Source: Desulfoferula mesophila (GTDB lineage Bacteria > Desulfobacterota > Desulfarculia > Desulfarculales > Desulfarculaceae). From it: a stretch of DNA of 64,000 nucleotides. The stretch is from assembly GCF_037076455.1 (NCBI RefSeq), contig NZ_AP028679.1, forward strand, positions 3,363,501 through 3,427,500, read 5' to 3'. Positions 1 through 64,000 of this stretch are shown one piece after another. Within the stretch, counting starts at the first letter, position 1; each line of letters starts with the position of its first letter. Under the pieces are notes generated by a model. That model was not told where the DNA came from. It did not search any database and saw only the letters and a list, made by a program, of their open reading frames with translations. The position numbers and the translations under genes were made by a program.

Positions 1-579
1 AACAAACGAGAAACCGACGTGTCAGTGCTGTTTTTGGACGTGGCCGGCTACACCAAGATGAGCGAGCAGGTGACCGGCGAGGACATGAACTTCTTGATCG
101 AGCGCTACTTCTCCAGTTTCCTGGACGACATCTACCAGAACCACGGCGATATCAACGAGACCGCCGGGGACGGGCTGATGATCATCTTCCAGGACGACGA
201 CCCGGTGCAACACGCGGTGAACGCGGTGAACACCGCCCTGGCCGTGGAGCGCAAGGTGGCCAAGGTGAACCAGGAGTTGGCCGGGCGTTTCCAGCCGGTG
301 CGGGTCAACATCGGGGTCAACTCGGGCACCGCGCTGGTGGGCAGCTCGCGCTTCGAGGGCCTTGCGGGCACCCGCTGGACCTTCACCGCCAGCGGCTCGG
401 TGACCAACAACGCGGCGCGCATCGGCGCCCTGGCCACCGAGGGCAAGATCTTCATCGGACCGGAGACCGCCCGGCGGGTGGGGGACCGCTTCGAGATCGC
501 CGGCATCGGCCCCCAACGCCTGAAAAACGTGGCCGAGCCCTTGGAGGTGTTCCAGGTCTTGGGCGCCAGGCCGGCCTAG
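1..579 (+). CDS. Class III adenylate/guanylate cyclase, C-terminal catalytic domain (5' truncated)
   Basis: This is the catalytic domain of a class III nucleotide cyclase, which makes cAMP or cGMP from the matching triphosphate. The frame is open from base 1, so the gene begins outside the window; the GTG at 19 falls inside the first conserved strand and is not a start. The first metal-binding Asp is in FLDVAGYT, the second in GDGLMIIF, and the late Asn/Arg motif is NNAARIG. The domain ends a few residues before the stop, as is usual for single-domain C-termini. Any sensor or membrane part lies to the left. I cannot tell from the sequence whether ATP or GTP is used. A second cyclase and a cNMP-fold protein occur in this window. 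Confidence 0.88.
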   Translation, partial: NKRETDVSVLFLDVAGYTKMSEQVTGEDMNFLIERYFSSFLDDIYQNHGDINETAGDGLMIIFQDDDPVQHAVNAVNTALAVERKVAKVNQELAGRFQPVRVNIGVNSGTALVGSSRFEGLAGTRWTFTASGSVTNNAARIGALATEGKIFIGPETARRVGDRFEIAGIGPQRLKNVAEPLEVFQVLGARPA

Positions 580-600
580 GACGTCAGGCCAGCGGGGCGC

Positions 601-1227
601 TTACTTGCCCCACAACTCCTCCAGGCGCTGGTCGCGGCCGCAGCTCCAGCGGTAATACTTATAGCGGATGGGGTTCTTCTGGTAATAGTCCTGGTGATAG
701 TCCTCGGCCGGGTAAAACGGCCCGGCGGGGACTATCTCCGTGTAGACAGCCCCCAGCTTGCCGCTCTTCTCCAGGCGCTGCTTGGACTCCAGAGCCAGGC
801 GCTTCTGCTCATCGTCGTGATAGAAGATGGCCGTGCGGTACTGATTGCCCACGTCGCAGAACTGGCGGTCCTTCACCGTGGGGTCGATGTTGCGCCAGAA
901 CACATCCAACAACTGGGCGTAGGTAATCTTGGACGGATCGTAGACTACCTCCAAGGCCTCGGCGTGGCCGGTGCCCCCGGCCGACACCTCCTCGTAAGTG
1001 GGATCTTTCACCGTGCCGCCGGTGTAGCCCGAGGTGGTGGAGATTACCCCGGGCAGTTTGTCAAAGGGCGGCTCCATGCACCAAAAGCAACCGCCCGCGA
1101 AGGTGGCCGTCGCCGTCTTGCCTTGTTCGCTGCTCATATCCTTCCCCATGGCCGAGGCGCCCAACAACACGCTGGCAGCCAGAATCACGGCCCACAGCCA
1201 GTGCTGGTTTACTCGTTTCCCGCTCAT
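601..1227 (-). CDS. msrA: Peptide-methionine (S)-S-oxide reductase with signal peptide
   Basis: MsrA reduces methionine S-sulfoxide in oxidised proteins. The GCFWC motif holds the catalytic Cys47 and is followed by an MsrA-typical stretch with GYTGG and the YDPSKITY region. A C-terminal Cys in YYRWSCG (near residue 196) is a likely resolving cysteine. Residues 1-28 form a basic start plus hydrophobic segment, so the enzyme is probably exported to the periplasm; cytosolic MsrA lacks this. The 208-residue length fits the family plus a leader. It stands alone, facing away from the cyclase fragment. There is no fused MsrB domain. Confidence 0.95.
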
Positions 1228-1330
1228 TTTTGCCTCTCGCTAAGTTCACCTACGTAATAGGATAGGTTCTTATTCGCTCCGAGGCAAATTGAGCGGGCGG
1301 CGGGGAAGGTTGGGTTGGCGGGAAAAAGCT

Positions 1331-1501
1331 TCAGCGGGACTCCAGGTCGTCTTCCTTCAGCTCCCGGCCGCAGGAGGGGCAGCGCTCCACCTCCTGCTCG
1401 TCAGGCCCGAAAAAACGGCAGCGCCAGCCCTGGGCGCCGTGCAGGTATTCGATCCAGACCTCCTGGCCGCAGGGGCAGTAGCCCACGTTGCTGAAAATCA
1501 T
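1331..1501 (-). CDS. Small zinc-ribbon-like protein
   Basis: A 56-residue protein with two cysteine pairs, CPC at residues 9-11 and CPSC near residue 42, spaced as in a small zinc ribbon. The C-terminus is acidic. I chose the ATG at 1501 because the longer reading, from 1552, adds 17 residues of low-complexity sequence that run into the cobO stop region. It lies 16 bases downstream of cobO on the same strand and may be co-transcribed. No specific function can be named. Confidence 0.6.
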   Translation of the reverse strand: MIFSNVGYCPCGQEVWIEYLHGAQGWRCRFFGPDEQEVERCPSCGRELKEDDLESR

Positions 1502-1517
1502 CGCGGCACCGCCCGGC

Positions 1518-2042
1518 CTAGAACTCCACGCCCTTTTGGGCGGCCACCCCATTGTCGGCGTGATGTTTGCGGGCCTCCATGACCGTGACCATGTCGGCCA
1601 GGTCCATGATCTTTTCCGGGCAGTCGCGGCCGGTGAGCACCAGGTGCAAACTTGGCGGCTTGTCCTTAATAAGTTGGGCCACCTCGTCGGGGTCCACGAA
1701 ACCCATGCGCATGGCGATGTTGATCTCGTCCAGGACGATCAGGTCCCAGCGGCCGGAGGCCACCTCGTCGCGGGCCATCTCCCAGCCCTGGCGGGCCGCC
1801 TCGCGGTGGGAGGTGCGGTCGGCGCCGGGCCGGATCAGCCCCTGGCCGGTAGCGCGAATCTCCACCCCGGGCAGCTTGCCCGCGGCCTCGAACTCACTGT
1901 AGCCCTTGCCGCTCTTGATGAACTGGATGATGAGGATGCGCCAACCATAGCCCGAGGCCCTGAGAACCAGCCCCAGGGCGGCGGTGGTCTTGCCCTTGCC
2001 GTCGCCGGTGTTAACCATCACCAGTCCCTTGCGCTCAGCCAT
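1518..2042 (-). CDS. cobO: Cob(I)yrinic acid a,c-diamide adenosyltransferase
   Basis: This CobO/BtuR-type enzyme transfers the adenosyl group of ATP to reduced corrinoids, giving the coenzyme B12 upper ligand. The P-loop GDGKGKTT sits at residues 13-20, followed by AALGLVLRA, and the Walker B-like segment is WDLIVLDEIN. The 174-residue length matches the family. It is cytoplasmic with no leader. Its product or salvage function would serve a strain that, as this window shows, carries a corrinoid-dependent methyltransferase set, but no other cobalamin-synthesis gene lies next to it. No B12 riboswitch was recognised in the 100 bases upstream. Confidence 0.93.
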   Translation of the reverse strand: MAERKGLVMVNTGDGKGKTTAALGLVLRASGYGWRILIIQFIKSGKGYSEFEAAGKLPGVEIRATGQGLIRPGADRTSHREAARQGWEMARDEVASGRWDLIVLDEINIAMRMGFVDPDEVAQLIKDKPPSLHLVLTGRDCPEKIMDLADMVTVMEARKHHADNGVAAQKGVEF

Positions 2043-2145
2043 GCTGTCTCCCGTGGTAGGAAAATCTCGGTTGGTTAGACATACGCTGGCCGACCAGGGG
2101 TGTCAAGCACCGCCCGGAGGAGCCGCCGGCGGGATGAGGGCGGGC

Positions 2146-2619
2146 CTAGAACAGGTCCCAGATTTCCATCTGCTTGCGCAGGGTTTTGATGAACTGCTCG
2201 GTGCGCCGCTTCAGGCGGTTCTCCAGGATACGCACCACGCCCTCCATCACCCGGTAGCCCATGGTGTGGTCGCTCTCCAAGACCTCCTTGAACTCGCTGC
2301 CCCGGATCACCAGCACCTCGCAGGGCTCGGCGCAGGCGGCCTGGGAGGTGTAGTCCAGGCCCAACAGGGAGGACCAGCCAAAGGAATAGCCGGGCTTGAC
2401 CGCGCCCAGGGAGATGGTCACCGCTGCGGATATGTCCACCTTGAGCAACACCTTCCCGCTCAGGAGCATGAAGAAGTTGTCCGCCTCTTGGCCCTGTTCG
2501 AAGACGACGTCCTTTTCCTCGTATTGTTTGCCCTGGGCCAGGGGGGCCAGCCTCTCCAGCATCTGCTCATCCAGGTTTTGCAGCAGATAGATTTGCTTCA
2601 GGTCACTGATCGAAGCCAT
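2146..2619 (-). CDS. Cyclic nucleotide-binding fold protein, no DNA-binding domain
   Basis: A 157-residue protein made almost only of one cNMP-binding (CRP-like) beta-roll. The hydrophobic core with LSGKVLLKV and the phosphate-cassette position are visible. The cassette, however, reads FGWSSLLG then YTSQAA, where cAMP binders normally have a Gly-Glu pair and an Arg before Thr/Ser-Ala. The phosphate-binding Arg is therefore absent, and it may bind another ligand or none. There is no helix-turn-helix; the C-terminus is a basic helix with RTEQFIKTLRK. It stands alone between the antiporter operon and cobO. Confidence 0.82.
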   Translation of the reverse strand: MASISDLKQIYLLQNLDEQMLERLAPLAQGKQYEEKDVVFEQGQEADNFFMLLSGKVLLKVDISAAVTISLGAVKPGYSFGWSSLLGLDYTSQAACAEPCEVLVIRGSEFKEVLESDHTMGYRVMEGVVRILENRLKRRTEQFIKTLRKQMEIWDLF

Positions 2620-2675
2620 GGCTTCTCTCCTCCCAAGTCCGTGACGGTTTGGTTTTTAGTGGCCTTGGTTTCATT

Positions 2676-4448
2676 TTAAGCCAAAAGGTAAAGCACCAAG
2701 AGCATCATCAAGGCGGCCATGGCGCCCACCCCCACCGGTAGGGCCCCCCGAGCGAAGCCTCGCTCCAGCTCCCGCTTGCGCCGCTCCAGGGGCCAGCCCC
2801 GCACCCTGAACAGCCACCACACCGGCACCAGCACCAGCTTAGCCGTGATGGCCGGAGCCTGGCGGGCAAAGCGGTTGATGGAGCCGGTGAGGCCGTTCAC
2901 CAGCCAGCGCTCGCCCGCCGCGTTGACCCCGTTGAGCCCCCAATCCACCAGGCGGTAGAAGGCCCGGCCGCCCTTGCGGTAGAACCAGTCGAAGTCCAGG
3001 TTGATGGCCCGGATCTCGGCCGGATAGTAGCCGGAGTAGATGAGCAGCACGAAGGCCAGGGCCCCGAACAGTAGCAGTTGCAGTTGCCCCACCACGTGGG
3101 CCCCGGTGTAGGGGGCGTAGTCCACCGGGAAGGGCAAAAGGGCGTACAGCGGCTGGGGGAAGACGCCGAGGCCCAGGCAGAACACGGCGGCGATGCCCAT
3201 GGCCCAGGTCATGTTCCAAGGCGGGTCGCTGGCCCGGACCCCCGAGTCGTGGCCGAAGAAGGTGAAGTAAGGCACCTTGATGCCCGCGTGGTCGATGACT
3301 CCCACCGAGGCGAACTGCAGCATGAACCAGATGGTCGTAAGGTGTTGCAGGCCCGCCGCGCTGACGATCATGGACTTGGAGACAAAGCCGCTGAACAGGG
3401 GGAAGGCGCTGATGGAGGCCGAGCCCACCATGCAGAACACAGCGGTCAGCGGCATGGTCTTGTACAGGCCGCCCAGGTCGGTGCAGCGGATGCGCCCGGT
3501 CATGGTGAGCACGCTGCCCGCGGCCATGAACAACAGGGCCTTGTAGAGGATGTGGCAAAAGGCGTGGCCCACCGTGCCGTTGATGGCCAGGGTGGTGCCG
3601 ATGCCGATGCCGCACATCATGTAGCCCACCTGGTTCATGAGGCTGTAGGAGAGCACCCGGCGGATGTCGTTTTCCAGCACCGCGTAGAAGATGGGGAAGA
3701 TGGTCATGATCGCCCCCACCCAGATGAGCACCTCGGCCCCGGCAAAGGTGCGGCACATGAGGTACACCGCGCTCTTGGTGGTGAAGGCGCTCAGGAACAC
3801 CGCCCCGGTGGGGGTGGCCTCGGGGTAGGCGTCCTTGAGCCAGGGATGCAGGGGCGGGATGGCCGCGTTCAGGGCGATGCCCAGGAAGATGAGCCAGGCC
3901 GCCGGGCCCTCCAGCTTCAGCGCCCCGATGGCGATGCCCCCTCCCCCGGCCAACAGCAGCATGATGCCCGCGAACAACAGCAGGCCGCCGAACAGATGCA
4001 CCAGGATGTAGCGCAAGGACGCCCGCCGGGCCTGGGGGGTACGCCGGGCCAGGATCAGGAAGGTGGAGGCCACGGCCATGAACTCCCAGTACACGTAGAG
4101 GCTGAACCAGTCGCCGCACAGGGTGACCCCCAAGGCGCCGCCCGCGTAGACCAGGGCCGCGCTGTGCTGCAGGTCGTCCTCCACCTTGAGGGCGAAGAGC
4201 AAGCCGATCACCGAGATGATCAGGAAGATGTAGGCAAAGACACGGCTCAGGCGGTCCAGCTTCATCAAGACGATCTGATAATCCAGGAAGCTGAAGCTCC
4301 AATAGGTGCCCAGGGGGGTGACGTACAGGGCGTAGAGGGCAAACAGGGGCAGGGCCAGCATGAAGGCCTGCTTGAAGCGCTGGGGCAGCAGCGGCACCAC
4401 GGCCGCACCCGCCAAGAACAACAGCGCCGGAGGCAGGCCGCTAATCAT
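2676..4448 (-). CDS. Mrp/Mbh-type antiporter subunit D-like protein (third copy)
   Basis: A 590-residue polytopic membrane protein of the proton-conducting NuoL/M/N-MrpD family. The central ion-channel block is recognisable, with the region HPWLKDAYPEATPTGAVFLS and the Lys/Glu residues expected in the discontinuous helices. The C-terminus is extended by a soluble stretch plus a final helix, unlike the two shorter copies at 4819 and 6304. It is the last gene of the antiporter operon, overlapping the small upstream gene by 8 bases. The role is inferred: conduction of H+ or Na+ within the antiporter complex. Assignment as D rather than A is by overall resemblance. Confidence 0.85.
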   Translation of the reverse strand: MISGLPPALLFLAGAAVVPLLPQRFKQAFMLALPLFALYALYVTPLGTYWSFSFLDYQIVLMKLDRLSRVFAYIFLIISVIGLLFALKVEDDLQHSAALVYAGGALGVTLCGDWFSLYVYWEFMAVASTFLILARRTPQARRASLRYILVHLFGGLLLFAGIMLLLAGGGGIAIGALKLEGPAAWLIFLGIALNAAIPPLHPWLKDAYPEATPTGAVFLSAFTTKSAVYLMCRTFAGAEVLIWVGAIMTIFPIFYAVLENDIRRVLSYSLMNQVGYMMCGIGIGTTLAINGTVGHAFCHILYKALLFMAAGSVLTMTGRIRCTDLGGLYKTMPLTAVFCMVGSASISAFPLFSGFVSKSMIVSAAGLQHLTTIWFMLQFASVGVIDHAGIKVPYFTFFGHDSGVRASDPPWNMTWAMGIAAVFCLGLGVFPQPLYALLPFPVDYAPYTGAHVVGQLQLLLFGALAFVLLIYSGYYPAEIRAINLDFDWFYRKGGRAFYRLVDWGLNGVNAAGERWLVNGLTGSINRFARQAPAITAKLVLVPVWWLFRVRGWPLERRKRELERGFARGALPVGVGAMAALMMLLVLYLLA

Positions 4449-4680
4449 AGTAGTCCTCCGGCCGCTTGATGAACCGGCGCAGGATCTTGGCCAGCACGAT
4501 CAGGGCCAGGTAGCACAAAAAGCCGTAGGCCGCGTAGAACTCCGGGGCCTCTTCCCAGGAAAAGTGGCCGTGCTTGGAGATGAAAAAGTCGGCCGCCAGC
4601 AGCCCGGCCAGCAAGATGTACAGCCCCACCAGCAGGCGCTTCACATTTTTGGGCTTGTCGAATATCTTCAGCTCGCGCAT
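4441..4680 (-). CDS. Small membrane protein of the antiporter operon
   Basis: A 79-residue protein with two predicted membrane helices (about residues 18-32 and 48-65) and a basic C-terminal tail rich in Arg/Lys ending in PEDYYD. It overlaps the downstream MnhD-like gene by 8 bases and follows the upstream small gene after 10 bases, so it belongs to the operon. I do not recognise a family. A role as an accessory subunit is inferred from position only. Confidence 0.65.
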   Translation of the reverse strand: MRELKIFDKPKNVKRLLVGLYILLAGLLAADFFISKHGHFSWEEAPEFYAAYGFLCYLALIVLAKILRRFIKRPEDYYD

Positions 4681-4690
4681 GGCCGCCTCC

Positions 4691-4822
4691 CTAACTCACG
4701 ACCCCGGTGAGCACCAACACCAGATACGCCACGGCCACCCCCACCAGGCTCCACAGCACCGGCCGGTAGCCGGGCTCGGCCTCGTGCTTCAGCTCGCGCA
4801 GTTCGCCTTGCTCCACGTTCAT
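4691..4822 (-). CDS. 43-residue single-span membrane protein of the antiporter operon
   Basis: A very short gene from ATG 4822 to the stop at 4691. The N-terminus is charged (EQGELRELKHEAEP) and residues 22-42 form one hydrophobic helix. Its start overlaps the stop of the preceding MnhD-like gene by 4 bases, which is the strongest support that it is translated. It would be a small stabilising subunit of the complex; that is inference. Confidence 0.55.
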   Translation of the reverse strand: MNVEQGELRELKHEAEPGYRPVLWSLVGVAVAYLVLVLTGVVS

Positions 4823-6300
4823 CCTCCGAACAGGCGGGCCACGGCCATCTGGGCCAGGCGCAGGAAGGGTTGGGGATAGAAGAACAGCACCAGGGAACAG
4901 GCCGCGGTGATCAGCGGCGGAACCCAGGCCGCGGCAGGGCCCTCGTCGCGTCCCGCCGCCCAGGCCTCCTCGGCCGGGGGCTTGAAATAGGCGCGGTACA
5001 CGACGGGCAGAAAGTAGGCCGCGTTCAAAAGCGAGCTGACCAACAGCACCACCAGCAGGGCCACCGAGCCGGCCTGCAAGCAGCCCAGGGCCAGGTACCA
5101 CTTGCTGATGAATCCGCCGGTGGGGGGCAGGCCGATGACGCTGAGGCTGCCCACCAAAAAGGCGGCCATGGTCCAGGGCATGCGCCTGCCGATGCCGCTC
5201 ATCTGGCTGACGTTCTTCTTGCCGGTGGCCACGAAGATGGCCCCGGCGCACATGAACAGAGTGATCTTGCCAAAGGCGTGCATGGCGATGTGCAGGCTGC
5301 CGCCGATCATGCCCTTGGGCGAGAGCAGGGCCAGGCCCAGCACGATGTAGCTGAGCTGGCCGATGGTGGAAAAGGCTAGGCGGCGCTTGAGCCCGTCCTG
5401 GCTCAGGGCGATCAAGGAGGCCACGATGATGGTGAAGGAGGCCACCCAGGCCACGGCCAGGCCCAGGTCCAGGCCCTTTAGCAGGTCCACCCCGAAGACG
5501 CCGGTGATGATCCGCAGGATGGAGAAGGCCCCCACCTTGACCACGGCCACGGCGTGCAGCAGGGCGCTGACCGGAGTGGGGGCCACCATGGCGGCGGGCA
5601 GCCAGGAGTGCATTGGCATCACCGCCGCCTTGGCAAATCCGAACACGAACATGAACAACAGAACCCCGGCCAGCATTGGGCTCACCTTGCCGGCCAAGAA
5701 GCCGGTGGGCGCGAAGGCCAGGGTGCCCGCCTGCTGGTAGGCGATGATCATGGCCGGCAGGGCCAGGCCGATGGAGGTGCCCATGATGTACAACAGGTAC
5801 TTGCGCCCCGAGGAGCGGGCCTCGGGGTCCTGGTGGTGGGTCACCAGGGGATAGGTGGCCAGGGAGAGCATCTCGTAGAACAGGTACATGGTGAACAGGT
5901 TGGCGCTGAAGGCCACCCCGATGGTGGCCGACAGGGCCACCGCGAAAAAGCAGAAGTAGCGGGTCTGGGAGTGCTCGTCCAGGCCGCGCATGTAGCCGAT
6001 GGAATAGGCGCTGGTCACGATCCACAGGCTGGAGGAGACCAGGGCGAATAGCAGGCCGAAGGCGTCCACCTTGAGGGCCAGGGGCGCGCCGGGCAACACC
6101 GGGGCCAGGGTGAGGCCCACCTCCCGGCCCGCCAGCACGGCGGGCAACAGCGAGGCCACCAGAAGCAGCTTGATCCCGGCGGCGGCGAAGGTCACCGTCT
6201 CGCGGGCGTTGGGGCGGCCCCGGCACAGGATGATGAGCGGCACCGCCGCCAGGGAAACCAGTACCGCCAGCAGCGGCACGATGGAGTAAGTAAGCGCCAC
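4819..6300 (-). CDS. Mrp/Mbh-type antiporter subunit D-like protein (second copy)
   Basis: A 493-residue protein with about 14 hydrophobic helices, of the NuoM/N-MrpD family. The PMHSWLPAAMVAPTPVSALL block is the conserved discontinuous-helix region with the expected His/Lys positions, and YIMGTSIG and FTMYLFYEML are typical of the family's early helices; the Glu in FYEML is the conserved TM5 glutamate. It follows the first copy after 3 bases and overlaps the 43-residue gene by 4 bases. The predicted role is ion translocation in the antiporter complex. Confidence 0.9.
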   Translation of the reverse strand: MALTYSIVPLLAVLVSLAAVPLIILCRGRPNARETVTFAAAGIKLLLVASLLPAVLAGREVGLTLAPVLPGAPLALKVDAFGLLFALVSSSLWIVTSAYSIGYMRGLDEHSQTRYFCFFAVALSATIGVAFSANLFTMYLFYEMLSLATYPLVTHHQDPEARSSGRKYLLYIMGTSIGLALPAMIIAYQQAGTLAFAPTGFLAGKVSPMLAGVLLFMFVFGFAKAAVMPMHSWLPAAMVAPTPVSALLHAVAVVKVGAFSILRIITGVFGVDLLKGLDLGLAVAWVASFTIIVASLIALSQDGLKRRLAFSTIGQLSYIVLGLALLSPKGMIGGSLHIAMHAFGKITLFMCAGAIFVATGKKNVSQMSGIGRRMPWTMAAFLVGSLSVIGLPPTGGFISKWYLALGCLQAGSVALLVVLLVSSLLNAAYFLPVVYRAYFKPPAEEAWAAGRDEGPAAAWVPPLITAACSLVLFFYPQPFLRLAQMAVARLFGG

Positions 6301-6303
6301 AGC

Positions 6304-7800
6304 CTACCCCAGCCCCGCAGGGATGATGGGCAGGATCACCCGCTCCACCAGGGGCCCGGTGGCCAGGCCCAGGGCCAGAAGACCCAGGGCGGCGGCCATC
6401 AGCGGCAGCAGCATGGACAAGGGCGCCTCGGTCAGGGCCACGGCTCCGCCCGTCTCCCCGTGCCCGTGGCCGTGGTCCAAAGGTTCGAAAAAGGCGATCT
6501 CGAACACGCGGAAGAAGAGCACCACGTTGACCAGGCTGGAGAAAATGAGCCCCGCCACGAAACCCCAGTGCCCCGCCTCCAGACCGCCCCGGATGAGGTA
6601 CCACTTGGAGAAAAAGCCGCAGGTGGGGGGCACCCCGATGACGGCCAGGGCCCCGGCGGCCAGGGCTGCCATGGTCCAGGGCATCTTCTTGAACAGCCCC
6701 TGCAGGTCCTCGAAGGCGGTGCCCCGCCGTTTCTGAAAGATGCAACCGGCGGCCAAGAACACGCAGAAGGTCATCACCGCGTCGTTGATGATGTGCAATA
6801 TGGCCCCGGTCATGGCCAGGCGGTTGCCCAGCCAGGCCCCGCCCACCATGTAGCCCACCTCGGCCACCACGATGTAGGCCAGCATGCGCTTGAGGTCGCG
6901 CTGGCCCAGGGCCATGAGCGCCCCGCCCACCATGGCCGCCACGGCCAGCCACACCACGAACTGGCTGAGCAAAACCTCGCGCAGGATGAACTCCACGGTG
7001 AACACCGAGATCATCACCCGGATCATCACGTAGACCATCACCTTGGTCATCAAGGGGGCCAAGAGGCTGGCCGCCGGGGAGGGGGCGAAGCCGTAGGCGT
7101 TGGGCAGCCAGGCGTGCAGGGGGAAAAAGGCCATCTTCATCCACAGCCCCACCAGAGTGATGGCAAAGGCGGCGGTGAGGGCCAGGGAGCCGTGCAGGGG
7201 GGCCAGAAGCCGGGCCAGGTCGGCCATGTTCAGGCTGCCGGTGACGATGTAGAGGTAGCCCACCCCCAGCAGGTAGAAGCTGGCCCCGATGGTGCCCAGG
7301 AACAGGTAGTTCAGGCTGGCCAAGGGGGCCCGCCCTCCCCCCAGGCCGATAAGGGCATAGCCGGTGAGCGAGGTGATTTCCAAGAGCACGTAGAGGTTGA
7401 AGGCGTCGCCGGTGACCACCATGCCCAGCATGCCGGTGACCGCCAGGACGTAGAGGGTGTAAAAGGGGCCGATCTTGTCGGGGTAGTCGGTGAGCACCGC
7501 CCGGTGGGCGGCCACCAGGTTGACCAGGGCCACCCAGGAGACCAGGGCGGCCACCACCGCGTTGAGGTTGTCCAGGTGGTAGACGATGCCCCAGGGCGGG
7601 GGCCAGCCGCCCAGGCGGTAGCTGATCGGGCCGTGGGCCAACACCTGGGCCAGCAGGCCGGTGGAAGCGGCGGCGGCGATGCCCAGGCCCAGCAGGGCCA
7701 GGGGCAGGCACAGGCGGGGGCGCAGCCACCCGGCCACGCTGACCATGAGCGCGGCCAGCAAAGGGCCGATCACCACCAGGGCTGGGAATTGCTCGCTCAT
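6304..7800 (-). CDS. Mrp/Mbh-type antiporter subunit D-like protein (first copy)
   Basis: A 498-residue polytopic protein of the MrpD/NuoN family. The start is the ATG at 7800, which overlaps the stop of the subunit C gene by 4 bases; the longer open frame to 8121 is a shadow of that gene. Conserved features include LYVLLEITSLTGYAL with the TM5 glutamate and FPLHAWLPNAYGFAPSPAAS in the central channel region. Together with the copies at 4819 and 2676 it gives three large antiporter-like subunits in one operon, more than the single MrpD plus MrpA of classic Mrp systems. Confidence 0.9.
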   Translation of the reverse strand: MSEQFPALVVIGPLLAALMVSVAGWLRPRLCLPLALLGLGIAAAASTGLLAQVLAHGPISYRLGGWPPPWGIVYHLDNLNAVVAALVSWVALVNLVAAHRAVLTDYPDKIGPFYTLYVLAVTGMLGMVVTGDAFNLYVLLEITSLTGYALIGLGGGRAPLASLNYLFLGTIGASFYLLGVGYLYIVTGSLNMADLARLLAPLHGSLALTAAFAITLVGLWMKMAFFPLHAWLPNAYGFAPSPAASLLAPLMTKVMVYVMIRVMISVFTVEFILREVLLSQFVVWLAVAAMVGGALMALGQRDLKRMLAYIVVAEVGYMVGGAWLGNRLAMTGAILHIINDAVMTFCVFLAAGCIFQKRRGTAFEDLQGLFKKMPWTMAALAAGALAVIGVPPTCGFFSKWYLIRGGLEAGHWGFVAGLIFSSLVNVVLFFRVFEIAFFEPLDHGHGHGETGGAVALTEAPLSMLLPLMAAALGLLALGLATGPLVERVILPIIPAGLG

Positions 7801-8195
7801 GGCTCCCTTAGCTGCTCCAGAATCTCGTCTTCTTCCAGGGTGTGGTGGCGGCGGTGGATGTTGATGACCAGGGCCAGGGCCACCCCCAGGGTGGCCACCG
7901 AGACCACGATGGCGGTGAGCATCAACACGTGGGGCAGCGGGTTGATGTAGTCCGCCGCCCGTATCGCTGCCTCGGCCCCGTGGCCAGCGCCGTGCTCGAT
8001 GATGGGGATGGTGGCCCCGTACTTGGCCCCGATGGACACGTAGAACAGGATGATGGCGGTCTGGAAGATGTTCATGCCCACGATCTTCTTGACCAGGTTG
8101 TTCTTGGCGATCATGGCCCATAGGCCGATCATCATCAGGGTGGTGTAGACCCAGTAGTTGTACTTGGTGAGAAACAGGGGAATGTAATGTTCCAT
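7797..8195 (-). CDS. mnhC: Cation/proton antiporter subunit C (MnhC/NuoK-like)
   Basis: A 132-residue protein with three hydrophobic helices, of the MnhC/NuoK family. The helix containing LVKKIVGMNIFQTAIILFY carries the conserved NuoK-type arrangement. The loop EHGAGHGAEAAIR, rich in His, lies before the last helix NPLPHVLMLTAIVVSVAT, which is the most conserved MnhC segment. The start at 8195 is preceded by the last codons of the upstream gene with only 2 bases between. Its stop overlaps the next gene by 4 bases. It is a membrane subunit of the antiporter. Confidence 0.92.
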   Translation of the reverse strand: MEHYIPLFLTKYNYWVYTTLMMIGLWAMIAKNNLVKKIVGMNIFQTAIILFYVSIGAKYGATIPIIEHGAGHGAEAAIRAADYINPLPHVLMLTAIVVSVATLGVALALVINIHRRHHTLEEDEILEQLREP

Positions 8196-8197
8196 GG

Positions 8198-9028
8198 CTA
8201 CAGCCCCTGGTCCAGGCGGCCCTCGGAGGCCAGGTTTTTGTAGATAAACACCATGGTGGCCATAACCGCCAGGCCCACCCCCACCTCCACGAAGAAGATG
8301 CCCAGGCTGCGGGCGGCTATGGGGTCCACCCTTAGCAGGGGGGCCAGGGCGGCGTAGTCCAGAAAGTTGCCACCCAGAGCCAGGGCCAGGGCCCCCACCC
8401 CGGCGTAGATGAACACCCCGATGGCGCTCATCAGGCCGGTGGTCACCTCGTGCAGGCGCATTTCCGCGGTGCGCAGGTCCCAGGACAGGGCGATGAGGAT
8501 GACGCTGGCCCCCAGGATCACCCCGCCCTGGAAGCCGCCGCCGGGGCTGTGGTGGCCATGGGCGATGACGTAGAGGCCGAAAAGCTGGATAAAGGGGATG
8601 AGCAAACGGCACACGTTCATCACGATCAGGTCGTGGGGGGTCCAGTCGTCGTCGATGCGCTGGAAAACCTCGGGGGCGGGCTCGCTCTCCGGAGGCTGGC
8701 TCATCTCCACGATCACCCCGGTGGCCTGGTGGCGGTAGACCCGCGTGGGCTCCGGGCGGGGCTCGCGCCGCCGCAGCAGCAGGAAGCAGGCCACCCCGGC
8801 GGTGAACACCACCGTGGTCTCGAACATGGTGTCAAAGCCCCGGTAGTCGGCCAGCACCGAGGTGACCACGTTGGGCACCGAGGTCTCCTCCAGGCTCTTT
8901 TCGATGTAGCGAGGGGATACGTGCAGGGCCGCCGGGGAGGCGGGATCACCCCAATCGGGAAAGTCCACGGTGGCCGAGATCAACAGCCCCCCCACCAGAA
9001 CCACTATGGCCAGGGCCAGTGCCTTCAA
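8198..9028 (-). CDS. MbhE-like plus MnhB-domain antiporter subunit
   Basis: A 276-residue protein. The N-terminal part (to about residue 95) resembles the C-terminal domain of MrpA, which exists as a separate MbhE subunit in membrane hydrogenases. The C-terminal part is MnhB, with HGHHSPGGGFQGGVILGAS. The two are joined by a charged linker. I place the start at TTG 9028: an AAGGAG sequence lies 6 bases upstream and the TTG overlaps the stop of the preceding gene as TTGA. The longer frame to 9226 is a shadow. The fusion agrees with a split MrpA in which D and E parts are encoded apart. Confidence 0.85.
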   Translation of the reverse strand: MKALALAIVVLVGGLLISATVDFPDWGDPASPAALHVSPRYIEKSLEETSVPNVVTSVLADYRGFDTMFETTVVFTAGVACFLLLRRREPRPEPTRVYRHQATGVIVEMSQPPESEPAPEVFQRIDDDWTPHDLIVMNVCRLLIPFIQLFGLYVIAHGHHSPGGGFQGGVILGASVILIALSWDLRTAEMRLHEVTTGLMSAIGVFIYAGVGALALALGGNFLDYAALAPLLRVDPIAARSLGIFFVEVGVGLAVMATMVFIYKNLASEGRLDQGL

Positions 9029-9270
9029 TCCTTGCTCCTTCGGCTGGTGCGAAATACCGCGGCCACGAAAAACACGGTGCTCACCCCCGCCCCCACCGAG
9101 GCCTCGGTGAAGGCAACGTCCACCGCGCCCATCACCGCCCAGAGGATGCACATCAAAAAGCTGTAAGCCCCGAAGAGGATGGCCGCGCTCATGAGATCCT
9201 TGACCGCCAGGGCCCCCACCGCGCACACCACCACCAGGATCAACACGGCCAAGTCGATCTGCCAGATCAT
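9025..9270 (-). CDS. MbhD-like antiporter subunit (DUF4040)
   Basis: An 81-residue protein with three hydrophobic helices, matching the DUF4040/MbhD family, which corresponds to a short piece of the MrpA C-terminus. The segment VDVAFTEASVGAGVSTVFF is its hallmark, with a buried Glu thought to take part in the ion path. Overlaps of 4 bases with both neighbours suggest coupled translation. It is a membrane subunit of the antiporter complex. Confidence 0.9.
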   Translation of the reverse strand: MIWQIDLAVLILVVVCAVGALAVKDLMSAAILFGAYSFLMCILWAVMGAVDVAFTEASVGAGVSTVFFVAAVFRTSRRSKD

Positions 9271-9596
9271 GATCCCGCCCCCGCCTTGGGCTTTTGCCAG
9301 GCCGCCTGCCCCGCCCGGATGCCCGCGTCCACGATGGCGTGGGTGGCGGTGGGGCTGGCCAGGAAATAGAACACCACGATCAGGGCGATCTTGATGGCCA
9401 CCAAAACGTCGTCCAGGTTGAAGGGGTAAAGGTGATACAGGGCCAGGGCCCCCAGCATCAGGAAGCTGCCCAGGGTGTCCATCTTGCCCGCCGGGTGCAG
9501 GCGGGAGTAAAAGTCTGGGAAGCGCAGGATGCCCACCGCGCCGCCGGCGAAGAACACCAGCCCCGCACCCAGGAGTATGGCCACCACCAGGTTCAT
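9267..9596 (-). CDS. mnhG: Monovalent cation/proton antiporter subunit G
   Basis: A 109-residue protein with three helices, of the MnhG/PhaG family. The signature FYSRLHPAGKMDTLGSF is present, followed by the third helix and the TATHAIVDAG tail typical for MnhG. The start is ATG 9596; the longer frame to 9854 is antisense to nothing real but overlaps mnhF in another frame. It follows mnhF after 20 bases and overlaps the MbhD gene by 4. Confidence 0.93.
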   Translation of the reverse strand: MNLVVAILLGAGLVFFAGGAVGILRFPDFYSRLHPAGKMDTLGSFLMLGALALYHLYPFNLDDVLVAIKIALIVVFYFLASPTATHAIVDAGIRAGQAAWQKPKAGAGS

Positions 9597-9616
9597 GGCT
9601 AGCGACTCCCCTCCCC

Positions 9617-9889
9617 TCAGCGCCCCAGGCCGCCGCGCTTCTGGAAATAGCGCGACGCGGCCAACACGGCCACGAAGTTCAACAGGGCATAGGCCAGGGC
9701 GATGTCCACGAACATGTCCACCCGGTGGAACAACAGCCCCACCAGCACCAAAAGCACCGTGGTCTTGCTGCCCACGGCGTTGACCCCGATAAGCCGGTCC
9801 AAGACGCTGGGCCCCAGCACCGCCCGCCAGAGCGAGAGCACCATGATTAGGCACAGGATCAAACCGGCATAGAGAAAGACCTTGTCCAT
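9617..9889 (-). CDS. mnhF: Monovalent cation/proton antiporter subunit F
   Basis: A 90-residue protein with three helices, of the MnhF/PhaF family. The conserved block GPSVLDRLIGVNAVGSKT and the DIALAYALLNF helix are present. The ATG at 9889 shares its first base with the stop of mnhE (TGATG), so the pair is translationally coupled. It is a small membrane subunit of the antiporter. Confidence 0.93.
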   Translation of the reverse strand: MDKVFLYAGLILCLIMVLSLWRAVLGPSVLDRLIGVNAVGSKTTVLLVLVGLLFHRVDMFVDIALAYALLNFVAVLAASRYFQKRGGLGR

Positions 9890-10458
9890 CAATCCTCCCC
9901 GAAGGTGCGCGCCAGGCGCTCCTCCATTTCCCCGGGCAGGGCCTCGCCGGAAAAGCGGTCGATGGCGTGCACCACGAAATCGCCGTCCGGGCTCACCCGG
10001 ACGGTGATGGTGCCCGGGGTAAGGGTTATGGAATTGGCGAAGGCCAACAGGGCCATCTCGCCCTTTAGCTTGCTGCGGAAGCGGACCATGTGGGGATCGA
10101 TGAGTTGGGGCATGCGGGGGTGGAAGGTGAGGTAGAGGAGGTGCAGGTTGGCCAGAAAGATCTGGTAGAGCAACCAAGGCACGTAGAGGGGGAAGCGCCA
10201 CCACAGGCGCAGGGTGCGGAGGGGATGGGGGGCGTGGGGGAAGAGCAGGTCTCCGGAGAAAAAGGAGACCAGGGCGCAGGATATGACTCCCAGGGTGAGG
10301 TGGAAGGCGTCGAAGCGCCCGGACAACACCACCCAAAGGAGCATAAGCGTGGGGAAGATGAAGATGAAGGTGTAAAAGCGGCGGGCGGTTCTGGTTTGGC
10401 CGGAGACTACGCGCGCTTCGGCCTGATAGCGCTCCTCGGCAGTTGGCGGTTGCGGCAT
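9889..10458 (-). CDS. mnhE: Monovalent cation/proton antiporter subunit E
   Basis: A 189-residue protein of the MnhE family and the first gene of the 11-gene operon reaching to 2676. The N-terminal helices contain MLLWVVLSGRFDAFHLTLGV; a conserved segment LYQIFLANLHLLYLTFHP follows, then SITLTPGTITVRVSPDG and the domain end near SGEALPGEMEERL. All are typical MnhE features. The ATG is at 10458, after an untranslated region with an inverted repeat at 10595-10629. Confidence 0.92.
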   Translation of the reverse strand: MPQPPTAEERYQAEARVVSGQTRTARRFYTFIFIFPTLMLLWVVLSGRFDAFHLTLGVISCALVSFFSGDLLFPHAPHPLRTLRLWWRFPLYVPWLLYQIFLANLHLLYLTFHPRMPQLIDPHMVRFRSKLKGEMALLAFANSITLTPGTITVRVSPDGDFVVHAIDRFSGEALPGEMEERLARTFGED

Positions 10459-10594
10459 GGGCGTTCACCTCTCGCGGCCGCGGCAAGTCGGGGCGGCCTC
10501 GCTGCAGAACGCCGGGGGCGGGTTCGAGCCATGCTGCTTATTTTTTGCCTTGGGGCGTCCTCGTAGTCTCTGATCGGTTATCGCTTATGCTTGG

Positions 10595-10629
10595 CGCCGG
10601 AAAGCGGGCCCGGCCCGGCGTTTCCGGCG
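10595..10629. repeat. Inverted repeat upstream of the antiporter operon
   Basis: The arms CGCCGGAAA (10595-10603) and TTTCCGGCG (10621-10629) are perfect complements around a 17-base GC-rich loop. It lies between the antiporter operon (minus, starting at 10458) and the kinase-like genes (plus, from 10825), within a 366-base gene-free stretch. No T-run follows on either side, so it is not a plain terminator; it could be a leader hairpin or an operator. Confidence 0.4.
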
Positions 10630-10711
10630 GCAAATTACCACCTGAAATCCAGTATAGGTGAGCCGCGCGGCCCTTGGCAACCGGTGAATGGGGAGTGCCT
10701 CACGGGGGCGA

Positions 10712-10741
10712 TTGCCAGGGGACTTGGGCATGGTTTATGAT
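10712..10741 (+). promoter_or_regulatory. Candidate sigma-70 promoter for the kinase-like genes
   Basis: TTGCCA at 10712-10717 and TATGAT at 10736-10741 are separated by 18 bases, a fair match to the housekeeping promoter. Transcription would begin near 10749, about 75 bases before the ATG at 10825, which is preceded by AAGGAGG. It would drive the plus-strand genes to 12872. Confidence 0.45.
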
Positions 10742-10824
10742 GAAGATACCAAAGCTGGTTACCATCAAGAAACAATCGCGGGCAAGGGAGAGTCCTGGAA
10801 AAACCAAGGCAAGGAGGTCGGCGC

Positions 10825-11460
10825 ATGGCGGTGGTCAGCATCTCGCGGCAGTTCGGGGCCGGGGGGAGAACCTTGGGGACTCTGGTGGCAGCCGAGTTGG
10901 GCTACCACTTTCTGCATGAATCCCAACTGGACCAACTGGCCGACAAAGCGGCCGGAGGACCTCCCGGCGACGAGGCGGGGCACAGCCAATACCATCGCCA
11001 GGTGGTGGAGTTGCTCACCTCGCTGGCTCCCAGCAACTTCATGGATCGCTGGACCAGCAAACAAGGCGACGACAAGGACCACATACAGCGGTTGAGCCAG
11101 GTGATCCAGGAGTTGGCCGATGAGGGCAAGGTGGTCATGCTGGGCCGGGGCAGCCAGTTCATCCTGCGCTATCGGCCGGACACGGTGCGCGTGCTCTTGG
11201 TGGCCGAACTGCCCCACCGCATCGGTTTCATGACCATGAATTACAACCTGGACCAGGCCGCGGCCAAGAGCCTCATCCAAGAGGCGGACAAGAAACGCGC
11301 CCGTTTTTTGAACAACTTCTATCCCGGTGAGCCGGACGAAGCCAGCCTATATCACCTGGTGCTTAACACCAGCTTGCTGTCCCTGGAGGGGGCCACCAAA
11401 CAAGTCACCAAACTTGTCAGACGCATCGACGCTGATTTTAAAAAGCAGGCTTTGGCTTAA
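10825..11460 (+). CDS. Cytidylate kinase-like family protein
   Basis: A 211-residue protein of the Cytidylate_kin2 (cytidylate kinase-like) family, often found in Desulfobacterota. The N-terminal ISRQFGAGGRTLG takes the place of a P-loop, and the core GRGSQFILRYRPDTVRVLLV is shared with the next gene. It lacks the canonical GxxGxGK(S/T) sequence of true CMP kinase, so activity on CMP is uncertain. AAGGAGG lies 6 bases before the ATG. The gene and its downstream paralogue (54 bases away) are clearly related through most of their length and arose by duplication. Confidence 0.85.
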   Translation: MAVVSISRQFGAGGRTLGTLVAAELGYHFLHESQLDQLADKAAGGPPGDEAGHSQYHRQVVELLTSLAPSNFMDRWTSKQGDDKDHIQRLSQVIQELADEGKVVMLGRGSQFILRYRPDTVRVLLVAELPHRIGFMTMNYNLDQAAAKSLIQEADKKRARFLNNFYPGEPDEASLYHLVLNTSLLSLEGATKQVTKLVRRIDADFKKQALA

Positions 11461-11514
11461 GGCGGGCCGCGGGAGGGCGGCAAGAGCCAAACCACACTCA
11501 AGTGGAGTAGCTAT

Positions 11515-12159
11515 ATGGCGGTGCTGACGATTTCCAGGCAGTTCGGAGCGGGCGGCAAGACCCTGGGCGCCCGGGTGGCCCAACGGTTGGGATACCAGTT
11601 CGTGGACGAGGCCCTCATGCACAAGGTGGCGGAAAAGGCCAACGTATCCATCAAATGGGTGGAGGGCGTGGAACGCGAGGCCGGCGGCCACCTCATGCGC
11701 TTTCTCTCCACCCTGGTGCCCTCCAGCTTCATCGACCGCCACCTGGGGGAGAGCGGCTCGGACTTCGACGAGAAGCGCTATGTGGAGTTCCTCACCAGGA
11801 TCATCGAAGACCTGGCCAAGGAAGACAACGTGGTGATCCTGGGCCGGGGCAGCCAGTTCATCCTGCGCCGCGACCCCAACGCGCTCAGGGTGCTATTGGT
11901 GGCCGAGCGGGCCGACCGCATCAAGTTCATGGTGGACAACTACAAGATGGAACCGGACAAGGCCGAGGCCATGATCAACCGCGAGACCCGCAAGCGCGAA
12001 CGTTATCTGGCCAACTTCCACCAAGGCGATCCCAACGATCCCAGCCTGTACCACATGGTGCTCAACACCAGCCTGGTGCCCCTGGAAGCCGCGGAAGAAC
12101 AGATTACCGAGTTGGTGCTCAACGCCGTGGACCTCACGGCCGCGCCCATCTGGGACTAA
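11515..12159 (+). CDS. Cytidylate kinase-like family protein (tandem paralogue)
   Basis: A 214-residue paralogue of the preceding gene, with ISRQFGAGGKTLG at the N-terminus and GRGSQFILRRDPNALRVLLV in the middle; both proteins share SLYHMVLNTS or SLYHLVLNTS near the C-terminus. The nucleotide-binding loop is non-canonical in the same way. A short GTGGAG ribosome site precedes the ATG. The two genes probably share one transcript that may run on to the TorD-like gene, although a hairpin at 12167-12200 intervenes. Confidence 0.85.
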   Translation: MAVLTISRQFGAGGKTLGARVAQRLGYQFVDEALMHKVAEKANVSIKWVEGVEREAGGHLMRFLSTLVPSSFIDRHLGESGSDFDEKRYVEFLTRIIEDLAKEDNVVILGRGSQFILRRDPNALRVLLVAERADRIKFMVDNYKMEPDKAEAMINRETRKRERYLANFHQGDPNDPSLYHMVLNTSLVPLEAAEEQITELVLNAVDLTAAPIWD

Positions 12160-12166
12160 AACGCCA

Positions 12167-12200
12167 ACGCCCGGACGGCGCATTGCGCCGGCCCGGGCGT
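12167..12200 (+). terminator. Hairpin after the second kinase-like gene
   Basis: The outer arms ACGCCCGG (12167-12174) and CCGGGCGT (12193-12200) pair perfectly, and an inner GGCGC/GCGCC pair extends the stem. Only a short TCGTTT follows, so termination would be partial. It sits between two same-strand genes and may lower expression of the chaperone gene. Confidence 0.4.
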
Positions 12201-12218
12201 CGTTTCCGACGAGGATCC

Positions 12219-12872
12219 ATGCCCCCTGAAAAACCTCCGCTCCGGAATAAAGAGACGCTTTTGGACGGCCTAAGCATGCTGGCCCGGTTTTACTGGGGCC
12301 CGGATCAGGAATTGTGCGAGGATTTGGCTAGCCCGGCCTACCGCGACCTCTTCAGCCGCCTGGCCCGGATCGTGCCCGACGCCGCGCCCACTCTGCGCTC
12401 CATACAAGCCTACCTGCAAAACGCCCCGTCCTCCGAGGCCCTGTGCCTGGAGTTGGAGACCGCCTACGTGGCCACCCACGTCAACCCTCCGGCGGGAAAC
12501 GGCGCGCCCTTGTATCACTCCTGCTACGTGGGGGACGGCCTGGTGATGGGCCCGCCCGCCGGGGCCATGGCCCTGCGCCTGGAACAGGCCGGGCTGAGCT
12601 TGGGGGAAAAGAGCGGCGAGCCGCCGGACCATCTGGCCGTGGAGTTGGAGTACCTGATCTTCATCCTGGAGGAGGGGCTGGCCGGGCGGCGGGAGTGGGG
12701 ACTGGAAGAGGCCGGGGAGATGGCCGCGCGCTTCATGTTGCCCTGGGTCAAGGATTTCGTCATCCGCCAAGCGGAGGCTAGCAGCCCCATGCTGCCCATG
12801 TTCGCCTCGCTGCTGACGGCCATGCTGCAAGAGGTCGCCAAGGAGGCCTTTCCCTCGGAGCAACGGGCCTGA
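12219..12872 (+). CDS. TorD-like molecular chaperone for a molybdoenzyme
   Basis: A 217-residue, mostly helical protein resembling the TorD/DmsD chaperones that bind the twin-arginine leader of DMSO-reductase-family enzymes and help cofactor insertion. The central APLYHSCYVGDG region, followed by a helical block with EPPDHLAVELEYLIFILEE, corresponds to the EPxDHxxxEL motif typical of this family. The ATG at 12219 is chosen because the longer frame overlaps the kinase-like gene. It ends 4 bases from the convergent rhodanese gene. Its likely client is the molybdopterin subunit at 16638-18833, an inference from neighbourhood. Confidence 0.85.
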   Translation: MPPEKPPLRNKETLLDGLSMLARFYWGPDQELCEDLASPAYRDLFSRLARIVPDAAPTLRSIQAYLQNAPSSEALCLELETAYVATHVNPPAGNGAPLYHSCYVGDGLVMGPPAGAMALRLEQAGLSLGEKSGEPPDHLAVELEYLIFILEEGLAGRREWGLEEAGEMAARFMLPWVKDFVIRQAEASSPMLPMFASLLTAMLQEVAKEAFPSEQRA

Positions 12873-12876
12873 GCGC

Positions 12877-13926
12877 CTAGGGCGCGGGGGCCTTGGCCAA
12901 AGCCGATTTGATGCTCCTTAGCACCGCCTGGGTATCGCCGATATGCCCGGACATCATGGATAGTATCTTCCAGCGTCCCTGGGCGGTGCGCCGGATCAGG
13001 TAGGCCACGGGCAGCTCCGGTTCGCCCAGACAGTGGAAAACCTCCCGCCCCTTGTCGGCGAACAGGGGGAAGAGCACCTTCTTTTGCCGCCGAAAGCGCT
13101 TGACCTCGCGGTTGAGGCTGCCCACCCCCAGGCCCAGCATCTTCAGGCGGCCCTTGAGGGCCGGATCCTGGCCGATGTCGATGAAAAGCTGATTGTAGGA
13201 GGCCACCTCCTTGAGGCAGCCGTAGCACAGCTCGTTGTAGAGCTCCACGAACAGATAGTCGGCGGACACGTCTTCCAGGGCGAAGCTGGGCTCCTTATGC
13301 TTCAGGCCCAAATAGGCCCGGTCGCCTTCGCTGTCCAGCACCACCAAACGGCAGGAGGGGAAGTAGTCCCCCACCCGGAGCCCGCCGGGCTTGGCGTCGG
13401 CGGCCACCTGGCCCTGGGAGGCCAGCCAGCCGTGCCAACCGGCCGGGTAGCGCAGCACCTGCTTGTAGCCCATGTCCACCGCCCAACGGGCGGCGATGCC
13501 GCTGCGCAGGCAACGGAAGCTGCGGCAGTAGATGATCAGGGCCCGGTTTTTGTCCGGCCCCACCAGCTGGGCCAGGCGCTGGGCCTTGGCCGGGTCCAGG
13601 GTGGCGCGGTCGCCTAGATGAAACTCCAGGTTGACAGCGCCGGGGATATGGTCCTGGGCGTATTCGTAGTCCGGCCGTACGTCCAAAAGCACCGGCGCGG
13701 GCCGGGTGGCCAAGAGGGCCTTAAGCTGGGCGTCGTCGATTAGCTGGTAGCCGTTTTGCTTGGCCTCGGCCTGGGCCTGGGCCCACCAGGACGGAGGCTC
13801 GGCGGCCGGGGCGGCGGCGGGCAGCAAGGCGCTGAGCAGCAGCCCAAGCAAGGCGGCCAAAACGAGGCCCAGCCCCCCGCGAAGGGAGGCCGGGCCGCTG
13901 GTCGGTATGGTAAGCTCGCCGCGCAA
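12877..13926 (-). CDS. Exported rhodanese fused to a thioredoxin-fold domain
   Basis: A 349-residue protein with a signal peptide (to about residue 42, AAPAAEP). Residues 60-175 are a rhodanese domain with the loop CRSFRCLRSG, where the first Cys is the probable persulfide carrier. Residues 185-345 look like a peroxiredoxin/thioredoxin-type domain with a CYGC pair in LYNELCYGCLKEV. Rhodaneses move sulfane sulfur from thiosulfate or polysulfide; the second domain would add thiol redox chemistry. It is the last gene of the molybdoenzyme operon, 7 bases after the three-domain rhodanese gene. The substrate is not known. Confidence 0.82.
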   Translation of the reverse strand: MRGELTIPTSGPASLRGGLGLVLAALLGLLLSALLPAAAPAAEPPSWWAQAQAEAKQNGYQLIDDAQLKALLATRPAPVLLDVRPDYEYAQDHIPGAVNLEFHLGDRATLDPAKAQRLAQLVGPDKNRALIIYCRSFRCLRSGIAARWAVDMGYKQVLRYPAGWHGWLASQGQVAADAKPGGLRVGDYFPSCRLVVLDSEGDRAYLGLKHKEPSFALEDVSADYLFVELYNELCYGCLKEVASYNQLFIDIGQDPALKGRLKMLGLGVGSLNREVKRFRRQKKVLFPLFADKGREVFHCLGEPELPVAYLIRRTAQGRWKILSMMSGHIGDTQAVLRSIKSALAKAPAP

Positions 13927-13933
13927 GTTCTGG

Positions 13934-15118
13934 CTACTTGGGCGGGGCGACCTTGAAGGTGCCGTCGGCGTTGAAGGTGATCTCGCCGTCCACGTAGTAC
14001 ACGTCGGTCATGGCCGGGCGCTTGTCCTTGACCATGTAATAGGCCTCTCCGCTACGCGCGCCGGTGCCGCAGACGAACACCACCGGCTTGTCCTGGGGCA
14101 GCTGGTCCAGGGTCTTTTCCAGCTTGTCCACCGGGATGTTCTTGGAGCCCTTGATGGCGCCGGCCTTGTACTCGCCGGGATCGCGCACGTCGATCACGTA
14201 GATGCTGCCTGGATTTTTGGCCATGGTCTCCTGGAAGAAGGCGATGTCCACGCTGCCCTCTTCCTTGCCCGGCTTCAGGCTGCCCTGGGCCTGCTTGGCG
14301 GCCTGGGGAGCGGCGGCCGCGGCCACGCCCGCGCCGTAGACCTTTTTCCACTCGGGATAGCCCTTGGCAAAGACCTTGACGTTGGTGTAGCCCATGGCCT
14401 GGGCCTTGTAGGCGGCCTTGTGGCTCAGGGCGCACTTGAGCCCGTCGCAGTAGAAGATGATCAGGGCCTTCTTGTTGGCGGGCAGCAGCCCCTTCATCTT
14501 GTCAAACTGGCTGGTGGGCAGGGACAGGGCGCCGGGGATGTGGCCCTTGTCGTATTTCTTGGCCTTGGGCCGGGCGTCGATAACCAGGCCCACCTCTTTG
14601 CCGTCCACCACGGGCTTGACCGCCGCGGCCTCCACGATCACCGGGAAGGCCTTGAAGGCGGGGGCGGCCTTGGCCACCGGGTCGGGGCCCACCACGCCGA
14701 CGCCGTAGAGCTTCTTCCACTGGGGATAGCCCTCGTCGTAGACCTTGATGTTGGTGTAGCCCAGGGCCTGGGCCTTGAAGGCGGCCTTGTGGCTCAGGGC
14801 GCACTTGAGGCCGCCGCAGTAGAACACCACCAGGGCGGCCTTGTCCTTGGGCAGCTTGCCCACGTCCTTGTCGAACTGGGTGGCGGGCAGGCTAATCGCG
14901 CCGGGGATGTGGCCCTTGAGGTACTTCTTTTGATAGGGCCGGGCGTCGTAGAGATAGCCCTTGGTCTTGCCGTCCACCATGGCCTTGACAAAGGGAGCGT
15001 CCACGGTCTGGGGATAGCGTTTGAAGGCCGGCTCGTCGGCGGCCAGGGCCGGTACGGTCAATGCCACTGCCAGGAGCATGACCATGAGCGCCAAGGCGCC
15101 TTTGCTGAGAAATCTCAT
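13934..15118 (-). CDS. Exported protein with three rhodanese domains
   Basis: A 394-residue protein with a signal peptide (MRFLSKGALALMVMLLAVAL, cut near ALAADEP). Three rhodanese domains follow, at about residues 30-145, 150-270 and 280-390. The first two have nearly identical active loops, CGGLKCALSHKAA and CDGLKCALSHKAA, each with a second Cys five residues on. The third has the canonical CGTGARSG. At DNA level the first two copies are also close (around 14340-14470 and 14700-14830), which suggests a fairly recent duplication. It would act in the periplasm as a sulfur carrier with the molybdoenzyme encoded just upstream. Confidence 0.9.
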   Translation of the reverse strand: MRFLSKGALALMVMLLAVALTVPALAADEPAFKRYPQTVDAPFVKAMVDGKTKGYLYDARPYQKKYLKGHIPGAISLPATQFDKDVGKLPKDKAALVVFYCGGLKCALSHKAAFKAQALGYTNIKVYDEGYPQWKKLYGVGVVGPDPVAKAAPAFKAFPVIVEAAAVKPVVDGKEVGLVIDARPKAKKYDKGHIPGALSLPTSQFDKMKGLLPANKKALIIFYCDGLKCALSHKAAYKAQAMGYTNVKVFAKGYPEWKKVYGAGVAAAAAPQAAKQAQGSLKPGKEEGSVDIAFFQETMAKNPGSIYVIDVRDPGEYKAGAIKGSKNIPVDKLEKTLDQLPQDKPVVFVCGTGARSGEAYYMVKDKRPAMTDVYYVDGEITFNADGTFKVAPPK

Positions 15119-15155
15119 GACTGAAAACCTCCTCTAATAATCCAACCTCGAGGGT

Positions 15156-15887
15156 TTATTTTTCTTCCAGCTCCTCGTACCAGAGCTGGTGATGATGCTT
15201 GGCGTACTCGGCGGGTACCGTGCCGGTGAACATGGAGATGAAGGCCGGGCGCTCATCCTTGCTGATGGCGGCCATGTAGATGTGCACCATCAGCAGGGCG
15301 GTGGTGACGCCGGCGGCGATGAAGTGCACGGTGATGGACCACTGCACCAGCCAGACGTCGGCGGCGGTGAAGAAATACTTGCTGAACAACATGATGAAGC
15401 CGGTGCCCACCAGCACCAGGGCCCCGATGATGATGCCCTGGGCGGCCACCTTCTGGCCAGCGTTGTAATACTCCTGGGGCGGCATCTGGCCGTCGTAGCC
15501 CAGGGGCTTTACCAGCTTGGCCATCATCTTGTAGCCCAGGATCATCTGCAGGTTCTTCTTGATCATCCACTGGATGTCGCGGTTGGGCTCCAGGGTGAAG
15601 GTGTCGTGCAGGAAGGGGGCCACGAAACGGCTCAGGCCCCAGAAGAAATAGCCCACCCACACCGCCAGCCAGATCAGGGCCACCAGCCAGTGGGCCACCA
15701 GCAGATTGGCGCCGCCGCCGAACACGGCCCGCACCGCGTTGGGATAGCCGGCCCCCAGGGGGTTCAGCTCCGGGTTCTGGATGAGGGCCAGGCCGGTGAA
15801 CAGCAGAAAGAACCAGCAGGCCGCGTTGAACCAATGGATGAAGATGCCCGCCCTGGTGTGGCGGAAGATCATTTTGGGGCTACTCAT
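15156..15887 (-). CDS. Formate dehydrogenase gamma-like cytochrome b subunit
   Basis: A 243-residue integral membrane protein resembling the FdnI-type cytochrome b of formate dehydrogenases and related molybdoenzymes. Four main helices are visible, with candidate haem-ligand His in HTRAGIFIHWFN, LVAHWL, TVHFIAAG and MVHIYMA. It would pass electrons between the periplasmic Mo/FeS part and the quinone pool. The ATG at 15887 has GAGGAGG 7 bases upstream and overlaps the ferredoxin gene by 8 bases; a longer start at 15902 is less likely. Confidence 0.9.
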   Translation of the reverse strand: MSSPKMIFRHTRAGIFIHWFNAACWFFLLFTGLALIQNPELNPLGAGYPNAVRAVFGGGANLLVAHWLVALIWLAVWVGYFFWGLSRFVAPFLHDTFTLEPNRDIQWMIKKNLQMILGYKMMAKLVKPLGYDGQMPPQEYYNAGQKVAAQGIIIGALVLVGTGFIMLFSKYFFTAADVWLVQWSITVHFIAAGVTTALLMVHIYMAAISKDERPAFISMFTGTVPAEYAKHHHQLWYEELEEK

Positions 15888-16638
15888 GGCCGCCCTCCTC
15901 ACCGTGCTCCTCCGGGGGAGGGGCGTCGTTTTTGAGCATGAGCTGCTTGCCCAGCATGGCCAGCACCCCCAGGCCGCTGAGCCCCACCACCACCTTTACC
16001 GCCGGGTCGGCCAGGTTTTTCCAGAACTCGAAGGCGCCGGGCATCTGGGCCTTTACCGGCCAGGACTTGAGGCCCGCCTCGCCCAGGTAGTAGAGGTTGG
16101 GGTCGGTGTTGCTCTGGGCGTTGACCACCTGGGTGGCCTTGGCCTTGTTGGCGGCCATCAGCTTGCCCGCCGGGTTGGCGGGGTCGTTCAGGTCGCCGAA
16201 GACCCGGGCCTTGGTGGGACAGGTGCTCACACAGGCAGGCTCCAGGCCCACCGCCCGGCGCGAGGCGCAGAAGTCGCACTTGTCGGCCACCTTGAGCTTG
16301 TCGTTGCGGTAGCGGGCCCCATAGGGGCAGGCCTTTATGCACTGGCCGCAGCCGATGCACAGGCCCCGGTCGATGACCACCACCCCGTCGCTCTTGCTCT
16401 TGTAGGTGGCCCCGGTGGGACAGGCGCTCACGCAGGTGGGCTTGTCGCATTGCATGCAGTTGCCCGGCTGGAACACCATGCGGCCGCGCTTCTGGGCCCG
16501 CAGGTCCATGTCGCCGCTCTTGATCCAGTTGCGCCAGTTGTCGCCCGGCACCTCGTTGGCCACCTTGCAGGCGGCCATGCAGCCCTTGCAATCGATGCAA
16601 AGCCCGGCGTCGATAACCATGCCTAGCTGTTTGGCCAT
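15880..16638 (-). CDS. Four-cluster ferredoxin subunit with C-terminal anchor
   Basis: A 252-residue electron-transfer subunit of the DmsB/PsrB/FdnH type. Sixteen cysteines fall in four groups, beginning CIDCKGCMAACK, then CMQCDKPTCVSACP, CIGCGQCIKACP and CDFCASR...CVSTCP, giving four [4Fe-4S] clusters. Near residues 212-232 is one hydrophobic helix followed by an acidic tail, resembling the anchor of FdnH. There is no leader; it would be carried out with the TAT-exported catalytic subunit whose gene it touches (stop and start share base 16638). Confidence 0.92.
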   Translation of the reverse strand: MAKQLGMVIDAGLCIDCKGCMAACKVANEVPGDNWRNWIKSGDMDLRAQKRGRMVFQPGNCMQCDKPTCVSACPTGATYKSKSDGVVVIDRGLCIGCGQCIKACPYGARYRNDKLKVADKCDFCASRRAVGLEPACVSTCPTKARVFGDLNDPANPAGKLMAANKAKATQVVNAQSNTDPNLYYLGEAGLKSWPVKAQMPGAFEFWKNLADPAVKVVVGLSGLGVLAMLGKQLMLKNDAPPPEEHGEEGGHE

Positions 16639-18833
16639 CAGGCCGCCTCCTTGCCCACCCGCACCCAGGTCTCGTGCATGGCCATGTTGCCGGTGATGGA
16701 GTCGAAGTCGTCGTTAAGCACCTGGGCGATGCAGGCGCCCTTGCCGTAGATGTTGGCCAGGCCGGGGCTGAGCACCCCGAAACCGGTGGCCATGTACACC
16801 GTGTCCGGCCGGATCCCGTGGGTCACCTTGGCCTGGATGCGCTGCTTGCCCGCCGGGCTCTTCACCCACACCCAGTCGCCGTCCTTGACGTCCAGCTCCT
16901 GGGCCCGCTCCGGGTGTATCCACAGGTAATTGGTGGGCTGGAACTTGGCCAGCAGGGCGTTGTTCTGGCTGGAGGACTGGGTGATGACCGCGTTGCGCCC
17001 CACCACCATGCGCATGCGGGCCGTGCCGCCGGGCTTGGGCGGGGCGTACACCGGCATGGGGTCCAGGCCCATTTCGGCGTAGCGGCTGTTGAACAGCTCG
17101 ATCTTGTGGGACTTGGTCTTGTAGATCTTGCCCTCGTAGACCCCGTAGAGCTTGGAGGGGTTGTAGTAGACCCCGTCGCGCACGAGGGCCTCTTTGGCCC
17201 CGGCCAGGCCCGCCAGCTGCTTGTCGCGGAACTGCTCGATGGTGAAATCGAAGTACTTGCCCATGCCCATGCGCGCCGCCACCTGCTGCATAACCCAGAA
17301 CACCGGCTTGGACTCGTAGAGGGGAGCCACCACCGGGTCGCGCATGACCACGCAGGCGCAGGCGCTGGAGCCTTGCTGGGCCGAGCAGGGATCCTGGCGC
17401 TCCAGATAGGTCTGACTGGGCAGCACCAGGTCGGCCATATAGGCCGTGTCACTCATGTGGATGTCCATACTCACCACGAACTCCATGGAGTTAAGCATGG
17501 CCACCGTTTTGCTGCGGTTGGCCGCGGTCTGCATGGGGTTGGTGTGGTAGATGAAGAAACCCTTCACCGGATAGGGCTTGCCCTCCAGCACCGCGTCGCG
17601 GGCCAGCTTGAAGGAGCCCTCCTCGGGAAACATGAGGGTGGCCTTGCCCGCGTCGATGCGGTCCTCGGGGTTCTCCTCATAGAAGGGAGCCTCGAAAGGG
17701 ATGCCCCCGCCCAGGCCCACCACCCGCGCGGCGGTGAGCCCGCCGGGCCGGTCCCAGTTGCCCAACAGGGCGTTGACGATGGCGTAGGAGCGGCGGATCT
17801 GGGTGGAGTCGGTGTAGTTGGAGCTGCGCCGTCCGGGATAGACCATGGCCGCTGGGGCGGCGGCGGCCAGCTCCCGGGCGATGCGGGTGATTTCCTTGGC
17901 CGGGATGTCGCACTGCTCGGCCGCCCACTGGGGGGTGTAGGGCTGCACGTGCTTGGTGAGCTGCTCTATGCCGTAGGTTTTCTCGGCCACGAACTTCTTG
18001 TCGTAGAGCTTTTCGGTGATGAGCACGTGGGCTATGGCCAGCATGAAGGCCATGTCGGTGCGCGGCTTGATGGCGAACCACTCGTCGGCCTTGGCCGCAG
18101 TCTTGGTGTAGCGCGGGTCCAGCACCACCAGCTTGGCGCCCTTTTTCATGGCGGTCATCAGGTCCATGCTGTCCGGGGTGACCAGGGACTCGAAGCGGTT
18201 GGCCCCGGCCATGACCACGTACTTGGTGTAGAGCATGTCCGGAATGGGCACCTCGCCGAAGGTATCCAAAAAGGCCCGGGTGCCCGCGATGAGGCACATG
18301 GACTCGTGGCTCAGGGTGTTGTAGGAGCCGTAGGCCTCGGCGAAGCGGTGCACAAAGGTGGACTGCATGTCCGAACCGGCCATGAACATAAAGCCGCAGC
18401 GGGTGTAGCGCTTGCCGATGTCCGTGAACTTGGCGGCCATGAGGTCCAGGGCCTGGTCCCAGGAGATGCGCTTGAACTTGCCCTCGCCGCGCTCACCCAC
18501 CCTGAGCAGGGGGTACTTGAGGCGGTCGGCCCCGTAGACCTGCTCCACCCCGGCGTTGCCCCGGGCGCAGAGCATGCCCCGGGACTTGAGGAACTTGGGG
18601 TTGGGGTCCAGCTTCTGGATTACCCCGCCCTGCACCCTGGCGATGAGGCTGCACTTGTTGAAGCACATGTCGCAGACGCTGTACTTGCTCTCAAAACCGG
18701 GTTTGAGGCCACCGGCCGCCTGGGCAGGCTTGGGCCCGGTGACCCCTCCCCCGACCGCCGCCGCCGCGCCCGCGGCGCCGGCCAACTTTAAAAAGCCCCG
18801 CCGGGATATTCCCCGGCTGCTTGTCTGGGCCAT
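16638..18833 (-). CDS. TAT-exported molybdopterin oxidoreductase catalytic subunit
   Basis: A 731-residue DMSO-reductase-family enzyme. The leader has the twin-arginine motif SRRGFLK. It is followed by the CDMCFNKC group and a later Cys in GMLCARG that bind the [4Fe-4S] cluster. The Cys in LSHESMC is a likely Mo ligand, as in the polysulfide and thiosulfate reductases. The family resemblance is to PsrA/PhsA/SrrA-like enzymes, and the two rhodaneses in the operon favour a sulfur substrate, but arsenate, selenate or tetrathionate are not excluded. I start at ATG 18833, not 18884, because the leader begins there. A hairpin lies between it and the cytochrome c gene. Confidence 0.9.
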   Translation of the reverse strand: MAQTSSRGISRRGFLKLAGAAGAAAAVGGGVTGPKPAQAAGGLKPGFESKYSVCDMCFNKCSLIARVQGGVIQKLDPNPKFLKSRGMLCARGNAGVEQVYGADRLKYPLLRVGERGEGKFKRISWDQALDLMAAKFTDIGKRYTRCGFMFMAGSDMQSTFVHRFAEAYGSYNTLSHESMCLIAGTRAFLDTFGEVPIPDMLYTKYVVMAGANRFESLVTPDSMDLMTAMKKGAKLVVLDPRYTKTAAKADEWFAIKPRTDMAFMLAIAHVLITEKLYDKKFVAEKTYGIEQLTKHVQPYTPQWAAEQCDIPAKEITRIARELAAAAPAAMVYPGRRSSNYTDSTQIRRSYAIVNALLGNWDRPGGLTAARVVGLGGGIPFEAPFYEENPEDRIDAGKATLMFPEEGSFKLARDAVLEGKPYPVKGFFIYHTNPMQTAANRSKTVAMLNSMEFVVSMDIHMSDTAYMADLVLPSQTYLERQDPCSAQQGSSACACVVMRDPVVAPLYESKPVFWVMQQVAARMGMGKYFDFTIEQFRDKQLAGLAGAKEALVRDGVYYNPSKLYGVYEGKIYKTKSHKIELFNSRYAEMGLDPMPVYAPPKPGGTARMRMVVGRNAVITQSSSQNNALLAKFQPTNYLWIHPERAQELDVKDGDWVWVKSPAGKQRIQAKVTHGIRPDTVYMATGFGVLSPGLANIYGKGACIAQVLNDDFDSITGNMAMHETWVRVGKEAA

Positions 18834-18871
18834 GGTCGATTCTCCGTTAGACAAAACCGCGCTGGAACGAA

Positions 18872-18901
18872 GGCGCGGCGGCAATAAGCCGCCGCCGCGC
18901 C
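18872..18901 (-). promoter_or_regulatory. Intercistronic hairpin between cytochrome c and molybdoenzyme genes
   Basis: Arms 18872-18882 and 18891-18901 are perfectly complementary over 11 GC-rich bases with an 8-base loop. It lies 10 bases after the cytochrome c stop and has no T-run on the minus strand. It could stabilise the upstream message or reduce read-through into the molybdoenzyme genes. Confidence 0.5.
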
Positions 18902-18911
18902 GCGAGATGGC

Positions 18912-19244
18912 TTACTTGCACTTGGCCGGAGAGGGGGAGTCCTTGGCGTGGCCCCAGAGATAGGCGTAGATGTCGTTGATGTCCTTGTCGGACAGCTTGG
19001 CCCACTCGGCCTTGCAGGGCAGCTTGTCGCGGCCGTCAAAGGTGGTCTTCCACTGGGCCTGGGTCATGGAAATGGGGCTCAGCTCCTTGGCCTTGCCGTT
19101 TTCCACATGACAGACCCGGCAGTTCTTGCGATAGAGGTACTTGCCCTTGCGGGAGTTGCCGGTTTCGCCGGCGGCCAGGGCCACACCCAGGCCCGCCGCG
19201 ATAAAGCCCAGGACCAACAAGACTACGATCGAACGCTTGAACAT
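18912..19244 (-). CDS. Small monohaem cytochrome c
   Basis: A 110-residue secreted c-type cytochrome. The leader is MFKRSIVVLLVLGFIAAG and ends near ALAAGE. One CRVCH motif binds haem; a Met in SPISMTQ or later is the probable second axial ligand. The end of the protein (DIYAYLWGHAKD) resembles class I cytochromes. The ATG at 19244 is preceded by AAGGAG at 7 bases. As the first gene of the molybdoenzyme operon it probably carries electrons to or from the complex in the periplasm. Confidence 0.88.
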   Translation of the reverse strand: MFKRSIVVLLVLGFIAAGLGVALAAGETGNSRKGKYLYRKNCRVCHVENGKAKELSPISMTQAQWKTTFDGRDKLPCKAEWAKLSDKDINDIYAYLWGHAKDSPSPAKCK

Positions 19245-19791
19245 CACTCTCTCTCCTTGACCGTCAGCCGGCCCCAGGCCGGATGCTTGCACAAACACGG
19301 TTTACGGTTGCTTAATCCAGGACGAAATCATCCCTGGCCCCGCTGCTAAAGCAACAGGCGTGCCATGGTGATAATATATATTTTTTTAATAGTAGTTACG
19401 GATGGTTGACGGCGCCGGGCCGAGGCGGCAACTGTTAACGCAAGAGTACAATGTGTTTAATTTATTAACAGCTATTAATATGTTGCGCCCAAAGGGACAA
19501 TCCGACGATGACGATGTTCGCTCCTCCTCGCGTGGCCTATGTTAATAGATACTTGTTATTATTGTTATATTTGTATTTACGTACCATCGAGACCCCTTGA
19601 ATAACTATTGCCTATGGGAAGGCGCGGCGGCGGGTGGGACTGCTTAACAGCGAACGTGTTACAAGGCTCGCGCGGGAGCTTCGGCCACGGCCATACATAA
19701 AATATATTTAAATATCAAATTGATATGCTTTTGGGTTCGGCAAAGCCCACGGCCCGGCAATCGCCCGGGTGTTAACGGTTAACAGGTAGCC
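19245..19791. other. Gene-free AT-rich control region with repeated TTAACAG motifs
   Basis: About 550 bases with no coding sequence, much richer in A and T than the genes on each side. TTAACAG or its complement occurs at 19432-19438, 19465-19471, 19644-19650 and 19779-19785, and a related GTTAAC at 19771. It is the upstream region of the cytochrome c/molybdoenzyme operon (minus) and the downstream end of the cyclase gene. The repeats may be binding sites for a regulator. I could not fix a promoter. Confidence 0.4.
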
Positions 19792-21594
19792 TTACAGGGG
19801 CTCGGACTGGAGCTCGGGCTGGACATTGGCGCAAAAGGAGGAGCCGGTGAGGGTGTAGAGCTGGATATCCCGGTCCAGCCCCTTGGGCCGCACCGTGAAG
19901 CTGCGCCCCACCTGGAGTTGGGCGGGCAACAGGTCGTGCACCTCCTGGGAGATGACCACCTCGCCGCCTTCGGCCTGGGACTGGATGCGCTGGGTCAGGT
20001 TCACCGGTCCGCCCACGATGCCGTACTTGGTGCGGGCCGGGGAGCCGATGTTGCCCACCACCACCTCGCCGAAGTTGAGGCCGATGCCGGTGGCCAGTTG
20101 GGGATAGTTCTTCTGGGCCGCCTCCAGGTTGAACTTTTCGGTGGCCTCCAGCACTTCCAGGGAGCAGCACACCGCCAGGCGCACCGCCTCGGCCTCGCCG
20201 TCCTCCAGGCTATCGAAAAAGGCCAGCACCGCATCGCCCAGGAAATCCACGATGATACCGCCATGGCGCTGGATGACCTCGATGAGCCGCGAGAGGTAAC
20301 GGTTTATCACCTCGATGGTCTCTTCCGGGCTGAGAGTCTCGCACATGGCGGTAAAGCCGCGCACGTCGGTCATCATGATGGCCACCCGGCGCTTTTCCCC
20401 GCCCAGCAAGGTGGCCTCCGGCCGGGCCATGAGGCGGCGGGCCACCGCCGGGTCCACGTAACGCCCGAAGGTGTCGCGGATGTAATCCTTTTCCTTGAGG
20501 CCTGCCACCATGGTGTTGAAGCTGTGGGCCAGACGGAAGAACTCGTCGTTGCGCCGGGGAACGGGAACGTCTTCGTAGTGGCCCCGGGCCACCTGGCGGG
20601 CGGCCCGGCAGACCCGGCGCACCGAGTCGGCCACCTGGCCGGTGACCGTGAAGATGAGCAACAGCACCAGGCCGATGCAGCCCAGCCCGGCCAACAGAAA
20701 GCCCCGCAGGAAATGCTGCACCGGGGCCAGAACCGCGTCGCCATGGGTGATCATCACCAGGGCCCAGGGGGCCAGGCTCAGGTGATAGAAACCAGCCACT
20801 TCATGCACCGGCACCCCCGGCCCCAACAGGGTGCCCGAGGGCTTGCTTCGCAGCTCGCCCAGCAGGGTTTGCTGGAAGGGGTCGCCGTCGGCGGCCAGGC
20901 GGCCGCCCAGGGGCCGGGCCTCCGCCCCCTTGGCCAGCACCCGGCCGGTGCCGTCCACCAGGTAGACGTTGTCGCTCTGCCACCAGTTGAGGGCCTTGAG
21001 ATCTTCCAAAAGATGAGCGAAGCGCATCACCACTTCCAAGTGGGCCACCGGCTTGCCGTTTTCTCCGCTCAGGTCGAAAACCATGGTCACGGTTTGGGCC
21101 CCGACGGCCGCGTCCAGGCGGGGGCTGGTCACCTTGGCCATCTCCACCCGGCGAAAACGCATCATCCCCCATCCCCGGCCTGGACCGGCCGCGCCTCCGC
21201 CGCCCGCTCCCTGGCCCCGGCCCATGCCCATGCCGGGCATCGCCCCGCCCTCCCGCGGCGCGCCCGTGGCCTCGGGTTGGTCCAGCAGGGTCAGCTTTAC
21301 CCGGGCCACGCCGGGCAGTTGGGACAGTTGCTCCTCCCACTCCTGGGTGGTGTAGGAGGCCAAGCCGGAAATGCTATTGATGAGCTTTACCGCTTCCTCG
21401 GGCTGACCCAGGCGCATGTCCACCCCATGGGAGGCTCGCTCCAGGCTGAGGACGGCCGACTCGCGCCATTGGTCCAGCAGGCTGCCCCGGGCATAAAAGA
21501 AGCCCGCCGCGCCCAGACCAAAAAGCAGAAGGGCCACGGGCAAGAGCAGCATAACCATAAGGCGCTGGCGCAAGCTGGTAAGGCCGAAACGCAA
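19792..21594 (-). CDS. Membrane-bound class III adenylate/guanylate cyclase with HAMP domain
   Basis: About 600 residues. An N-terminal helix (MVMLLLPVALLLFGLGAAGFF) and a second near residue 290 frame an extracytoplasmic sensor domain that includes a Gly/Pro/Met-rich stretch. A HAMP linker and the class III cyclase domain follow. Catalytic metal residues are seen in MMTDVRGFT and in FLGDAVLAFF. I put the start at TTG 21594, with AAGGAAG upstream; ATG 21558 is the alternative, and the frame is open to 21690. It makes cAMP or cGMP in response to an unknown signal. It lies divergent from the sigma-54 regulator gene, with a terminator-like hairpin in its leader. Confidence 0.88.
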   Translation of the reverse strand: MRFGLTSLRQRLMVMLLLPVALLLFGLGAAGFFYARGSLLDQWRESAVLSLERASHGVDMRLGQPEEAVKLINSISGLASYTTQEWEEQLSQLPGVARVKLTLLDQPEATGAPREGGAMPGMGMGRGQGAGGGGAAGPGRGWGMMRFRRVEMAKVTSPRLDAAVGAQTVTMVFDLSGENGKPVAHLEVVMRFAHLLEDLKALNWWQSDNVYLVDGTGRVLAKGAEARPLGGRLAADGDPFQQTLLGELRSKPSGTLLGPGVPVHEVAGFYHLSLAPWALVMITHGDAVLAPVQHFLRGFLLAGLGCIGLVLLLIFTVTGQVADSVRRVCRAARQVARGHYEDVPVPRRNDEFFRLAHSFNTMVAGLKEKDYIRDTFGRYVDPAVARRLMARPEATLLGGEKRRVAIMMTDVRGFTAMCETLSPEETIEVINRYLSRLIEVIQRHGGIIVDFLGDAVLAFFDSLEDGEAEAVRLAVCCSLEVLEATEKFNLEAAQKNYPQLATGIGLNFGEVVVGNIGSPARTKYGIVGGPVNLTQRIQSQAEGGEVVISQEVHDLLPAQLQVGRSFTVRPKGLDRDIQLYTLTGSSFCANVQPELQSEPL

Positions 21595-21954
21595 AAAATC
21601 AACTTCCTTACCCCGCCGGAAAAGCCCGCGGTACACTTCGTTAGCACTTGGAACCAGTATATATGAATCGAAGGGCGCTATCGCAAGCAAACACCTGAAA
21701 AATACATATCATAAAGGCAGTTAGGCTCTAAAAAATGACGGCGCGAATCGCCGTCCAATGATAAAATTGGACCCGTAACCAATTAAAGCGAGGGCAAAAA
21801 CCGCCCCGCAGTCTCGGTATACCGCCGGGCCCAGCTTGTCCGGCCGTCCTCAGTTACGGCTTCCCCAGGTCGGCACCGCCGCCTGCCTTTGCAAATGGCC
21901 CCAACAGACCCCCAGGAAGGTTTTTGATAACGCCCCCCTGGAGAACTCCGCCCC
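21595..21954. other. Divergent control region between cyclase and sigma-54 regulator
   Basis: A gene-free stretch of about 360 bases. It holds the hairpin at 21730-21755 and a looser palindrome, AATTGG (21765-21770) with CCAATT (21779-21784) across 8 bases, which may be an operator. I see no certain -35/-10 pair. Confidence 0.35.
21730..21755 (-). terminator. Terminator-like hairpin in the cyclase leader
   Basis: On the minus strand GACGGCG and CGCCGTC (21749-21755 and 21737-21743 read on plus) form a perfect 7-base stem with a 5-base loop, followed directly by A then six T (complement of 21730-21735). This is the layout of an intrinsic terminator and lies about 135 bases before the cyclase start, so it could end antisense transcription or attenuate the cyclase transcript. 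Confidence 0.5.
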
Positions 21955-24768
21955 ATGCCTAGACAAAAAAATCTTGAGTTGAAAACCCGCACCCGGCCGG
22001 TGGCCCGGGCCACTTTTTTGCTCTACGCGGCACTTATCCTGGCCGCTCTGCTCATCGGCTACGTCAGCTACAACTACTCCTTCGCCATGATGGAAAAGAG
22101 CTACCAGACCTTCTATCTGAACAAGGCCCAACTCATCGTGCACGCGGTGAACAACATCCAAAACGCCTCGGACGGCGAGTTCCTGCAGGCCTTGAACCGA
22201 TATTGGGAGGGGGCGGGCAACCGCCCGGCCGACGAGTACATCTGCGTGGTGGATCAAAAGGGCAAACTCTTGCTGCACACCGCCCACCCCAACTCGGTGG
22301 GCAACTACGCCGGCGACAACCCCATCTTGGACGGCAGCACCACCGACCCTAAAAAGCTCTGCGATCTGGTGGTGGCCCAGGCCGATTATGCGGGAAAATA
22401 TATCTCCAGCGAAGGCAAGGACCAGATCGCGGCCTTTTCGGCCATTCCCGGCCGCAAATGGATGTTGGGGGTGCACCGTTCCCGCTCGGCCCTGTACACC
22501 GAGATCAAGGACGGCTTTCGCCCCCTGTTGATCGGTTTTATTTCGGTCTGCGGCATCCTCATGCCTGTGTTCTTGTTTCTACTGTTCCGCACTTATAGCG
22601 GAGCCCAGCGCAAGCAGCTGAGTTATGAGCACGCCCTGCGCGAGAGCGAGCAGCGCTACCAGTCCCTGGTGGACACCATGCCCCAAGGCATGTGCCGCAC
22701 CGACCGCCAGGGCAAGCTGACCTTTGCCAACCGCGCCCTGCTGAAAAACCTTGGAAAATCCCTGGAAAGTTGCCTGGGCAAGTCCCTGCCCCAGCTCTAT
22801 CCCGGTGGCGTGGCTGATAAATTGGTTGACGACGAATTGGAAGTACTGAGCAGCGGCCACACCCTGGACGTGATCTACGAGTACCGGCCCGCCGATGGCG
22901 GCCCACCGCGCTTCGTGGAGTCGGTGCGCCACCCGGTGTACGACGCCGAGAGGGCCATCGTGGGGGTGCAGAGCATCTTCTGGGACGTCACCGACCGCAA
23001 GCTGGCCGAAGAAGACCTCAAGTGCACCAAGGCCCAGTTGGAGACAGTACTGCAGTCGGTGCCCTCGGGCATCTTCGCGGTGGACCAGGATTGCCGTTTC
23101 ACCATCGTGAACCAGCAGGCGGAAAAGCTCATGGACTTTGACGCGGCCGAGGCCCTGGGCCAGCCGGCCAGCAAGTTCATACCCGACACCAAGCTCCACC
23201 GGGTGCTGAAGACCGGCAAGCTGGAGATGGGCAAGCCCTTTACCCACAACCAGCGCACCTTCCTGGTAAGCCGCAGCCCTATCATGGAACAGGGCAACAT
23301 CATCGGCGCGGTATCGGTGTTCCAAGACGAGTCCGAGTTGGAGGCGGTGCAGCGTCAACTGGAGGAGTTGCGCAGGCTCAACGACGAGCTGTCCTCGCTC
23401 ATCGAAAACTCCCACGACGGCATCCTGATCACCGACACCGACCAGGTGCTCACCGTGAACCCCAGCTTCGGGCGCATCACCGGCCTGGCTCCCTCTACCC
23501 TGGAGGGCCGCGACATCAGCGGGCTGGATTCCGAGCGCCACGTATGCATGGCCGTGATGCAGGCGGTGTTCCGCCATGTCAAGAGCCACCGCTCCTCCAT
23601 AACCATGCGGCGCAAGCTCAAAAGCGGCAACGAGATCTTTGTCACCGGCAACCCGGTGCTGGACAAGTTCGGCCAGGTGGTGCGAGTGGTGATGAACGTA
23701 CGCGACGTCACCGAGCTGCACTCCCTGGGCGAGCGCCTCAAGATGCTTTCCCTGGCCTGTCTGGAGGACGGTCCGGACTCGGCGGGGCCGGAGGCGACCT
23801 ACGGCATCGTGGCCGAAAGCCCGGCCACCCGCAATCTGTTGGACTTGGCGGTGCGGGTGGCCCAGGTGGACTCCACCGTGTTGTTGAGCGGCGAAAGCGG
23901 GGCGGGCAAGGACGTGTTGGCCAAGCTCATTCACAACCTGAGCAAGCGCCACGACCAGCCCTTCGTGTCTCTCAACTGCGGGGCCATTCCCGAGCATCTT
24001 TTGGAGAGCGAGCTGTTCGGCTATGAAAAGGGCGCCTTCTCCGGGGCCGACCGCTACGGCAAACCGGGGCTTTTGGAAGAGGCCGCCGGGGGCACCGTGT
24101 TTTTGGACGAGGTGGGCGAGCTTCCCTTGAACTTGCAGGTGAAACTCTTGAAGGTCCTGCAGGAGCAGCGTTGCCGCCGCCTGGGCAGCGTCAAGACAGT
24201 GGATTTGGACATCCGCATTCTGGCGGCCACCAACCGCGACCTCAAGCAGATGGTGGCCGAAGGGCAGTTCCGCGAGGACCTCTTTTACCGCTTGTATGTG
24301 GTGCCTATCGAGGTGCCTCCCTTGCGGGAGCGGCGTCAGGACATCCTGCCCCTGGCCTTGCGCTTTTTAAAGACTTACAACAAGAAGTACGAGGTGAGCC
24401 GCACCCTGGGGCACGAATTGCTCCGGGTGTTGGAGACCTACCACTGGCCGGGCAACGTGCGCGAGTTGCAAAACGTCATCGAACGCCTGGTGGTTACCGC
24501 CGACGCCGACGTCCTGGAGCCGCGCCATCTGCCCCGCAACATGAACCAAAGCCAAGAAGAGGCTCAGGCGCCCATCGTGTGGGTCACCGAGGGCATGAAG
24601 CTGCGCGAGGCCCGCGACGAGGTGGAAAAGCAGCTCATCCAAAAGGCCCTGGCCCAAACCAAGAACACCCGGGAGGCGGCCAAGCTCCTGGGTGTCACCC
24701 ACTCCACGGTGGTGCGCAAGGCCCAAAAATACGACCTGGCCATAGACGGCGGGACCACCCTGCACTGA
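21955..24768 (+). CDS. Membrane-bound PAS-containing sigma-54-dependent activator
   Basis: A 937-residue regulator. One helix (residues 18-40), an extracytoplasmic Cache-like sensor, a second helix near 185-210, three PAS domains (about 230-340, 350-465 and 480-600), an AAA+ sigma-54 interaction domain and a C-terminal Fis-type helix-turn-helix (TREAAKLLGVTHSTVVRKAQ) follow in order. The Walker A is GESGAGKD, the Walker B FLDEVGE. The sigma-54 contact loop reads GAFSGA, a conservative change from GAFTGA. Sensing and DNA binding are thus on one polypeptide, without a phosphorelay. Targets are unknown; a sigma-54-like promoter at 31732 is one candidate. Confidence 0.92.
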   Translation: MPRQKNLELKTRTRPVARATFLLYAALILAALLIGYVSYNYSFAMMEKSYQTFYLNKAQLIVHAVNNIQNASDGEFLQALNRYWEGAGNRPADEYICVVDQKGKLLLHTAHPNSVGNYAGDNPILDGSTTDPKKLCDLVVAQADYAGKYISSEGKDQIAAFSAIPGRKWMLGVHRSRSALYTEIKDGFRPLLIGFISVCGILMPVFLFLLFRTYSGAQRKQLSYEHALRESEQRYQSLVDTMPQGMCRTDRQGKLTFANRALLKNLGKSLESCLGKSLPQLYPGGVADKLVDDELEVLSSGHTLDVIYEYRPADGGPPRFVESVRHPVYDAERAIVGVQSIFWDVTDRKLAEEDLKCTKAQLETVLQSVPSGIFAVDQDCRFTIVNQQAEKLMDFDAAEALGQPASKFIPDTKLHRVLKTGKLEMGKPFTHNQRTFLVSRSPIMEQGNIIGAVSVFQDESELEAVQRQLEELRRLNDELSSLIENSHDGILITDTDQVLTVNPSFGRITGLAPSTLEGRDISGLDSERHVCMAVMQAVFRHVKSHRSSITMRRKLKSGNEIFVTGNPVLDKFGQVVRVVMNVRDVTELHSLGERLKMLSLACLEDGPDSAGPEATYGIVAESPATRNLLDLAVRVAQVDSTVLLSGESGAGKDVLAKLIHNLSKRHDQPFVSLNCGAIPEHLLESELFGYEKGAFSGADRYGKPGLLEEAAGGTVFLDEVGELPLNLQVKLLKVLQEQRCRRLGSVKTVDLDIRILAATNRDLKQMVAEGQFREDLFYRLYVVPIEVPPLRERRQDILPLALRFLKTYNKKYEVSRTLGHELLRVLETYHWPGNVRELQNVIERLVVTADADVLEPRHLPRNMNQSQEEAQAPIVWVTEGMKLREARDEVEKQLIQKALAQTKNTREAAKLLGVTHSTVVRKAQKYDLAIDGGTTLH

Positions 24769-24849
24769 GTCTATCGGACGGCTGCGAATCAAAGCGCTTA
24801 TTGTCTAGCCGGAAGGTGCCCTCGTAGGGCGAGGAAACTGCGGGCGGCC

Positions 24850-25584
24850 CTAGGCCCGCCACCACAGGGCCACAGCGGTGACCAGCAGCATGGCCAGCAC
24901 CACGTAGCGGTATAGCCGGTTGGAGGCCTTGGAAAAGGCCCAGAAGCCCAACACCGAGCCCAAGGCCACCGCGGGACTATAGGCAAGGGTCCCTCGCAGC
25001 ACCGGCCAGGAGAACATCCCTCCCGCCGCGTATACCAGGGTCATCAGAACGAACTGGGCGCTGAAAAAGGTGGCCAGCAGGCTCTTGGCCTGGCGGGGAT
25101 CATCAGTCACCGACATGATGTAAACGGCCGCCTGGGGGCCGCCGATGGTGTAGGCCCCCAGGAACGATCCGCTGAGAAAGCCGCAAAAGCGACCCCACCA
25201 GGGGCTGTGGGCATAGCGCGCGGCCAGGACCCGGCCCGCGGGCAACGCGCTGAACACCACCACCACGGCGATGAATCCGGCCAAGGCCCTTTTGAGCGCC
25301 AGGTCGGGTAGGCTGTAGAGCAGGAAGGTGCCCACGGCCAGGCCCAGGGCCGATCCCAATACCAGGGGACGCAGGGGCTCCCAGGAAAAGTGCCGACGGT
25401 AGTGCCAGGCCTGGTAGAGGAACAGAACCAGGCAATAGGGGAATTGCAGGGCCACCGCGTCCTTGATGGGCAACAGAAGGGCCAAAAGCGGCACCGAGAC
25501 CATGGCGAAACCAAAGCCGGCGAAGCTCATGGTAAAGCCGCTGACCAGGAAAATCAGGGCCATGGCCAAATGCTCAGGCATCAC
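24850..25584 (-). CDS. TauE/SafE-family sulfite or anion exporter
   Basis: A 244-residue protein with about eight membrane helices, of the TauE/SafE family, proteins that export sulfite, sulfoacetate and related anions. The duplicated half pattern is visible around MSFAGFGFAMVSVPLL and FLSGSFLGAYTIGGPQAAVY. It is the last gene of the minus-strand transport block and overlaps the DUF1638 gene by 11 bases, so it belongs with it. An exported anion as a by-product of the methyl-compound pathway is an inference. Location: inner membrane. Confidence 0.85.
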   Translation of the reverse strand: MMPEHLAMALIFLVSGFTMSFAGFGFAMVSVPLLALLLPIKDAVALQFPYCLVLFLYQAWHYRRHFSWEPLRPLVLGSALGLAVGTFLLYSLPDLALKRALAGFIAVVVVFSALPAGRVLAARYAHSPWWGRFCGFLSGSFLGAYTIGGPQAAVYIMSVTDDPRQAKSLLATFFSAQFVLMTLVYAAGGMFSWPVLRGTLAYSPAVALGSVLGFWAFSKASNRLYRYVVLAMLLVTAVALWWRA

Positions 25585-26287
25585 TCCCGCTTTTTCCGCA
25601 CGACGAAGAGGCCTGGGGATAAAGTCCGATATCCACCGCCTGGCCGGGGGGAAGCACCGTCAGGCCCGGCCCCGGCGCCCCGCCCAGAAGGCGGCTGAGC
25701 CAGTCCCGATGGCCCCGCTGTTCCTCGTAGGCCAGCCCGAAAAGCCGGGCCATGTCCTTGGCGTAGCGCCGGTGACGAGCCAGCAGGCCCACCCCGGTGT
25801 CCACCAAGGCGACCCGATGATACCCTGCAAGCATCTGCTCACCCACCCATAGGGCATCTTCGTGTCCGAAGCGCTCCTTGGTCACGAAGTATTCGCTGTA
25901 GGGGGTCTGGCCGTGGTCTATCCAGCCGGGAGTGAGGTAGAAGGTGCCGCCGCAGCCCACGCAGGGATTGGCCTGGGCGTCGCCCAACAGCAGGGGCACG
26001 CAGTCATGCACCAGGGGCAGGACCAGGGAAGCCCGCGACGCCTTGAGGCCCTGCATCCCGCCTCCGCAAAAGCCGTATCCCAGGATCACCCTCTCCACCC
26101 CGGGGTCTTCCTCTAGCTCGGCCAGGGAGCGTCCCAGTTCCTGGCGCAACTGGTCCGGGTAGCGGTGGAGGCCCTGGTCCAGGTAACGGACCTGGTCATC
26201 CTGCACCCCCAGGCTGGTCAACTCCGGCTGGAAAACCCGGCAGGCCAGAACCCTGGCGCCGCCCAAGCGGGGATGGTCGGGGTTCAC
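25574..26287 (-). CDS. DUF1638 protein
   Basis: A 237-residue soluble protein of the DUF1638 family. Conserved points are GYGFCGGGMQGL, the HDCVPLLLG segment, a Cys group NPCVGCGG and FYLTPGWIDHG. DUF1638 proteins are often encoded next to corrinoid methyltransferase genes; their reaction is not established. I put the start at GTG 26287, overlapping the preceding stop as GTGA; the longer frame to 26368 runs through that gene. The Cys residues could hold a metal. Confidence 0.82.
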   Translation of the reverse strand: MNPDHPRLGGARVLACRVFQPELTSLGVQDDQVRYLDQGLHRYPDQLRQELGRSLAELEEDPGVERVILGYGFCGGGMQGLKASRASLVLPLVHDCVPLLLGDAQANPCVGCGGTFYLTPGWIDHGQTPYSEYFVTKERFGHEDALWVGEQMLAGYHRVALVDTGVGLLARHRRYAKDMARLFGLAYEEQRGHRDWLSRLLGGAPGPGLTVLPPGQAVDIGLYPQASSSCGKSGSDA

Positions 26288-26472
26288 CCCGCCAGACCCC
26301 GCAATATGAACAGGGCCATGCTCAGGCCCATGAAGGCGTAGGAGGCCGCGGAGAGGCGGCCGGCCCACACCGGGCCCAGCCAGTCCCTGCCCCTTCCCAA
26401 AAAGGCGCCCAGGGCCAAAAGCCCCCCCAGGGCGGCGGCCGACCAGGTCAGCACGGGCAGATAGGCGGGCAT
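26284..26472 (-). CDS. 62-residue two-helix membrane protein
   Basis: A short protein with two hydrophobic segments, residues 5-24 and 42-60, joined by a basic loop with GRGRDWLG. It overlaps the DUF1638 gene by 4 bases and follows the ABC ATPase gene after 13 bases, so it is in the same operon. I do not recognise it. It could be a small partner of the transporter. Confidence 0.6.
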   Translation of the reverse strand: MPAYLPVLTWSAAALGGLLALGAFLGRGRDWLGPVWAGRLSAASYAFMGLSMALFILRGLAG

Positions 26473-26485
26473 GGCGGACCTCCCG

Positions 26486-27352
26486 CTAGCCGCCGGCGCG
26501 GCAAGAGCCCAGAAGGTCCCCCGCGCCGTCGAGCTTGGCGAATATCTTGGCCCCTTCCTCGTAAAGTGACTCCATGACCTCGCTCTTGATCTGGCGGTAG
26601 CGCTCGGTGGAGAGCACCGAGAAATCCCGGGGCCGGGGCAGGTCCACGTTCACCGTGGTCTTCACCGTGCCCGGCAGGTTGGTCATCACCAGGATTTGGT
26701 CGCCCAGGAAAAGGGCCTCCTCGATCTCCGAGGTGATGAACAGCATGGTCAGGCCGGTTTCGCGGTACAGGGTGAGCAAATACTCCTGCATAAGTTCGCG
26801 GGTCATGACGTCCAGGCCGCGGAAGGGCTCGTCCAGGATCATCACCTTGGGGTCCATGACCAACGCGCGGCACAGCTCGGCCCGCCGCTGCATGCCGCCG
26901 CTGAGCTGGGCCGGGTACTTGTCGCGGAACTCCCGGAGGCCCACCTTTTCCAAAAGCGCCATGGCCTTGGCCTCGGCCTCGCTCTTGTTCATGCCGCCCA
27001 GCATGGTGGGCCCGAAGGTGGCGTTTTTCATCACCGTCATCCAGGGCCACAGGGCGGTTTCCTGAAAGACCATGATGCGCTCGCGGCCGGGGCCGGTCAC
27101 CGGCTTGCCGTCCAGCAGCACCTTGCCGCTGTCGGCGTGGTCGTAGCCCGCCGCGATGTTGGCCAGGGTGGATTTGCCGCAGCCGCTGGGCCCCACCAAG
27201 ACGGTGAGGCTGCCCCGGGGCACGGTAAGGGAGCAGTTCTTCAGGGCGTGGCAGGCGGGCGCGCCGGGAATGCGGAACACCCGGTTCACGTTCTCCAGGA
27301 CCAGCTCGCCCTTTTGCTGACTTTGCTTGTTCTTGTTGCCGTTGTTGGCCAT
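26486..27352 (-). CDS. ABC importer ATPase, NitT/TauT type (second copy)
   Basis: A 288-residue ATPase of the NitT/TauT family (nitrate, taurine, alkanesulfonate and pyrimidine precursors). Walker A GPSGCGKST, signature LSGGMQRR and Walker B VMILDEP are present. The N-terminus is Lys/Gln-rich and probably non-structural. The Q-loop falls in VFQETALWPW. It pairs with the permease at 27371, which ends 18 bases upstream of this start. The operon carries a second ATPase/permease pair, which would give a heteromeric importer. Confidence 0.92.
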   Translation of the reverse strand: MANNGNKNKQSQQKGELVLENVNRVFRIPGAPACHALKNCSLTVPRGSLTVLVGPSGCGKSTLANIAAGYDHADSGKVLLDGKPVTGPGRERIMVFQETALWPWMTVMKNATFGPTMLGGMNKSEAEAKAMALLEKVGLREFRDKYPAQLSGGMQRRAELCRALVMDPKVMILDEPFRGLDVMTRELMQEYLLTLYRETGLTMLFITSEIEEALFLGDQILVMTNLPGTVKTTVNVDLPRPRDFSVLSTERYRQIKSEVMESLYEEGAKIFAKLDGAGDLLGSCRAGG

Positions 27353-27370
27353 GTTCGCTCTCCGGGCCTT

Positions 27371-28183
27371 TTAGAAGACCTTCTTCCAGGGCATGAGCCA
27401 GTCGCCGATCACCTTGACCGCCATGCTGCTTACGTAGCCCGCCACGCCTATGCTGATCATGCCCACGATGATGCCCGGGGTGTGTCCGGCCAGATAGGCC
27501 TCCCAGGTGAGGCGGCCCAGGCCGGTGTTGCCCGCGATCATCTCGGCGGCGATCACCACGTTCCAGGTGATGCCGATGCCCACCATCATGCCGGTGACGA
27601 TGCTGGGGATGGTGGCGGGCAACACGATGCGCCAGAAAACCTGGCGGGGCGAGGCGCCGAAGGAAACCGCCGCGTCAACCAACTGGCGGGGGATGGCGCT
27701 CACGCCGCCCAGCACGTTGACCACGATGGTGAAAAAGGCCCCGATGAAAGTGATGAAGGCGATGGAGCTTTCATTGGTGGGCCAAAACAGGATGGACACC
27801 GGCACCCAGGCCAAGGGCGGTATGGGCCGCATCAGCTCGAACAGGGGGTAGGTGAAATCCTTGAAGTTGCGGTTCCAGCCCATGCCCAGGCCTAGGGGAA
27901 TGCCCAGAATCTGGGCGGCCACAAAGCCGTAGGTGACCCGGAGGGTGGAGTCCAGCCAACTCTGCCAGTACTTGCCCGTGCCCATGAACTCCCAGAAGGC
28001 GCCGGCCACGGTGACCGGCGTGGGGATGGCGTCCATGAAGGGCAACAAGCCCATGGAGCCCGCCTGCCACAGGACAAAAAAGCCGATGACGGCCAGGGCC
28101 CCCCGGGTGAAATGTTTGCTCACTACGAACTTGCGCACCTTAACGCCAAAGGTCGCGCCGCTCATGGTTGCTGCTCTCGCCAT
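27371..28183 (-). CDS. ABC importer permease, NitT/TauT type (second copy)
   Basis: A 270-residue inner-membrane permease with about six helices. The coupling EAA-like loop is in AAVSFGASPRQVFWRIVLPAT, and the family-typical ELMRPIPPLAWVP occurs near residue 115. AGGGAG before the ATG at 28183 supports this start; the ATG six codons later is an alternative. It resembles the permease at 29106, and the two probably form the pore together. Confidence 0.92.
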   Translation of the reverse strand: MARAATMSGATFGVKVRKFVVSKHFTRGALAVIGFFVLWQAGSMGLLPFMDAIPTPVTVAGAFWEFMGTGKYWQSWLDSTLRVTYGFVAAQILGIPLGLGMGWNRNFKDFTYPLFELMRPIPPLAWVPVSILFWPTNESSIAFITFIGAFFTIVVNVLGGVSAIPRQLVDAAVSFGASPRQVFWRIVLPATIPSIVTGMMVGIGITWNVVIAAEMIAGNTGLGRLTWEAYLAGHTPGIIVGMISIGVAGYVSSMAVKVIGDWLMPWKKVF

Positions 28184-28202
28184 GTTTGGCTCCCTCCCCC
28201 GC

Positions 28203-29087
28203 TCAGGCCATTTCGCGTTCGCCGGCCTCGAAGGCCTTGACCGCTTCTTCGTGCACCGCCTCCACCAACTGGGCCTTGAGGGATAGGAATTCCTCGGAGG
28301 CCAGCATGGAGTACTGCCGGGGGCGGGGCAGGTTCACCTGCAGAGTTTTCTTGATGAATCCAGGCCGGGTGGTCATCACCAACACCTTGTCGGCCAGGAA
28401 AATGGCCTCTTCCAGATCGTGGGTGATGAAGAATATGGTCTTGCCGGTGGCGTCGTAGAGCTCCAGCAGATATTGGTGGCTGGCGCTCTTGGTCACCGTG
28501 TCCATGGCCCGGAAAGGCTCGTCCAAAAGCAAAACCTTGGGGTTGTTGATCAGCGCACGGATGATCTCCACCCGCCGCTGCATGCCCGAGGAAAGCTGCC
28601 CGGGGTAGGAGGTCTCGATGTCGTTGAGGCCCACCCGGGAGAGCATCTCCTGGGCCCTCTTGTTGGCCTCCTCCTCGCTCATGACCCCCTGCACCACCGG
28701 GCCGTAGGTCACGTTTTCCAGCACCGTCTTCCAGGGGAACAGGGCGCCGTGCTGGAACACCACCACCCGGTCGGGGCCGGGGCTGGGGTCCTTTTCCGGG
28801 GTGGCCAGGGGCTCGCCGTCCAAAAGTATCTCGCCGGAAGTCAGGCCGTCGAAGCCGGCGATGGTGTTGAGCAAGGTGGACTTGCCGCAGCCGCTGGGGC
28901 CCACGATGGCCACGAACTCGCCGGCGCCGATCTCCAGGGAGCAGTCCTTGAGGGCCTCCACATGGACCCCTTCGGGATCGTAGATCTTGCCTGCCTTGCG
29001 GATGGACATGGCCCCGTCGGCGGCCCGGCAAACCGGGGCCGGGGGCGCCGTTTGAGTCTCTCCCGTGTTCATGCTTGTTTGTTCCAT
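28203..29087 (-). CDS. ABC importer ATPase, NitT/TauT type (first copy)
   Basis: A 294-residue ATPase with Walker A GPSGCGKST, signature LSSGMQRRVEI and Walker B VLLLDEP. The second signature residue is Ser where most have Gly (LSSGM for LSGGM), a mild deviation. I start at ATG 29087, with GGGGGACGG upstream, not the GTG at 29102, which has no ribosome site. It lies 18 bases after the first permease gene and just before the second. It works with the permeases at 27371 and 29106. Confidence 0.92.
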   Translation of the reverse strand: MEQTSMNTGETQTAPPAPVCRAADGAMSIRKAGKIYDPEGVHVEALKDCSLEIGAGEFVAIVGPSGCGKSTLLNTIAGFDGLTSGEILLDGEPLATPEKDPSPGPDRVVVFQHGALFPWKTVLENVTYGPVVQGVMSEEEANKRAQEMLSRVGLNDIETSYPGQLSSGMQRRVEIIRALINNPKVLLLDEPFRAMDTVTKSASHQYLLELYDATGKTIFFITHDLEEAIFLADKVLVMTTRPGFIKKTLQVNLPRPRQYSMLASEEFLSLKAQLVEAVHEEAVKAFEAGEREMA

Positions 29088-29105
29088 GTTTCCGTCCCCC
29101 ACCGT

Positions 29106-30014
29106 TTAGCCGTAGAGTTCCCGCTCGCGCCAGGCCATGAGCTTGCGTCCCACGCTGCGCACCGCCGCGCTGGAGATCCAGCCGATCACCCCCAGGGTGA
29201 CCATGCCGATGACGATGACCGGGTATTGAATGAGCGAGTAGCTGTCCCAGATCAAAAAGCCCAGGCCGTACTGGGCGGCGATCATCTCGCCGGCCACCAG
29301 GGAGAACCAGGCGGCCCCCATGGATATCTGCAGCCCGGTGAAGATGAAGGGCATGGCGCCGGGCAGCACCACGTCGAACAGCAGGCGCTTTTTGTCCGCG
29401 CCCAGGCAACGGGCCGCCCGGAAGTAGCTTTCATCGATGGACTCCACCCCCAAAAGGGTGTTCAGCGCGGTTACGAAGAAGGCCACCAGGAAGGTGACGA
29501 AGATAACCGCCGGCTCGTCGCCCGGCAAAACCAGGATGGCTAGGGGCACCCAGGCCAGGGGCGGGATGGGCCGGATCAGCTCCACCAGGGGGAAAGAATA
29601 GTCGTAAAACTTGCGGCTCCAGCCCATCAACAGGCCCATGGGCACCCCCAGCACGGTGGCCAGCACGAAGGCGGTGGTGGCCCGGTAGGTGCTGTAGATG
29701 ATGTGGGTGTAATAATCTTGGGTGTAGATGGATATGCCGAAGTCGGGATCGGGGCTGAGCCACTCCAACAGGCACTCCCAGGGGCCGGGCAGACGGTTGA
29801 ACCAAGGCAGGCTGAAGGTCTTGACCGTCAGTTCCCAAGCCACCAGGAAGGCCACGAAACCGGCCAATTGCAACAGAAAGCCGCGGCTGGTCAGGGTCTT
29901 GACCACTTGGTGTCCCCAGGAGATCTCGTACAGGCGGGCTTTTTTCTTTTGCTGCCAGGCGCCCACCGCCAACACCGCCAACAGCAAAAGTCCCAAAACT
30001 ATATATGGGTTCAT
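29106..30014 (-). CDS. ABC importer permease, NitT/TauT type (first copy)
   Basis: A 302-residue inner-membrane permease. An extra N-terminal helix (residues 3-19) followed by a basic stretch precedes the common six-helix core. PLVELIRPIPPLAWVPLAIL and the loop AARCLGADKKRLLFDVVLPGA correspond to the permease at 27371. It is the first membrane gene after the binding-protein gene. A hairpin in the 118-base gap probably gives more binding protein than permease. Confidence 0.92.
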   Translation of the reverse strand: MNPYIVLGLLLLAVLAVGAWQQKKKARLYEISWGHQVVKTLTSRGFLLQLAGFVAFLVAWELTVKTFSLPWFNRLPGPWECLLEWLSPDPDFGISIYTQDYYTHIIYSTYRATTAFVLATVLGVPMGLLMGWSRKFYDYSFPLVELIRPIPPLAWVPLAILVLPGDEPAVIFVTFLVAFFVTALNTLLGVESIDESYFRAARCLGADKKRLLFDVVLPGAMPFIFTGLQISMGAAWFSLVAGEMIAAQYGLGFLIWDSYSLIQYPVIVIGMVTLGVIGWISSAAVRSVGRKLMAWRERELYG

Positions 30015-30063
30015 GACCTTGTCATCCCATCCTTAGGTGCACTAGCCGGATGCCCGGTTGGGG

Positions 30064-30096
30064 CCCTTCCCCGCCCGGGTTCCGGGCAGGGAAGGG
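30064..30096 (-). promoter_or_regulatory. Hairpin between binding-protein and permease genes
   Basis: Bases 30064-30076 and 30084-30096 pair over 13 positions on the minus-strand RNA with one G-U pair and a 7-base loop. It lies 37 bases after the binding-protein stop and has no T-run. Such stems between a binding-protein gene and the next gene usually protect the upstream message; that role is inferred. Confidence 0.55.
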
Positions 30097-30132
30097 GTCG
30101 CATCGCTTGCGAGGCGAGTCGTATAGCCCCGC

Positions 30133-31260
30133 TTATTCGCCGGTGTAGGCGCTGGCCGGCAGGCCCTTGATGACCGCCACCGGAGCCTTCACGCCCATTT
30201 CCTTCATGGCCTCGGTGACCGGGCCTTCGTTGATGGCGCCCTGGGGGATGTCGCCGGACTTGAGCACCTTGATGCTGTGCAGGAACTCATAGCCCTTCTT
30301 CATCAGATCCAGGACCTGGGGCGAGAAGATCATCTCACCCACGTAGACCACGTCGTCGCCGCCCACGGCCTTGGGGTGCTTCTCGTAAAGGGCCTTCCAC
30401 AGAATCTTGGGGGTATAACCCTGGGTCTCCTTCATGACCATCTTGGCCACGGCCATGGGGTCCTTTTCCATGATCTGCAAGGCCTCGATCTCGGCCTTGA
30501 TCCAGCCCTTGGCCGCCTCGGGGTGCTTCTCGATGAAGTCCTGGCGCATCAGGGTGAAGTTGGCGTCCAGTTCGTTGTAGGGGGAGCCGGTGGCAGCGTA
30601 CTTGGCGAAGCCCTGCTCCACCACCTTGCGGGCGTGGGGCTCCCACATGGCCGCCGCGTCCAGCTTGCCGGCCTCAAAGGAGCTGGCGATGACCTCGATG
30701 GTCATGTACTGCAGGCGCTTGGGCTTGATGTTGTTCTTCTTTAGCACCGACTCCAGGAAGCGGTTGGCGCAGGTGCCGCGGTGCACGGCCACCAGCTTGC
30801 CGTTCATCCACTTGATGGCCTCTTCGGGGCTCTTGAAGTCCGGGGCATCCTTGCGCACCACGATGAGGTTGCAGTTCTGGCCGTTGCTGATCATGGGCAC
30901 CGACACCAGACGGATGTCGCCCTGCTTCTTCTTGGTGGTGGCCACCAGGGAGGGCATGTCGCCCATGGTGCCCACTTGCATCTTGTCGGCCAACAGGGCG
31001 TTAACCATGGGCGGCCCGGTCAGGTGGGCCTCGAAGTGCACCACGCTGCCCTTGGGCAGATACTTTTTCCACAGGCCCATTTGTTTGATGACCACCCCGC
31101 TCCAACCACCGGTCCAATAAGGATGGTAGCCGTAGGTGATCTCCACCGGCTCGGCCGCCTGGGCCGGGGTCAGGCCCGCGCCGACGAGCGCCGCCGAAAA
31201 CAGCAGCAGACCTGCCACCACAGCGGTCAGCTTGGCTAGACGAGAAAATTTACGCATCAT
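30133..31260 (-). CDS. ABC substrate-binding protein, NitT/TauT (NMT1/SsuA-like)
   Basis: A 375-residue exported binding protein. The leader with LAKLTAVVAGLLLFSAALVG ends near AQAAEP. The mature start VEITYGYHPYWTGGWSGVVIK and the MVNALLADKMQVGTMGDMPS region fit the SsuA/TauA/NMT1 fold. I put the start at ATG 31260, with GGAGG 11 bases upstream; the open frame to 31371 adds residues that precede a normal leader. It is the first gene of the minus-strand operon and decides what the importer takes up. The ligand cannot be read from the sequence. Confidence 0.9.
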   Translation of the reverse strand: MMRKFSRLAKLTAVVAGLLLFSAALVGAGLTPAQAAEPVEITYGYHPYWTGGWSGVVIKQMGLWKKYLPKGSVVHFEAHLTGPPMVNALLADKMQVGTMGDMPSLVATTKKKQGDIRLVSVPMISNGQNCNLIVVRKDAPDFKSPEEAIKWMNGKLVAVHRGTCANRFLESVLKKNNIKPKRLQYMTIEVIASSFEAGKLDAAAMWEPHARKVVEQGFAKYAATGSPYNELDANFTLMRQDFIEKHPEAAKGWIKAEIEALQIMEKDPMAVAKMVMKETQGYTPKILWKALYEKHPKAVGGDDVVYVGEMIFSPQVLDLMKKGYEFLHSIKVLKSGDIPQGAINEGPVTEAMKEMGVKAPVAVIKGLPASAYTGE

Positions 31261-31364
31261 AACTGGAATATCCTCCTTGCCTCTCCATGTTGTGACCCAC
31301 CGGGGAGCCACCTTTGGGAAGAGCCGACGCTCCGCCCACCTCTCGCTACGGCCTATATGTGCAG

Positions 31365-31376
31365 TTGGCATGCCAA
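31365..31376. promoter_or_regulatory. Perfect 12-base palindrome, candidate operator
   Basis: TTGGCATGCCAA is its own complement. It lies about 105 bases upstream of the binding-protein start (minus strand), a fitting place for an operator. No regulator gene of matching type lies beside it. Confidence 0.35.
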
Positions 31377-31731
31377 GGAGGTCACTGGGTTTAAACCTGG
31401 GGCTGCAAATTTTTGCTCGTGGCTGTTTTATCCCAATAAATTATATGGTTACAAAATTAAAACCCGACCACACCGCTGCCAGGCCCCCCTGCGGCAGGAC
31501 TGATCTCGGTGCTGATCGACACCGAAACAAGGTTTTTTGGTGCAGCAGCGCACCAACAATCAGCCTCGCGAACCCTGGCCATGGCCGCCAAAAGACGCCA
31601 TTCCCCTATTGCGAGCAGTTTTTTATTGGGGCCTTTGAGGCGGTAATTATTAATTTAGTTACCTTAAAACAAGCATTTATCCTTTAAAACCCCGGCTGGA
31701 ACGCCAGAAAACGTTCGAGGGCGGCAGCCTG

Positions 31732-31746
31732 TGGCACGCATATTGA
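31732..31746 (+). promoter_or_regulatory. Candidate sigma-54 promoter for the methyltransferase operon
   Basis: TGGCACG (31732-31738), four bases, then TTGA (31743-31746) matches the -24/-12 consensus TGGCACG-N4-TTGC in all but the last base. Transcription would begin about 31758, some 70 bases before the TTG start at 31829. A membrane-bound sigma-54 activator is encoded at 21955-24768. Confidence 0.45.
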
Positions 31747-31828
31747 AATATCTCCGTGCATCAGAAGCCGTAAACCTCGGTGGGCGGCCGTTATTTGGCC
31801 CGCCCCCTAGCCAGCAGGGAGGACATCC

Positions 31829-32869
31829 TTGACAGAAAAAGCTCACATTCCCCTTGGCGTTGGGTTCTACCCCGACTGGTGGAAAGCAAACTACGGCATC
31901 ACCTTTGGCCGGGACTATTACTATGATCCCGACTATCGGGTCGAGGTGGGCCTCAAGCAGCAAAAAGCCCTGTACGAGCGCTTCGGCGATGTGGGCCTGG
32001 GCCAGGCCGACCCCCAGCCCAAGCCTCTGATCACCTTCGGCATGGTAATGCTGCCGGCCATCTTCGGCTGCGAGATCGTTTATGAGGAAGCGGCCCTGCC
32101 CTGGGCCATGCCCATGAACCTCTCGGCCGAAGAGTGCGACAAGCTCACCAAGCCCGACCTCACCAAGGTCGAGCCCATGGTTTCAGTGCTAAAGCAGATA
32201 GAGCACCTCAAGGGCAAGTACGGCAAGGTGGTGGGCGACATCAACGTCACCGGCGTGCAGAACCTGGCCCTCAAGATCCGGGGCGAGGAGCTGTACATGG
32301 ACTACTACGAGGACCCGGAGTTCGCCCACCGGCTGCTCACCTTCTGCACCGAGTGCATCATCGACCTGTGGAAGTTCGTCTACCCCATCACCGGCACCGG
32401 CGCAGTGGACGTGACCCCCATGTGCGACCCCACCATCTTCTGCGTGCCCAACTGCACCGTGGAGCAGATCAGCGGCGACACCTACGAGGAGTTTGGCCTG
32501 CCCTACGACAACATGCTGGGCGAGGCCTGCCATCCCTTTGGCATCCACCACTGCGGCAGCCTGGACCCGGTGGTGGAGCATTACGCCAAGGTCAAGAACC
32601 TGGTGTTCGTGGAGGCCGGCTTTGGCACCGATTTCGCGGCGGCCCGTAAGATTTTGGGGCCCGAGGTGGCCTTCAACGCCCGCATCAGCCCGGTGCTCAT
32701 GAAAAACGGCAGCGCCGAGGAAGTGGCGGCCACGGTCAAGGACGCCATCGACCAGGGCGCCCCCCTGAGCAACTATTCCATAGACACCGTGGGGCTCACC
32801 GACGGGGTGCCCGACGAGAACGTGCGCGCCGCCCGCCGCACGGCCATGGAATTCGGAAAGATATCCTAG
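31829..32869 (+). CDS. Uroporphyrinogen decarboxylase-family methyltransferase
   Basis: A 346-residue protein of the UroD fold family that includes the MtaA/MtbA coenzyme M methyltransferases and the methyltransferase I of some O-demethylases. Since a corrinoid protein and a folate methyltransferase follow, it is probably the substrate methyltransferase and moves a methyl group to cobalt. A His-x-Cys pair, HHCG near residue 240, matches the first zinc ligands of MtaA-type enzymes; the usual later Cys is absent. A Cys-rich stretch from MCDPTIFCVPNC to GEACHP lies just before. The start is TTG 31829 with AGGGAGGA 6 bases upstream. Confidence 0.8.
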   Translation: MTEKAHIPLGVGFYPDWWKANYGITFGRDYYYDPDYRVEVGLKQQKALYERFGDVGLGQADPQPKPLITFGMVMLPAIFGCEIVYEEAALPWAMPMNLSAEECDKLTKPDLTKVEPMVSVLKQIEHLKGKYGKVVGDINVTGVQNLALKIRGEELYMDYYEDPEFAHRLLTFCTECIIDLWKFVYPITGTGAVDVTPMCDPTIFCVPNCTVEQISGDTYEEFGLPYDNMLGEACHPFGIHHCGSLDPVVEHYAKVKNLVFVEAGFGTDFAAARKILGPEVAFNARISPVLMKNGSAEEVAATVKDAIDQGAPLSNYSIDTVGLTDGVPDENVRAARRTAMEFGKIS

Positions 32870-32885
32870 GAAAGACGAGGCAAGC

Positions 32886-33743
32886 ATGAAGACCGTAATC
32901 AGCAGCCCCAGCCGGGAAGTCATCATCGGCCACGACCAGCCGGTGGTGATGATCGGCGAGCGCATCAACCCCACGGGCCGCAAGAAGCTGGCCGCCGCCT
33001 TGGAAGCCGGCGACATGAGCCTGGTGCAGAGCGAGGCCCAAAAGCAGGTGGCCGCCGGAGCCCAGGTGTTGGACGTCAACGTGGGCGTGTCGGGCGCGGA
33101 CGAAAAGGATCTCATGCTGCAAGCTTTGCAGGCCATCACCGAAGTGGTGGACGTGCCGCTTTGCATCGACTCGGCCAAGCCCGAGGTTTTGGCCGCTGGT
33201 CTGGAGGCCTACAAGGGCAAAGCCCTGGTCAACTCGGTGAACGGCGAGGAGGCCAAACTAAAGGAAGTGCTGCCCCTGGTGGCCGCGCACAAGGCGGCGG
33301 TGGTGGCCCTGACCATGGACGACCACGGCATCCCCACCGACGTGCCCACCCGCCTGGCCATCGCCGACAAGATCGTAAACGAGGCGGCCAAGCTGGGCAT
33401 CCCCTTGGAGGACATCGTCATCGACCCCCTGGCCATGAGCGTGGCCGCCGACGACGCCGCCGGGTTGGCCGCTTTGAGCGCCCTGGCGGGCATCAAGGGG
33501 AAGCTGGGCGTCAACCAGACCATCGGAGCCAGCAACGTTTCCTATGGTCTGCCCGACCGCAAGGCCATCAACGCCACCTTCCTGGCCATGGCGGTCATGT
33601 CCGGGCTTACCTGCCCCATCACCGACCCCACCGTTTGGCCCGTCCGCCGGACCCTGTTGATCAGCGACCTTCTGACCGGCAAGGACGAGTACGCCATGAA
33701 CTATATCACCGCCTACCGGGAACAATTCCCGGAAGAAGACTAG
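32886..33743 (+). CDS. Methyltetrahydrofolate:corrinoid methyltransferase-like protein
   Basis: A 285-residue pterin-binding-fold enzyme like AcsE/MeTr and the methyltransferase II of O-demethylase systems. The N-terminal VVMIGERINPTGRKKL, the GAQVLDVNVG segment and PLCIDSAKPEV are the family's pterin-site motifs. It would take methyl from the methylated corrinoid protein to tetrahydrofolate, feeding the Wood-Ljungdahl pathway, or work in reverse. The start at 32886 is 16 bases after the previous stop, with GACGAGG in between. It is cytoplasmic. No other acetyl-CoA synthase genes lie in the window. Confidence 0.88.
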   Translation: MKTVISSPSREVIIGHDQPVVMIGERINPTGRKKLAAALEAGDMSLVQSEAQKQVAAGAQVLDVNVGVSGADEKDLMLQALQAITEVVDVPLCIDSAKPEVLAAGLEAYKGKALVNSVNGEEAKLKEVLPLVAAHKAAVVALTMDDHGIPTDVPTRLAIADKIVNEAAKLGIPLEDIVIDPLAMSVAADDAAGLAALSALAGIKGKLGVNQTIGASNVSYGLPDRKAINATFLAMAVMSGLTCPITDPTVWPVRRTLLISDLLTGKDEYAMNYITAYREQFPEED

Positions 33744-33769
33744 GGCGAGCAGAGCAAAGAGGAGGAATC

Positions 33770-34417
33770 GTGGCTGACTTGCAGGCAATCAAGGAAGCGG
33801 TAAGCAAGGGCAAGCGCAAGGACATCGCCGGGCTGGTGCAGACCGCCCTGGACGACGGTGCGGACCCCAACACCATCATCAACAACTACATGATCGAGGC
33901 CATGAAAGAGGTGGGCGCGCGCTTCGAGGCCAAGAAGATCTTCGTGCCCGAAATGATGATCGCCGCCCGCACCATGCAGACCGGGCTGGACGTGATCAAG
34001 CCCTTGCTGGAGGCCCAGGGCTCCCAGAAGGAGACCGTGGGCACCGTGGTCATCGGCACGGTGTTCGGCGACCTGCACGACATCGGCAAGAACCTGGTGG
34101 TGCTGATGCTGGAAAGCTCGGGCTTCGAGGTGTTCAACATCGGCGAGAACGTGCCGCCCGAGAAGTTCGTGGAAAAGGCCAAGGAGCATGGCGCCGACAT
34201 CGTGGGCCTCTCCAGCCTGCTGACCACCGGCGACCCCCACTTGAAGGCCACCATCGAGGCGGTCAAGGCCAGCGATTTGGCCGACAAGGTCAAGGTGGTC
34301 TGCGGCGGCGCGGCGGTGACCCGCAAGTTCGCGGTGGACCAGTGCGGCGCCGACGGCCACGCCACCGACGCGGTGGACGCGGTCAAGACCATCAAACAGC
34401 TCATGGGCCTCAACTAG
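33770..34417 (+). CDS. Corrinoid (B12-binding) methyl carrier protein
   Basis: A 215-residue carrier with an N-terminal helical cap (residues 1-85) and a Rossmann B12 domain. The cobalt-ligand motif DLHDIGK (Asp-x-His-x-x-Gly) sits near residue 101, and SSLLTTG and GGAAVT follow at the expected distances. It is cytoplasmic and passes the methyl group between the two methyltransferases encoded just before it. The start is GTG 33770 with GAGGAGG 5-6 bases upstream; the open frame reaching back to 33161 is a shadow of the previous gene. Confidence 0.94.
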   Translation: MADLQAIKEAVSKGKRKDIAGLVQTALDDGADPNTIINNYMIEAMKEVGARFEAKKIFVPEMMIAARTMQTGLDVIKPLLEAQGSQKETVGTVVIGTVFGDLHDIGKNLVVLMLESSGFEVFNIGENVPPEKFVEKAKEHGADIVGLSSLLTTGDPHLKATIEAVKASDLADKVKVVCGGAAVTRKFAVDQCGADGHATDAVDAVKTIKQLMGLN

Positions 34418-34500
34418 ACCCTCCCCTCCCTCCCAACCAGGCGCGCGGGGCCTTCCCCCCCTCCATGGCCCCGCGCGCCGCCCCCTTTATGGGAGCGAAC

Positions 34501-36345
34501 ATGCCCCGCGCCGACCAAGAGCGAGTAACTTTCCAGCCCATGGGCCGCCGGGCCGACCCCCAGCCGGGCCAAAGTCTTTTGCATTTGGCCCAGAGCGCCG
34601 GAGTGGGCATCGAGGCGCCCTGCGGCGGCAAGGGCCTGTGCGGCAAGTGCCGGGTGCGCCCGGAGGGTGCGGCCACGCCCCTCACCCCGGCGGAAAAGGC
34701 CCTGCTGGGCTCTGACGCGCAAGAGGGACTGCGCCTGGCCTGCCAGGCCGCCCTGCCCCAGGGAGGCACGGTGTGGGTGCCGCCCGAGAGCCGGGCCCAG
34801 CGCCAGGTGATTCTCACCAGCGGACCAAGCGGCGAGTTGGAGCTGGACCCGGCGGTAAGGGCCTTTGAGCTGAGCGTGCCCCCGGCCCAACCGCCGGAGC
34901 CCGAGGCGGCGCGGGAACGCCTGCAGGCCGCCCTTTCCCAAGCCGCCGGTAACCACCTGCAAGCCCCGCCGGAGCTCCCGTTGGGCCTTTTGCGGGCTTT
35001 GCCCGGCCTGCTCAAGCAAGGTGGCGAGCTCCAGGCTACCCTGCGCCACGACCGGGAGATAGTGGACCTGACCCCGGTCGGCGAGGGCTCGCCCCTGGGC
35101 CTGGCCGTAGACCTGGGCACTACCACGGTGGTCGCCTACCTGTGCGACCTGAATAGCGGCCAACTGTTGGCGGTCAGTTCGGAGATGAACCCCCAGGTCC
35201 CCTACGGCGACGACGTCATCTCGCGCATGTCCCTGTGCGCCGGCGATCCCCAAGGCCTGGGCAGGCTCAGCGCGGCGGCGGTGGAATGCGTCAACGCCCT
35301 GGCCATGGACGCCTGCGCCCAGGCGGGGCGCGACCCCGGCCGCATCCTGGAATGCGTCATGGTGGGCAACTCCGCCATGCATCACATCTTCCTGGCCCTG
35401 GAGCCGGCCTCGCTGGCCATGGCCCCTTACGCCCCGGTAGTGCGCGGCCCGGTGGAGGTAAAGGCCCGCCAGGCGGGGCTGGCTCTGAGCCGGGAGGCTT
35501 GGCTGCACTGGCTGCCGCTCAAGGCCGGATTCGTGGGGGCGGACATCGTGGCCGTGGCCCTGGCCGTTGGCGCCGACCAAATCGAGGAGCCCACCCTGAT
35601 CCTGGACCTGGGCACCAACGGCGAGATGGTCCTGGCCGCGGGCGGACGCATGCTGGCCTGCTCCACCGCCGCCGGACCCGCCTTGGAAGGCGGGCACATC
35701 GGACAGGGCATGCGCGGCGCGCCGGGCGCGGTGGAGCGCGCCGCCCTGGAGCGCGGGGCCTCCTCGGCCGAGCTCAGGGTGATCGGCGGCGCCAAGCCGG
35801 TGGGCTTTTGCGGCTCGGGCCTGGTCTCGCTGATCAGCTGCCTTCTGGAAGCCGGGGTCCTGCTGCCCGGCGGCGGCTTCGACCAAGAGCAAGGCCACGG
35901 CTTGGTGCGCGAGGGCGAGCACGGCCTGGAGTTCGTGGCCGCGCCCGCCGGGGCCACCGGCCACGGCCGCGACCTGGTGCTGACCAGCGGCGACGTGGCC
36001 GAGGTGCAGCTGGCCAAGGCGGCCATCCGGGCCGGGGCCGAGGTGCTCATGGCCGAGATGGGGGTGGAGCGCTTGGAGCGGGTGCTTTTGGCCGGGGCCT
36101 TCGGCAATTATCTGGACCCGGCAGAAGCGGCGCGCATCGGCCTGTTCCCGCCGGTGCCCGTGGAGTATGTTCAGGGCGTGGGCAACTCCGCCGGAGTCGG
36201 CGCGGTGATGGCCTTGGTGAGCCGCGAACAGCGCCGCCGGGCCGATGGGCTGGCCCACGCCATGGGCTACGTGGAGCTTTCGGGCCATCCCTTGTTCCAG
36301 GACCTGTTCGTGGACAGCATGACCTTTCCCGGCGAGGGTGATTGA
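34501..36345 (+). CDS. RACo-like [2Fe-2S] reductive activator of corrinoid proteins
   Basis: A 614-residue protein. Residues 1-95 form a [2Fe-2S] ferredoxin domain with Cys41, Cys47, Cys50 and Cys81. After a linker, an ASKHA ATPase fold carries LAVDLGTTTVVAYL near residue 200 and LILDLGTNGEM near 368. This is the RACo/RamA-like activator (COG3894) that uses ATP to reduce inactive Co(II) corrinoid to Co(I). I put the start at ATG 34501, with GGGAG 5 bases before. It ends in TGATG with the CobW-type gene, so the two are coupled. Its place fits the methyltransferase set directly upstream. Confidence 0.92.
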   Translation: MPRADQERVTFQPMGRRADPQPGQSLLHLAQSAGVGIEAPCGGKGLCGKCRVRPEGAATPLTPAEKALLGSDAQEGLRLACQAALPQGGTVWVPPESRAQRQVILTSGPSGELELDPAVRAFELSVPPAQPPEPEAARERLQAALSQAAGNHLQAPPELPLGLLRALPGLLKQGGELQATLRHDREIVDLTPVGEGSPLGLAVDLGTTTVVAYLCDLNSGQLLAVSSEMNPQVPYGDDVISRMSLCAGDPQGLGRLSAAAVECVNALAMDACAQAGRDPGRILECVMVGNSAMHHIFLALEPASLAMAPYAPVVRGPVEVKARQAGLALSREAWLHWLPLKAGFVGADIVAVALAVGADQIEEPTLILDLGTNGEMVLAAGGRMLACSTAAGPALEGGHIGQGMRGAPGAVERAALERGASSAELRVIGGAKPVGFCGSGLVSLISCLLEAGVLLPGGGFDQEQGHGLVREGEHGLEFVAAPAGATGHGRDLVLTSGDVAEVQLAKAAIRAGAEVLMAEMGVERLERVLLAGAFGNYLDPAEAARIGLFPPVPVEYVQGVGNSAGVGAVMALVSREQRRRADGLAHAMGYVELSGHPLFQDLFVDSMTFPGEGD

Positions 36346-37355
36346 TGCGCCTTATCACGGTGGGCGGATTTTTGGGGGCAGGCAAGACCTCCCTGTTGCA
36401 GGGCCTGGGCCGCTGGTGGGGGGAGCAGGGCCTGCGCTTGCTGGTATTGGAAAACGAGGCTGGGCAGGTGGCCCTGGACGACCGCCTGCTGCGCGAGCTT
36501 CCCCTGGAGGTGCGCCTGCTGCCCGGCGGTTGCGCTTGCTGCGATTTGCAAGGGGCTCTGGTGGACCTGCTCAAGCAGGTCCAGAGCGAAGGCCGCTGGG
36601 ATTTGGTGCTTCTGGAGCCCAGCGGGGTGGCCTCCCTGGCCTCGCTACGCCAGTTGCTGGAGCGCTTTGTACCGGAGTTGGGCCAGGGCCTCACGCTGAC
36701 AGTGGTGGATGCCTCCCGCTACGCCACCATGACCAGGGCCTTGCCCAAGCTGCTGGCCGATCATCTGGCCGCTTCCAGCCAAGTGGTGCTTTCCAAGGCC
36801 GATCTCATGCCCGAGGACGAGGTGAGCCGGATCAGCGGTGAACTGCGCCTGGCCGCGCCCCAGGCCCAGGTCTGGCCCGCGGACCTGCGCGGCGAAGGAG
36901 CTTATGTCCTGGCCCACGAGCTGGCTCCCCGCCTGACGGCCGGGGATTTCCATCCCGAGATGACCCAAATTACGGCGGGCGACGGCCCGCACCAGGCCCG
37001 CTCCTTTGTCTTGGATTTGCCCCCAACGGGTCTCGCCGCCCGGGCGGCCAGTGGCCTGGTGGGTGAAATGGTCGGTGCCCTGAACGGCCCGCAAGCCAAC
37101 TGGCTGGGCCACGTCAAGCTGTGGGGACAGGATCAGAAGGGCGCCCAGTTGCTGGTAAGCGGCACCACCGCCCGTGACGTGGGCGTGCGGGGAGAATCCC
37201 CCGGTCCCGTGCAGGGACGCGCCTGGCTGGTGGTGATCAGCCACGCCGACCTGCCCGACGACCTTTACGACCTGCTGCGCGTTTGCTTGGCTTCGGCCGC
37301 GCCGGGCGCGGAGCTGCGGCCGATCGCCTCGGCCCCCGCCCCGCTCTCCCTGTAG
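36345..37355 (+). CDS. CobW/HypB/UreG-family GTPase
   Basis: A 336-residue P-loop GTPase of the COG0523/CobW family, which loads or guards metal in target proteins. Walker A GGFLGAGKTS sits at residues 7-16, and the metal-site CxCC is in GGCACCDLQG near residue 63. A TKxD-equivalent is LSKAD near residue 150. The ATG at 36345 shares a base with the RACo stop. A metal chaperone for the zinc-dependent methyltransferase or for cobalt is plausible but not shown. Last gene of this operon. Confidence 0.88.
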   Translation: MRLITVGGFLGAGKTSLLQGLGRWWGEQGLRLLVLENEAGQVALDDRLLRELPLEVRLLPGGCACCDLQGALVDLLKQVQSEGRWDLVLLEPSGVASLASLRQLLERFVPELGQGLTLTVVDASRYATMTRALPKLLADHLAASSQVVLSKADLMPEDEVSRISGELRLAAPQAQVWPADLRGEGAYVLAHELAPRLTAGDFHPEMTQITAGDGPHQARSFVLDLPPTGLAARAASGLVGEMVGALNGPQANWLGHVKLWGQDQKGAQLLVSGTTARDVGVRGESPGPVQGRAWLVVISHADLPDDLYDLLRVCLASAAPGAELRPIASAPAPLSL

Positions 37356-37518
37356 GCGCAAAACCCTCCTCGGCGGGAGTTTTCTCGCCAACCCGCGCCC
37401 AGGCGGCCTTGCCGCCCTCCCCTCCTCGCTTCATCCCCAAGTTTCCAACCCGGCGGCGCCAAGGCTCGGTTGGTCGGGAACAGCCGTGCACAATAACGCA
37501 TCGCGGTAGGGAAAGGGG

Positions 37519-37548
37519 TTGACAATGAACTTATTAATTAAATACGAT
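37519..37548 (+). promoter_or_regulatory. Promoter of the IclR regulator gene
   Basis: TTGACA (37519-37524) with TACGAT (37543-37548) at 18 bases gives a good housekeeping promoter. Transcription would begin near 37555, within the palindrome described next, so a bound regulator would block it. The leader is only about 25-30 bases. Confidence 0.65.
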
Positions 37549-37550
37549 AA

Positions 37551-37573
37551 TTTTCGTTAACAATTAACGAAAA
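37551..37573. promoter_or_regulatory. Palindromic operator over the IclR gene promoter start
   Basis: Arms TTTTCGTTAA (37551-37560) and TTAACGAAAA (37564-37573) are exact complements around CAA. A third half-site, GCGTTAA, follows at 37574-37580. It lies over the transcription start and just before the TTG codon at 37582, so the IclR protein most likely represses its own gene and the operon through it. Confidence 0.7.
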
Positions 37574-37581
37574 GCGTTAAT

Positions 37582-38397
37582 TTGACCAGACAGCAGCGTT
37601 ATTTCGTGCAAGCTCTGGCCAGGGGATTGAAAGTCCTTCAAGTTTTTTCAGCCGAGCATCCCCGCCTGACCTTGTCGCAAATCTCCGAGCGCACCGGCTA
37701 CAACGTAGTGGCCGTGCAGCGCTACACCGACACCCTCATGGAGCTGGGCTTCCTTAAGCGCAACCGGCACCGGGAGTTTTTCCTGGGGCCCCAGGTGCTC
37801 TCCCTGGGCTTCGCCTTTTTGAACCGCACCCAGCTCAAGAAGATCGCCGAGGAGTACATCTCGGAGTTTTCCGAGCGGGTGCAGCGCACCTTGAACATGG
37901 CCATCCTGGACGGCCCCGAGGTCATCTTCATCTACCGCAAAGAGGTGCACCGCTTCCTCAGCTATGACCTGCACGCGGGCTCCAAGCTGCCGGCTCATTG
38001 CACCGGCTCGGGCAAGTGCCTGCTGGCTGGCCTGGACGACCACAGCTTGAAGGAACTGCTGCGCACCGCCGATCTCTACCGGGTCACGCCCTACACCATC
38101 GTGGACCCCGAGGCCCTGTGGGACGACCTCATGCTCACCCGCGAGCGGGGCTACAGCATCGCCAACCGGGAGTGGATCTCCGACCTCTATTCCCTGGGGG
38201 TGCCGGTCATCAACCAGGAGGCCAAGATGGAGGCCGCGGTAAACCTTTCCCTTTCCCTGGAAGATGCCAAGGGAGCCCACCTCAAGAGCATGCTGGAGCA
38301 GTTCATAGAGCTGGGCCGCAGCCTTTCGGCGGCCATGGGCTATCAAGGACCCTATCCGGTGATCCCCATCGCCGATCCTTCGGGAGATGCCAGTTGA
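37582..38397 (+). CDS. IclR-family transcriptional regulator
   Basis: A 271-residue regulator. The N-terminal winged helix-turn-helix covers about residues 10-70 with LTLSQISERTGYNVVAVQRYTDTL. The ligand-binding IclR domain follows, with LPAHCTGSGKCLLAGL and the RERGYSIANREW region that typically holds effector contacts. The start is TTG 37582 directly after the operator. It heads and is translationally coupled (TTGA) to the acyl-CoA ligase gene, so it probably controls the whole catabolic operon. The effector may be the TRAP substrate or its CoA ester. Confidence 0.92.
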   Translation: MTRQQRYFVQALARGLKVLQVFSAEHPRLTLSQISERTGYNVVAVQRYTDTLMELGFLKRNRHREFFLGPQVLSLGFAFLNRTQLKKIAEEYISEFSERVQRTLNMAILDGPEVIFIYRKEVHRFLSYDLHAGSKLPAHCTGSGKCLLAGLDDHSLKELLRTADLYRVTPYTIVDPEALWDDLMLTRERGYSIANREWISDLYSLGVPVINQEAKMEAAVNLSLSLEDAKGAHLKSMLEQFIELGRSLSAAMGYQGPYPVIPIADPSGDAS

Positions 38398-39932
38398 ACG
38401 TAGGCGCATTACTGGTAAACACGGCGGGCAAGTTCCCCGACGCCACCGCCATCGTGGCGGGCGGCACCCGCCTGAGCTTCCGTGAGCTGGACGAGCGCAC
38501 CCGCCGCCTGGCCTCGGCCCTCTTGGCGGCCGGGCTGCGCCCCGGAGACGCGGTGGGCATGCTTTTCTACAACACCGTGCCCATGGTGGAGGCCTATTTC
38601 GCCACGGTGCGGGCGGGCCTGGTGGCGGTGCCCATCAACTTCCGCCTGGCCGGACGCGAGATGGCCTTCATGCTGGACGACTCGGGAGCCAAGGCCTTTT
38701 TCTACGACCCCGAGTTCGACCCGGTTATCGCCGGCATCAGGGACGGGCTGGACCAGCTCCGCTTCCTGGTGTCGCCGGGCCCCGGCCCCTCGGGCCTGGC
38801 CCGGGACTACGAGCAATTCCTGGCCGGGGGCCGGGCGGGGGCGGCGGACCCCGAGGGCATCGCCGAGGACCATCCCTGCCAGATCATGTACACCTCCGGC
38901 ACCACCGGCCGCCCCAAGGGGGCGGTGATCACCCATCGCAACGTGATCTGGAACCTGTTCAACACCATCCAGGGCCGCGAGGACCGCAATGGGCAAGTTT
39001 CCATCATCGTGGGCCCGCTGTACCACACCGCCGCGCTGAACAACCACCTGACCATCCAGGTGGCCCTGGGCGGCACCGCCGTGTTGGTCAAGAACTTCGA
39101 CGCCGAGGGGCTCTTGGCCACCATCGAGCGGGAGCGGGCCACGGTCATCTCCGGCTCGCCGGCCATGTACAACCTCTTGATGCAGCACCCCGCCGCCGGC
39201 CGCTACGACACCAGCAGCATAACCAAGTGCACCGCCGGGGCCGACAAGCTGGCCATGGAGACCAAGCGCCGCCTGATGGAGTTCTTCCCCAACATAGACG
39301 GGGTGTACGACGTCTACGGCTGCACCGAGGCCTCGCCCTGCATCGCCATCCTGGCCGCCCGGGATTCCCTGCGCAAAGACGCCTCCATCGGCCCGCCCCT
39401 GCCCTTTTTGCAGGCGCGGATCATGGACGAGATGGGCCGCTTCCTGGGCCCGGACCAGGTGGGCGAGCTGGTCTGCCGGGGCCCCAACGTGATGCGGGGA
39501 TATCACAACAACCCCCAGGGCACCGCCGAGGCCATTATCGACGGCTGGCTGCATACCGGCGACCTGGCCCGCATGGACGACGAAGGCTACCTGTACATCG
39601 TGGACCGCAAGAAGGACATGATCGTCAGCGGCGGCGAGAACATCTACCCCCGGGAGTTGGAAGAGGTGCTCTACACCCACCCGGAGATCGCCGACGCCGC
39701 CGTGGTGGGTCTGCCCGACGAGGTATGGGGCGAAAGCGTCTGCGCCTTCGTGGCCCTGAAGCCGGGCAGCGGCTTGGGAAGCGAGGAAGTGGTGGAATTG
39801 TGCAAGGCCAACCTGGCAAGCTACAAAAAGCCCAAGCGGGTGGAGTTTCTGGATGAAATCCCCCGCAATCCTTCGGGCAAAGTTCTCAAGGTTGAGCTGC
39901 GCCGTCAGTGGCTGGATAAATCGACAAACTAA
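38394..39932 (+). CDS. AMP-forming acyl-CoA synthetase
   Basis: A 512-residue ANL-family ligase that activates a carboxylic acid with ATP and CoA. The AMP motif is MYTSGTTGRPKGA; YGCTEASP, WLHTGDLAR and the C-terminal RNPSGKVLK with the catalytic Lys are present. The start is TTG 38394, overlapping the IclR stop, with GGGAG just before. The chain seems full length and fit for catalysis. Side-chain specificity is not clear from sequence; medium-chain, aromatic or branched acids are all possible. It acts in the cytoplasm on acid brought in by the TRAP system downstream. Confidence 0.9.
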   Translation: MNVGALLVNTAGKFPDATAIVAGGTRLSFRELDERTRRLASALLAAGLRPGDAVGMLFYNTVPMVEAYFATVRAGLVAVPINFRLAGREMAFMLDDSGAKAFFYDPEFDPVIAGIRDGLDQLRFLVSPGPGPSGLARDYEQFLAGGRAGAADPEGIAEDHPCQIMYTSGTTGRPKGAVITHRNVIWNLFNTIQGREDRNGQVSIIVGPLYHTAALNNHLTIQVALGGTAVLVKNFDAEGLLATIERERATVISGSPAMYNLLMQHPAAGRYDTSSITKCTAGADKLAMETKRRLMEFFPNIDGVYDVYGCTEASPCIAILAARDSLRKDASIGPPLPFLQARIMDEMGRFLGPDQVGELVCRGPNVMRGYHNNPQGTAEAIIDGWLHTGDLARMDDEGYLYIVDRKKDMIVSGGENIYPRELEEVLYTHPEIADAAVVGLPDEVWGESVCAFVALKPGSGLGSEEVVELCKANLASYKKPKRVEFLDEIPRNPSGKVLKVELRRQWLDKSTN

Positions 39933-40022
39933 GCCGCGGGCCCGCATGGGGTTTTAGCGGGCCGGGCTAAGCCATAGAGGAGTGATGAACGACGGGAACC
40001 TTTTAAAGGGAGGGAAATTCCC

Positions 40023-41000
40023 ATGCAAGCTAAAAGAACCATGAAGACAGTCTTGGCCTTAGGTTTGGCCCTGGCCCTGGCCCTCAGCCTGGCAGGAGGC
40101 GCCTTGGCCGCCGACGAGCGCCTGTCCATCGGCACCGCCAGCACCGGCGGCAGCTGGTATCCCCTGGGCGGCGGGGTGGCCAACATGATCAACAAGTACA
40201 TCAAGGGCTACTACGCCTCGGCCCACCCCTCGGGCGCCAGCATCGAAAACATCCGCGCGGTCATGAAGGGTCAGGACGCCCTGGCCCTGTCCATGCCCGA
40301 CGCCGCCCTGTACGCCTACGAGGGCAAGGGCGCCTTCGAGGGCAAGCCCCAGAAAAAACTGCGGGGCCTGTTCTCCACCTATCCCGTGGACATCCAGTTC
40401 TACGTGCTGGCCGATTCGCCCATCAAGACCATCGCCGACATGAAGGGCAAGAACCTCAAGGTGGCGGTGGGCGCGCCGGGCAGCGGCACCGAGAAGATGG
40501 CCCAGTACGTGCTCAAGGTCTACGGCATCACCTATGACGACATCGACGAGCAGTTCTTGAGCGCCACCGAGACCACGGCGGCCATGAAGGACGGCAACAT
40601 CGACGTGGGCATCGTGACCCTGGGCACCCCGGCCCCCACCCTGATGGACCTGGCCACCCAGCGCGACATCCGCTTCCTGGACATCGACCCCGCGGTGGCC
40701 CAGAAGATCAACAAGGCCTTCCCGGCCTATTTCCCGCGCACCATCCCGGCGGGAACCTACAAGAACATGACCAAGCCCCACCACACCCTGGCCTGGATGG
40801 GCCTGTTCGTGGTCAGCGCCGACATGCCCGACAAGCTGGCCTACGACATCTGCAAGGCCGTGTTCGACCACAAGGCGGAGCTGGACAAGATTCACAAGAA
40901 GTTCACCCTGATCAACGTGGGCACCGCCACCAGCGGCATGTCGGTGCCTCTGCACCCCGGAGCCATCAAGTTCTTCAAGGAGGCCGGAGTGCTGAAGTAG
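40023..41000 (+). CDS. TRAP transporter binding protein, TAXI family
   Basis: A 325-residue exported solute-binding protein. The leader TVLALGLALALALSLAGGAL is cut near ALAADE. The mature protein begins LSIGTASTGGSWYPLGGG, the hallmark of the TAXI family; GAPGSGTEKMAQYVL and the MGLFVVSADMPDKLAYDI region complete it. TAXI proteins hand small organic acids to the 4TM/12TM permease, here encoded at 41576. A good AAAGGGAGG precedes the ATG. The stem 39939-39963 in the 90-base gap upstream may tune its level. Confidence 0.93.
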   Translation: MQAKRTMKTVLALGLALALALSLAGGALAADERLSIGTASTGGSWYPLGGGVANMINKYIKGYYASAHPSGASIENIRAVMKGQDALALSMPDAALYAYEGKGAFEGKPQKKLRGLFSTYPVDIQFYVLADSPIKTIADMKGKNLKVAVGAPGSGTEKMAQYVLKVYGITYDDIDEQFLSATETTAAMKDGNIDVGIVTLGTPAPTLMDLATQRDIRFLDIDPAVAQKINKAFPAYFPRTIPAGTYKNMTKPHHTLAWMGLFVVSADMPDKLAYDICKAVFDHKAELDKIHKKFTLINVGTATSGMSVPLHPGAIKFFKEAGVLK

Positions 41001-41009
41001 GCGCCGGCC

Positions 41010-41567
41010 TTGCGCCTCGGCACGATAAAAGCCAAGGGAGCGCGGCCGCCCCAGCCGGCGGCCCGCTCCCGGCTCCCACGTTTCGTGGGCTTGGCCGCGG
41101 CCCTGTTGCTGGCCCTGGCCTGGGCCGCGTCGTCTCCGGCGGCCGAGCCCCGGCTGGTGCTCAACCTGGTGGAAACCGACACGGGCCGGGTGGCTCTCAG
41201 CTTGCCCATAGAGCCGGGCGAGGAATTCACGGTGTGGTTCCTGCATTCCTATGACCGCGCCTTTTTCGCCGAGCACTACCGCGCCCTGGGCCCGGGCCGC
41301 ATCCTGCTGACCCACATGACCTTCAAGTCCAACCTCAACGGGGAGGGCTTCGAGTACCACGACTTTCATCTGCGCCCGGACGGGGTGGGCGAGTTGCGCA
41401 ATATCAACGAACCTCGCCAGGAGGTCCATTTCATGATGGGCTCCCCGGACATGGCCGATCACACCCTTATCCTGCGGGGCAAGCGCATCCGCCTGGTGAA
41501 TTACGTCGCTCCCCGCACCCTGGTTAGTTTTTTTGTTTGCCAAGCGCCGCTAAAAAATAAGGATTAG
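41010..41567 (+). CDS. DUF1850 protein of a TRAP-TAXI system
   Basis: A 185-residue protein of the DUF1850 family, usually encoded between TAXI binding-protein and permease genes, as here. A basic N-terminus and the hydrophobic stretch VGLAAALLLALAWAA look like a leader or single anchor. The conserved VWFLHSYDRAFFAEHYRAL region is present. The start may be TTG 41010 or GTG 41085; neither has a clear ribosome site, so this end is uncertain. The role is not known; it probably helps the transporter. Confidence 0.82.
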   Translation: MRLGTIKAKGARPPQPAARSRLPRFVGLAAALLLALAWAASSPAAEPRLVLNLVETDTGRVALSLPIEPGEEFTVWFLHSYDRAFFAEHYRALGPGRILLTHMTFKSNLNGEGFEYHDFHLRPDGVGELRNINEPRQEVHFMMGSPDMADHTLILRGKRIRLVNYVAPRTLVSFFVCQAPLKNKD

Positions 41568-41575
41568 GTACCGTC

Positions 41576-43468
41576 ATGCCCAGCCAAAGTTCCAAAAGCA
41601 TCACCGCCTGGGTCATCACCGTGGTGGCCCTGGGGATGAGTGCTTTCCAGTTGTACACGGCCCAGTTCGGCTTGTATTCGGCCATGGTTCAAAGGCCGAT
41701 CCACCTGTTGTTCGCCGCGGCCCTGGTATTGCTCATCTTCCCGGTGGCCCGCAGCATGTCCGGCGCCTCCTATCCCCTGTACCTGCGCCTGTGGGATTGG
41801 GTGCTGATCAGCGCCTCGGCCGCCTCGCTGTTGCACATCGTGGCCACCTACAAGGACTTGGTGTCCCGGGGAGGCGCGGCCACCGAAACCGACCTGTGGC
41901 TGGGGGGGCTCGTCATCCTCCTGGTGCTGGAGACCACCCGCCGGGTGATGGGGCCCTCGCTGCCCATAATCACCATCGTGGCCATCGCCTACACCCTGCT
42001 GGGCCACCATATCCCCGGCCTGTGGGGGCACCGCTATATCGACCTGGAGCAGCTCATCAGCTACCAGTACCTGACCACCGAGGGACTGTTCACCATCCCT
42101 CTGGGGGTCTCGGCCAGCTTCATATTCATCTTCATTTTGTTCGGGGCCTTTTTGGTGGCCTCGGGCACCGGCGAGTTTTTCATAAAATTCGCCAACGCCC
42201 TGGCCGGGCACCTGCGCGGCGGCCCGGCCAAGGTGGCGGTGCTCAGCAGCGCCACCTTCGGCTCCATCTCCGGCTCGGCGGTGGCCAACGTGGTCAGCAC
42301 CGGCTCCTTCACCATTCCCCTGATGAAGAAGATCGGCTACCGCCCGGTGTTCGCCGGGGCCATCGAATCGGTGGCCTCCACCGGCGGCCAGTTCATGCCC
42401 CCGGTCATGGGCGCGGCAGCCTTCATCATCGCCGACATGCTGGGCGTCACCTACCTGGAGGTGTGCAAGGCCGCCCTGATCCCGGCGGTGCTCTACTTCT
42501 TCGCCCTCATCTATATGGTGCACCTGGAGGCCCGGCGGCGGGACCTTCGAGGCCTGAACCGCTCCGAGCTGCCCAACCTGTTCAAGACCATAAAAGAAGG
42601 CGGCCACCTGCTCCTGCCCGCCGCGCTCCTGGTGTTCCTCCTGGTGCAGGGCTACTCGCCCATGAAGGCCGGACTGTGGGCCATGGTGGCGGTGGTGGTG
42701 ATCAGCTGGTTCAAGAAAGAGACCCGCATGGGTCCGCGAGCCATCCTGGAAGCCCTGGAAAAGGGCGCCAAGGGCAGCCTGGAAGTGGCCCTGGCCTGCG
42801 CCTGCGCGGGCATCGTCATCGGCTGCGTCACCCAGAGCGGCCTGGGGCTCAAGTTCTCCAGCCTGGTGATCCAGGCCTCGGGTGGCAGCCTCATCCTGTC
42901 GCTGGTGTTCGTGATGATCGCCTCGCTGGTGCTGGGCATGGGGCTCACCACCTCGGCGGCCTACATCCTCACCATCATCCTGGCCGGGCCGGTGCTGGTG
43001 GACCTAGGGGTGGCCCCCTTGGCGGCGCACATGTTCGTGTTCTACTACGCCTGCCTGTCCTGCATCACCCCGCCGGTGGCCCTGGCCGCCTTCGCCGCCG
43101 CGGGCCTGGCCGGTTCCAAGCCCTTCCCCACCGGCTTTGAATCCATGCGCCTGGCTATCATCGCCTACCTCGTGCCCTTCATTTTCGTTTACCACCCGGT
43201 GCTGATCTGGCAGGGCTCCTGGTATGCCATCATCCTGTCGTTCGTCAGCGCCACCCTGGGCTGCATGGCCATCGGCTCCTCGCTGATGGGCTTCATGAAC
43301 CACCGTCTCAACCTACTCTGGCGCCTGCTGCTCATGGCCGCGGCCTTGGGCCTGATAATGCCCGGCCTGCAAAGCGACCTGGCGGGCGGGGCCCTGCTGG
43401 GCCTGGTCTACGCCTATACCAACTATCGCTCCCGCAAAATGGAGCCGGAACCGGCCGTGGATGCCTAG
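41576..43468 (+). CDS. TRAP transporter permease, TAXI type, fused small and large subunits
   Basis: A 630-residue inner-membrane protein with about 16-18 helices. The N-terminal part corresponds to the 4-helix DctQ-like subunit and the rest to the 12-helix DctM-like subunit, the normal fused form of TRAP-TAXI permeases. SGSAVANVVSTGSFTIPLMKK and GGQFMPPVMGAAAFIIADML are the substrate-path motifs of DctM. It uses the Na+ or H+ gradient; the antiporter operon in this window could help maintain such a gradient. It lies 8 bases after the DUF1850 gene. Confidence 0.94.
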   Translation: MPSQSSKSITAWVITVVALGMSAFQLYTAQFGLYSAMVQRPIHLLFAAALVLLIFPVARSMSGASYPLYLRLWDWVLISASAASLLHIVATYKDLVSRGGAATETDLWLGGLVILLVLETTRRVMGPSLPIITIVAIAYTLLGHHIPGLWGHRYIDLEQLISYQYLTTEGLFTIPLGVSASFIFIFILFGAFLVASGTGEFFIKFANALAGHLRGGPAKVAVLSSATFGSISGSAVANVVSTGSFTIPLMKKIGYRPVFAGAIESVASTGGQFMPPVMGAAAFIIADMLGVTYLEVCKAALIPAVLYFFALIYMVHLEARRRDLRGLNRSELPNLFKTIKEGGHLLLPAALLVFLLVQGYSPMKAGLWAMVAVVVISWFKKETRMGPRAILEALEKGAKGSLEVALACACAGIVIGCVTQSGLGLKFSSLVIQASGGSLILSLVFVMIASLVLGMGLTTSAAYILTIILAGPVLVDLGVAPLAAHMFVFYYACLSCITPPVALAAFAAAGLAGSKPFPTGFESMRLAIIAYLVPFIFVYHPVLIWQGSWYAIILSFVSATLGCMAIGSSLMGFMNHRLNLLWRLLLMAAALGLIMPGLQSDLAGGALLGLVYAYTNYRSRKMEPEPAVDA

Positions 43469-43478
43469 GGGGTAAGGC

Positions 43479-45062
43479 ATGCGAAATCTTCGTGAGCTGA
43501 TGGAAACACGGGCCGCCGAGCTGGGCTCCAAGGAGTACCTGGTATTCGGCGACAAAACATATTCCTTCGCCCAAATGGACCGGCGGGTGAACCAGGCGGC
43601 CCAGGGACTGCGGGCCCTGGGCCTGGGGCCGGGCGACAAGGCGGCCATGCTGGTGGGCAACTCGCCGGAGTTCATCTGGCTGTGGTGGGCCATCCTCAAG
43701 CTGGGGGCGGTGCTGGTGCCGGTGAACCTGCGCCTGACCGCCTCGGAGGCGGCCTACATCCTCAACCACTCGGAAACCAAGGTGGTGCTGCTGGGGGACC
43801 AGTCCCTGCCCCTATTGGAGGAGCTGCGGGCCCAGTGCCCCGGCGTGGCCCACTGGCTGGGCGTGGGCCTGGGTCCGGGCGGCGGCCTGGCGGCCAGCGA
43901 GGATTTCTACTCCCTGCCCGCGGAGCCCCCGCCCCCGCTGGAGCTGGGCCTGGAAGACCCGGCGGGCATCCTCTACACCTCGGGTACCACCGGATTCCCC
44001 AAGGGGGTGGTGCACAGCCACGGCAACTACCTGGCCACCGCCGCCTCCTTTGCCCGCACCTGCGGCCTGGGGCCCGGCGACCGCCTGCTCACCGCCAACC
44101 CCTTGTTCCACGTCAATGCCCAGTTCTATTCCTGCCTGGGCACCTGGTACCGGGGGGCCACCTTCATCCTGGCCGAGAAATTTAGCGCCTCGCGCATGTG
44201 GGGCTGGGCCCGTGAACACCGGGCCAACAAGATGGTGATGCTCCTGGCCCTGACCACCATTCTCTACAACCGCCCGCCCCAGGACGACGACGCCGACAAC
44301 CCGGTGGAGCTGGTGGTGGCCGGCGGCGCGCCCAAGGGCCATTACGCCGATTTCGAGCGCCGCTTCGGAGTCAAGCTGCAAACCCTCTACAGCCTCAGCG
44401 AGGCGCCCCTGGCCCTGATGGGGGTGTTGGATCAGCCGGTCAGGGACGGCTCGGTGGGGGTGCCCATGGTTCCCGACTGGCCGGGCCTCACCAACGAGGT
44501 GGCCGTGGTGGACGAACAGGACCGGCCCCTGCCCCCCGGCCAGACCGGGCAGATCGTGCTGCGCAGCCAAGCCCTGATGCGCGAATATTTCAAAGACCCC
44601 CAGGCCACGGCCGAGGCCCTCAAGGGCGGCTGGCTGCACACCGGCGACCGGGGCCGCATGGACGAAGACGGTTGGGTCTACTTCCTGGGCCGGGGCAAGG
44701 ACGTGATCCGCAAAAAGGGCGAGAACGTCGGCGCGGTGGAGGTGGAGAACGCCCTGGCCGCCTCGGAACTGGTGGTGGAGGCGGCCGTGCTGGGGGTCAT
44801 GCCCCCGGACGCGGCGGGCGAGGAGGAGATCATGGCCTTCGTGGTGCGCTCCCCCGGCGCCGATCCCGGCTGGCAGGCCTTGATCGCCCATTGCCAAGAG
44901 GTGTTGGCCGACTTCAAGGTGCCCCGTTTCTGGCTGGCCGTGGAGGAGCTGCCCAAGAACGCCATGAACCGGGTGGTGAAAAACCGGCTGCGGCAGCGGG
45001 AAGACCTGGAAAACACTTCCGGCACCTATGACCGCCAAAAGGACAAGGAGGCCCCGGCATGA
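43479..45062 (+). CDS. Second AMP-forming acyl-CoA synthetase
   Basis: A 527-residue ANL-family ligase. LYTSGTTGFPKGVVHSHGN, the acyl pocket and GWLHTGDRGRMDEDGW are all clear. The C-terminal motif reads KNAMNRVVKNRL, so the canonical Gly-Lys is replaced by Asn-Arg; the CaiC-like branch of the family has the same pattern. It differs clearly from the ligase at 38394, so the pathway may use two acids or two steps. The gene overlaps the dehydrogenase gene by 4 bases. Confidence 0.9.
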   Translation: MRNLRELMETRAAELGSKEYLVFGDKTYSFAQMDRRVNQAAQGLRALGLGPGDKAAMLVGNSPEFIWLWWAILKLGAVLVPVNLRLTASEAAYILNHSETKVVLLGDQSLPLLEELRAQCPGVAHWLGVGLGPGGGLAASEDFYSLPAEPPPPLELGLEDPAGILYTSGTTGFPKGVVHSHGNYLATAASFARTCGLGPGDRLLTANPLFHVNAQFYSCLGTWYRGATFILAEKFSASRMWGWAREHRANKMVMLLALTTILYNRPPQDDDADNPVELVVAGGAPKGHYADFERRFGVKLQTLYSLSEAPLALMGVLDQPVRDGSVGVPMVPDWPGLTNEVAVVDEQDRPLPPGQTGQIVLRSQALMREYFKDPQATAEALKGGWLHTGDRGRMDEDGWVYFLGRGKDVIRKKGENVGAVEVENALAASELVVEAAVLGVMPPDAAGEEEIMAFVVRSPGADPGWQALIAHCQEVLADFKVPRFWLAVEELPKNAMNRVVKNRLRQREDLENTSGTYDRQKDKEAPA

Positions 45063-46156
45063 AAACCCGCGCGATGGTGGCGACCGAACCCGGCAAGCTG
45101 GAGATGCGCGAGTACCCCCTGCCCGAGATCGGCGAGGAAGACGGCATCCTCAAGCTGGAGATGGTGGGGGTGTGCGGCTCCGACCCCGGCATCTTCAAGG
45201 GCAAGTCCGCCCGGGGGAAGCGGCCCTATCCCATCATCCTGGGCCACGAGATGGTGGGCCGCGTCTACAAGATGGGGCCAGCGGCCCAGAAGCGCCACGG
45301 AGTCAAGGAGGGCGACCGGGTCATCGTGGAGTACGCCTTTGGCTGCGGCAAGTGCCGCCCCTGCCTGGAGGGCCGCTACACCCTGTGCCAGAACTTCTAC
45401 ACCTACGGCTCCATGATCTCCTGCGCCGAGCCGCCCCATCTCTATGGGGCCTACGCCGACTACCTGTACCTCCATCCCAGAGCCATGGTGCACAAGATCG
45501 ACGAGGAGATGTCGGCCGAGGCGGCGGTGCTCACCTGCGCGGTTTTGGGCAACGGGGTGCGCTGGCTGCACCAGATCGGGGGCTGCGGCCTGGGCCGGTC
45601 GGTGGCTATCGTGGGGCCGGGCCAACAGGGCCTGGCCGGGGTGGCCGTGGCCAAGGAGTCGGGCGCGGGGCCCATCATGGTGGTGGGGCTGGAGCGCGAC
45701 GCCCCCCGCCTGGAAATGGCCAAGCGTTTCGGAGCCGACGTGGTGATCAACGCCGAACGAGAGGACCCGGTGGAGGCGGTGCGCCGGGCCACCGGCGGGA
45801 GCATGGCCCAGCTGGTCATGGACGTCACCGGCCATCCCCAGGGGGCGCGTCTGGCCCTGGAATTGGCCGGGCTGGGGTCCACCCTGGTCCTGCCCGGCAT
45901 CTACGGCGCCACCGTGGAGGTGCCCCTGGCCCTGGACAAGGTGGTGTTCAACGAAATCACCCTGAAGGGCGTGTTTTCACACGACTACCCGGCGGTGGAG
46001 CCGGCCATCAAGATCGCCGCCTCGGGCAAGTATCCCCTGGAGGAGTTGGTGACCCACCGCCTGCCCCTGGAAGAGGCGCTGCAGGCCCTGAAGCTGGTGG
46101 CCGGCGAGGTGCCGGGGGAAAGCGCCATGAAGGTGCTCCTGGACCCGGCTCTCTAA
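45059..46156 (+). CDS. Zinc-dependent medium-chain alcohol dehydrogenase
   Basis: A 365-residue MDR-family dehydrogenase. Catalytic zinc ligands are in VCGSDPG and GHEMVG; the structural zinc Cys are in CGKCRPCLEGRYTLC. The nucleotide-binding GPGQQGLAG lies near residue 188. It oxidises an alcohol with NAD(P), or reduces the corresponding aldehyde. The start ATG overlaps the synthetase stop (ATGA). It is the last gene of the operon and is followed at once by a terminator. The substrate is unknown; a hydroxy acid or its CoA ester would suit the context. Confidence 0.9.
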   Translation: MKTRAMVATEPGKLEMREYPLPEIGEEDGILKLEMVGVCGSDPGIFKGKSARGKRPYPIILGHEMVGRVYKMGPAAQKRHGVKEGDRVIVEYAFGCGKCRPCLEGRYTLCQNFYTYGSMISCAEPPHLYGAYADYLYLHPRAMVHKIDEEMSAEAAVLTCAVLGNGVRWLHQIGGCGLGRSVAIVGPGQQGLAGVAVAKESGAGPIMVVGLERDAPRLEMAKRFGADVVINAEREDPVEAVRRATGGSMAQLVMDVTGHPQGARLALELAGLGSTLVLPGIYGATVEVPLALDKVVFNEITLKGVFSHDYPAVEPAIKIAASGKYPLEELVTHRLPLEEALQALKLVAGEVPGESAMKVLLDPAL

Positions 46157-46175
46157 AAAGCCTCTTATCCATTGC

Positions 46176-46209
46176 GCCCGCCCGGCTATCGGCGCCGGGC
46201 GGGCTTTTT
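46176..46209 (+). terminator. Rho-independent terminator of the IclR/TRAP operon
   Basis: Arms 46176-46186 and 46194-46204 are perfectly complementary over 11 GC-rich bases with a 7-base loop; five T follow at 46205-46209. It lies 20 bases after the dehydrogenase stop. Confidence 0.85.
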
Positions 46210-46963
46210 CATCCGGAAAAAACCTAGCCCCCTTCTGCGGCCCAGGGCCCCGCAAGCCTCCTGGTTCGTTTCCGTATCTGTCTTGAACAAGGGGCACTCG
46301 GCCGAGTCCACGCCCGGACAAGGCCGTCGTGAGGGCCATGGGGTAATCGCGCCGGGCCAACGGCAATGGGCACGGAGCGCCCTTTGTCGCCAACGAACCA
46401 CCATGCGTTCCGCTCCCTATGAGGTTTAGCCCCAGGCGAAGCCGGATTTGCCCGGGGAAACGCTGGCCTCCTCCAGCCGCCGCATCAACTCAATTCCCCT
46501 GGACGGATCTAACTCAAGGACCCTTTTGCAAGTGACGGACATCTATAACGGCAGACGGCTATGCATGTCCAAAAAGAGCGATTCGGACTGAATAAAACTC
46601 CTACTTTTAACAAGACTAAAAAGGAAGACTTTTGCAGAAAAATGCATAATATTTGTTATTTATCTATGTTGGCGGTTTAGAATAGGTTAGAATTTTATTT
46701 TAAATAATCGCGCTTTTTCTTGCGACACGTTGCAACAACGTAACCGGATGCATATTGTCTTTGACGTACGCGAGGTTAGCACCACATAAAACTAGCAGAC
46801 GTGCATACATGACTTGTGGGAAAGCGCACAAAGCACGGTTTATCGCTTTCTCCTCCAGAATTCTGTCGGAGCCGCATAGACGCATTGGAAGCGTTTTAAA
46901 CAGCTTCATGGCCTGAAAAACTGATGAATCGTGGATGTTGAACGAGGGAGAGCAGACGACCAT
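46210..46963. other. Long gene-free region before the polysaccharide genes
   Basis: About 750 bases without a convincing gene. The second half, 46580-46710, is strongly AT-rich compared with the surroundings. A 39-codon frame at 46561-46680 and a 107-codon minus-strand frame at 46700-47023 exist, but neither has a ribosome site or recognisable product. It probably holds the promoter and a long leader of the polysaccharide genes. I could not assign -35 and -10 elements with confidence. Confidence 0.4.
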
Positions 46964-47944
46964 ATGCATGTCATGGTAACCGGTGGGGCAGGCTTCATTG
47001 GATCGCACATCGTTGAATTTCATTTAAAAAAAGGCGACAAGGTTCACGTGGTGGACAACTTGTCCACTGGCGTCTTGGACAACATAAAGCCGTATCTGGA
47101 CAGCCCTGATTTTCATTTTACCAACGACGACATACTCACCATGGACCACCTCGCCAGGATCACCACCTGGGCCGACCGCATTTATCATTTCGCGGCCATT
47201 GTGGGCATGTTCCGGGTGGTCAAGGATCCCATAGGGGTGTTGGCCACCAACATTGCGGGCACCGAGCGTCTCCTGCGGGCGATCGACGACGAAAACTGGA
47301 CCCCGCAGGTGGTCATGGCTTCCACCAGCGAGGTTTACGGCCATTCGCCGGAGCCCGAGTTGGCCGAGGACCAGGTGTTGCACACCCCTCCTTCCGGCAA
47401 GAGCCTGCGTTGGAATTACGCCATAAGCAAGTTGGCCGACGAGGTGTTGGGTCTTTCCTATTTCCAACGTAAAGGCATTAAAATAGTAGTCAGCCGTCTG
47501 TTCAACACCGTCGGGCCCAGGCAGACCGGCAAGTACGGCATGGTGGTTCCCCGCTTCGTGTCCCAAGCGGTGAACGGCGAAGACCTGGTGATTTATGGCG
47601 ACGGCGAGCAGACACGTTGCTTTATCGACGTAAGGGACACGGTCAGGTTTTTGGATTTGCTCGGCGGCAACCCGCAGGCCCACGGCGAAGTTGTCAACGT
47701 GGGCTACAACCGCGAGGTGACCATAAATCAATTAGCCGAGATGACCTTGGAGTTGGCCGGTAGCAAATCCAAAATACGCCACATCACCTACGATGAGGCC
47801 TACGGTCCCGGCTTCGTGGACATTGCCAGGCGCCGCCCCGATGTCACCAAGCTCGCACGCCTCAGTGGCTTTACTCCCCAGTGGAGCCTGGAAGATACCC
47901 TTGGCGACCTTATTGAGCGTTACCGCAAAATAAACAGGAGATAG
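46964..47944 (+). CDS. NAD-dependent nucleotide-sugar epimerase/dehydratase
   Basis: A 326-residue short-chain dehydrogenase-like sugar enzyme of the GalE/RmlB type. The NAD motif TGGAGFIGSH is at residues 6-15; STSEVYG and the YAISK catalytic Tyr-Lys pair (in RWNYAISKLADE) are present. It would interconvert or dehydrate a UDP- or dTDP-sugar. I prefer ATG 46964; an ATG at 46973 and the GTG at 46931 are alternatives. The base composition is lower in GC than in the nearby operons. It leads the polysaccharide cluster, 4 bases before the glycosyltransferase. Confidence 0.88.
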   Translation: MHVMVTGGAGFIGSHIVEFHLKKGDKVHVVDNLSTGVLDNIKPYLDSPDFHFTNDDILTMDHLARITTWADRIYHFAAIVGMFRVVKDPIGVLATNIAGTERLLRAIDDENWTPQVVMASTSEVYGHSPEPELAEDQVLHTPPSGKSLRWNYAISKLADEVLGLSYFQRKGIKIVVSRLFNTVGPRQTGKYGMVVPRFVSQAVNGEDLVIYGDGEQTRCFIDVRDTVRFLDLLGGNPQAHGEVVNVGYNREVTINQLAEMTLELAGSKSKIRHITYDEAYGPGFVDIARRRPDVTKLARLSGFTPQWSLEDTLGDLIERYRKINRR

Positions 47945-47948
47945 AGCC

Positions 47949-49328
47949 GTGGCTGTCATTCCATACCTTGTTGTTGGACCCAACGCCATAATGAGCCTCA
48001 TTGGGTTGGTTCACGGCCCTGACAAAATCAAACCTACGCCTGCCGAAGACTGGCGAGAGGCCAAGGTGGAGGTAGTCATCCCCGCCCTGGACGAGGAACG
48101 CAACATCATCCTCAGCCTGGACTCGATTAAAAAGCAAACTCTGCAGCCCGAGCGGGTGGTGCTGGTCGACGACGGCAGCAACGATCGCACCGCCGCGGTG
48201 GCCGATGAGTACGCCAAGGCCATCGGCCTCAACTTGGTGGTATACAAACGCCAGGCCCCCATCGGCAAGACCGTGACCCTCAAGCGCCAGTCCAGGGAGT
48301 CCGACGCGGACGTGGAGTTCATCCTGGACGGCGACACCGCCCTGGAGTCGCCCAACTACATAGAACGGCTGGTATTTGAACTCTACCAGGGCGTGGGCAT
48401 CGCCAGCGCCTGCGGGACCATCCTGCCCATCAAAACCCGCGCGCGCAAGGCCCTCTTTCAGGAGCCCAAGCCGCGCGAGTTCCTGAAGGAACATCCTCAA
48501 ATAGTGACCGAACTGGACTCAACCTGGTACCAAAGGCTCTCGCGCAAGGTGATTTCCACCTACCGCGATTGCCTCTACCGGTATTTGCAGCGCTTCATCT
48601 ACCACGGGGAGATGGTGTTTTTCGGTTCCATCGTCAACCCCGTGGGCTGTGCCGTGGCCTATCGGCGCAAGTACGTCAAGGAATTGTTCGACGAATACGA
48701 GCCGGTGTTGGGCGAGAACCTGACCACCTCCGAGGACATCTTCATCGGCTTCGCCATGGCCGATTACGGCTACCGCAACATCCAGCTGGCCGACGTGTAC
48801 GCCAGGACCCTGGAGCCGCGCTTCATCCACTGGTTCCACCAGCAACACAACTGGTCCTCGTCGTTCCTGCAGAGCTGTTACTACTTCCCGGGCCTCTTGT
48901 GGAGCCCGTTCAAAGCCCTGAAGCGGTGGCGCTGGCGGCGGCGGAGCAAGAAATCCGGCGTGGAGGAATTGCGCCGCATCAAGGAGCAATACCGTCAGGC
49001 TTTCGGCAGGCAGTTCACCAAGCAGTACGGGCGGCCCATAGGCTGGTTCATCTTCCTGTCGGCCTTTGAGAAGCTGAGCTTCCCCCTGCTGTTGATCCTC
49101 ATGCTGGCCATGGGCTGGTGGGAGGCCTTGCTGGTCACTCTCGCCGCCGAGACGGGGTTGTTTTTGTTCACCCTGTTCGTAACCTCCAAAAGTGACCGAT
49201 TCAGCTCTCTGCTCAAGGGGATACTGATCACCCCCTTCCGCTACACCTCCATAATCATCGACATCGTCACCACCTTCAGGTTCTTTTGGGACGTCCTGGT
49301 CACCAAGAACCGAGACTGGCGCAAGTAG
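47949..49328 (+). CDS. Processive family 2 glycosyltransferase (polysaccharide synthase-like)
   Basis: A 459-residue membrane glycosyltransferase. The GT-A domain carries VVLVDDGSNDRT near residue 73, DGD near 126 and TTSED at about 258. The acceptor motif reads QQHNW at 298-302, where processive synthases (cellulose, hyaluronan, PNAG) have Q(Q/R)xRW; the Arg is replaced by Asn. Three or four helices follow from residue 365 on and could form the polymer channel. The start is GTG 47949 with AGGAG 8 bases before. With its neighbours it suggests an exported polysaccharide. Confidence 0.87.
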   Translation: MAVIPYLVVGPNAIMSLIGLVHGPDKIKPTPAEDWREAKVEVVIPALDEERNIILSLDSIKKQTLQPERVVLVDDGSNDRTAAVADEYAKAIGLNLVVYKRQAPIGKTVTLKRQSRESDADVEFILDGDTALESPNYIERLVFELYQGVGIASACGTILPIKTRARKALFQEPKPREFLKEHPQIVTELDSTWYQRLSRKVISTYRDCLYRYLQRFIYHGEMVFFGSIVNPVGCAVAYRRKYVKELFDEYEPVLGENLTTSEDIFIGFAMADYGYRNIQLADVYARTLEPRFIHWFHQQHNWSSSFLQSCYYFPGLLWSPFKALKRWRWRRRSKKSGVEELRRIKEQYRQAFGRQFTKQYGRPIGWFIFLSAFEKLSFPLLLILMLAMGWWEALLVTLAAETGLFLFTLFVTSKSDRFSSLLKGILITPFRYTSIIIDIVTTFRFFWDVLVTKNRDWRK

Positions 49329-49381
49329 GTGTCACCGTGCAATCGGTCAGGCCAATGAAATTTAGATGGGAAGTGGCAATA

Positions 49382-51199
49382 ATGAAAACATCCCTGCTGC
49401 TGCTGTGCGTGGGCAGCCTGCTATTCCTCAACAGCTTGGCGTTGGCGGCCGATCCCCAGCTCCCTCCCGAGGGCTTCGCGGCCGAGGTTCGAGGGTCGTG
49501 GGGGGAGGCGGCCACCGCGTATGAAAAAGCCCTGGCCCAGCATCCGGAGCGAGTGGACCTGTGGCTGCGCACCGCCGATATTCGCGCCCGCCAGCAAAAG
49601 CCCGGCTTGGTGGTCAAGGCCCTGGAGGGCGCGGTGGCGGCCAAGAAGGACGACCCCGCGCTTTATGCCAGGCTTTCCCAGGCCTATGCGATGGACAACC
49701 AGCCCCAGAAGGCCCTGGATGCCATCAACAAGGCCCTGGAGCTCAAGCCCAACGACTTCGACTACCTCGTGGCCAAGGCCACTTTGGCCAACTGGGCCCA
49801 CAAGCCCAAAGAGTCCACCGAGGCCCTACGCAAGGCCCTGGAGCTGAAGCCGGACGACCAGGGCATTCGCTTGCAATTGGCTCGGCAAGAGAGCTGGCAA
49901 GGGGATTTGGACAACGCGGTCGAGCTATACCAGGAGTATCTGAAGAAAGACCCCCAGAACGCCCAGGTATGGATCGACTACTCCAAGGCCGAATCCTGGC
50001 GGGGCAATTACTCCGCCGCCCTCGATGCCTTGGATGAGTACAAGAAACGGTTCGGCGAGACCAACGAGTACAAGGCCCACCTGGCCAGCATCTACACCTG
50101 GGACAGCCTGGCCAACACCGGCCTGGACATCATCAACGGGCTGTTGAAAACCGACCCCAACAACTACGAATACAACTTTACCCGCACCTTGGCCCTTTCC
50201 CGGGCCCGGCGTCCCGACGATGTGCCGCCCAGCCTGGAAAAAGTCAAGCAGTTGCAGCCCGACAACCCCAGGAACAAGGATCTGGAGCGGGTCGTCCTCA
50301 TCTCCCAGCGCTCCTACGTTAGCGGCGACTTCAACTACTACAGCGACAGCGACGACATCGACCGCCTGCGCTTGTACCTCAACGGCGCCTGGTACATTAC
50401 CCCCTCCACCAACCTGGCCGCGGGCGGCCGCTGGGGCACCATCAACGGCGGGGAAGGCTCCGGCCTGGGTTCCGTGGACGGCAGCGACTCGGTGGATTAC
50501 ACCATCGGCTGGATCGGCGCCTGGCACCGCTTCACTCCTTGGCTGGCCGCGCAGGGCCGCATCGGGCCCGGCAACGTGCAGGGCGGAGACTCCTACACCT
50601 ATTGGGAGGGCATGATCGATCTGAACCCCAGCGACCGGATGAATCTGCGCTTCGTGGCCAACAACGATATCTTCGACGTGTCGCCGCGCGCGGTTTCCCT
50701 GACCATCGAACAAACCATGTACGCGGTCTATTGGGATTGGATGTTCTCCGAGAACGGCTACTTCGCGGGCAACCTGGCCTGGTCCGATTTTTCCGACGGC
50801 AACGAACGTTGGCAGGTCAGCCTGGGCCCGCGCTGGGCCGTGGTCCGCAACCAGTACCTCAACCTGGACGTGGGCCCCGCCTTCTACGCCTACGGCTTCA
50901 GCGAGGATCTGGACGACGGCTATTACGACCCCAGCAGCTATAACTTCATATCAGCCACCGCCTTCATGTACATCAAGCTGTCCGACGACGACGGCATCAG
51001 CCTGCAAGGGGACATCGGAGGCCAGCACGACGAGGACATGAACGGCTACGATCTCGGCTGGGATCTGGTGGCCAGGGGCATCTTCGGCATCTACAGGGAT
51101 CTCATGCTGGAGCCCTATGCCGCCGCCACCAACCGCCAGTCCGGTTCCGGCGCCTACGAGAGCTATCAGTTCGGCCTGCGAGCCGTCTGGCGTTTTTAA
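49382..51199 (+). CDS. Outer membrane TPR/beta-barrel protein, PgaA/BcsC-like exporter
   Basis: A 605-residue exported protein. The signal peptide (SLLLLCVGSLLFLNSLALA) ends near residue 20. Residues 21-300 hold at least seven TPR-like helical repeats with phrases such as YARLSQAYAMDNQPQKALDA. From about residue 310 the sequence becomes beta-strand rich, with alternating aromatic and polar residues, and ends in GLRAVWRF, a C-terminal Phe typical of outer membrane barrels. This plan, a TPR superhelix plus barrel, is that of PgaA and BcsC, which let polysaccharide cross the outer membrane; at 605 residues it is shorter than either. The start is ATG 49382; the frame upstream is a shadow. Confidence 0.82.
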   Translation: MKTSLLLLCVGSLLFLNSLALAADPQLPPEGFAAEVRGSWGEAATAYEKALAQHPERVDLWLRTADIRARQQKPGLVVKALEGAVAAKKDDPALYARLSQAYAMDNQPQKALDAINKALELKPNDFDYLVAKATLANWAHKPKESTEALRKALELKPDDQGIRLQLARQESWQGDLDNAVELYQEYLKKDPQNAQVWIDYSKAESWRGNYSAALDALDEYKKRFGETNEYKAHLASIYTWDSLANTGLDIINGLLKTDPNNYEYNFTRTLALSRARRPDDVPPSLEKVKQLQPDNPRNKDLERVVLISQRSYVSGDFNYYSDSDDIDRLRLYLNGAWYITPSTNLAAGGRWGTINGGEGSGLGSVDGSDSVDYTIGWIGAWHRFTPWLAAQGRIGPGNVQGGDSYTYWEGMIDLNPSDRMNLRFVANNDIFDVSPRAVSLTIEQTMYAVYWDWMFSENGYFAGNLAWSDFSDGNERWQVSLGPRWAVVRNQYLNLDVGPAFYAYGFSEDLDDGYYDPSSYNFISATAFMYIKLSDDDGISLQGDIGGQHDEDMNGYDLGWDLVARGIFGIYRDLMLEPYAAATNRQSGSGAYESYQFGLRAVWRF

Positions 51200-51238
51200 A
51201 TCAAGACCGAGCCTTTTCGGATTCTGTGTAGCTTGCCG

Positions 51239-51263
51239 GGCCCCTGCCGTCCGGGCAGGGGCC
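51239..51263 (+). promoter_or_regulatory. Hairpin after the outer membrane exporter gene
   Basis: GGCCCCTGCC (51239-51248) and GGCAGGGGCC (51254-51263) pair perfectly around GTCCG. It lies 40 bases after the stop. Without a T-run it more likely protects the message or lowers read-through than fully terminates. Confidence 0.5.
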
Positions 51264-51291
51264 GTCCACCCAATGGTCAGCTCTAATTCGC

Positions 51292-51323
51292 GTCCCTCCC
51301 GTCGGCCCGGCCGCGGGAGGGAC
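51292..51323 (+). promoter_or_regulatory. Hairpin in front of the nucleotide-sugar dehydrogenase gene
   Basis: GTCCCTCCC (51292-51300) and GGGAGGGAC (51315-51323) pair perfectly around a 14-base loop. It ends 23 bases before the ATG at 51347 and so lies in the leader, where it could influence ribosome access. It contains the only purine-rich ribosome-like sequence of the leader, GGGAGGGA. Confidence 0.45.
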
Positions 51324-51346
51324 ACCACCCCTGCGAGGCACCAGAT

Positions 51347-52987
51347 ATGAATAGCGGTGAAACACTCTTGTCCATCAGCCCCGACGGAGAAAGCTTTCCC
51401 CTGCCCGGACCGGCCGAATACGAAGCCGAAAACCAACGCCTGGCCGCCTTGGCCGCCGCCAACCGGGAAATGGGCCGGGAGATCGTGGTGGTCATGGGCG
51501 TGGGTTTCGTGGGCTCGGTGATGGCCGCGGTGGTGGCCGACAGCGTGGGACCCGACGACGAGCCGGCCAGGTTCGTCATCGGCATGCAGCGGCCCAGCAG
51601 CCGCAGCTATTGGAAAATACCCTTGCTCAACCGGGGCGAGGCGCCGGTGAAGGCCGAGGACCCCGAGGTCGCCCGCATCGTCAAGCGGTGCGTGCAGGAC
51701 AAGCAGACCCTGACCGCCAGCTTCTCCTACGAGGCCCTGGCCTTGGCCGACGTGGTGGTGGTGGACATCCAGTGCGACTACAACAAGACCGCCCTGGCCG
51801 ACGTGCGCCTGGGCGGGGTGGAGATGCGCGACCTGGAGGCCAGCCTGAAGATCATCGGCGAGATGATTCCCCCCCACTGCCTGGTGCTCATGGAAACCAC
51901 GGTGCCCCCCGGCACCACCGAATACGTGGCCAATCCGGTGATCACCAAGGAGTTCAAGAAAAGAGGCATAACCAGCGAGCCCCTGTTGGCCCACAGCTTC
52001 GAGCGGGTGATGCCGGGCAGGGAGTACGTAAGGAGCATCAAGGACTACTGGCGGGTCTGCGCGGGCACCACCCCCCAAAGCCGCCAGAGGGTGATAGATT
52101 TTCTTTCCGGCATCCTCAACGTGAAGGACTACCCCCTGACCGTCTTGGACCGCCCCCTGGAAAGCGAAACCACCAAGATAGTGGAGAACAGCTACCGCGC
52201 CACCATCCTGGCCTTCATGGACGAGTGGAGCAACTTCGCCGAAAATGCCGGGGTGGACATCGTGAAGGTGGTGGAGTGCATCCGCAAACGTCCCACCCAC
52301 AGCAATCTGCTTTTTCCCGGTCCCGGCGTGGGTGGTTATTGCCTGCCCAAGGACGGCGGCCTGGGGGTGTGGGCCTACCACAACCTCCTGGGCTTCCAGG
52401 CCCCGCTGTTCAAGATGACCCCCATGGCCATCGACATCAACGACACCCGTCCATTGCACGCCGCCGGCTTGGTGCGCGACGCCCTCAAGGAGATGGGTCG
52501 TCTGGTGCCCGGCAGCCGCATCGCCGTGCTGGGAGCCGCCTACCGCGAAGACGTGGGCGACACCCGCTATTCGGGCAGCGAGCTGGTGGTGCGCCGTCTG
52601 GCCGAGATGGGGGCGGACATCGAGGTGCACGACCCCTACGTGGCCAAATGGTGGGAGTTCGTAAAGCAGGACGAGTACCCCGTCACCTGCACAACCCGGG
52701 CCTGCTTTTTCCGCAACCAGGAAGGGCTGATGGACCTGGATGTGAGCCATGATCTACCCGGCGTCTTGCGCGGGGCGGACGCCGTGGTGCTTTGCGTGCG
52801 GCACCATGAGTACCTTGAGCTGGAGCCGGATTGGGTGGTGGAGGCCTGCGGCGGCCCCGTGGCGATCATCGACTGCTTCGCCCTGTTGGACGACCAGAAG
52901 ATACGCCGCTATTTCGAGCTGGGCTGCGAGGTAAAGGGCCTGGGGCGGGGGCATGTGAAGCGGATCAAGGATTCGCTGAAAAAGTAG
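51347..52987 (+). CDS. UDP-glucose/GDP-mannose dehydrogenase-family enzyme
   Basis: A 546-residue nucleotide-sugar 6-dehydrogenase that would oxidise a UDP- or GDP-hexose to its uronic acid with two NAD. VVMGVGFVGSVMAA near residue 50 is the NAD site; the catalytic Cys332 is in GPGVGGYCLPKDGG. Central and C-terminal UDPGDH domains follow, with VLGAAYREDVGDTR. It is about 100 residues longer than most members, mainly from an N-terminal extension before the Rossmann fold. It supplies a negatively charged sugar, and is in line with the synthase and exporter genes. Confidence 0.9.
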   Translation: MNSGETLLSISPDGESFPLPGPAEYEAENQRLAALAAANREMGREIVVVMGVGFVGSVMAAVVADSVGPDDEPARFVIGMQRPSSRSYWKIPLLNRGEAPVKAEDPEVARIVKRCVQDKQTLTASFSYEALALADVVVVDIQCDYNKTALADVRLGGVEMRDLEASLKIIGEMIPPHCLVLMETTVPPGTTEYVANPVITKEFKKRGITSEPLLAHSFERVMPGREYVRSIKDYWRVCAGTTPQSRQRVIDFLSGILNVKDYPLTVLDRPLESETTKIVENSYRATILAFMDEWSNFAENAGVDIVKVVECIRKRPTHSNLLFPGPGVGGYCLPKDGGLGVWAYHNLLGFQAPLFKMTPMAIDINDTRPLHAAGLVRDALKEMGRLVPGSRIAVLGAAYREDVGDTRYSGSELVVRRLAEMGADIEVHDPYVAKWWEFVKQDEYPVTCTTRACFFRNQEGLMDLDVSHDLPGVLRGADAVVLCVRHHEYLELEPDWVVEACGGPVAIIDCFALLDDQKIRRYFELGCEVKGLGRGHVKRIKDSLKK

Positions 52988-53004
52988 CGCCCGCGCCCAA
53001 AGGC

Positions 53005-53439
53005 CTACGGGGCGGCCAAGTCTCCCAGGGCCTGGGGGGCGGCCGAAGCGCAGCCCTGGACCAGTTCGGGGGAGGCCTCCAGGCCCCGCACCCACAGGGC
53101 CACGAACTCCTCGATGGAGGCAATGAAATCCGGATCGTGCTCGGTGCGGTTGATGGTGCAGTGCACCACCACCCGCTCCGGGCTGGGCGGGAAGCCGGTG
53201 GTCACGGTCCAGGCCAGGGAGTTGGGGCAGGTGGGCATGGTGAAGCGAACCCCGCCGTTGATGTTCTCCCGGCGCAGGGCGAAATGGCCCCACATGCAGT
53301 AGACCTCCCCCTCCGCCTCGCTGACCGCCTTGACCAGGGAGCTGATGCCCGCGCAGAACTCGGGCAGCCGGTCCAGGCTCAGGCATTGTTGCAGGCGCTT
53401 TGCGTCGGTGCGCACCTCGGCCAGGCCGAAAAATTCCAC
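53005..53439 (-). CDS. Conserved-looking protein of unknown function
   Basis: A 144-residue soluble protein with no signal or membrane segment. It has six Cys, none in a metal-binding cluster, and a beta-rich centre (GVRFTMPTCPNSLAWTVTTG and RVVVHCTINR). The GTG at 53439 has GGAGGAA 4 bases upstream, a strong ribosome site. Its stop lies 17 bases from the convergent dehydrogenase gene. I do not recognise a family. Confidence 0.6.
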   Translation of the reverse strand: MEFFGLAEVRTDAKRLQQCLSLDRLPEFCAGISSLVKAVSEAEGEVYCMWGHFALRRENINGGVRFTMPTCPNSLAWTVTTGFPPSPERVVVHCTINRTEHDPDFIASIEEFVALWVRGLEASPELVQGCASAAPQALGDLAAP

Positions 53440-53685
53440 GATTCCTCCGGGGGGCTCGAGTTAATCCCTACCTGAACTATACGGCATAGAGCCCGCCTTG
53501 CCCCCCGAGGCCGCGACCCGGCTCGCCGCCGCCTACTCTGCCGGTTGGAGGCGGCCTGAAGCAAGGCGCGAGGCTTGACCCGCGCGACAAGGGGTCATTA
53601 ACATGACGCGAGACGAGCAGCCGAACCATCAACCGCGATTCCCCTGTGGCATGGCGAACTTTGCGCGGGCACGCGACAGGATTTT

Positions 53686-55101
53686 ATGAACGAAAAACCA
53701 ACCCTAATCATGGTATTCGCCCTATTGGGGTGCGTCGCCTTTCCGTTGGCGGTCTATACCCATTTCTACCTTTATGCGGACGGCGCTTATTTTTTTACGG
53801 GGCTTTTTGAACACAACAACTTTTGGGAAGGCTTGGCGAACTTCCCCCCTTTTGCCAGATCCATCGCCTATTTCTTGACCAAGACCCCGGCCCGGCTGGC
53901 CATTGGCAGCGGGTGGTTCGATATCAACCAAATCTCATATATTTACGGCGCTTTTCTGTACTATGTGCCCTTTGGCTGCTATGCGGCCTCGGCCTATTTG
54001 CTCTACCGCAAAGGCATGACCCTAAGCGCCGCGCTTTTGGTGCTGATGTATTTGATCCTGGTGTATTTCACCTCATATTTCATCGTTGGCGAGTCGCATT
54101 TATCGACGGGCTTGTTTTTGCTCACCTGCGCGGTCCTGGTCACTTGCGATACACGCAAGGTCACGACCCTTGTGGCGCTGGCGTGCCTGGGCGCCGCCGC
54201 GATGTGGACCTATCAATTTTGGGTCGCGTTCTATCCTGTTTGCCTGGTTCTGTTCATACTCGGGATTCGCGGCTCAAAGACCTCTCTGCCGATAAAAACC
54301 TTTCACTTTCTGATCATCGCGCTTTATCTCTTCGGTTTCGTCATGAACGCCCGGACGCTGATATTTTATAGGCATCCGGCGATGCGCAATGCCATGCTCA
54401 CGTCCCATCTGCTGGATTATTGGCCGATACCGCTCATCGCCTGCCTGCTCTTTGCGCTCACCCTTTTTTATATTTATCTCGGCTCCGGAATCTATCGCCA
54501 CCCCGCCTTGGACCGCTGGTTCAAGAGAGCCGGCCAGATGGCGTCTCCGCGAAAGGCATGGGCCGTGGCCATCCTGGCCCTGTGGGCCGTCTCCGCGCTT
54601 GCCATGCTGCTGCTGACATTTTATGACCGCGGCTTCCTGCCTCCTGCCAACCACGCCTATGCCCTGCGCAGCATGAACCTCTTTCTGCCGCTATTGTTCG
54701 CGGCCACCCTCTTGCCCGCGCGTGAGAACCAAACCGCCAAGGGGTTCAAGATATCGGCCAGAGGCATATCGCTCTGCTGCGTCTTGCCGATGCTGGCTTT
54801 AACCATGCAATCCAGCGTGTTGCATAGCTTGGGCTGGCGGGACTATGCAGACAAGGTTTACCAGGCCACCCTGCATCGAACCGGTTACGTGTCCCTTGAC
54901 AACCTTGACCTATACCAAGAAAGGCAGTACCGCTGGTCCTGGACCTCTCCCACGATGAGCATAATCATGCAGGTCAAGGCCGGGGAAGACGTAAGCTGCA
55001 TCCTCTACAACCCCCACGCCGACTGGCAACCCTTCGACCCGGCGCAGCACGCGCGCGCCGCCAGACTGGTCCAGCGCATGGGCAGGCGTTTGCTTTTTTG
55101 A
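53686..55101 (+). CDS. Polytopic membrane protein of unknown function
   Basis: A 471-residue protein with about ten hydrophobic helices and long loops at FLTKTPARLAIGSGWFDIN and after residue 380. The layout, with Asp/Glu in the first extracytoplasmic loop (YLYADGAYFFTGLFEH), is reminiscent of GT-C-type glycosyltransferases or lipid-linked sugar enzymes, but no catalytic motif is clear. GC is visibly lower, nearer 50-55% in many stretches, than in neighbouring genes, which suggests transfer from elsewhere. No ribosome site better than GGATT is seen before the ATG. Confidence 0.65.
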   Translation: MNEKPTLIMVFALLGCVAFPLAVYTHFYLYADGAYFFTGLFEHNNFWEGLANFPPFARSIAYFLTKTPARLAIGSGWFDINQISYIYGAFLYYVPFGCYAASAYLLYRKGMTLSAALLVLMYLILVYFTSYFIVGESHLSTGLFLLTCAVLVTCDTRKVTTLVALACLGAAAMWTYQFWVAFYPVCLVLFILGIRGSKTSLPIKTFHFLIIALYLFGFVMNARTLIFYRHPAMRNAMLTSHLLDYWPIPLIACLLFALTLFYIYLGSGIYRHPALDRWFKRAGQMASPRKAWAVAILALWAVSALAMLLLTFYDRGFLPPANHAYALRSMNLFLPLLFAATLLPARENQTAKGFKISARGISLCCVLPMLALTMQSSVLHSLGWRDYADKVYQATLHRTGYVSLDNLDLYQERQYRWSWTSPTMSIIMQVKAGEDVSCILYNPHADWQPFDPAQHARAARLVQRMGRRLLF

Positions 55102-55296
55102 GCGCCGGCCCACGGCCAAGCCGAGCCCAAAAGGCCTACCCTCACACCTCCCTGGGGGACCGGACGCCTCGGGAATTCGCCCGACGCCACCTGTCCAAAA
55201 CCCCGGCCGGAGGATGTCCAAAAGGGCCAAATCCTAACCTCTGGGCCGGATCCAATTCGGAGTGAGTTCCAAAACAAGGAGGGTCTAACTCAAGAA

Positions 55297-55506
55297 ATGG
55301 TACATTTATCGGGAGCAGGTCACGGCCAAATTACCAAGGTGCGCAAGATCAAACCCGTTACCGTGGACAAGTACCTAAAGGGCCAGAAGCGCTTCCGGCA
55401 CCTTTTCGCCGGAGAGCAAGGCGCGGAGTTGGTGGCCAAGCTGCAACAGATGGCCGACGCCAACATCGCCAAGTACGGCTTGATCAGCCAAGGCGGCGGT
55501 CAATAA
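55297..55506 (+). CDS. 69-residue protein ahead of the hydroxybutyryl-CoA dehydratase gene
   Basis: A small, basic, soluble protein: an N-terminal Gly/His-rich stretch, a Lys-rich middle (VRKIKPVTVDKYLKGQKRF) and a helical C-terminus. It is not a known family to me. AAGGAGG lies about 13 bases upstream of the ATG. It stands 24 bases before the next gene, so the two are probably co-transcribed. A subunit or partner role is inferred from position only. Confidence 0.55.
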   Translation: MVHLSGAGHGQITKVRKIKPVTVDKYLKGQKRFRHLFAGEQGAELVAKLQQMADANIAKYGLISQGGGQ

Positions 55507-55530
55507 GGCCTTTGGCCAGGGAGCCCGACC

Positions 55531-56997
55531 ATGAAGATAAGCACCGGCTCAGAGTACATGCAAAGCCTCCGGGAACTGAACCCGGTCATCTACTACCAAG
55601 GCGAGCGCATTCATGACGTGGTGCGCCACCCGGCCACCGCGGCCCATGTGCGCGCCGCGGCCATGACCTATTCCCTGGCCAATGACCCCAAGTACAAGGA
55701 TCTGGCCACGGCTACCAGCCATATGACCGGCCGCGCCATAGGGCGCTTCACCCATGTTCACCAGAACGCCGACGACCTTATCAAAAAGGCCAAGCTGCTA
55801 AGGGTGCTGGGCCAGAAGACCGGCACCTGTTTCCAGCGCTGCGTGGGCTTCGACGGCATCAACGCGGTTTATTCGGTGACCTACGACATGGACCAGGCCA
55901 AGGGCACCGACTATCATGAGCGTTTGAAAAAGTGGCTCACCTACATCCAGGACGAGAACTTGATGGTGGTGGGGGCCATGACCGATCCCAAGGGAGACCG
56001 CTCCAAGGGCCCCGCCCAGCAGGCTGACCCAGACCAGTATTTGCGCGTGGTGGAGCGCCGCCCCGAGGGCATCGTCATCCGCGGGGCCAAACTGCACATG
56101 ACCGGCGCGGTGAACTCCCACGAGATTCTGCTAATGCCCACCACCGCCCTTGGCGAGGATGCGAGCGATTACGCGGTGATCTGCGCCCTGCCGGTGGACT
56201 CCCCCGGCGTGACCATGGTCTTCGGCCGCCAGGCCAACGACAGCCGCCGGGACCAGTGCCAGTGCCTGGACGTGGGCAAGCCCTCTTTCGGTACGGTGGG
56301 CGGCGAGGCGCTCATCGCCTTCGAGGATGTGCTGGTGCCCTGGGACCGGGTGTTCATGGACGGCGAAACCGAGTTCGCCGGTGAGGTGGTGTACCGTTTC
56401 GCGGCCCACCACCGGGCCAACTACGGGGCCTGCAAGACCGGGCTCATGGACGTGCTCATCGGAGCGGTGAGCTATCTCACCCTGGTCCAAGGCACGGCCA
56501 AGGGCTCCCACGTGCGCGACAAGGTCACCGAAATGGTCCACCTGTGCGAGACGCTCTACAGCTCCTCCCTGGCCTGCGCTTGCGAGGGCTGGCCCACCGC
56601 CTCGGGGGCCTACATGGTGGACACCATGCTGGCCAACGTATGCAAGCAAAACGTCACCCGCTTCCACTTCGAGGTGGCCCGCCTGGCCCTGGACCTGGCC
56701 GGCGGCTTCATCGCCACCCTGCCGGGGGAAAAGGACCTGGCCAGCCCGGAGGTGGGCCGATTGGTGGAGAAGTATCTCGGCGGGGTACAAGGCTTCCCCG
56801 CCAAGGACCGCATCAAGCTGGGGCGGCTCATCGAGGCCATGACCGGCGGCACCGCCCTGGTGGAGTCCATGCACGGGGCGGGCTCTCCCCAGGCCCAGCG
56901 CATCATGATTTTCCGCGAGTGCGGCTTGGGCGACAAGGTGGCCCTGGCCAAGAAGCTGGCCCGCATACCCATGCGCAAGGATCTGGGCAAGAAATAA
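55531..56997 (+). CDS. 4-hydroxybutyryl-CoA dehydratase/vinylacetyl-CoA isomerase-like enzyme
   Basis: A 488-residue flavin and [4Fe-4S] enzyme of the AbfD/4-HBCD family, related to 4-hydroxyphenylacetate monooxygenase. AbfD of Clostridium aminobutyricum dehydrates 4-hydroxybutyryl-CoA to crotonyl-CoA. Here the cluster ligands are all kept: Cys100 and Cys104 in TCFQRC, His294 and Cys301 in HHRANYGAC, matching Cys99/Cys103/His292/Cys299. The length agrees with the family. No other gene of a hydroxybutyrate cycle lies beside it, so it could work in fermentation or degradation of C4 compounds. Confidence 0.9.
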   Translation: MKISTGSEYMQSLRELNPVIYYQGERIHDVVRHPATAAHVRAAAMTYSLANDPKYKDLATATSHMTGRAIGRFTHVHQNADDLIKKAKLLRVLGQKTGTCFQRCVGFDGINAVYSVTYDMDQAKGTDYHERLKKWLTYIQDENLMVVGAMTDPKGDRSKGPAQQADPDQYLRVVERRPEGIVIRGAKLHMTGAVNSHEILLMPTTALGEDASDYAVICALPVDSPGVTMVFGRQANDSRRDQCQCLDVGKPSFGTVGGEALIAFEDVLVPWDRVFMDGETEFAGEVVYRFAAHHRANYGACKTGLMDVLIGAVSYLTLVQGTAKGSHVRDKVTEMVHLCETLYSSSLACACEGWPTASGAYMVDTMLANVCKQNVTRFHFEVARLALDLAGGFIATLPGEKDLASPEVGRLVEKYLGGVQGFPAKDRIKLGRLIEAMTGGTALVESMHGAGSPQAQRIMIFRECGLGDKVALAKKLARIPMRKDLGKK

Positions 56998-57173
56998 TCG
57001 TCGGCGTAGGTGGGGTGTTGCGGGCCATAATATCCCGCTTCAGCCCTTGGGCTAGAACCAAAAGTTGTCAGGTGCCCATGGCCATGGGAAGAACGGACCT
57101 ATTCCCAGCAATCGGTGCCATTGAAAATTAGAGGTTTCCGGCATAATGCCTTCTTCAAGGGAGGCATTTTGCC

Positions 57174-57311
57174 GTAAAGCGATCCGGGTTCACCGATGAG
57201 CAGGTCATCTTTACCCTGTGGCAAGCCGGGACCGACACCCGGGTGGGCGAGGTTTACCGCAAGATGGGCGGCCACGAGGTGACTTCTTACAAGCTAAAGG
57301 GCTGCGGCTGA
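57174..57311 (+). pseudogene. IS3-family transposase OrfA remnant with lost start codon
   Basis: The frame reads KRSGFTDEQVIFTLWQAGTD...VGEVYRKMGGHEVTSYKLKG, a match to the N-terminus of IS3-family OrfA proteins. It begins with GTA where an ATG or GTG is expected, although AGGGAGG still stands 8 bases upstream. It stops at TGA 57309-57311 after 44 residues. The rest of OrfA, OrfB and clear terminal repeats are missing, so it is a fossil. Confidence 0.65.
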
Positions 57312-57406
57312 GCCAGATCAGGAAGCGCCTGGGACACGAAACCTTGCGCCAAGCCGAGGAGTGTTTGGCCACGCTGGGGACCGAACTAGCGGACTTGGCT
57401 ATGTAA
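57299..57406 (+). pseudogene. Possible tyrosine recombinase C-terminal remnant
   Basis: In the frame ending at 57406 the peptide GLRLSQIRKRLGHETLRQ resembles the last helices of phage-type integrases, with the LGH of box II. Nine residues after the His, where the catalytic Tyr should be, there is Cys (TGT, one base from TAT). No integrase start or core is found to the left, where the frame joins the IS3 remnant. The assignment rests on a short match next to a tRNA gene. Confidence 0.3.
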
Positions 57407-57437
57407 GTTATGCAATATTATACAAATATAAACAAAA

Positions 57438-57465
57438 ACGGGTTAGGCCTTGCGACCTAACCCGT
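57438..57465 (-). terminator. Terminator downstream of tRNA-Ala
   Basis: On the minus strand a perfect 10-base stem (57456-57465 with 57438-57447, an 8-base loop) is followed by a run beginning TTTT, directly after the tRNA. A T-run also follows the stem on the plus strand, so it may work both ways. Confidence 0.75.
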
Positions 57466-57474
57466 TGTTTTTCT

Positions 57475-57550
57475 TGGTGGAGCTGAACGGGATCGAACCG
57501 TCGACCTCATGACTGCCAGTCATGCGCTCTCCCAGCTGAGCTACAGCCCC
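57475..57550 (-). tRNA. tRNA-Ala (anticodon GGC)
   Basis: The minus-strand sequence folds into a full cloverleaf of 76 bases with an encoded CCA end. The acceptor stem has G3-U70, the alanine identity pair. The anticodon stem pairs CATGA with TCATG around a loop CTGGCAG, anticodon GGC. D arm GCTC/GAGC and T arm GACGG/CCGTT (one G-U pair) are regular. Confidence 0.97.
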
Positions 57551-57694
57551 CGAGTGCGGTATTTTCTATCAGAAGCTCGCGGGGTTGTCAACGGCAGGGA
57601 CGTTTATGGGTGATTATTAGGCACAGTTTTGTTGACCCGGCGTTCCGGCCCATGCTACCAAGGGACAACATACTGTGATCGTGGAGGAAAACAT

Positions 57695-59359
57695 TTGCCC
57701 CCCAATTGGTTTACACAGGCGGTAATCGGCGAAGTCGGCCTGTGGGAACTATTGGAGCACCCCAAACCAGGGGGAACCCTGGCCCAAGTGACCCAGGCGC
57801 TGGACCTGCTGCACCTCTACCAGGGCCTTCTGGCGCCCTACGATCAAGACTATCCCCTGGTGGAGGCCAGGGAGCTTATTCCTCCCTTTGACGCCCCCCT
57901 GATTGAATACCGCGATTTGCCCGCCTTTTCCATGGTGGCCCTGGACCGCGCTCTGAGCTACCAGGACGAAGGCCTTCAGTACGACCAGTTGTTCCCCGAG
58001 GGCGATCCCCCCGACCGGGCCCTGGCTGCGGCCAACCGGGCCGCCCTGCGCCAACGCATGCCCCGCAACCTGCGCCCGGAGCTGGAAAACATCCTGGGCA
58101 ACTCCGGCGCCACGGCGGTACGGCAGTATGTGCAACTCCTGCCCTTGCTGATGTCCATGGACCGGGGCCACGTTCTGGCCCGCGACGGGGAGGGGCAATG
58201 GTATCTGGGCGGAGTTTTCGCCTCTCTTCCCTCCGACCTGGACGGCGAGATCAAGCGCTTCGGCCGGCGTATCGGCAAATTTACCCCCGGCGACAACCGG
58301 GCCTACGCCGCCAACCGCCAATTCGTTTACAACTTTCTCATGGAGCAGACCGGCTTTCCCGTAACCGGCGAGCGTCACACCTCGGCGGCCCTGTTCGCCC
58401 GCCGCCTGATGCGGCGCCGGGAAAACTTCATCGTCAAGGTGATGGGCCACAGCGACCGGACCATAACCACCCTCACCAGCCTGGGCAGCCAGGGCCGGTT
58501 GCCCCGGGTGGAAAAAACCGCCCTGGTGCAGACCGCCGACTGCAACAAGGCGGGCCTGCAACGCATAAGCGACGGTGGCTTTTTCGTAGACCCCAAGAGG
58601 GGGGTGGTGCTGCTGCGGGTCCGCTACGTGCAGCACGCCTACCACCCGGCCAACGTCCTGGAGGACCGGGCCCTGAGCGTGGCCTCCCAGGAGATAGTGC
58701 ACCCCCAGAGCGGCGAGGCCCTGGGTGGCCTTGACGTGTTGGGCCTGAGCCTGGACCGGGTGCTGGTGTTGCAGGACATCGTGCGCGGCGAGCACACCGG
58801 CACCATCGTCTATCGCGGCCTGGAGCGCCTGAGCAGCACCAGCGACCCCCAGACACGGCTGAAATTCCTGAGCGCCTGGCTGGCCAAGCACCGCCACATC
58901 CTGGCCGATTACAGCTCCGAGCAGTTCGACCGCTGCCTGAAGGTGATCTACTCCTATTTGGAAGACCCTGACCAGCGGGCGGGTATGGCCCGCTACCCCG
59001 AATATTACCAAGAGCTGCGCGATACCCTGAACGAGGCCAAATGGGCCCACCGGCTGCGCCTATTGGAAAAGCTGGTCAAAAACCGCACCGACGCCTTTGG
59101 CCGCCAGTTCAAGCACGTGCAGATTCTCATCATCCTCACCCACGTCGTCAGCCAGGAGGGCGAAGACCTGGCCGCCAAGCACCCCCAACAACTGGACAAG
59201 CTTTTGACCATCTGCGCCGGATATCTGAAAAACCCCTACTTGCGTCGCCGCTATCTGTCCAAGGATCCCCGCAACACCATTGAGCGGGAGGTGGTGGGGC
59301 ATCACCGGCTGCTCACCACCTTGGTGGAACGCTACCACCAGGTTCTCGAGCAACGTTGA
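57695..59359 (+). CDS. Large soluble protein of unknown function
   Basis: A 554-residue protein with no signal peptide, no clear membrane helix and no known motif. The start is TTG 57695, with GGAGG 7 bases upstream; the open frame begins at 57629. Residues 230-360 look beta-rich (VKVMGHSDRTITTLTSLGSQ), and the last 200 residues are mostly helical and charged. Codon use is like that of neighbouring genes. It stands between tRNA-Ala and moaA. I cannot name a function; the length and composition argue for a real gene. Confidence 0.75.
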   Translation: MPPNWFTQAVIGEVGLWELLEHPKPGGTLAQVTQALDLLHLYQGLLAPYDQDYPLVEARELIPPFDAPLIEYRDLPAFSMVALDRALSYQDEGLQYDQLFPEGDPPDRALAAANRAALRQRMPRNLRPELENILGNSGATAVRQYVQLLPLLMSMDRGHVLARDGEGQWYLGGVFASLPSDLDGEIKRFGRRIGKFTPGDNRAYAANRQFVYNFLMEQTGFPVTGERHTSAALFARRLMRRRENFIVKVMGHSDRTITTLTSLGSQGRLPRVEKTALVQTADCNKAGLQRISDGGFFVDPKRGVVLLRVRYVQHAYHPANVLEDRALSVASQEIVHPQSGEALGGLDVLGLSLDRVLVLQDIVRGEHTGTIVYRGLERLSSTSDPQTRLKFLSAWLAKHRHILADYSSEQFDRCLKVIYSYLEDPDQRAGMARYPEYYQELRDTLNEAKWAHRLRLLEKLVKNRTDAFGRQFKHVQILIILTHVVSQEGEDLAAKHPQQLDKLLTICAGYLKNPYLRRRYLSKDPRNTIEREVVGHHRLLTTLVERYHQVLEQR

Positions 59360-59426
59360 CGGATATGCCCACCGGGAATAAACTTGGGCTTCACCGAGAC
59401 TTATTGAGCAGTTCCAGGAAAAAGGC

Positions 59427-60461
59427 ATGACCACGACCTCATCCGCCCCAACTCCAACCCAGCTAGTGGACTGTTTCGGCCGCCGCCTTCATTATTTGCG
59501 CCTGTCCATCACCGACTTGTGCAACCTGCGCTGCCGCTATTGCATGCCGCCCGAGGGCGTGGAAAAGCTGCCCCAGGAAATGGTGCTGACCCTGGAGGAG
59601 CTGGCTCGGGTGGCGCGCATCGCCGTGGACCTGGGGGTGGACAAGATACGTCTTACCGGGGGCGAGCCCCTGCTGCGCAAGGGCCTGTCCCGCCTGTTGG
59701 GCGACCTCAAGGCCCTGCGCCCCCGTCCGGACCTGCGCATGACCACCAACGGCATCCTGCTGGCCGCCAAGCTGCCCGAGCTGGTGGCCGGAGGGGTGAG
59801 CACGGTCAACGTGAGCCTGGACACCCTCAAGCCAGATCTTTACGGCCAGATCACCGGGCTGGGGGCCGAGGCCGGGGGGCCGGCCCTGGCCAAGGTGCGC
59901 CAAGGCATCCGGGCGGCGCTGGACGAACCCAATATCTCGGTGAAGATCAACGTGGTGCTGTTGGGCGGGGTCAACGATGAAGAAATCGTGGAGTTCGCCC
60001 GCCTGACCCTGGAGCATCCCCTGGCGGTACGCTTTATCGAGTACATGCCCGTGGGCCGCAGCACCCCCTTCCAACCGGAGCGTTTTTTGGCCGCGGAGCA
60101 GGTGTTGGCGCGTATCCGTACCCTGGGCGAGGTGGAGCCCCTGCCCCAGCGCCCCGGCGATGGCCCGGCCCAGCGCTTGCGCCTGACCGGCGCGCCCGGC
60201 GAGCTGGGGGTCATCAGCGCCCTGTCCAGCCATTTCTGCGCGACCTGCAACCGCATCCGCCTGTCCAGCGAAGGCCAGGTGGTGCCCTGCCTGCTGTCGG
60301 ACACGGCCGTGGAGCTCAAGCCCCTATTGCGCGGGGGAGCCGACGACGCCCGGATCGCCCAGGCTCTGTTGGAGGCGGCCCGTCTCAAGCCCCAGGGCCA
60401 CCACCAGGGGGTATTGAGCCCCCACGCCGCCGGCTGCCAGATGTCCCGGCTGGGGGGCTGA
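59427..60461 (+). CDS. moaA: GTP 3',8-cyclase (molybdopterin synthesis)
   Basis: A 344-residue radical SAM enzyme that converts GTP to 3',8-cH2GTP in the first step of molybdenum cofactor synthesis. The first cluster motif is CNLRCRYC; the C-terminal cluster is in FCATCNRIRL with a further Cys about 14 residues on (VVPCLLS). The chain ends in Gly-Gly (MSRLGG), the tail needed for activity in MoaA. LTGGEPLLRK is the SAM-side motif. No other moa or moe gene is near. It would supply cofactor for the molybdoenzyme encoded at 16638-18833. Confidence 0.96.
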   Translation: MTTTSSAPTPTQLVDCFGRRLHYLRLSITDLCNLRCRYCMPPEGVEKLPQEMVLTLEELARVARIAVDLGVDKIRLTGGEPLLRKGLSRLLGDLKALRPRPDLRMTTNGILLAAKLPELVAGGVSTVNVSLDTLKPDLYGQITGLGAEAGGPALAKVRQGIRAALDEPNISVKINVVLLGGVNDEEIVEFARLTLEHPLAVRFIEYMPVGRSTPFQPERFLAAEQVLARIRTLGEVEPLPQRPGDGPAQRLRLTGAPGELGVISALSSHFCATCNRIRLSSEGQVVPCLLSDTAVELKPLLRGGADDARIAQALLEAARLKPQGHHQGVLSPHAAGCQMSRLGG

Positions 60462-60606
60462 ACGCCCGCCGCCCTCAATGAATCGCGTTCATCATGTTGA
60501 TTTGCCTTGCGAATGCCTACTGGTATAGGCTACGATCGTGCCTCAACCGTGGGCCTGCCGTCATGGGCCCGCATTCCGGGCACCAGGTCTGGAGGATGAT
60601 TTAGCC

Positions 60607-61008
60607 TTGGCTCTGGACATCTTCGGCAAACTGGCGGAGGAACGCATCCAGAAGGCCGCCGAACGAGGCGACTTCGACGACCTCCCCGGACGGGGCCGTC
60701 CCCTGCAACTGGAGGACGACTCCCATGTGCCCGAAGAGCTGAGGCTGGCCTACAAAATCCTCAAAAACGCCGGCTACACCCCACCCGAGCTGGAGGCTCA
60801 AAAAGAGCTGATGCAGGTGGAGGACCTTTTGGCCAACGCCCCGGACGAGAAAACCCGCTACCAGGCCCTGAAGCGGTTGAACTACCTGACCATGAAAATA
60901 AGCCATCTGCGGCCCAGCTCTGGGATATTCAGCGACAATGATTACAGCGACCGGGTGGTGCAGCGCCTAAGCCACCCGCGCAAGGCCTCAGACTCCGACA
61001 AAAAGTAA
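60607..61008 (+). CDS. DUF1992 (DnaJ-like C28 conserved region) protein
   Basis: A 133-residue soluble protein of the DUF1992 family. The FGKLAEERIQKAAERGDFDDLPGRGRPL stretch (from about residue 5) is its signature, followed by the conserved PEELRLAYKILKNAG. I put the start at TTG 60607, with GGAGG 10 bases upstream; a GTG at 60538 would add 23 poorly conserved residues. The function is not established. It stands just before the Liv-type transporter. Confidence 0.82.
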   Translation: MALDIFGKLAEERIQKAAERGDFDDLPGRGRPLQLEDDSHVPEELRLAYKILKNAGYTPPELEAQKELMQVEDLLANAPDEKTRYQALKRLNYLTMKISHLRPSSGIFSDNDYSDRVVQRLSHPRKASDSDKK

Positions 61009-61034
61009 ATAGCTTCCGGAGGAAGCCCGCGCCC

Positions 61035-62084
61035 ATGGACATGAAGCGCGACTACTATGAGGACGTCCGTCTGCTGGACAGCGGTCCGCAGGTCTTCTGG
61101 TTGGTGTTGTTGTTGGCGGCCTTGAGCGTGTTCCCCTTTTGGGCCGACTCCTACCAAATCTACACCCTGAACCTGATGGCCATTAACGTCATCGTGGCCC
61201 TGGGGCTCAACCTGCTGGTGGGCTACACCGGGCAGATCAGCCTGGGCCACGCCGGGTTTTTCGCCATCGGGGCCTATTCCACGCTGGCCCTGATGCTTAA
61301 CGCCCACCTGCCCTTCGTGCTGGCCCTGCCGCTGGCCGGTTTCATCAGCGCGGCCTTCGGCTTTTTGCTGGGCCTGCCCGCGCTGAGGCTGGAGGGGCCC
61401 TACCTGGCCATCGCCACCCTGGGCTTCGGCCTAACCATCACCCAGATCCTGGGGCGCCTGGACGCCTTTGGCGGCCACATGGGCCTGCAGGCCCCGCCCC
61501 TGGACCTGTTCGGGCTCAAGGTGGCCACGGACGCCGGGCGCTACGCGGTGATCATGCCCATTTGCGTGGTGATGACCTGGGGCCTGCGCAACCTCACCAA
61601 GACCAGGGTGGGCCGGGCCTTCGTGGCGGTGCGCGACAGCGACATCGCCGCCGAGTGCATCGGGGTGAACCTCACCTATTACAAGACCCTGGCCTTCGCG
61701 GTCAGCGCCTTTTTCACCGGCATCGGCGGGGGCCTCATGGCCTTCATCCTGGGCTTTATCAGCCCCCACACCTTCAACGTCATGGTGAGCATCATGTTCC
61801 TGGCCATGGTGGTGGTGGGCGGCCTGGGCTCCATCCTGGGATCGATCATGGGCGCGGTGCTCATCACCTGGCTGCAACTGGAGCTGGCCCGTATCGGCGA
61901 GCTGCCCTACCTGGGCCCGTTGCTCACCGAGTTGAGCCAGCAGGTGTTCACCCTGAGCGGGCTGCCCAACGTGCAATACGTGGTGTTCGGCCTGATCATG
62001 GTGCTGATCATCATCGTGGAGCCGCTGGGGCTTTACGGCTTCTGGATCCGCACCAAGATCTACTGGCGCACCTGGCCCTTCTAG
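61035..62084 (+). CDS. livM: Branched-chain amino acid ABC permease LivM-like
   Basis: A 349-residue inner-membrane permease with about nine helices. LGLNLLVGYTGQISLGHAGFFAIGAY is the LivM/LivH family hallmark, and the coupling region has RVGRAFVAVRDSDIAAECIGVN. The N-terminus and first helix are as in LivM. It works with LivH at 62322 and the binding protein at 63247. The ATPases LivG and LivF are not in the window. The substrate can be amino acids, amides or other small compounds. Confidence 0.92.
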   Translation: MDMKRDYYEDVRLLDSGPQVFWLVLLLAALSVFPFWADSYQIYTLNLMAINVIVALGLNLLVGYTGQISLGHAGFFAIGAYSTLALMLNAHLPFVLALPLAGFISAAFGFLLGLPALRLEGPYLAIATLGFGLTITQILGRLDAFGGHMGLQAPPLDLFGLKVATDAGRYAVIMPICVVMTWGLRNLTKTRVGRAFVAVRDSDIAAECIGVNLTYYKTLAFAVSAFFTGIGGGLMAFILGFISPHTFNVMVSIMFLAMVVVGGLGSILGSIMGAVLITWLQLELARIGELPYLGPLLTELSQQVFTLSGLPNVQYVVFGLIMVLIIIVEPLGLYGFWIRTKIYWRTWPF

Positions 62085-62194
62085 GGCCCTGTTTTACGAA
62101 GGTCGTACGAAGTAACCACCTGAACCGCGATTAAAAAGGCTTTCATGACCAAGGCACCAACATCCATAAGGGCTTCGCGCTCAGAATCGGCCCA

Positions 62195-62300
62195 GCCAGG
62201 CGCCGGCAGACAAGGCGTCTGGCGAGCACGGGCCGCAGGCGTAGCCAAGCCTACGTTGAGGCCCGAGCGCAGCCGGCAACGCAGCATGACGGTGCCTGGC
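62195..62300. repeat. Structured interspersed-type repeat between livM and livH
   Basis: The element lies in the 237-base gap. GCCAGGCGCC (62195-62204) pairs with GGTGCCTGGC (62291-62300) with one G-U pair; inside, GGGCC/GGCCC (62230-62234, 62260-62264) and CGTAG/CTACG (62240-62244, 62251-62255) nest in turn. The sequence has the look of an interspersed palindromic element found in many copies in such genomes. Only one copy is in the window, so the class is a guess. Confidence 0.45.
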
Positions 62301-62321
62301 GCAGCCGGAGATGCTTAGCCA

Positions 62322-63197
62322 ATGCTCGGACAATTAATAGCCAGCGGCATCGCCATAGGGGCCACCTACGCCCTCATGGCCCTGGCCATGGTCATCATCT
62401 ACAAAACCAGCGAGGTATTAAACTTCGCCCAGGGCGACATGGCCATGCTCAGCGCCTTCATTGCCTACATGTGCCTGAGCACCTACGGCCTGGGCTTCGC
62501 CATGTCCTTCACCCTGGCCCTGGCCTTCGCCTTCGGCCTGGGGGCCGTCTTGGAGTTCGCCTTCCTGCGCCGGGCCAAGGAGCCCAACGTGCTGGGGCTG
62601 ATCATCATCACCCTGGGCCTGGAAATGGTGCTCTACGGCCTGGCCTCCTGGCGCTGGGGCAGCGACCAGAAGGACTTCCCCTTCCCGGTGAGCGATTTCG
62701 ACGTGCACCAGTTGGGCGCCGACGTGGTCATCAGCGACCTGAACCTGGTCACCCTGGGGGTGGCCTGCGCCCTGATGATTCTCCTGTACGTATTTTTCCG
62801 CTACACCAAGGTGGGCGTGGCCATGAAGGCCACCCAGCAGAACCAGCAGGCCGCCCGGCTCATGGGCATCAGAGTGGGACGCATCATGATGCTCACTTGG
62901 GGAATGAGCTCGGTGGTGGGGGCCTGCGCCGCCTTTTTGATCGCCTCCACCGACACCCTGGACCCCAACCTCATGTGGACCCCGCAGCTCAAGGGCTTTT
63001 CCGCCGCGGTGCTGGGGGGCATGACCTCCCTGGTGGGGGCGGTGTTGGGGGGATTCATCCTGGGAGTGGTGGAGAACCTGTTCGGCGGCTACGTGTCCGT
63101 GGAGTTCAAGGCGGTGGTGGCCTTCGCGGTCATCGTCCTGATTCTGTGCGTCAAGCCCTCGGGGCTTTTCGCCAAGCACTACGTGCGCAAAGTTTAG
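62322..63197 (+). CDS. livH: Branched-chain amino acid ABC permease LivH-like
   Basis: A 291-residue inner-membrane permease with about eight helices. ASGIAIGATYALMALAMVIIYKTSEVLNFAQGDMAM is cut across the hallmark LivH region. MKATQQNQQAARLMGIRVGRI is the coupling loop, and GMTSLVGAVLGGFILGVVENL the last conserved block. It follows livM after a gap with a structured repeat, an unusual order since livH usually comes first. No clear ribosome site stands before ATG 62322. Confidence 0.92.
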   Translation: MLGQLIASGIAIGATYALMALAMVIIYKTSEVLNFAQGDMAMLSAFIAYMCLSTYGLGFAMSFTLALAFAFGLGAVLEFAFLRRAKEPNVLGLIIITLGLEMVLYGLASWRWGSDQKDFPFPVSDFDVHQLGADVVISDLNLVTLGVACALMILLYVFFRYTKVGVAMKATQQNQQAARLMGIRVGRIMMLTWGMSSVVGACAAFLIASTDTLDPNLMWTPQLKGFSAAVLGGMTSLVGAVLGGFILGVVENLFGGYVSVEFKAVVAFAVIVLILCVKPSGLFAKHYVRKV

Positions 63198-63246
63198 GCG
63201 CGCCGGTTCGGCCGCCTGTTATCGATCTTCTTTGGAGGGAGGGATC

Positions 63247-64000
63247 ATGAAAAAGTTGCTATGGCTGATGGTTTTGGTGCTTAGCTTGGCCTTGGCCGGG
63301 GCCGCCGGCGCGGCCGGGGTGCAGGGAGTGACGGATACCAGCATCAAGATCGGCCAATGGGGGCCCCAGACCGGTCCGGCCGCCCTGTGGGGCGCGGTGG
63401 CCCGGGGCACCGGGGTCTATTTTGAGCTCATCAACTCCGAGGGGGGCATCAACGGCCGCAAGATCGAGTATTTCATGCGCGATGACGGCTACAACCCCAA
63501 CCGCACCAAGGCCATCGCCAAGGAGCTGTGGGAGCAGGAGAAGATCTGGGGCTTCGCCTGCGGCGTGGGCACCAGCCCGGGCATGGCGGTGATGCCCTAC
63601 ATCATCAAGAACAATATCCCCTGGGTGGGCATGGCCACCGGTTCGCCCCACTGGACCCAGCCGCTCAAAAAGAACATTTTCGGCGTGTACCCCCTGTACC
63701 CGGATGAGGCCCAGATCCTCACCTCCTATGCCATCGACACCCTGGGCAAGAAGAAGATCGCCTTCTTCTACCAGAACGACGACTACGGCAAGGGCGGCCT
63801 GGAGGGCGCGGTGCGCGAGCTCAAGAAGCGGGGCATGACCCTGGCCGCCGACGTGCCGGTGGAAGTGGGCGAAACCGACCTGGCCAGCCACGTGCTCAAG
63901 ATGAAGAAGGCCGGCGCCGACTGCGTGATCATGTGGGTCTATCCCAAGCACGCCGCCATCGTCCTGGGCACCGCGGCCAAGCTGGGCTACAAGCCCCAGT
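63247..64000 (+). CDS. livK: ABC substrate-binding protein, branched-chain amino acid type (3' truncated)
   Basis: The start of an exported LivK/Leu-binding-like protein; 251 codons are in the window and the gene runs off the right edge. The leader (LLWLMVLVLSLALAGAAGA) ends near residue 23. The mature protein begins VTDTSIKIGQWGPQTGPAA, and residues 65-80 contain GGINGRKIEY and RDDGY typical of the family. A GGAGGGAGG ribosome site stands just before the ATG. It determines substrate for LivH and LivM; the ligand is unknown. Confidence 0.92.
   Translation, partial: MKKLLWLMVLVLSLALAGAAGAAGVQGVTDTSIKIGQWGPQTGPAALWGAVARGTGVYFELINSEGGINGRKIEYFMRDDGYNPNRTKAIAKELWEQEKIWGFACGVGTSPGMAVMPYIIKNNIPWVGMATGSPHWTQPLKKNIFGVYPLYPDEAQILTSYAIDTLGKKKIAFFYQNDDYGKGGLEGAVRELKKRGMTLAADVPVEVGETDLASHVLKMKKAGADCVIMWVYPKHAAIVLGTAAKLGYKPQ

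Follow-up and report, generated by a model that had tools for sequence, protein, structure and literature searches.

The locus at positions 46964–52987 of the window (the whole 64,000-nucleotide stretch of Desulfoferula mesophila DNA that was analyzed) likely encodes a compact synthase-dependent exopolysaccharide system, in which an NDP-sugar epimerase, a GT2 glycosyltransferase and a PgaA-type exporter are accompanied by a swappable dehydrogenase. Judged from sequence, the unit appears to be a new variant of synthase-dependent exopolysaccharide export that carries no adjacent c-di-GMP or co-polymerase partner. The best supported part of this reading is the identity of the TPR/barrel protein as a polysaccharide exporter, which its predicted structure supports with high confidence. 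No description of an epimerase–GT2–exporter unit was found in the open-access literature.

Gene organization and boundaries of the locus

ORF calling combined with Pfam and NCBIfam searches revealed four open reading frames, all open and oriented in the same direction on the + strand of the window; the host genome is a single contig of 4.48 Mb. The four-gene set described in an earlier note on this DNA was thus recovered, with the expected Pfam identities for all four products:

46964..47944, + strand: NDP-sugar epimerase/dehydratase-family enzyme, core gene 1 (326 aa from ATG; PF01370, 1.1e-47)
47949..49328, + strand: GT2 glycosyltransferase, presumed polysaccharide synthase, core gene 2 (459 aa, GTG start; PF00535, 3.2e-16)
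49382..51199, + strand: TPR and predicted 16-stranded outer-membrane barrel, PgaA-type exporter, core gene 3 (605 aa; TPR and PF21197, 7e-7)
51239..51324 (bounds approximate), + strand: two strong GC-rich hairpins in the gap between the exporter and dehydrogenase genes (RNA fold of the region)
51347..52987, + strand: NDP-sugar 6-dehydrogenase, a neighbor whose membership in the unit is uncertain (546 aa; PF03720/PF00984/PF03721, UDPG_MGDP_dh domains, 1e-20)

The intergenic gaps across the four genes are, in order, 4, 53 and 147 bp. The upstream limit of the unit is a strong, terminator-like hairpin at 46176–46204, located 3' of a zinc alcohol dehydrogenase gene. On the downstream side, the minus strand carries a small gene (53005–53439) that gave no Pfam or NCBIfam family match. 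The next candidate considered, 53686–55101, encodes a polytopic membrane protein (GC 0.557, no family match) with 49% identity to a protein of one same-genus genome. It was rejected as a member of the unit: this genome lacks the GT2, and the other GT2-bearing genomes searched contain no relative.

The exporter

The N-terminus of the exporter reads as a signal peptide. AlphaFold2 modeling, for which the window protein and four homologues served as input, produced a confident model (pLDDT 90) with 17 helices, corresponding to approximately eight TPR repeats, followed by 16 β-strands. A VIA-align fold search with the barrel identified PgaA as the best match (Z 28.4, rmsd 2.1 Å, 278 of 290 residues aligned), ahead of BcsC (Z 25.5) and PelB (Z 24.5); the top-ranked barrel not known as a polysaccharide exporter was CymA, with Z 18.7. 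The Pfam family PgaA_barrel (PF21197) also passes its cut-off on this protein (29.1 against 27). The structure prediction of the barrel proposed in the earlier note thus returned a 16-stranded polysaccharide-exporter fold, in agreement with the export role suggested there for the TPR/barrel protein.

The product of the window GT2 would be the cargo of this exporter. The barrel domain has a net charge of −21, compared with −11 for PgaA, and such a net acidic barrel does not favor a polyanionic cargo. Its inward residues, with facing estimated from strand alternation and not from coordinates, comprise 12 K/R and 14 D/E. For comparison, an electropositive pore is characteristic of polyanion exporters such as AlgE.

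The presumed GT2 synthase

The window GT2 contains the DD, DxD and SED motifs and a QxxxW motif replacing QxxRW, a processive-type set, together with membrane segments detected by hydropathy. SED and QxxxW are retained in all 24 GT2 copies that have a barrel gene. In all 24 intact members, Q and W of QxxRW are retained and the arginine position is occupied by N, M, L or K; hence every member lacks the R of the Q(Q/R)xRW signature of processive GT2 synthases. The nearest named synthases are PgaC and NodC, both at a distance: against NCBIfam, the window protein scores 52 bits for NodC (cut-off 550) and 40.9 bits for PgaC (cut-off 422.3), and a profile of the 24 members matches E. coli PgaC with 47 bits over about 100 residues only. 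The window GT2 is a distinct lineage, remote from every named family.

The structure model of the GT2 was poor (pLDDT 54), and this weakness makes the fold search uninformative: hyaluronan synthase scored in the same range as ArnC and archaeal/dolichyl-phosphate mannosyltransferases. The structure prediction suggested in the earlier note, therefore, did not separate a hyaluronan-type synthase from lipid-linked sugar transferases. Of the processive synthase postulated there, the processive-type motifs and the gene linkage to the exporter stand, while processivity itself, given the weak model, we can only infer.

The Lysobacterales search also returned three more distant GT2 copies (L053:8984-10399, L054:9362-10780 and L055:9096-10502), in which SED and QxxxW are lost and no exporter or epimerase gene is found nearby. 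These copies are probably decayed or repurposed. Joint loss of the motifs and the exporter is what would be expected if the two share one function.

Distribution and conserved core

Relatives of the GT2 were detected in Poribacteria (61% identity), Lysobacterales, Legionellaceae and one MAG labeled Myxococcales. Within the window's own phylum, the sole carrier among 345 genomes is the window genome itself. In the orders of the Legionellaceae and Lysobacterales MAGs, the GT2 is present in 8 of 143 and 15 of 299 genomes, respectively; across the phylum of the Lysobacterales MAG, none was found among 397 sampled genomes, the centre genome aside. In a plasmid collection, neither the GT2 nor the exporter had a full-length relative.

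The exporter gene adjoins the GT2 in 24 of 27 GT2 loci (23 by profile search, plus L005, whose contig ends within the TPR region), and the two genes often overlap, by 12 or 33 bp. An epimerase is located near the GT2 in 20 of the 27 loci, the window counted; the seven loci without it include the three probably decayed GT2 copies and two short contigs. That relatives of the GT2 (40–61% identity to the window copy) and of the epimerase (48–57%) recur alongside the barrel gene elsewhere among bacteria argues that the gene set is not a chance arrangement. On this distribution, the conserved core comprises three genes, namely epimerase, synthase and exporter.

An NDP-sugar dehydrogenase is also found in L017–L020, L023 and L056, so the search for relatives of the four-gene unit did recover the same gene content, albeit with dehydrogenases that are not orthologous to that of the window. 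The latter is 26–30% identical to the relatives' enzymes and shares 75% identity with a paralogue encoded in an O-antigen-like locus of the window genome. Among the specific models, TviB (UDP-GlcNAc 6-dehydrogenase) was the top match for the four relatives' dehydrogenases tested (324–438 bits, below the cut-off of 592); the window enzyme reaches 36.6 bits. In the 147-base gap preceding its gene, region 51195–51350 folds with −74.8 kcal/mol (z −4.2) into two strong hairpins lacking a T run. Its low identity to the relatives' enzymes, the paralogue elsewhere and the hairpins speak against the full unit membership assigned to the dehydrogenase in the earlier note; it appears to be a replaceable neighbor outside the conserved core, which may still supply precursor. 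The hairpins at 51239–51324 are candidate terminators, REP-like elements or mRNA stabilizers.

GC content is 0.56 for the epimerase, 0.59 for the GT2, 0.625 for the exporter and 0.64 for the dehydrogenase, with most neighbors at about 0.63–0.69. The patchy spread and the low GC of the epimerase and GT2 genes suggest that the unit was probably gained by the window genome through horizontal transfer. An empty-site comparison in genome G001 revealed no synteny.

Comparison with known systems

Only five synthase-dependent exopolysaccharides were counted in 2020, and the Gram-negative systems of this kind are defined by an inner-membrane synthase, a c-di-GMP receptor/co-polymerase, a periplasmic modification enzyme, and a TPR domain with an outer-membrane pore (PMC7112194). 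The AlphaFold2 model and fold matches of the window exporter provide the last of these features, and the motifs and membrane segments of the GT2 make the first probable, its model being too poor to show processivity. No PilZ or PgaD-like domain was detected in the four proteins, and the intergenic gaps leave no room for one; the domain search likewise revealed no periplasmic modification enzyme in the unit. Three PF01522 genes occur elsewhere in the genome, none adjacent to the unit. The expectation that deacetylase, c-di-GMP receptor and co-polymerase are missing holds for the window unit; as regards the deacetylase, it fails for several relatives, which encode one.

In the PNAG system of E. 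coli (pgaABCD), the exporter has the fold seen in the window unit, TPR repeats and a 16-stranded barrel, and the similarity of PgaC to the GT2 is significant, though confined to part of the protein. The window unit differs in having QxxxW instead of QxxRW, in adding an NDP-sugar epimerase, and in lacking the PgaB deacetylase and PgaD. Membership in the pga family was rejected, with PgaA at 89 bits against 366.65, PgaC below its cut-off as given above, and PgaB and PgaD absent from the unit. That its scores do not reach the cut-offs set for known PNAG families bears out the proposal that the locus is a variant outside the known classes. BcsC of cellulose (Bcs) systems and PelB of Pel systems likewise combine TPR repeats with a barrel of matching fold; however, no BcsB-, PilZ-, BcsZ-like or Pel partner domain is found in the window's four proteins. 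Alginate partner proteins were not seen in the unit either.

Several relatives recall Vi antigen biosynthesis, carrying a TviB-like dehydrogenase with the epimerase. In contrast, the window dehydrogenase is not TviB-like, and the window epimerase scores 73 bits for TviC against a cut-off of 760. Vi antigen is exported by an ABC transporter. The Sinorhizobium arabinose-containing polysaccharide (APS) resembles the window unit in that precursor-sugar enzymes are encoded in one short operon with other aps genes (PMC7902896). APS differs in that c-di-GMP stimulates its production. A search of Sinorhizobium plasmids at E 1e-5 detected no relative of the GT2.

Alternative explanations

A divergent PNAG-like system, in which the GT2 makes a plain homopolymer of N-acetylglucosamine or a similar hexosamine, the role of the epimerase is limited to modifying the hexosamine and the dehydrogenase is uninvolved, is a doubtful alternative, though one to be taken seriously. 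It would agree with PgaA as the nearest exporter fold, with PgaC and NodC as the nearest named synthases, and with the polysaccharide deacetylase or GH18 enzyme of some relatives. Scores far under the PgaA and PgaC cut-offs, the missing PgaB and PgaD, and the presence of an epimerase-type gene near the GT2 at 20 of the 27 loci argue against it. A pentose polymer appears unlikely. Here, the dehydrogenase would form UDP-glucuronate, the epimerase-family enzyme would convert it to UDP-xylose, and the GT2 would polymerize the pentose, as in the APS operon, whose make-up is similar. The closest solved structure to the epimerase is indeed human UDP-glucuronate decarboxylase (153 bits), whose TSEVYG stretch is present in the window protein. 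Yet this stretch varies (L023 reads SSSVYG), the window dehydrogenase is not orthologous to those accompanying the unit in relatives, which have TviB-like enzymes, and the search of Sinorhizobium plasmids detected no GT2 relative.

ArnC and archaeal/dolichyl-phosphate mannosyltransferases rank among the best fold matches of the GT2 model, as would suit an enzyme that transfers single sugars to the lipid polyprenyl phosphate while the barrel serves another pathway. We consider this very improbable: the model is poor and gives hyaluronan synthases comparable scores, no locus that retains the exporter gene has lost SED or QxxxW, and the GT2 and exporter genes often overlap. Least credible is that the window unit is a broken or silent import. 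Its isolation within its own phylum sample and its foreign base composition would fit such an origin, but all ORFs are open, no motif is disrupted and the exporter yields a confident model.

The likely sugar and the proposed route

The gene content of the relatives points to amino sugars. In L006, genes read as GlmS and GlmM lie beside the unit together with a polysaccharide deacetylase; other loci add a polysaccharide deacetylase (L047), a GH18 enzyme (L004) or a formyltransferase (L015), and acyltransferase genes are added in some. Combined with the TviB-like dehydrogenases, the deacetylase, GH18 or acyltransferase genes make an amino-sugar polymer likelier than a plain polyuronate. Judged from these relatives, N-acetylhexosamine or its uronic acid is the most likely sugar. 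The acidic polymer proposed in the earlier note is not established; with the dehydrogenase outside the conserved core, it does not follow from the gene set, and the barrel charge does not favor a polyanion.

We therefore return to the compact synthase-dependent system as the preferred reading. An epimerase-type enzyme, aided by the exchangeable dehydrogenase, would provide the activated sugar, which the GT2 would polymerize at the cytoplasmic face. The chain would cross the inner membrane via the membrane segments of the GT2 itself, no co-polymerase being encoded alongside. In the periplasm, the TPR repeats would then take it up for release through the 16-stranded PgaA-type barrel, whose fold is predicted with high confidence.

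Tentatively, the locus may even represent a further exopolysaccharide class, in which a self-contained QxxxW GT2 operates with no co-polymerase or c-di-GMP receptor, an N-acetylhexosaminuronate-containing polymer leaves through a PgaA-type pore, and a three-gene cassette travels between genomes while the dehydrogenase is recruited locally. Compact and apparently mobile, the unit combines a PgaA-type pore with a synthase that belongs to neither the PNAG nor the cellulose family, has no regulatory partner next to it, and could add a polymer to the list of five (PMC7112194). The three-gene unit would also offer a simple system for studying the transport of a chain through both membranes by nothing more than a synthase and a pore, and its occurrence in Lysobacterales and Legionellales may allow tests in bacteria that can be grown in the laboratory.

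Additional observations in related loci

The MAG contig labeled Myxococcales (L006 / L023) is rich in AT, with 37% GC, and carries a GT2 that clusters with the Legionellales copies, which points to either transfer or a misassigned MAG. Genes of the Lysobacterales loci that were initially suspected to be T2SS-like turned out, on reading, to be housekeeping neighbors. A lone T2SSG-type pseudopilin gene occurs near the unit in Legionellales loci L005 and L015–L020, with PF08334 detected in both copies tested. Finally, a formyltransferase-domain gene (L015:5863-6798) and a deacetylase-like gene with no Pfam match (L015:6785-7666) are located 3' of the unit in L015, a Legionellales genome, and recur in L016, a pair hinting at modified amino sugars.
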